Positions 1-16,401 of a stretch of 16,401 nt of DNA are shown piece by piece (the stretch's first letter is position 1; every line of letters starts with the position of its first letter). Below the pieces are notes generated by a model. That model was not told where the DNA came from. It ran no database searches and saw nothing but the letters and a program-made list of their open reading frames with translations. The position numbers were made by a program, and so were the translations under genes. The DNA is from an uncultured beta proteobacterium (GTDB lineage Bacteria; Pseudomonadota; Gammaproteobacteria; Burkholderiales; Burkholderiaceae_C). The DNA lies in assembly GCA_903944555.1 (NCBI GenBank), contig CAJASG010000410.1:1-16401 (forward strand). Direction: 5' to 3'.

Positions 1-234
1 CACGTCCGAGCCGGACTCGATCAGCACCTGGGTGGACATGACCACCTCTTTGCCGGCCTCGATCAGGCGTGCGGCAATGGCCAGCCAGTCGGCCAAGCGC
101 AACTCACGGCGGCGCGAGCACACGGTTTCACCCAGGTACACGATGTCCACAGGAGTCTTGGCGATGGACGCATAAAAGTCCATTACCGTCTCACGCTGCC
201 AGTAGTACAGCAGGGGTCCTAAAGCAAGTTTCAT
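1..234 (-). CDS. ubiV: UbiV, O2-independent ubiquinone hydroxylation protein (5' part only)
   Basis: UbiV is a U32 peptidase-like, 4Fe-4S protein that works with UbiU (and the lipid carrier UbiT) to hydroxylate ubiquinone precursors without O2, so the cell can make ubiquinone anaerobically. Only the first 78 residues are in the window; the family is about 290 residues. The start [12 protein letters not shown] and the segments [12 protein letters not shown] and DWLAIAARL match the known UbiV N-terminus. Cys39, equivalent to the first cluster ligand of E. coli UbiV, is present. The other three cysteines would lie beyond the left edge. The ATG at 234 overlaps the ubiU stop by ATGA, so the two are almost certainly co-translated; an in-frame ATG at 240 is an alternative start. 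No enzymatic peptidase role is implied by the U32 name. Confidence 0.9.
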
Positions 235-1292
235 TTCCATGGCCTGTGGTAGGCCCCCAAGGTGTGTTGTTGTCCTTCTGCGACCTTGTCCAGGCTGCTC
301 ATCCAAGCCGGTTTGGCCGAATAGCGGTGCGGGTTGTCGCGGCAGTTGTCAATGGCCTCGCGCCAGACCTTGGTGACTTGTGCCACGTAGGCCGGGCTGC
401 GTTGGCGGCCTTCAATCTTGATAGCTCGCACACCGATCTTCATCAATTGCGGCAAAAGCTCCAGCGTGTTCAGGCTGGTGGGCTCTTCAATGGCGTAGTA
501 GTTGTGGTCGTCGCCCACATCAAACCGGCCTTTGCACAGCGTGGGGTAACCCGCGTTTTCTCCGGGCGCGTAACGGTCAATCAGCACCCCGTTCAGACGC
601 GACTCGCGGCCCTGCGGTGTCTCAACCCAGCGCACGGCTTTGGGCGGTGAACACACGCCGTTGGTGTTGGGTGCTTCGCCCGTCACATAGGAAGACAAGG
701 CACAGCGCCCCTCCACCATCACGCACAGGCTGCCAAATCCAACCACTTCACTCTCGACGGGCGTTTTTTCCCGCACCTGCGCCACCTGGGTCATGGACAA
801 GACCCGGGGCAACACCGCACGGGAAATACCAAAGTGCCGGTGGTAAAAGTTGATCGCCTCGTAGTTGGTTGCCGAACCCTGCACCGACAAATGCAGGCGC
901 AGCTCCGGGTAGTGCTTTTGGGCATAGGCCATCAGGCCGGGGTCGGCCAGGATGACTGCATGGACACCGCTTTGGGCGGCCCGGTCGATGGCGTTTTGCC
1001 ACACCTGCGGACTGGACGCCTGCGGGTAGGTATTGAGGGCAAGCAGCACTTTGCGACCCCGGTCATGGGCGTATCGGATACCCGTATTGATGGCCGCCTC
1101 GTCAAAATTCAAACCGGCAAAGTTGCGGGCATTGGTGGCGTCACGGAACCCCAGATAGACACAGTCGGCCCCGTTGTCGATGGCGGCTTTGAGGGCGGGC
1201 AGGCTACCTGCTGGGCACACCAGCTCAAATGGCGCGGCGTGGCCGGTAGTCGATGGTGACGCAACAGGGCTATCGGTGGTGGGAGTCATCAT
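231..1292 (-). CDS. ubiU: UbiU, O2-independent ubiquinone hydroxylation protein
   Basis: This is the partner of UbiV in anaerobic ubiquinone synthesis and belongs to the U32 family. The core [20 protein letters not shown], the NFAGLNF segment, [10 protein letters not shown] and the C-terminal [10 protein letters not shown] follow E. coli UbiU closely. Counting from the ATG at 1292, Cys190, Cys197, Cys214 and Cys253 keep the spacing of the four E. coli 4Fe-4S ligands (x6, x16, x38), so the cluster site is intact. The open frame runs back to 1421, but those residues show no family likeness and would cover the regulatory region. I chose the tandem ATGs at 1292/1289, which give a 353-residue protein with about 20 extra N-terminal residues relative to E. 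coli. No good Shine-Dalgarno is visible. The gene overlaps ubiV by 4 bases and diverges from an MFS gene. Confidence 0.93.
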
Positions 1293-1324
1293 GTCGATGG
1301 ACGCAGGCAAACTTTGAAGCCGCG

Positions 1325-1333
1325 AAGGTAGCA
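1325..1333 (-). promoter_or_regulatory. Candidate extended -10 element of the ubiU promoter
   Basis: The minus strand reads TGC-TACCTT: an upstream TG plus a hexamer agreeing with TATAAT at three positions (T1, A2, T6). It predicts a start near 1318 and a leader of about 26 nt before the ATG at 1292. No -35 box is needed for an FNR class II promoter, and none is seen. The hexamer is weak by itself; the spacing to the FNR-like site is the main support. Confidence 0.4.
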
Positions 1334-1352
1334 GACCCCCATGAAATGTCCG

Positions 1353-1366
1353 ATGATGTAGGTCAA
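1353..1366 (-). promoter_or_regulatory. Candidate FNR/ANR-type binding site upstream of ubiU
   Basis: Read on the minus strand the site is TTGACCTACATCAT, matching the FNR consensus TTGAT-N4-ATCAA at 8 of 10 defined positions. Its centre (1359.5) is exactly 41.5 bp upstream of the start point predicted from the -10 element at 1325-1330, the position of a class II FNR-activated promoter. It sits in the divergent ubiU/MFS gap and ends 19 bp before the ATG of the MFS gene, so it could also affect that gene. Regulation of ubiUV by Fnr is established in E. coli; its operation here is inferred from this site. Confidence 0.6.
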
Positions 1367-1385
1367 CTAATTGAAAAATACCCGA

Positions 1386-2552
1386 ATGAACCGAAATCTC
1401 TGGCTTCTTGCCTTGTGTCAAGGGCTGTTCCTGACCAACAACGTCACCTTCATTGCCATCAACGGACTGGTCGGACTAAGCCTGGCACCTTTTGGCTGGA
1501 TGGCAACACTGCCGGTGATGGGCTACGTGGTGGGTGCGGCCCTGAGCACACCGCTGGTGGCGCGCACGCAGTCCCGTTTTGGGCGGCGCATTTCCTTCCA
1601 GATTGGCTTGGCCGTGGCCGTGGCCACTGCGGGGGTAGCCGCCTGGGCGGTCATCAGCCACCAGTTTTGGCTGCTGGTCGGGGCCACGGTGGTGGCGGGT
1701 TACTACAGCGCCAATGGACAGTTGTACCGTTTTGCCGCCGCCGAACTGGCCCTGCCCAGCCACCGCGAAAAAGCGGTGTCGCTGGTGATGGCGGGTGGCC
1801 TGATCGGCGCCATTGCGGGGCCGAATCTGGCCGCGCGCTCACGCACCCTGCTGGAGGTTCCGTTTGCGGGAGCGTACATCGCCCTGGCGGGCGTGGCACT
1901 GCTGGCCATGGTGCTGATGGCGTTTGTCCAGTTCCCGGCGCATGTGGTTAACAAAGGGGCTTCCGCCAGTGGACGCCCCTTGTCAGAAATCATGCGTCAG
2001 CCGGTCTTCATCGTGGCCTGCGCGGGCTCCGCATTGGGTTTCGGTGTGATGAACCTGCTGATGGCGGCCACGCCCCTGGCTATGCAGCAATGTGGTCTGG
2101 GCTTTGACGATGCCGCCTTTGTGCTGGAGTGGCATGTGATTGGCATGTTCGCCCCCGGCTTTTTTACCGGCCACCTCATCAAACGTTTTGGCGCCGTGGC
2201 CATCATGGGCGTCGGCGTACTGCTCAACCTGGCCTGCATTGCGATTGCGCTGTCCGGCGTGGAGTTGCACCAATTTGTCGTGGCCCTGTTTTTGCTGGGC
2301 GTGGGGTGGAACTTTTTATTCACTGGCGGCACGACCTTGTCCCTGGGGGCCTACCGGCCCGAGGAAAAAGACCGTGCCCAGGCGGCAATTAACTTTTGGG
2401 TGTTTGCCGTCACCGCACTGACCTCTTTTGCCTCCGGCGCCCTCATCACCACCCAGGGCTGGAACACCTTGAATTGGGGCTCGCTGGTGCCCTTGGGCCT
2501 GACGGCCATGGCGCTAGGGTGGTTTGCACTGCGCCAGCGCGCCCAGCGCTAA
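1386..2552 (+). CDS. MFS transporter, substrate unknown
   Basis: This is an inner-membrane secondary transporter of 388 residues from the ATG at 1386; a TTG at 1371 would add five residues but lies almost on the FNR-like site. The sequence is hydrophobic throughout, with about 12 membrane segments. The loop after the second segment, ARTQSRFGRR, is a recognisable MFS motif A, and the central hydrophilic stretch around residues 190-205 separates the two six-helix halves. The substrate cannot be told from sequence. It diverges from ubiU across about 90 bp, a position that permits shared control by oxygen, though an anaerobic role is only inference. Its stop codon overlaps the stop of the convergent GGDEF-EAL gene (bases 2549-2552). 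Confidence 0.85.
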   Translation: MNRNLWLLALCQGLFLTNNVTFIAINGLVGLSLAPFGWMATLPVMGYVVGAALSTPLVARTQSRFGRRISFQIGLAVAVATAGVAAWAVISHQFWLLVGATVVAGYYSANGQLYRFAAAELALPSHREKAVSLVMAGGLIGAIAGPNLAARSRTLLEVPFAGAYIALAGVALLAMVLMAFVQFPAHVVNKGASASGRPLSEIMRQPVFIVACAGSALGFGVMNLLMAATPLAMQQCGLGFDDAAFVLEWHVIGMFAPGFFTGHLIKRFGAVAIMGVGVLLNLACIAIALSGVELHQFVVALFLLGVGWNFLFTGGTTLSLGAYRPEEKDRAQAAINFWVFAVTALTSFASGALITTQGWNTLNWGSLVPLGLTAMALGWFALRQRAQR

Positions 2553-4600
2553 ACGCGTTTGGCGATCCATGCCTCCAGCTCATTCACGGGCAGGGGGCGC
2601 GCAATGTAGTAGCCCTGCAAGATGTGGCAGCCGCTGTCGCGCAAGAAAAGCTGCTGCTCAGGTGTTTCCACACCTTCGGCCACCACCGTCAGCCCCAAGG
2701 CGTTAGCGAGGCCGACCACGCCTTTGATGATGGCCCGCGAGTCGTTGTCGGTGCTGGCGTCGCTGACAAATGACTGGTCGATCTTCAGCTGGTTGGGCCG
2801 CAAACGTTTGAGGTACGACAGCGACGAGTAGCCCGTACCAAAGTCATCAATGGCGATGCCCACACCAATTTCGCGCAGCAGTTCAATGATGCGCTGGCTG
2901 GTTTCGGTCTCCGCCATCAAGACGCTCTCGGTGATCTCGATTTCAAGCTCCTGTGGCGCAATCCCGCTGGCCCCCAGGGCCGCCTGCACACTGTCGAGCA
3001 AACGGTGGTCGCGAAACTCCAATGCCGACACATTGACGGACATGGCACCCACGGCCACGCCGCGCGTCTTCCATTCGGCCATTTGGCGACAGGCCTCCCC
3101 CAGCGTCCAAACCCCCATAGCAGCGATTTTTCCCGACTCCTCGGCAATGCCAATAAAACTGCCCGGGTACAGCAAGCCGCGCTTGGGGTGCTGCCAGCGC
3201 ACCAGCGCCTCGACACCAACCAATTCGCCGGACTGCGAATCCACTTGGGGTTGGTAATGCAGCACCAGTTGCCCCCCGGCAATCGCCTGGTCCAGCTCCT
3301 GCTCAAGCTCGATGCTGGCCTGAAACCGGGAATTGAGCTCAGAATGGAAAAAGTTGTACCGCGCCCGACCCAGGGTTTTGGCCTGGTACATCGCCACGTC
3401 TGCGTTCTTCACCAGTGTTTCAAAATCATCCGCATCGTCCGGAAACAGGGCAATACCCATGCTGGCCGAAACATGGGCAGATCCGCCCTCCAGCACCACC
3501 GGCAACTCAATGGCCTTGAGCAAGCGTTGCGCCATCTCGACCAGGAACTCCCACTGACCAATGTCACGGGCCAGCACCAAAAATTCGTCTCCGCTTTGGC
3601 GGCATACGATGTCCACCTCGCGCAGCGTCTCCTGCAGACGGCGCCCCACCTCCACCAGGAGGGCATCGCCGGCTGCATGACCCATGCTGTCATTGACCGC
3701 CTTGAAACGGTCCAGATCAATGAAAAATACGGCAAAACGCTGCTTGCTACGGCGTGCGTGCAGCATTTCACGCTGTACCAGATCGGTAAACAGGGCACGA
3801 TTGGGCAGACCGGTTAAGTGGTCGTACATCGCCAGCTGTTCCAGCTGCTTGTTCTTTTCCCCCAGTTGCCGGAACAACTCCCCGAGCTGGCTTTGCACCT
3901 TGCTGAGGTGCCGGCCCAATAGGCCCAGTTCATCCTGGCGGGTCCAGGAAAATACAGATGGGTCGCCCGCGTCGCCGTGGTCCAACAGAGCCGTAGCCTG
4001 CTCCTTGAGTCGCTCAATCGGCTGCAAAATACGCGCCACCAACACCGGCGTCAGGATCAACAGGCTGACGATCACTTGCAGCGCCACCAGCATCAGCATT
4101 TGGCTGCGTCGCTGCTGCAAAACGCCTTGCCCGTAGGTCATATCAAACCATACGGTCAAGGTGCCCAAGGGCTCTCCGACTCGCATAATCGATGCGGTTC
4201 GGCGATTGAGCCTCAGACTTGCTGTTTCACTGTCCAGTGAGCGCGTATAGCCTTCACGGACACGTTGCAACCCCTGCGCAGCGGACTGCCCCTCCTCCAC
4301 CCGAACCGCCATCACCTGTGGGTTTTCCAGCAGGTGGCTGGCCACGGTGTTAATGGCAACCCGGTCCACCACCCAAATGGGGTCCGCCAGCGATACGCTG
4401 CCCATGCCCATCAGGGCATTCTCTGCATTCTCTTGCTGCTGACTCTGGGTCTTTTCGGCCAGCCGCTGCTCCACCGCCAGCAACAGCATCGCAGGTGCAG
4501 TGACGCCCAGCACAATCACCAACATCATGGTGCTGCGCAAAGGCAAACCGCCACGCCAGCGCAGGCGCAAACGACCCAAGGCTTGGAACAAGGTATTCAA
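2549..4600 (-). CDS. Membrane-bound GGDEF-EAL cyclic-di-GMP protein
   Basis: This is a 683-residue inner-membrane signalling protein. Order: cytoplasmic tail (1-24), membrane helix (25-45), unknown periplasmic sensor (about 46-165), second helix (168-190), HAMP-like linker (190-245), GGDEF domain (about 255-420) and EAL domain (about 435-680). The diguanylate cyclase signature is SGDEF (336-340), a commonly active variant. An inhibitory RxxD site (R327-D330) lies five residues ahead of it. The phosphodiesterase domain keeps EAL (464-466), SVNVSA, DDFGTG (585-590), KIDQSF, EGVET and QGYYIARP. Both activities therefore look possible, but the net direction cannot be told. The start is a TTG at 4600 with no clear ribosome-binding site, 13 bases after the stop of the lipase gene, so translation may be coupled. 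The periplasmic part resembles nothing I can name. Confidence 0.92.
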   Translation of the reverse strand: MNTLFQALGRLRLRWRGGLPLRSTMMLVIVLGVTAPAMLLLAVEQRLAEKTQSQQQENAENALMGMGSVSLADPIWVVDRVAINTVASHLLENPQVMAVRVEEGQSAAQGLQRVREGYTRSLDSETASLRLNRRTASIMRVGEPLGTLTVWFDMTYGQGVLQQRRSQMLMLVALQVIVSLLILTPVLVARILQPIERLKEQATALLDHGDAGDPSVFSWTRQDELGLLGRHLSKVQSQLGELFRQLGEKNKQLEQLAMYDHLTGLPNRALFTDLVQREMLHARRSKQRFAVFFIDLDRFKAVNDSMGHAAGDALLVEVGRRLQETLREVDIVCRQSGDEFLVLARDIGQWEFLVEMAQRLLKAIELPVVLEGGSAHVSASMGIALFPDDADDFETLVKNADVAMYQAKTLGRARYNFFHSELNSRFQASIELEQELDQAIAGGQLVLHYQPQVDSQSGELVGVEALVRWQHPKRGLLYPGSFIGIAEESGKIAAMGVWTLGEACRQMAEWKTRGVAVGAMSVNVSALEFRDHRLLDSVQAALGASGIAPQELEIEITESVLMAETETSQRIIELLREIGVGIAIDDFGTGYSSLSYLKRLRPNQLKIDQSFVSDASTDNDSRAIIKGVVGLANALGLTVVAEGVETPEQQLFLRDSGCHILQGYYIARPLPVNELEAWIAKRV

Positions 4601-4613
4601 TTGCTGGCGCTTT

Positions 4614-5456
4614 TCAAAATTTCTGCTCCAACCAGGCTTTCAGGGTTGCAAACACGGGGGCGGGGTCCAGCTCATTAAAAATCTCATGGTAGAGCGCCTC
4701 GAAGCACACTGCGGTCACCACATGTTTGGACGCGGCCGCAGCAAAATCGCGACTACCCTGGGGGTTGAGCAGCCGGTCCGCACCGGCGTACATCAGCAAG
4801 GTGGGCACCGTCCACTGCCCGGCCATTGCCACGGTTTGTGGGCCCGCAGTGGCGATAAAGCGCGCCAAACGGGCCGAGATGCGATCGTGCACCAAGGGAT
4901 CGGCCTTGTAGGCGGCAACCACCGCCGGATCGTGCGAAATGAATTGCGGATTCAAGCCGTTGCCCACGCACAGATTGGGCGCAATTTTGGGTAGCACGGC
5001 GATCAGCAATTTTTGAAACCAGCCCAAACCGGGGTTCAGGGCCGGAGAAGACAGGATCACACCATCCACAGCGCGAACACCCAGCGACACGAACCGGGCC
5101 ACCACCAACCCACCCATGCTGTGGCCCAGCAGGATAAGGGGCGTGCTGCTGCGCAGGCGTGCGCGGGTGCTGTCCACAATGTCCGCCAAATCGTCGAGCA
5201 AGCGGGTGTCGGTGGGCAAGCTGCCGCGCGCGCCACCGGACTCGCCGTGGCCGCACTGGTCGTAACCGCGCACGGCAAAGCCCCATTCATTGAGCGCACG
5301 GGCCACCGTCTCATAGCGGCCAGCGTGTTCACCCAGCCCGTGCACCACAATGACCACGCCGCGCAGGGCAACGCCACGGTCCAGCGGCCAGTCCTGAATA
5401 ACGACGTTGTCGCCGTCACTGGCAATAAAAGTAGATAGGGTGGATTCCGAAGTCAT
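4614..5456 (-). CDS. Alpha/beta hydrolase, monoacylglycerol lipase / lysophospholipase type
   Basis: This is a soluble serine hydrolase of 280 residues in the Hydrolase_4 / monoacylglycerol-lipase group, likely cleaving monoacylglycerols or lysophospholipids. The oxyanion-hole motif HGLGEHAGRY starts at residue 39. The nucleophile elbow GHSMGG puts the serine at 113, and D227 (in AGADRLL) and H257 (in YHEIFNE) complete the triad. Length and motif order are normal for the family, and no signal peptide is seen. Ahead of the start, ATGACTTC is repeated in tandem; the upstream copy opens a three-codon frame ending in the TGA that overlaps the true ATG, and a GAGGG is better placed for that copy. 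The gene lies 81 bp after metW and just ahead of the GGDEF-EAL gene on the same strand, so co-transcription is possible. Confidence 0.88.
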   Translation of the reverse strand: MTSESTLSTFIASDGDNVVIQDWPLDRGVALRGVVIVVHGLGEHAGRYETVARALNEWGFAVRGYDQCGHGESGGARGSLPTDTRLLDDLADIVDSTRARLRSSTPLILLGHSMGGLVVARFVSLGVRAVDGVILSSPALNPGLGWFQKLLIAVLPKIAPNLCVGNGLNPQFISHDPAVVAAYKADPLVHDRISARLARFIATAGPQTVAMAGQWTVPTLLMYAGADRLLNPQGSRDFAAAASKHVVTAVCFEALYHEIFNELDPAPVFATLKAWLEQKF

Positions 5457-5537
5457 GAAGTCATAGTCGCCAAGTGCCCTCAGTTTAGTGGAAGCGCCGC
5501 AGGCTGTCGCCAGCGAGGTTAAACCCTACCAAAGACT

Positions 5538-6119
5538 TCAGCGTGACAGTTGGTACACCGAGGTACCCGCCAGCAGGTTCGGTGCGAAGCGCACCGTGGC
5601 GCCATCCTGGATACCAAAGCTATCCACCACCCGCAAGCCATTGCGCTCGGCCAGCAGCGCCAGATCGGCATGGGTACCGACGCGAATGTTGGGGGTGTCG
5701 TACCACTGGTACGGCAAGCGCTTGGTCACCGGCATGCGCCCGCGCAACACACTCAGCCGGTTAGGCCAGTGCGCAAAGTTGGGAAACGCCACAATGCCCA
5801 TGCGCCCCACGCGCACCGTCTCGCGCAGCATGACCTCGGCGTTGCGCAGGTGCTGCAGGGTGTCGAGCTGCAGCACCACATCAAACGAGGCGTCGTCAAA
5901 CATGGCCAAACCTTCGTCCAGATTGAGCTGAATGACGTTGACCCCGCGTTGCACGCAGGCCAGCACATTGGCGTCGGCAATTTCCACGCCGTAACCGGTG
6001 CAGCCGCGGTGTCGCTGCAGGTGATCCAGCATGGCGCCGTCGCCACAACCCAAGTCGAGTACGCGCGCCCCGTGCGGCACCAGTTGGGCTATCGCGTGCA
6101 TGGTGGTGGGGTCGCTCAT
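5538..6119 (-). CDS. metW: MetW, methionine biosynthesis methyltransferase-like protein
   Basis: MetW is a small class I SAM-binding protein found paired with MetX in proteobacteria and needed, with MetX, for homoserine acylation in several of them. Its exact reaction is not settled. The 193 residues match full-length Met[10 protein letters not shown] (about 20-28) is the SAM-binding loop, [13 protein letters not shown] is motif IV-like, and FPNFAHW with [10 protein letters not shown] is typical of MetW rather than of general methyltransferases. The ATG at 6119 overlaps the metX stop by ATGA, so the two are coupled and share the SAM-II leader upstream of metX. Confidence 0.95.
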
Positions 6120-7267
6120 GGGGTCACCTCTTTCGCAACGCTATCAAAATAGGAGCTGACCACACTCATGTAGCGGGCGTCATCCAGCAAAAAGGCATCG
6201 TGGCCGTGAGGCGCATCAATCTCGGCGTAACTCACATCGCGCTTGTTGTCCAGCAGCGCCTTGACGATTTCGCGGCTGCGTTTGGGGGAAAAGCGCCAGT
6301 CGGTGGTGAAGCTCACCAGCAAAAACTTGCAGGTGGCGCGCGCCAGTGCGTGGCTCAGGTCCGCGCCGTAGGTGCGGGCCGGATCGAAATAGTCCAGCGC
6401 CCGGGTGATCAGCAAATAGGTGTTGGCGTCAAAGTACTCGGCAAACTTGTCGCCCTGGTAACGCAGGTAGCTCTCAATTTGAAATTCGGCTTCCAGCGTG
6501 CTGTAGAAATACTCACGCGGGGCACCTTCCTGCGTGGCCGCAATTAACTGGCGGCCGAACTTCTCGTTCATCACATCGTCGCTCAGGTAGGTGATGTGGC
6601 CAATCATGCGGGCGATGCGCAGGCCGCGCTTGGGGATCGTGCCGTGTTCGTAGAAATGCCCACCGTGGAAATCCGGGTCGGTCACGATGGCGCGCCGGGC
6701 CACCTCGTTGAAAGCAATGTTCTCGGCCGTGAGGTTAGGCGCACTGGCTACCACCACCGCGTGGCGCACCCGGCTGGGGTACTGCAGCGTCCAACTCAAG
6801 GCCTGCATGCCGCCCAAGCTGCCACCCATCACCGCCGCCAAGGTCTCGATGCCCAGTGCATCCAGCAGCCGGGCCTGTGCGTTGACCCAATCTTCCACCG
6901 TCACCACGGGGAAGTCGGCGCCGTAGACCCGACCGGTGTCGGGGTTGGTGTGCATGGGGCCGGTAGAACCGAAGCACGAGCCCAGGTTGTTGACCCCGAT
7001 CACGAAAAATTGGTCGGTGTCCAGCGCTTTGCCTGGCCCGATCATGTTGTCCCACCAGCCTTCGCTTTTGTCCTGCCCCGCGTAGACCCCGGCCACATGG
7101 TGGGAGGCGTTGAGTGCGTGGCAGATCAACACCGCATTGGTTTTGCCGGCATTGAGCGTGCCGTAGGTCTCAAAGCTCAGCGAATAGTCGCGCAGTGACG
7201 CGCCGCTTTGCAAGGGCAAAGGGTCGGCAAAGTGCATGGACTGTGGCGTGGCAAACATTTCTGTCAT
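6116..7267 (-). CDS. metX: MetX, homoserine O-acyltransferase
   Basis: MetX acylates homoserine in the first committed step of methionine synthesis. The 383-residue protein has the alpha/beta-hydrolase layout of the family. S150 is the nucleophile in [11 protein letters not shown]323 lies in TTDWRFSP and H356 in PHGHDAF, completing the triad. The segment [12 protein letters not shown] is of the kind seen in proteobacterial MetX enzymes, many of which use succinyl-CoA; acetyl versus succinyl specificity is not proven by sequence alone. The ATG at 7267 follows directly on the run of Ts of a terminator and has no Shine-Dalgarno; ATGs at codons 4 and 11 are alternatives. A SAM-II-like riboswitch and terminator control the metX-metW pair. 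Confidence 0.96.
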
Positions 7268-7303
7268 AAAAAAACCCGGCGACGCTAAAGGCGAAACCGG
7301 GTT
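7268..7303 (-). terminator. Intrinsic terminator ending at the metX start codon
   Basis: On the minus strand, AACCCGG (7303-7297) pairs perfectly with CCGGGTT (7279-7273). The hairpin is followed by a T run ending at 7268, the base before the metX ATG. The 17-nt loop can form a further CGC/GCG pair. Because the hairpin is upstream of the coding region and downstream of the SAM-II-like aptamer, it is read as a regulated terminator. The aptamer core GCTAAAG (7319-7313) is perfectly complementary to CTTTAGC in the loop (7290-7284), and GACGC (7313-7309) to GCGTC (7285-7281). Either pairing could act as an antiterminator when SAM is scarce. Confidence 0.75.
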
Positions 7304-7308
7304 GGCTG

Positions 7309-7359
7309 GCGTCTTTAGCTGAACTTATTAAGCGCCCGCAAGCTGTAGCAAATCGGCGC
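7309..7359 (-). ncRNA. Candidate SAM-II (SAM-alpha) riboswitch controlling metX-metW
   Basis: The minus strand shows the SAM-II layout. P1 is GCGCC (7359-7355) paired with GGCGC (7336-7332). The conserved GATTTG follows the 5' arm, and GCTTGC (7343-7338) precedes the 3' arm. Then come an A-rich TTAATAAG and the invariant-looking core GCTAAAG (7319-7313). A pseudoknot helix can form between AGCTT (7344-7340) and AAGTT (7326-7322), with one G-U pair. SAM-II RNAs bind S-adenosylmethionine and switch off methionine genes. They are best known from Alphaproteobacteria; I recognised this one by motif, not by a covariance search. The predicted transcript begins at about 7360, immediately before P1. 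Confidence 0.75.
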
Positions 7360-7366
7360 ATTGTGG

Positions 7367-7372
7367 ATTCTA
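7367..7372 (-). promoter_or_regulatory. Candidate -10 box of the metX promoter
   Basis: TAGAAT on the minus strand agrees with TATAAT at five of six positions and predicts a start at about 7360, one base ahead of the riboswitch P1 stem. The sequence 17-18 bp further upstream is a poor -35 box, so the promoter would be weak or assisted. Confidence 0.45.
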
Positions 7373-7396
7373 ACAATGGTTGCAAACGGGTTTCCC

Positions 7397-7415
7397 GCTG
7401 CGGTCTTTGCGCAGC
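7397..7415. terminator. Hairpin between the DUF3124 gene and the metX promoter
   Basis: GCTGCG (7397-7402) and CGCAGC (7410-7415) form a perfect 6-bp stem with a 7-nt loop, 22-40 bases past the DUF3124 stop. No T run follows on either strand. It may be a weak or Rho-assisted terminator, or an unrelated inverted repeat. Confidence 0.3.
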
Positions 7416-7436
7416 TCCCGTAGAAACCTGGCGGAC

Positions 7437-7913
7437 TCACTCGTCTGGCAATGCCCGCGCCGAACTGGTAAACGCGATGGACCTGCCGACGGGCAGGTTC
7501 ACGTGGAGCCCTTCCACAATGGGCGGGTTGGTGGGCTTGTCCGACTTCCAGGAAATCACGAAATTGGCCCCTGAGCCACCCGTATCGTCGCTTCGGGGAA
7601 TGAACAACTCATACGTGCCCATCGGCACCACGGTCTTTGGCGACGTCACGTACTCGCGCAGCTTCTTGCCATCGGTGTCGTAATACTGCGCGGACGTAAT
7701 TCGAATGGGCTTCAGTGGGTCGGTATTGCGAATGCTCACAGACACCGAGACCAACGTCTTCGTCGGCTGGTCGTTCTTGTCCACCTCGCCATGCCAGATG
7801 TGTGAATAGATCGGCAGGTACAGGTTCTGGCCCAGCGACTTGCCTGGAGGCAACTGGCCAAGTGCCAGTCCGCTGGACAACGCCAACAACACAGGGAGCA
7901 CAAGCAACTTCAT
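7437..7913 (-). CDS. Secreted DUF3124 family protein
   Basis: This is a 158-residue exported protein. The ATG at 7913 is chosen because GAGGAGG stands just upstream and the protein then opens with a clean signal peptide (MKLLVLPVLLALSSGLALG), probably cut before Gln20; the longer open frame back to 8009 is not supported. The mature part has the DUF3124 marks: LYLPIYSHIWHG, VSVSIRNTD, the TGGSGANFVISW stretch and a closing SIAFTSSARAL. The family's function is unknown; the protein should reside in the periplasm. It lies on the metX strand, 169 bases ahead of metX, but a hairpin and a separate promoter lie between them. It diverges from the 235-residue gene at 8002. Confidence 0.85.
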   Translation of the reverse strand: MKLLVLPVLLALSSGLALGQLPPGKSLGQNLYLPIYSHIWHGEVDKNDQPTKTLVSVSVSIRNTDPLKPIRITSAQYYDTDGKKLREYVTSPKTVVPMGTYELFIPRSDDTGGSGANFVISWKSDKPTNPPIVEGLHVNLPVGRSIAFTSSARALPDE

Positions 7914-7988
7914 AAAACCTCCTCGGGTGAAATACCCATGCGTGGTGGACAGAAAGGTCGAAACGGCCTCTGCATAGTCGTTGGGCGA

Positions 7989-7994
7989 AGTATA
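7989..7994 (-). promoter_or_regulatory. Candidate -10 box for the DUF3124 gene
   Basis: TATACT on the minus strand is a five-of-six match to TATAAT, with a poor TTGCAG 16 bp upstream inside the start of the divergent gene. It predicts a leader of about 69 nt before the ATG at 7913. On the plus strand the overlapping TATATT is too close to the ATG at 8002 for a normal leader. Confidence 0.35.
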
Positions 7995-8001
7995 TTTCGG
8001 C

Positions 8002-8709
8002 ATGAACACACTGCAAGCGGAGCTGCGCCGCCTCTACCACTCTGACGACTCCACCGGCCCGAACCCGAACTTAGAAGAGCCCAGCATGATCGCGCCCGAT
8101 GGGTGCGTGCGCTCCATGGTGCTTGAACTGGCCAGACCGGCTGACTGGACGGTGCTGTCGACCGTGTGGCAAGGGGTTCAGGCGGACCTGGCATTACCGG
8201 CACCGGCTATCGCCGTGTCAGGCATTGACGGCTATCAATTGTGGTTCTCACTCGCCGATCCGGTGTCCGTCGCCCAAGCAATACCCTTTCTGGAATCGTT
8301 GTGCAGACGGTATCTGAGTGGGGTCACGCCTGCACGGATTCGCATACTGCCAACAGCCACACACCACGCCCGAGCGGTGCCCGCGCTCCAAGCGGATACG
8401 GGTCTGTGGTCCGCGTTCATTGCTCCGGACTTGGCAGCCATATTCGCGGATGAACCCTGGCTCAACGTACGCCCCAGCCCGGAGGCACAAGCCAACGTGC
8501 TCTCACGCCTTGAGAGCATCAAACCTGCGGCTTTTCAAGCGGCAATGAAGCTGCTCAGTCCTGCCGTTGGAACGGCTACGGCTCTAACGACATCATTCCC
8601 CCAAACGAGCCCGAACCCCAAGCACTTTCTGCTCGAAGTGATGAACGACCCAACCATTGCGATGCAGCTGCGCATCGAGGCGGCTAAAGCACTGCTGCCC
8701 TACTGCTAG
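8002..8709 (+). CDS. Unrecognised protein; faint AEP-primase-like and phage-type C-terminal motifs
   Basis: This 235-residue soluble protein belongs to no family I can name with confidence. Residues 66-106, around PAIAVSGIDGYQLWFSLADP, resemble the SG-x-G-x-H/LW strand of archaeo-eukaryotic primase folds as in TOTE or LigD-type primases. However, the usual histidine is Gln79 and no DxD metal-binding motif is seen upstream, so a catalytic primase is unlikely. Residues 110-140 (RIRILP, then TGLWSAFIAPDLA) fit the later strands loosely. The last 27 residues, FLLEVMNDP then RIEAAKALLPYC, match a motif I associate with phage-type DUF5681/small-terminase proteins. The ATG at 8002 has no strong ribosome-binding site. 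Its stop shares CTAG with the convergent MYG1 gene. Function unknown. Confidence 0.7.
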   Translation: MNTLQAELRRLYHSDDSTGPNPNLEEPSMIAPDGCVRSMVLELARPADWTVLSTVWQGVQADLALPAPAIAVSGIDGYQLWFSLADPVSVAQAIPFLESLCRRYLSGVTPARIRILPTATHHARAVPALQADTGLWSAFIAPDLAAIFADEPWLNVRPSPEAQANVLSRLESIKPAAFQAAMKLLSPAVGTATALTTSFPQTSPNPKHFLLEVMNDPTIAMQLRIEAAKALLPYC

Positions 8710-8720
8710 GGTAAGAGTGC
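8689..8720. terminator. Nested hairpin centred on the shared stop codons, possible two-way terminator
   Basis: CCCTA (8698-8702) and TAGGG (8707-8711) pair around a CTGC loop. Outside them GCACT (8689-8693) pairs with AGTGC (8716-8720) across a symmetric internal loop. The CTAG holding both stop codons lies across the loop and 3' arm. Leaving the hairpin on the minus strand the sequence is TTTAG; no T run follows on the plus strand. It could end transcription for both converging genes. Confidence 0.45.
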
Positions 8721-9674
8721 CAACTCTGCGAGGCGGATCGCACTTTCCAGACTTTTCGCCCCCCCGATGAACAGGTTCAGATGGCAAAAAACACTGTCTT
8801 GCACACCGGTGACCGCCGCCAACTCCGCATCCCGCAGCCCCGCCCAACTCTTGGGCAAGTCGCGACGGGTGGTGAATGATCCGGACTCCACTGGCACGGT
8901 CTTGATCTGGTACTGACTGCCATCCGAATCCGGGTAGATCACAAACAGGACCTCGGGCATTTCATCCACCACCACGCTTGTCCAGGGCATGCCCCCCTCA
9001 CGCAGGTGGAGCACTTTGCCATCCAGCAATTTGGGCGCTTGGCGCACGATGTCACGCGAGCGGATTTGCGAGATTTTTTTGACGATGGCCCGGTCCAAAA
9101 AACGTCTGACAATGCCGATAGCTTCACAAAAACTGTCTTCCTGGAGTTGGGCTTTGGCGTCACCGTCCAGCCCCTGCTCTTCCATCCAATTGGTGTTGAG
9201 TTGCGCTACCAAAGCCGATAGCCCAAAAATTCCTGGCGCCACATCGCCCTGACCGGTGTCGACGATGTCCAGATATTGCACCAAGGACTGGTCGATGGAA
9301 CGTACGATCTCGGCCACGTCTTGCGCATCGAGATCGAGGCCGCGGCCAATGGCCAATGCGGACACATAGAGGCTGCCGTAGGCCGACCATACCAAGCCTG
9401 CGCTGGCATAACCCACCCCCGCAATTTCTTCGCCATCCACCACGCGGGCGGGTCGCGCGCCGTTGAAGCCGCGCTGATGGTGGTCGAAGCGGCCCGCCCC
9501 GGCGCCCCAGAGGCCGCCCACATCAACGGCAAAGTCCGCCGCTTCAATGCGTTCGCTACTGCGGGTACGGACCAAGGTGTGCGATGGAAATACGCCCATC
9601 AGGACGCCGACACCAAAGACGTCGTCGGCGTGAAAGCTGCCGTTGTGGGTGGCAATTGTTTTGTGTTCAGTCAT
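8706..9674 (-). CDS. MYG1 family protein (UPF0160), DHH-like phosphoesterase fold
   Basis: This is a 322-residue protein of the MYG1 family. Eukaryotic MYG1 is a 3'-5' RNA exonuclease of nucleus and mitochondria; bacterial members are widespread but little studied. The metal-binding marks are intact: THNGSFHADD at 9-18 (H10, H15, D17), the D51 strand and DHH at 64-66. The C-terminal segment with PKSWAGLRDAEL, TGVQDSVFCH and FIGGAKSLESA is typical, and the length is normal. Activity in bacteria is inferred from the conserved residues only. The ATG at 9674 diverges from the oxygenase-like gene 58 bp away. No strong ribosome-binding site is visible. Confidence 0.93.
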   Translation of the reverse strand: MTEHKTIATHNGSFHADDVFGVGVLMGVFPSHTLVRTRSSERIEAADFAVDVGGLWGAGAGRFDHHQRGFNGARPARVVDGEEIAGVGYASAGLVWSAYGSLYVSALAIGRGLDLDAQDVAEIVRSIDQSLVQYLDIVDTGQGDVAPGIFGLSALVAQLNTNWMEEQGLDGDAKAQLQEDSFCEAIGIVRRFLDRAIVKKISQIRSRDIVRQAPKLLDGKVLHLREGGMPWTSVVVDEMPEVLFVIYPDSDGSQYQIKTVPVESGSFTTRRDLPKSWAGLRDAELAAVTGVQDSVFCHLNLFIGGAKSLESAIRLAELALLP

Positions 9675-9732
9675 CTGGGGATTTTAGTGACTGGTGCGGC
9701 GGAGCGCACGCGGCCTCACTACACTAGCCCCA

Positions 9733-10494
9733 ATGAGCGCACTCCATAAACCCCATTGCGTGCGCAACTTCCCTGTTTCTTATTACCCGAGCGATGATGT
9801 CATGCGCAGTCGGAGCGTGGGTGGTGCCGTATTCGCGGGTGCGGTGGATGTGCCTGCGCCCACGGCAAGGCTGGTGGCCGACTGGAACCGGGAGATTACG
9901 TCGCGCTTGTGCCTAGAAGCCGGCGACGTGGAGGAATTGTCTTTGGCGCGCGCCCGCGCCCGTTGGCCAGACTATGGCCGATGCGTGCAGGCCATGGCAG
10001 ATTGGACGCGCACGCTGGGTCTGCAGGAGGTGCTTGCCTCTTGCGATGTGGCCCTGATGGCCTGCCGCGGCGCGCGGTACCACCATGACGGCGCACAGTA
10101 TGGCGGCATGGCCTTTTGCAATCTCTTCCTGAGCGAGGACAAGGGGCTGGACTTGCATTTCCCGGCAACCGGTCAGCGTATTCCCATCTCCAGAGGGACA
10201 GTGGTGTTTTTTGATACGTGCCAGCCGCACGCCGTCATTGAACGGAACAGCGAGTGCTTTCATTCAGACAACTTCTCCACTGCGCACGATTGCAGCCAAG
10301 TATTCCTTAGCTGGGAACTTCCCATCGAGGATGCCTTGGTTGGGCAAGCACTGCACGTCGCCTTTGACATAGACCCTTCGACCGCGTCACTGCTGGATGA
10401 TGCGCAAGTCTGGTTGAACGGCGCACGGGCCAGCGTGTGCCCGGACTCGGGTCAATGGCTCCAAGCGGACCCAGCCCTTAGTGGTCCTTGTTGA
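9733..10494 (+). CDS. Possible 2-oxoglutarate/Fe(II)-dependent oxygenase
   Basis: This is a 253-residue soluble protein starting at the ATG at 9733; an in-frame start at 9694 would lie in the promoter region. A facial-triad pattern can be read: HHD at 117-119 (an HxD using H117 and D119), a distal H166 in TCQPHAVIE, and R171 as a candidate 2-oxoglutarate ligand. Between them LDLHFPATGQRIPISRGTVVFFD looks like the double-stranded beta-helix core, with a 'G-T-V-V-F-F-D' strand ahead of the distal histidine as in many such enzymes. The substrate is unknown. H117 and H118 side by side make the ligand choice ambiguous. It diverges from the MYG1 gene and its 3' end overlaps the convergent 91-residue gene by 17 bp. 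Confidence 0.6.
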   Translation: MSALHKPHCVRNFPVSYYPSDDVMRSRSVGGAVFAGAVDVPAPTARLVADWNREITSRLCLEAGDVEELSLARARARWPDYGRCVQAMADWTRTLGLQEVLASCDVALMACRGARYHHDGAQYGGMAFCNLFLSEDKGLDLHFPATGQRIPISRGTVVFFDTCQPHAVIERNSECFHSDNFSTAHDCSQVFLSWELPIEDALVGQALHVAFDIDPSTASLLDDAQVWLNGARASVCPDSGQWLQADPALSGPC

Positions 10495-10753
10495 CGATTA
10501 CTTTATCGTTTCTACGCGGCTTGCCGGCTCGACCGGCCTTTGACCATTCGTAGTCATGGCCATCCGGTGTTTTGCCATCTACAACAGAATCCACACCCGG
10601 CTTCCCAACTTGGTGTGGATCTTGTGCCACCATAGTGACAAACGAAAAACCGGCGTCGCGTTTCTCTTTGACCAGTTCTAGCGCCTTGGTGAGAAGCGCC
10701 TCGTTGTGCGAGCACGCTTCGCCATGGGCACCGGTCCAGTAAATTTTAAACAT
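10478..10753 (-). CDS. Small hypothetical protein, 91 residues
   Basis: I do not recognise the family. The protein begins MFKIYWTGAHGEACSHNEALL, has an amphipathic helix at about 17-33 (NEALLTKALELVKEKRDAG), a beta-like FSFVTMVAQ strand, and a Gly/Asp/Lys-rich tail that is probably flexible. It has no signal peptide, membrane helix or evident metal site; the only cysteine is Cys14. The layout is plausible for a small single-domain cytosolic protein, and codon use is like its neighbours. Its 3' end overlaps the convergent oxygenase-like gene by 17 bases. It lies 40 bases downstream of the PEP-CTERM gene on the same strand, so the two may be co-transcribed. Confidence 0.6.
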   Translation of the reverse strand: MFKIYWTGAHGEACSHNEALLTKALELVKEKRDAGFSFVTMVAQDPHQVGKPGVDSVVDGKTPDGHDYEWSKAGRAGKPRRNDKVIVNKDH

Positions 10754-10782
10754 GCCCGCATCATAAAGCGCCCCTTCCCACG

Positions 10783-10803
10783 GCCCGCTTGTGTCAGGCG
10801 GGC
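10783..10803. terminator. Inverted repeat at the end of the PEP-CTERM gene
   Basis: GCCCGC (10783-10788) and GCGGGC (10798-10803) flank a 9-nt loop that contains the PEP-CTERM stop codon. On the minus strand no T run follows; on the plus strand only TTT follows. It could be a weak terminator between this gene and the 91-residue gene. Confidence 0.3.
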
Positions 10804-11564
10804 TTTGCGACTTTGGAGCGCCGCACTACCGTCATGCCGACCAGCGCAAGCCCCATCAATGCCAAGGAGCCGGGCTCGGGCACGTTCTCCACATCACTGC
10901 GAAGCGCCACGTTGGCCAGCAAATAGGCAGAGTTACTGCCGTTCTCTGCGGTCCAGAACGAGGTAAACGGATTGCTGCCACTGGGGTCCAGCGAGAAGCC
11001 AATCACGTTCAGCGTGTAAGTATCCAGACCGACCAGGAAATCCTCCGAGGTGGAGGACCAGTTGGCAATCACTCGGTCCGCGCAACCATTGATATTCACA
11101 CCAATGCCCACCACGCCACCGTCCGCGCAGGGGTTGTCAGCGTTCGGGGTTTCCCAATGGTCAAAGTCATAGCTGAACGATTTATTTACCACCGGATTGC
11201 CGTTGACACCCACGTCCGCGGTGATTCTGAGCTTAATGTCCGTGATGCTGGTGCCCGCATTGATTGGAAAGTTCTGGTGCGTGAAGGTACCCAACACCAA
11301 GCTGGGCGATGGCGACGGTGGCACGGTGAAGCTAAGCGGCTGCGCAGCAATGCTGAAGTCGTAGCCGCTTTGCTGCGCTCCAACACCCCAGTGGGCATGG
11401 GCCGTGGTGGTAGACGGGTTGTTGACATACGTCACATTGCTGGCGGGCACCGCGTCGTACCACTCGGCGGTGATATTTGACAGGGACACTGCGGATGCCT
11501 GCGCGAAACCGGAGGTGAACACCGCGATCGTCGCAGCCACGATTGACCATTTATGCATTTTCAT
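10794..11564 (-). CDS. THxN family PEP-CTERM exported protein
   Basis: This is a 256-residue exported surface protein. It has a signal peptide (about 1-24, cut after AQASA), and a C-terminal sorting signal with VPEPGS at 228-233, a hydrophobic helix and RRSK, the substrate form for exosortase/archaeosortase-type processing linked to exopolysaccharide. THQN at 95-98 in GTFTHQNFPIN gives the name of the THxN subfamily. The middle is Thr/Ser/Asn-rich beta structure with cysteines at 146 and 161. AGGAG stands 9 bases before the ATG at 11564; an ATG two codons later is possible. No exosortase gene is in the window, so processing must be done from elsewhere. Transcription may be sigma-54 dependent. 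Confidence 0.9.
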   Translation of the reverse strand: MKMHKWSIVAATIAVFTSGFAQASAVSLSNITAEWYDAVPASNVTYVNNPSTTTAHAHWGVGAQQSGYDFSIAAQPLSFTVPPSPSPSLVLGTFTHQNFPINAGTSITDIKLRITADVGVNGNPVVNKSFSYDFDHWETPNADNPCADGGVVGIGVNINGCADRVIANWSSTSEDFLVGLDTYTLNVIGFSLDPSGSNPFTSFWTAENGSNSAYLLANVALRSDVENVPEPGSLALMGLALVGMTVVRRSKVAKPA

Positions 11565-11941
11565 GTTGCCTAGCTCCTATAACTATTGAACCAGTCCCGC
11601 ATGTGGCGGGTGCCCGATGGCAACAACAGTCCAATCAACCTCTCATCGAACCACCAAAACGCCATCATGGGGATGAAATAGCAGGAAGCAGGCCAGCAAT
11701 GGCCTGGTACGGCAGGTCCCGGTAATTTTCAGGCCGTCAATGACCCGCGTGTTGTGCTTGTGTCGGCATCGGATTTCTCTCGACCTGAGAGTGAAAACAC
11801 CCGGTTTTAGGATGGTTTCCCGCCCCCTGTTGACGGGCAAAATGGAGGCTTTTAGAACACGCAATTTTTGCTGTGGCGAAGGGGTAGGTCCTGCCATTCG
11901 CCCCGGCGAAGCGACTGCGTGTCAAATTTCCCGACAGCAAA
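11565..11941. other. 377-bp intergenic region between the NTF2-like gene and the PEP-CTERM gene
   Basis: I see no convincing gene here. It holds the PEP-CTERM leader with its AGGAG (11574-11578 on the minus strand), a leader hairpin CCCGC/GCGGG at 11596-11610, and a candidate sigma-54 promoter at 11680-11695. Two GC-rich hairpins lie at 11876-11901 (imperfect) and around 11897-11910 (TTCGCC facing GGCGAA), which could end transcription of the large minus-strand operon. A plus-strand open frame at 11740-12045 has no coding character. Confidence 0.6.
11680..11695 (-). promoter_or_regulatory. Candidate sigma-54 promoter for the PEP-CTERM gene
   Basis: The minus strand reads TGGCCTGCTTCCTGCT. 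It has the obligatory GG and GC ten bases apart and matches TGGCACG-N4-TTGCW at most defined positions. The predicted start, about 11669, gives a leader of about 105 nt. PEP-CTERM genes in several betaproteobacteria are controlled by RpoN with the PrsK/PrsR pair, which makes the assignment sensible. No activator site was identified. Confidence 0.4.
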
Positions 11942-12370
11942 TCAGGAATTCGCCCGCGCTTTCAACCAGCGCATCAGACCACCCACCAGGGGCAATTTTT
12001 CGTACAACTCTTCGGCGGCGTCCCAGTAGTCACGGTGCAGCGTGATGCGGCCCGCTTCATCCAGCACCAAGTGCGAGCCACCCAGAATGCACTGCTCTTG
12101 TCCCTGCTTGAAGCGTTGGAAATAGAAGCGGAACTCCCAGGTCAAGAAACACTGGCCTCCCTGCACAATGCGCTCGGTAATGATGAAGCGGGGTTGGTTC
12201 AGGCTCACAAACATGTGGCGAAAAATGCGCTGAATCTCGGGCAAACCGCGCACGTCATTGAACGGGTCTTTGAAGCGCGCCTGCGGTGCATAGACCTCGT
12301 CCAACGCCTCCACACTGGCCGGTGTGAGGGTTTGAAATACTTCAACAATACGGTCAACAGCGTGGTTCAT
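11942..12370 (-). CDS. NTF2-like (SnoaL-type) protein of the CFA/DUF3833 cluster
   Basis: This is a 142-residue soluble protein with the cone-shaped NTF2/SnoaL fold. Marks are the LDEVYAPQARFKDPFNDVRG stretch (23-42), RIFRHMF, FLTWEFRFYF, GGSHLVLDEAGRI and the closing HRDYWDAAEELYEKLPLVGG. The D35-P36 and H112-R113-D114-Y115-W116-D117 groups line the pocket in homologues, which fits binding or isomerising a small hydrophobic ligand, but no reaction is known. I chose the ATG at 12370; the frame extending to 12469 would run into the SDR gene. It is the last gene of the operon, 23 bases after the SDR gene. This protein type recurs in the RpoE/ChrR-linked clusters. Confidence 0.88.
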   Translation of the reverse strand: MNHAVDRIVEVFQTLTPASVEALDEVYAPQARFKDPFNDVRGLPEIQRIFRHMFVSLNQPRFIITERIVQGGQCFLTWEFRFYFQRFKQGQEQCILGGSHLVLDEAGRITLHRDYWDAAEELYEKLPLVGGLMRWLKARANS

Positions 12371-12393
12371 GGGGACTCTCGGTTCAAGAAAAA

Positions 12394-13185
12394 TTAGCCG
12401 GGGTTCAGGCGACGGGTGGCGGCAAAAAATGCCGGATAGGGCAGCAGCTGCAGCGCCTTCATCCACCAAGTAAAGCGCCTGGGAAAGTGCATCTCAAACG
12501 CGCCGCGCGACCAGCCCCGCAGGATTTCCTGCGCAGCCTGCTCCGGGCTGATCAAGGCTGGCATTTTGAACTGGTTTTGTGCTGTGAGCGGGGTGTCGAC
12601 AAAGCCGGGGTTGATCAGTGACACGCCCACGCCATGGCGGTGCAGATCCAGATAGAGCGTCTCTGCCAGGTTGATGAGCGCGGCTTTGGTCGGACCATAG
12701 GCCAGGCTGTTGGGCAGGCCCCGGTAGCCCGCCACGCTGCCCATCAGGCTGATGTGGCCGCGCTGGCTGCTGTGCGGGTCCAGCGGCTGGCGCAACAGGA
12801 TGGGTAGCACCGCATCCAGCAAGTGCAGCGCGCCCAGGTAGTTGATCTGGTTGTGGCGCAGCAGGTCGGACAGGTCGATATCGGTTGCCTGCATGGCATG
12901 GTAGTGCCCGGCGCAAAACACCACGCAGTCCAACGCGCCTTGGTCCGCGAGAGCAAGCGCAGCAGCTTGCACCGCCCGTGCATCGGTCACGTCCAGGGGG
13001 AGCGCTTGCGCGCCGGGGTGGGCATCGACAAAGGCGTTGAGCGCGTCTACGCCCCGCGCCGACACGATCACTTTGGCACCCTGTGCGTGCAGCGCCGATG
13101 CGCTGGCACGGCCAATGCCGGTGGAGGCGCCTACCAGCCAAACGGTGCGGCCGCGCCAATCGGCCATGCGGGGGTTTAGAGCCAT
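12394..13185 (-). CDS. Short-chain dehydrogenase/reductase of the CFA/DUF3833 cluster
   Basis: This is a 263-residue NAD(P)-dependent oxidoreductase of the classical SDR type. GASTGIG at 19-25 is the cofactor loop, CAG at 91-93 replaces the usual NAG, S150, Y163 and K167 (YGPTK) form the catalytic set, and INPGFVDTPLT (191-201) follows. The C-terminal 35 residues (MHFPRRFTWWMKALQLLPYPAFF) are hydrophobic and may contact the membrane, as expected for a lipid substrate. The substrate is unknown. AGAGGT stands well ahead of the ATG at 13185, with two bases to the DUF3833 stop; a second ATG at codon 7 is possible. Confidence 0.92.
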   Translation of the reverse strand: MALNPRMADWRGRTVWLVGASTGIGRASASALHAQGAKVIVSARGVDALNAFVDAHPGAQALPLDVTDARAVQAAALALADQGALDCVVFCAGHYHAMQATDIDLSDLLRHNQINYLGALHLLDAVLPILLRQPLDPHSSQRGHISLMGSVAGYRGLPNSLAYGPTKAALINLAETLYLDLHRHGVGVSLINPGFVDTPLTAQNQFKMPALISPEQAAQEILRGWSRGAFEMHFPRRFTWWMKALQLLPYPAFFAATRRLNPG

Positions 13186-13187
13186 AT

Positions 13188-13751
13188 TTACCTCTTATAA
13201 AAAGACAAGGTCACTTCACCCAAGCCCACGCCCCACTTGCGCATGGCGGCTTTGTTGAGCATGACTTTGTCGTCCATCAGGTACATCCAGTCGTCAAACT
13301 GCACCTCAATCACGCGGCCATCTACCGGCAGGGCCAGGGTGTAGGCCCAGTTAAACGCGTTGCCGCTTTGCTGACCCTCAGCCATGCCCACCACATCGTC
13401 GGCTTGGCCGGTGTAGCGGCCATTGGCGTGGCGCGTCAGGCGCCAGATGCGGCGCTGGGTGGTGCCGTCGGAATAGGTGAAGGCTTCATCCAGCACGCCT
13501 TGGTCACCCTTCCAGGTGCATTCCATCACCACCGTGAAGCGCTTCACCACCTTGCCCGAGCGGTCGGTAAAGATGCCGTGGGCGTCCAGCGTGCCGTTGA
13601 AGTACTCGCGCAGCTCCAGCACCGGGGTCTCTTTGGCGTAGTCCTGCACCTGTGGCGTGCTGCAGCCGCCGAGCAGTGCAGCCGACACGCACAGCGCCAG
13701 CACACTGCGCAGTGCGCGGGACTTGGAATGGGACATGGGTTGATGTTTCAT
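13188..13751 (-). CDS. DUF3833 family lipoprotein
   Basis: This is a 187-residue lipoprotein. The signal sequence runs to the lipobox LLGGC, putting the lipidated cysteine at 30; with Ser31 next to it, sorting to the outer membrane is likely. The mature domain carries DUF3833 marks: LELREYFNGTLDAHGIFTDR, the WRLT strand, GQADDVVG and VQFDDWMYLMDD, ending TLSFYKR. Such a single beta-rich domain could bind a lipid, but no activity is known. The ATG at 13751 overlaps the stop of the transporter gene (ATGA); a second ATG at codon 6 is equally reasonable, and neither has a good Shine-Dalgarno. In my knowledge DUF3833 nearly always travels with CFA-like and SDR genes, which supports a joint task. 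Confidence 0.9.
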   Translation of the reverse strand: MKHQPMSHSKSRALRSVLALCVSAALLGGCSTPQVQDYAKETPVLELREYFNGTLDAHGIFTDRSGKVVKRFTVVMECTWKGDQGVLDEAFTYSDGTTQRRIWRLTRHANGRYTGQADDVVGMAEGQQSGNAFNWAYTLALPVDGRVIEVQFDDWMYLMDDKVMLNKAAMRKWGVGLGEVTLSFYKR

Positions 13752-15091
13752 GGGGTTGCGGTCCGATCAAAGGGGTGAATCAGCAAGAAATGCAACGCAC
13801 CGGCGGCCAGGGCCTTGAGCGCACAGGGCAGCAGGCAATAGGCCACGGTCAGCATTTGCAGGGCCTGCGCGTCACGCGCGCCGGGTGCATAACCCAGCCA
13901 GCCCAACAAGGGCAATGCCAGCCCGGCGGCCAGCGCTAGGTTGAGCTTGGTGGCAAAGTTCCACCAACCAAAATACGCGCCCTCAGCGCGGCCCTGCTCC
14001 CCGGCATCGGCAATGAGCCCGGCCAACAAGGCCCCTGGCAGGGCCAGATCACTGCCGAGCGCCGCACCCGACAGCGCGCACACCAACAAAAACAGGGCCT
14101 CATCCCCCACGCCCAGCAGGGTGGCACCCATGAACGCCGCGATGGACAGCAGCATGCCGGCACGCCAGCTGCGCTCCAGACCCACCACGCGCACCAGCCG
14201 CAACCATAAAGGCATGGAGAGCGCGCCACACAAAAAGTAGACCCCTAGGGCAGCAGTCTGTGTGGCAACACCAGCTTGCAAACGGTCCTGCACAAAAAAC
14301 AGCACCAGCGTCGCGGGAATGGCGCTGGCAATGCCATTGAGTGAAAACACCAGCAACAACCGTCGAAACGCCGGGTTACGCCAGGGCAACCACACATCAG
14401 AATCCACGCGAACAGGCACCGCGCCCGCATGCTGCACCAGCGCGGTAGCGGGCACTGTTGCGGTTGCAACGGCGGGCCGTGGGGCACGCGTCCACGCCCA
14501 CCAGCCCAGCACCAAACTCGCGCACAAAAGGGCCAGCATGGCAGGTATGCCCGCCAAGGTGGGGGTAACGGCGGCCAGCAGCACACCGACCAGCCCCAGC
14601 CCTTCGCGCCACGCCACCACCCGGCTGCGGTACAGCGCGTCGCCGCCCAGCATGGCGCCCCAGGACTGGTGGGCAATCGCCAAGGCGCTGTAGGCAGCGT
14701 AGGTCACCAGCAGGCAAGCCGCAGCCCACCACAGCAGTGCATCCGGCGTTCTCACCGGCGGCAAAAAAAGACCGGAAAAGCCCAGGCCCAGCACCAGCGC
14801 CGCCACCGCCGCCCAGGCCAGGACGGCGCGCAGTGAGCGCCGGTACAGGCGGTCGCACACCCGTCCCAGCAGAGGATCAATCAGCGCGTCCAACAAACGC
14901 GCGCCCAGCAGTACCGCACCCAGCGCGGCCAAGGACACGCCCCACTCACGCGCATACAAATTGGGCATCAGCACGTACAGCGGTAGCGCGCAAAAGGCCA
15001 GTGGCAGACCCAACAGGCCGTAGCGCAGGCCATCGCCCACGCTCCAACCTCGCGCGGTTGGTTCCAACGCGTGCGCTGCGTGGGTGTTCAT
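13748..15091 (-). CDS. MFS_2/GPH-like membrane transporter of the CFA/DUF3833 cluster
   Basis: This is a 447-residue inner-membrane protein with about 12 hydrophobic segments. LLDALIDPLLGRVCDR (about 57-72) is the motif of the GPH/MFS_2 branch, which includes sugar:cation symporters and lipid transporters such as the lysophospholipid carriers; the substrate here is unknown and a lipid is a guess from context. I chose the ATG at 15091, which overlaps the stop of the chalcone-isomerase-like gene by ATGA; the open frame to 15178 would run back through that gene. The stop overlaps the DUF3833 start in the same way. The sequence is very Ala/Leu-rich, so helix borders are uncertain. Confidence 0.85.
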   Translation of the reverse strand: MNTHAAHALEPTARGWSVGDGLRYGLLGLPLAFCALPLYVLMPNLYAREWGVSLAALGAVLLGARLLDALIDPLLGRVCDRLYRRSLRAVLAWAAVAALVLGLGFSGLFLPPVRTPDALLWWAAACLLVTYAAYSALAIAHQSWGAMLGGDALYRSRVVAWREGLGLVGVLLAAVTPTLAGIPAMLALLCASLVLGWWAWTRAPRPAVATATVPATALVQHAGAVPVRVDSDVWLPWRNPAFRRLLLVFSLNGIASAIPATLVLFFVQDRLQAGVATQTAALGVYFLCGALSMPLWLRLVRVVGLERSWRAGMLLSIAAFMGATLLGVGDEALFLLVCALSGAALGSDLALPGALLAGLIADAGEQGRAEGAYFGWWNFATKLNLALAAGLALPLLGWLGYAPGARDAQALQMLTVAYCLLPCALKALAAGALHFLLIHPFDRTATP

Positions 15092-15660
15092 GGCGCAGTG
15101 CCTGCGGGAGACTGGGCTTGCGCCTGCGCCAACAGCGCCCGGCGCAGTTGCGGCTCTGAGGTTTGGGGACTGAGCCATATGCCAAAGAATTGCTTGGCAA
15201 AGGCGGGGTCGCGCACCTCACCCAGCACGCGGCCGTTGCTCCAAAATACGGCGCCGGTGCCGGGCTGGTGCACACCGGTGATCTGGTCGCCAGCCTTGAC
15301 ATCCGGAAACAAGGCGCGCATTTGGCTCTCCCAATCGGCTTCCTGCGCCGCAGTGAGGGGCGCCTGGCGGCGCATCTCGGCAATCGAACGCCGGGCAATG
15401 TCTGCACCCTTGAAATCACGCAGGTAGGACAGCTCCAGCGCAAAGCGGCTTTGTTCGTAGCGGCTTTGCGCAAAGCCTGGTGCCACCCACAGAGTGGCTT
15501 GGTACACGTCAAAACCCCACACCGTCATCTTGGCCTGCCCGGATAGGGTGGCTGCGGGCACGGTGGGGCGCAGCTCCTGCGGCAGCGGTTGGGCGTTAGT
15601 TTTTATGCCAAATAGGGCTGTAACCACCGCCAATACTGCGCAAGCAGCTATTTTTTTCAT
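15088..15660 (-). CDS. Chalcone-isomerase-like exported protein
   Basis: This is a 190-residue protein with a signal peptide (about 1-23, cut after TNA) and a chalcone-isomerase-like domain (Chalcone_3 type). Marks are VWGFDVYQATLWV (47-59), FALELSYLRDFKGADIA (73-89), RSIAEMRR and FFGIWLSPQTSEPQLRRALL (158-177). Bacterial members are not flavonoid enzymes as far as known; the plant relatives without activity bind fatty acids, so a periplasmic lipid-binding role fits the cluster. The ATG at 15660 overlaps the stop of the CFA-type gene by ATGA. A low-complexity Gln/Ala tail (177-190) is probably disordered. Confidence 0.88.
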   Translation of the reverse strand: MKKIAACAVLAVVTALFGIKTNAQPLPQELRPTVPAATLSGQAKMTVWGFDVYQATLWVAPGFAQSRYEQSRFALELSYLRDFKGADIARRSIAEMRRQAPLTAAQEADWESQMRALFPDVKAGDQITGVHQPGTGAVFWSNGRVLGEVRDPAFAKQFFGIWLSPQTSEPQLRRALLAQAQAQSPAGTAP

Positions 15661-16400
15661 AGCGATTTTGCCACTGGTTTTTGCAGTGTGTACTGCACCA
15701 GGCTGATATCGCCAGTGTCAAATGCGGCTTCGCAATAGGCCAGATAGAACTCCCAGATGCGCATAAAGCGTTCGTCAAAGCCCAGCGCGGCCACCTCGGC
15801 TTTGCGCGCCACAAAGGCGTCGCGCCAGCGCCGCAGCGTTTCGGCGTAGTCGGCACCAAACGCAAACGTGTCCACCACCTCCAACCCGGCGGCTTCGGCC
15901 TCCCGGCGGAACTCGCGCGGGCAGGGCAGGCAACCGCCAGGAAAGATGTACTGCTGGATGAAATCAGTGGACGTGATGTAACGGTCAAACAGCGCATCGT
16001 CAATCACGATGCTCTGCACACAGGCGCGCCCACCGGGTTTGAGCAAGCGGCTGACCGTTTGGAAGTACTGCGGCCAGTAGGCGCGACCCACAGCCTCGAC
16101 CATCTCAATAGAGCAAATCGCGTCAAACGGGGCGTCGGTGATGTCGCGGTAGTCCTGCAGGCGCAAATCCGCAGTGGCGTTGGCGCCGGTGGCCACACCC
16201 AGGCGCTGCATGCGCGCGTTGGCATAGTCCAACTGCTCGGTGCTCAAGGTCACCCCGACTACCGAGGCCCCCCGGTGCAACGTGGCCTGCTCGGCCAGCG
16301 CCCCCCAGCCGCAGCCGATCTCCAGCACCCGGTCACCCGGCTTCACATGGGCCATATCCGATGCGCGGCGCACCTTGGCGGTTTGTGCCTGGGGCAAGGG
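15657..16400 (-). CDS. Cyclopropane-fatty-acyl-phospholipid synthase family methyltransferase (3' part)
   Basis: This is the C-terminal part (about 248 codons) of a CFA-family SAM-dependent methyltransferase; whole members have about 380-420 residues. The frame stays open to the right edge, and the TTG at 16397 reads as an internal leucine in LPQAQTAKVRRA, not a start. VLEIGCGWG is the SAM loop. SIEMVEAVGRAYWPQYF, STDFIQQYIFPGGCLP, FGADYAETLRRWRDAF and WEFYLAYCEAAFDTG are typical of the family, which adds a methylene or methyl group to unsaturated acyl chains of membrane phospholipids. Whether this one makes a cyclopropane, a methyl branch or a furan-fatty-acid precursor cannot be told. It heads the visible part of the operon. 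Confidence 0.93.
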   Translation of the reverse strand, partial: PLPQAQTAKVRRASDMAHVKPGDRVLEIGCGWGALAEQATLHRGASVVGVTLSTEQLDYANARMQRLGVATGANATADLRLQDYRDITDAPFDAICSIEMVEAVGRAYWPQYFQTVSRLLKPGGRACVQSIVIDDALFDRYITSTDFIQQYIFPGGCLPCPREFRREAEAAGLEVVDTFAFGADYAETLRRWRDAFVARKAEVAALGFDERFMRIWEFYLAYCEAAFDTGDISLVQYTLQKPVAKSL

Positions 16401-16401
16401 G

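Follow-up and report, generated by a model that had tools for sequence, protein, structure and literature searches.

The 16,401-nucleotide stretch of DNA analysed here (hereafter, the window) carries a six-gene cluster at its end, and the question raised by this locus is what the cluster makes and what its members contribute. ORF coordinates and Pfam profile matches place all six genes on the minus strand, at the position given in the first-pass annotation. The set opens with the 3' part of a gene for a UfaM-type CMAS methyltransferase (15657..16401; Pfam CMAS, 2.8e-65), followed by genes for a chalcone-isomerase-like protein with an N-terminal signal peptide recognised by eye (15088..15660; Chalcone_3, 1e-14) and an MFS_2 (GPH/MelB-type) permease (13748..15091; PF13347, 3e-43) that starts from an ATG at 15091. 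Next come a DUF3833 protein (13188..13751; PF12915, 5.4e-72), assigned as a lipoprotein from Cys30 and a lipobox seen by eye, a short-chain dehydrogenase/reductase (SDR; 12394..13185; PF00106 adh_short, 9.1e-34) that is by family the counterpart of RSP1087, and, as the final gene, a SnoaL_2/NTF2-like protein (11942..12370, with its ATG at 12370; PF12680 SnoaL_2, 2.4e-12). The tight packing described earlier agrees with the coordinates: three ATGA overlaps, at 15657-15660 (CMAS/chalcone-like), 15088-15091 (chalcone-like/MFS_2, containing the permease ATG) and 13748-13751 (MFS_2/DUF3833), and gaps of 2 and 23 bases. Three terminator-like sites, two of them on the minus strand, lie within 11400-12500, versus 1.6 +/- 1.2 in shuffles, and Rfam at the gathering threshold gave no match anywhere in the window. 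Within the chalcone-isomerase-like gene, the minus-strand segment 15637..15651 is the core of a dispersed repeat that encodes part of the signal peptide; exact counting over the genome returned 85 copies, its own included (43 forward and 42 reverse), and 0 and 0 for a backward-pattern control.

The edge of the window cuts the methyltransferase gene, the 5' part of which was found in the same genome (an assembly of 792 contigs) on contig C626 (locus L009, 3847-4475). The two contigs are joined through one overlap of 96 bases with one mismatch at the end of the window, and the joined methyltransferase has 425 amino acids. Besides this 5' half, C626 carries genes for a DUF1365 protein, a flavin amine oxidase (Amino_oxidase) and a divergent TetR, with TetR_N and GDT1 genes upstream of the operon. 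The FAD amine oxidase and DUF1365 partners forecast beyond position 16401 are thus both present, and C626 and the window together encode UfaD (FAD amine-oxidase type), UfaO (DUF1365) and UfaM (CMAS). As C626 supplies the upstream genes, the operon comprises ufaD-ufaO-ufaM and five accessory genes, its order across the joined contigs being (TetR divergent) ufaD-ufaO-ufaM-chalcone-like-MFS_2-DUF3833-SDR-SnoaL. The proposal that the six genes form one operon is probably right, with the amine oxidase and DUF1365 genes adjoining them, and the window probably holds the downstream part of an eight-gene operon. Of 40 neighbourhoods examined in further genera of the family, 27 show this eight-gene order unchanged, so the packing reflects more than chance; these 40 loci were taken from 76 DUF1365 places, mostly the best-scoring ones on long contigs. 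A 28th locus with all eight genes, L029, was recognised by tblastn, and L014, which is part of L015, was dropped in gene calling.

For the first three genes the product can be named from other bacteria. In the part of the published account available, phospholipid-bound methyl-furan fatty acids are the products of UfaM, UfaD and UfaO in R. sphaeroides and R. palustris, and RPA2571-2569 of R. palustris (ufaD-ufaO-ufaM) is necessary and sufficient for the 9M5 furan fatty acid (PMC7380195). The lipid-modification reading of the cluster was therefore right, while the statement that the product of the full set is not known is outdated for the core, whose likely product follows from that published work. 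Judged by homology, by the order of its genes and by a signature in the active site, the eight-gene set is very probably a furan-fatty-acid operon. Following the steps demonstrated in R. sphaeroides and R. palustris, the window's UfaM would methylate the cis-vaccenoyl chain of a membrane phospholipid to an 11-methyl-12-trans-alkene, UfaD would desaturate this to a conjugated diene, and UfaO would insert oxygen from O2 and close the furan ring. Identity to the proteins of a Rhodobacteraceae-like genome (locus L057) is 38% for UfaD, 36% over 72% of the length for UfaO and 42% for UfaM. Furan fatty acids are membrane lipids with a presumed protective role against damage by light and oxygen. A cluster once listed as of unknown product can thus be put to the test as a furan-fatty-acid operon of a large bacterial family; work on other bacteria has established its three first steps, and five further conserved genes accompany them.

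The Pfam CMAS match, together with the cyclopropane synthases that head the PDB sequence matches, could be taken to mean that the methyltransferase is an ordinary Cfa and the operon product a fatty acid with a cyclopropane ring or a plain methyl branch. The active site makes this highly improbable. Cyclopropane synthases bind bicarbonate through Glu239, His266 and Tyr317 in E. coli numbering, according to the accessible portion of the source (PMC11387697); the window's protein keeps Glu239 and Tyr317 but has Gln for His266, which is not the ligand set of a cyclopropane synthase. In an alignment from which CMAS matches below 220 positions and duplicates were left out, all 61 enzymes from ufaD/ufaO clusters have Ala in place of His240 and Gln in place of His266, whereas His/His is found at these positions in all three solved cyclopropane synthases and in 11 paralogues from the same genomes. 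The Ala/Gln sequences, a group defined by this label so that the independent count is the 61 cluster enzymes, form one clade of 63 rows (61 from clusters, two unlinked) with support 100/100, and are split off together by a single branch in 98% of 200 bootstrap trees; the cyclopropane-type rows are not a single clade in the same tree, which was built without the fragment L001 and without any bench-tested UfaM sequence. Cys139 is retained in 3 of the 63. Ala and Gln were also present in 80 of 80 loci among the matches listed (80 kept of 569, with titles nearly all Rhodobacteraceae), and a photolyase gene lies upstream in the four of these that were examined (one by Pfam, three by eye), the same arrangement as RSP2143-RSP2144. 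The adjoining ufaD and ufaO genes likewise argue against an ordinary Cfa. Ala240/Gln266 versus His/His offers a sequence rule by which methylases of furan fatty acids should be told apart from cyclopropane synthases, two kinds of enzyme that annotation has mixed up (RSP2144 is entered as cfaS; PMC5507510), and the change to Gln266 offers a structural reason why the same starting reaction may give a methyl alkene and not a ring.

What the accessory genes might do was approached through fold models, built on alignments of close relatives. PDB sequence searches returned nothing usable for the DUF3833, chalcone-like and DUF1365 proteins and weak matches only for the SnoaL protein. The DUF3833 protein was modelled as a 10-strand calycin-type barrel with a mean pLDDT of 84.0, the five models spanning 61 to 84; it is an antiparallel barrel-type meander, with calycins (lipocalin/FABP/nitrobindin) among the top structural matches. 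Cys30 is invariant in 35 of 35 aligned sequences, and the prediction for the protein is a calycin-type barrel carrying a lipid anchor. The model of the chalcone-like protein has the chalcone-isomerase fold, which is common to enzymes, CHIL and fatty-acid-binding proteins.

The SDR and the lipoprotein had been assigned parts in the synthetic route. That assignment is weakened by R. sphaeroides, in which the fatty-acid profile was unaltered when RSP1087, RSP1088 or RSP1089 was deleted singly, as far as the available text reports (PMC7380195); these deletions covered the SDR, the lipoprotein and presumably MFS_2, the chalcone-like and NTF2-like proteins lying outside the test. As RSP1087-1089 are dispensable for synthesis, the accessory genes are placed after it, and from these deletions in another species we infer a role in transport or clean-up. 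The accessory proteins would move the furan lipid, or deal with its oxidation products, across the envelope. The calycin-type lipoprotein and the chalcone-isomerase-fold protein, with folds that bind lipid elsewhere, would sit outside the cytoplasmic membrane, the MFS_2 permease in between, and the SDR and NTF2-like protein inside. We tentatively suggest that the five genes together serve the after-care of a sacrificial lipid: furan fatty acids would be oxidised to reactive dioxoenes, which the DUF3833 barrel, chalcone-fold protein and permease may collect and move, and which the SDR with the NTF2-like protein may reduce or detoxify. If true, a membrane antioxidant would be encoded with a dedicated recovery line on the same transcript, and functions would be given to DUF3833, to bacterial chalcone-isomerase-like proteins and to RSP1087-1089.

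It is less probable, and on balance unlikely, that the accessory genes carry the biosynthesis beyond a 9M5-type product, for example to a reduced, dimethylated or transferred furan lipid. The conserved order of the eight genes in the 27 family loci would suit such a route, as would the SDR, a member of an enzyme family; by profiles of our own, 5 of the 40 loci have ufaD-O-M but lack the whole accessory set of five, so products may differ by locus and the accessory set is not essential. The deletion results speak against it for the three genes that they cover, and the dimethyl step in R. palustris belongs to a separate methylase, FufM, in the portion of the report available (PMC7380195).

A third explanation, that these are merely co-regulated stress genes brought together by a light or oxidative-stress signal with no common lipid task, is distinctly unlikely. 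Glutathione peroxidase (19 proteins) and B12-type MerR (16 proteins) do recur in the 40 family neighbourhoods, and the available parts of two reports describe how light or singlet oxygen induces the core in other bacteria (PMC9758184, PMC6852236). Against this, MFS_2 and DUF3833 occur together in 30 of the 40 loci and are jointly missing from 8, with just one of the pair in the other 2, and two of the accessory folds bind lipid elsewhere. DUF3833 moreover accompanies DUF1365, itself present in 75 of 100 sampled genera of the family. Of the 54 genomes with DUF3833 in a phylum sample of 249, 51 also have DUF1365 (15.8 expected), as do 58 of the 59 in the family sample of 100, kinship being ignored in both counts; the pairing holds even where the two are unlinked on the chromosome (24 of the 51). 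The DUF3833 loci inspected in the phylum were 20 of 61 places, chosen away from the core and including some second copies. The operon links DUF3833 and a family of chalcone-isomerase-like proteins with furan lipids. The joint presence of MFS_2 and DUF3833 in 30 family loci also contrasts with a 2013 account, available in part, in which the RSP1089-1087 set was held to be restricted to Rhodobacteraceae (PMC3818230).

The rpoE-chrR partner that had been forecast was not found beside the operon, where a tetR gene stands instead. The best match to the ChrR profile TIGR02451 reaches 26.9 bits against a cut-off of 124.5 (genome 91% complete), the double Cupin_7 protein on C454 does not score as a ChrR, and the sigma-E motif TGATC-N15-19-CGTA is absent upstream of the operon's own ufaD on either strand. 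Control by RpoE-ChrR is thus unsupported. In a scan that excluded L029, where ufaD was not called, the motif faces ufaD in 4 of 20 phylum loci (L057, L058, L064 and L066; the set was drawn from 73 DUF1365 places, with L055 and L056 dropped) and faces rpoE only in L017-L019. A MerR with a B12-binding domain lies upstream of ufaD in 16 of the 40 classified family loci; no such gene is next to the operon's own ufaD, and the sole MerR-B12 match found in this genome (37% identity) lies on another contig by SDR and sensor-kinase-like genes (by eye). Light control by this protein was set aside, although it may act in trans. A TetR operator between tetR and ufaD was rejected as well, the best palindrome being matched by 0.86 of shuffles; the corresponding fractions are 0.66 in L032, 0.40 in L050 and a marginal 0.08 in L053.

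Several known systems resemble the operon in part. In the available portion of its description, the nine-gene S. maltophilia cluster smlt2375-2367 has a FAD oxidoreductase, an unnamed cytosolic protein and a CFA-type methyltransferase co-induced under sigma-Ec, and differs from the window in a second CMAS protein, a desaturase and a lipocalin, with no MFS_2/DUF3833/chalcone-like set named there (PMC11832516); family loci L015-L018, with RpoE, ChrR and a second CMAS, resemble this type. The light-inducible phrB-SDR-FAD oxidoreductase-ufaM region of P. mendocina and P. putida shares with the operon the grouping of ufaM, FAD oxidoreductase and SDR, but is described in the accessible text as controlled by a class II LitR (PMC9758184), whereas the neighbour here is TetR. 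R. palustris RPA2571-2569 has the same three core genes together, and none of the window's accessory genes is described there in the available part of the account (PMC7380195). In R. sphaeroides, the RSP1091-1087 operon and RSP2144 provide ufaD, ufaO and three accessory genes, with ufaM elsewhere. RSP1089, which we take to be an MFS protein, fits the gene order of L057, L058 and L066; in L057, ufaD-ufaO-ufaM-Chal-MFS_2-DUF3833-SDR adjoins RpoE-ChrR. The UfaD desaturase, the DUF1365 protein UfaO, a 186-aa lipoprotein and the SDR are shared with R. sphaeroides, going by the available parts of the reports (PMC7380195, PMC5507510). The operon described here differs in having ufaM inside it, in the added chalcone-like and SnoaL genes, and in a TetR that replaces RpoE-ChrR.

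Six genes on the minus strand fill positions 11942–16401, encoding a CMAS methyltransferase, a chalcone-isomerase-like protein (Chal), MFS_2, DUF3833, SDR and SnoaL proteins. Their families and spacing agree with the first-pass annotation, as judged from ORF coordinates, Pfam matches and the starts read. The genome assembly (4.07 Mb, 792 contigs) is 91% complete, the window being contig C410; where homologues bear names, these are of Polaromonas, Rhodoferax and further members of the Comamonadaceae or Burkholderiales. The end of a second contig, C626, carries the window's final 96 bases with one mismatch, and this was the sole place listed by the search. From this overlap, with which the gene order of relatives agrees, we infer that the contigs join. 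In the direction of transcription, C626 carries a GDT1-type gene first, a TetR gene on the strand opposite to the operon, a flavin amine oxidase gene (ufaD, 442 aa), a DUF1365 gene (ufaO, 284 aa, with a 4-base overlap) and the 5' half of the methyltransferase gene (ufaM), whose joined protein would have 425 residues. The flavin amine oxidase and DUF1365 genes anticipated past the window end are thus present, but the regulator beside ufaD is TetR and not the expected rpoE-chrR. Downstream of the operon, 10794–11564 (minus strand) appears to encode a PEP-CTERM anchored secreted protein, with a C-terminal PEP motif seen by eye.

The core genes very probably belong to a known pathway. In R. sphaeroides and R. 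palustris the route starts with UfaM, which adds a methyl group to phospholipid-bound cis-vaccenate; UfaD (RSP1091) then desaturates the methylated chain, and UfaO (RSP1090, DUF1365) closes the furan ring, drawing the oxygen from O2. These three genes suffice in R. sphaeroides (PMC7380195). E. coli with Halomonas ufaM makes 11-methyl-octadecenoate (PMC12089945). Furan fatty acids are destroyed by singlet oxygen (PMC6852236) and yield dioxoenes on oxidation (PMC12595405); related work concerns S. maltophilia and V. cholerae (PMC11832516, PMC5241685).

DUF1365 is present in 75 of 100 genomes of the window's family (one per genus). The order ufaD-ufaO-ufaM-Chal-MFS_2-DUF3833-SDR-SnoaL was found in 27 of 40 fetched family neighbourhoods; five have only the core three of this set and a remaining seven lack one to three genes. 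At L029 all eight genes were recovered by tblastn, marking a detection gap in the neighbourhood profile count. MFS_2 and DUF3833 are both at the locus in 30 of the 40, neither in 8 and one alone in 2. The phylum loci read (20 of 73 DUF1365 loci) have the same parts in reshuffled order: L057, from a Rhodobacteraceae-like genome, keeps the window's order through SDR, plus RpoE-ChrR, and a SnoaL-SDR pair lies upstream of ufaD in seven, all of the window's class. Off the core, a Chal-like gene lies just upstream of DUF3833 in 5 of 20 places (L077, L079, L085, L087, L095). DUF1365 accompanies DUF3833 in 51 of 54 DUF3833 genomes (249 sampled; 15.8 expected) and in 58 of 59 within the family, counts that ignore shared ancestry; the exceptions are G134, G254 and G326 in the phylum sample and, in the family, G041, whose assembly is 80% complete. 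In 27 of the 51 phylum genomes that have both genes, the distance between them is at most 12 kb.

In E. coli cyclopropane synthase the catalytic bicarbonate is bound by Glu239, His266 and Tyr317 (PMC11387697). When aligned, the CMAS proteins of the ufaD/ufaO cluster have Ala for His240 and Gln for His266 at all 61 loci (own, 40 family and 20 phylum). Two unlinked CMAS enzymes of Rhodobacteraceae-like genomes share this pair, and all 63 Ala/Gln enzymes retain Glu239, Ile268 and Tyr317. At position 139, whose Cys we take, with Ile268, to be a further bicarbonate ligand in the E. coli enzyme, 52 of the 63 have Ser, 7 have Ala, one has Gly and 3 retain Cys. Three solved cyclopropane synthases and 11 paralogues read Cys, Glu, His, His, Ile, Tyr. 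In a tree of 87 rows, several flagged by the program for odd composition, the Ala/Gln set forms one clade (support 100/100; 98% of 200 bootstrap trees), and the cyclopropane-type rows do not form a single clade (two changes). Ala and Gln also occur in 80 of 80 further loci among the matches listed (78 by pattern, 2 by eye); a photolyase gene lies upstream in all four of these whose surroundings were read, as in the tabulated RSP2143-RSP2144 arrangement of R. sphaeroides (PMC5507510). No mention of the signature was met in a partial survey of the literature on cyclopropane synthase and UfaM, and it is likely, if not proven, to be new. We infer that, once the bicarbonate acting as base on the methyl carbon is missing, deprotonation of the cation would shift to the chain and yield the methyl alkene.

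Most of the ten rows in a third CMAS group come from a different kind of cluster (L015–L018, L060–L064), which encodes two CMAS proteins, the second of them falling in this group, and in most cases has RpoE and/or ChrR. His266 is kept and Ile268 replaced by Phe in nine of the ten rows (L126 is the odd one); Cys139 is Ser in seven.

We classified 40 loci (39 fetched and own) by the three genes upstream of ufaD: a MerR protein with a B12-binding domain is present at 16 of them, TetR at 5 (one being the window's own) and RpoE at 3. The remaining 16 show no regulator of these kinds there; two of them carry RpoE-ChrR at a greater distance upstream. One lipid pathway is therefore found next to regulators of three or more kinds. 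A sigma-E motif faces ufaD in 4 of 20 phylum loci (L057, L058, L064, L066), with RpoE-ChrR near each, and faces rpoE only in L017–L019; it is absent on both strands from the other 37 family loci, the chance expectation from shuffles being about 0.36 of 40. Membrane-lipid peroxidation has been proposed as a second messenger for ChrR turnover (PMC6852236), and the Pseudomonas ufaM region shows strong light induction and a link to LitR regulators (PMC9758184). No description of the TetR variant was found in the part of the pathway literature surveyed. In relatives (e.g. L024, L026, L042, L052), the stretch upstream of ufaD repeatedly encodes, close to ufaD and the MerR-B12 gene, a glutathione peroxidase (GSHPx) and a ferritin-like protein that weakly matches FA_desaturase_2/AurF. 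Elsewhere in the window's genome, C454 4343–5008 (L209) encodes a small protein with two Cupin_7 (ChrR-cupin) repeats scoring below ChrR level.

Much of the Chal-like signal peptide is coded by a copy, at 15595–15672 (minus strand), of a dispersed repeat with consensus about TTGCTATtaaTTTnATAGCTGCTTGCGCAcaTTCCACGGGGGCTAGAGGCCtATTTG. Its 15-base core has 85 exact copies in the genome (backward-pattern control, 0). Six of 42 copies read, own included, lie near a start with at least 80 open codons in frame, and four of the six (own, L226, L227, L250) look signal-peptide-like by eye; the repeat has apparently been recruited as an export signal. Among 34 Chal-like genes of fetched loci, only own and L023 have a core-like stretch at that place. 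The repeat is in frame near the N-terminus of a Sua5/YrdC-type protein in L212 and a ThiL-type protein in L222 (identities by eye).

The DUF3833 protein is predicted to be a calycin-type barrel. Its best AlphaFold model (mean pLDDT 84.0; five models, 61–84) has Cys30 followed by ten strands, and the top structural matches are BFA1, DUF3598, nitrobindin, phycobiliprotein-lyase-type and fatty-acid-binding proteins, with one designed barrel and one outer-membrane barrel also matched. The Chal-like model (mean pLDDT 84.3) has a predicted chalcone isomerase fold, equally distant from the enzymes, CHIL and plant fatty-acid-binding proteins. Both models were built on alignments of close relatives, and both export signals were read by eye. 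RSP1089 of R. sphaeroides is presumably an MFS symporter. RSP1087 resembles SDRs and RSP1088 a lipoprotein (PMC5507510), and single deletion of RSP1087, RSP1088 or RSP1089 leaves the fatty-acid profile unaffected (PMC7380195). Because these known counterparts are dispensable for synthesis, our best guess is that the accessory proteins would move the furan lipid or take part in its turnover.

The literature surveyed gave no description of the core pathway in this lineage. What is added to the known core is a clear-cut sequence criterion for recognising its first enzyme, UfaM, and a conserved accessory module alongside it, whose DUF3833 protein in the window (187 aa) is near-equal in length to RSP1088 of R. 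sphaeroides (186 aa).
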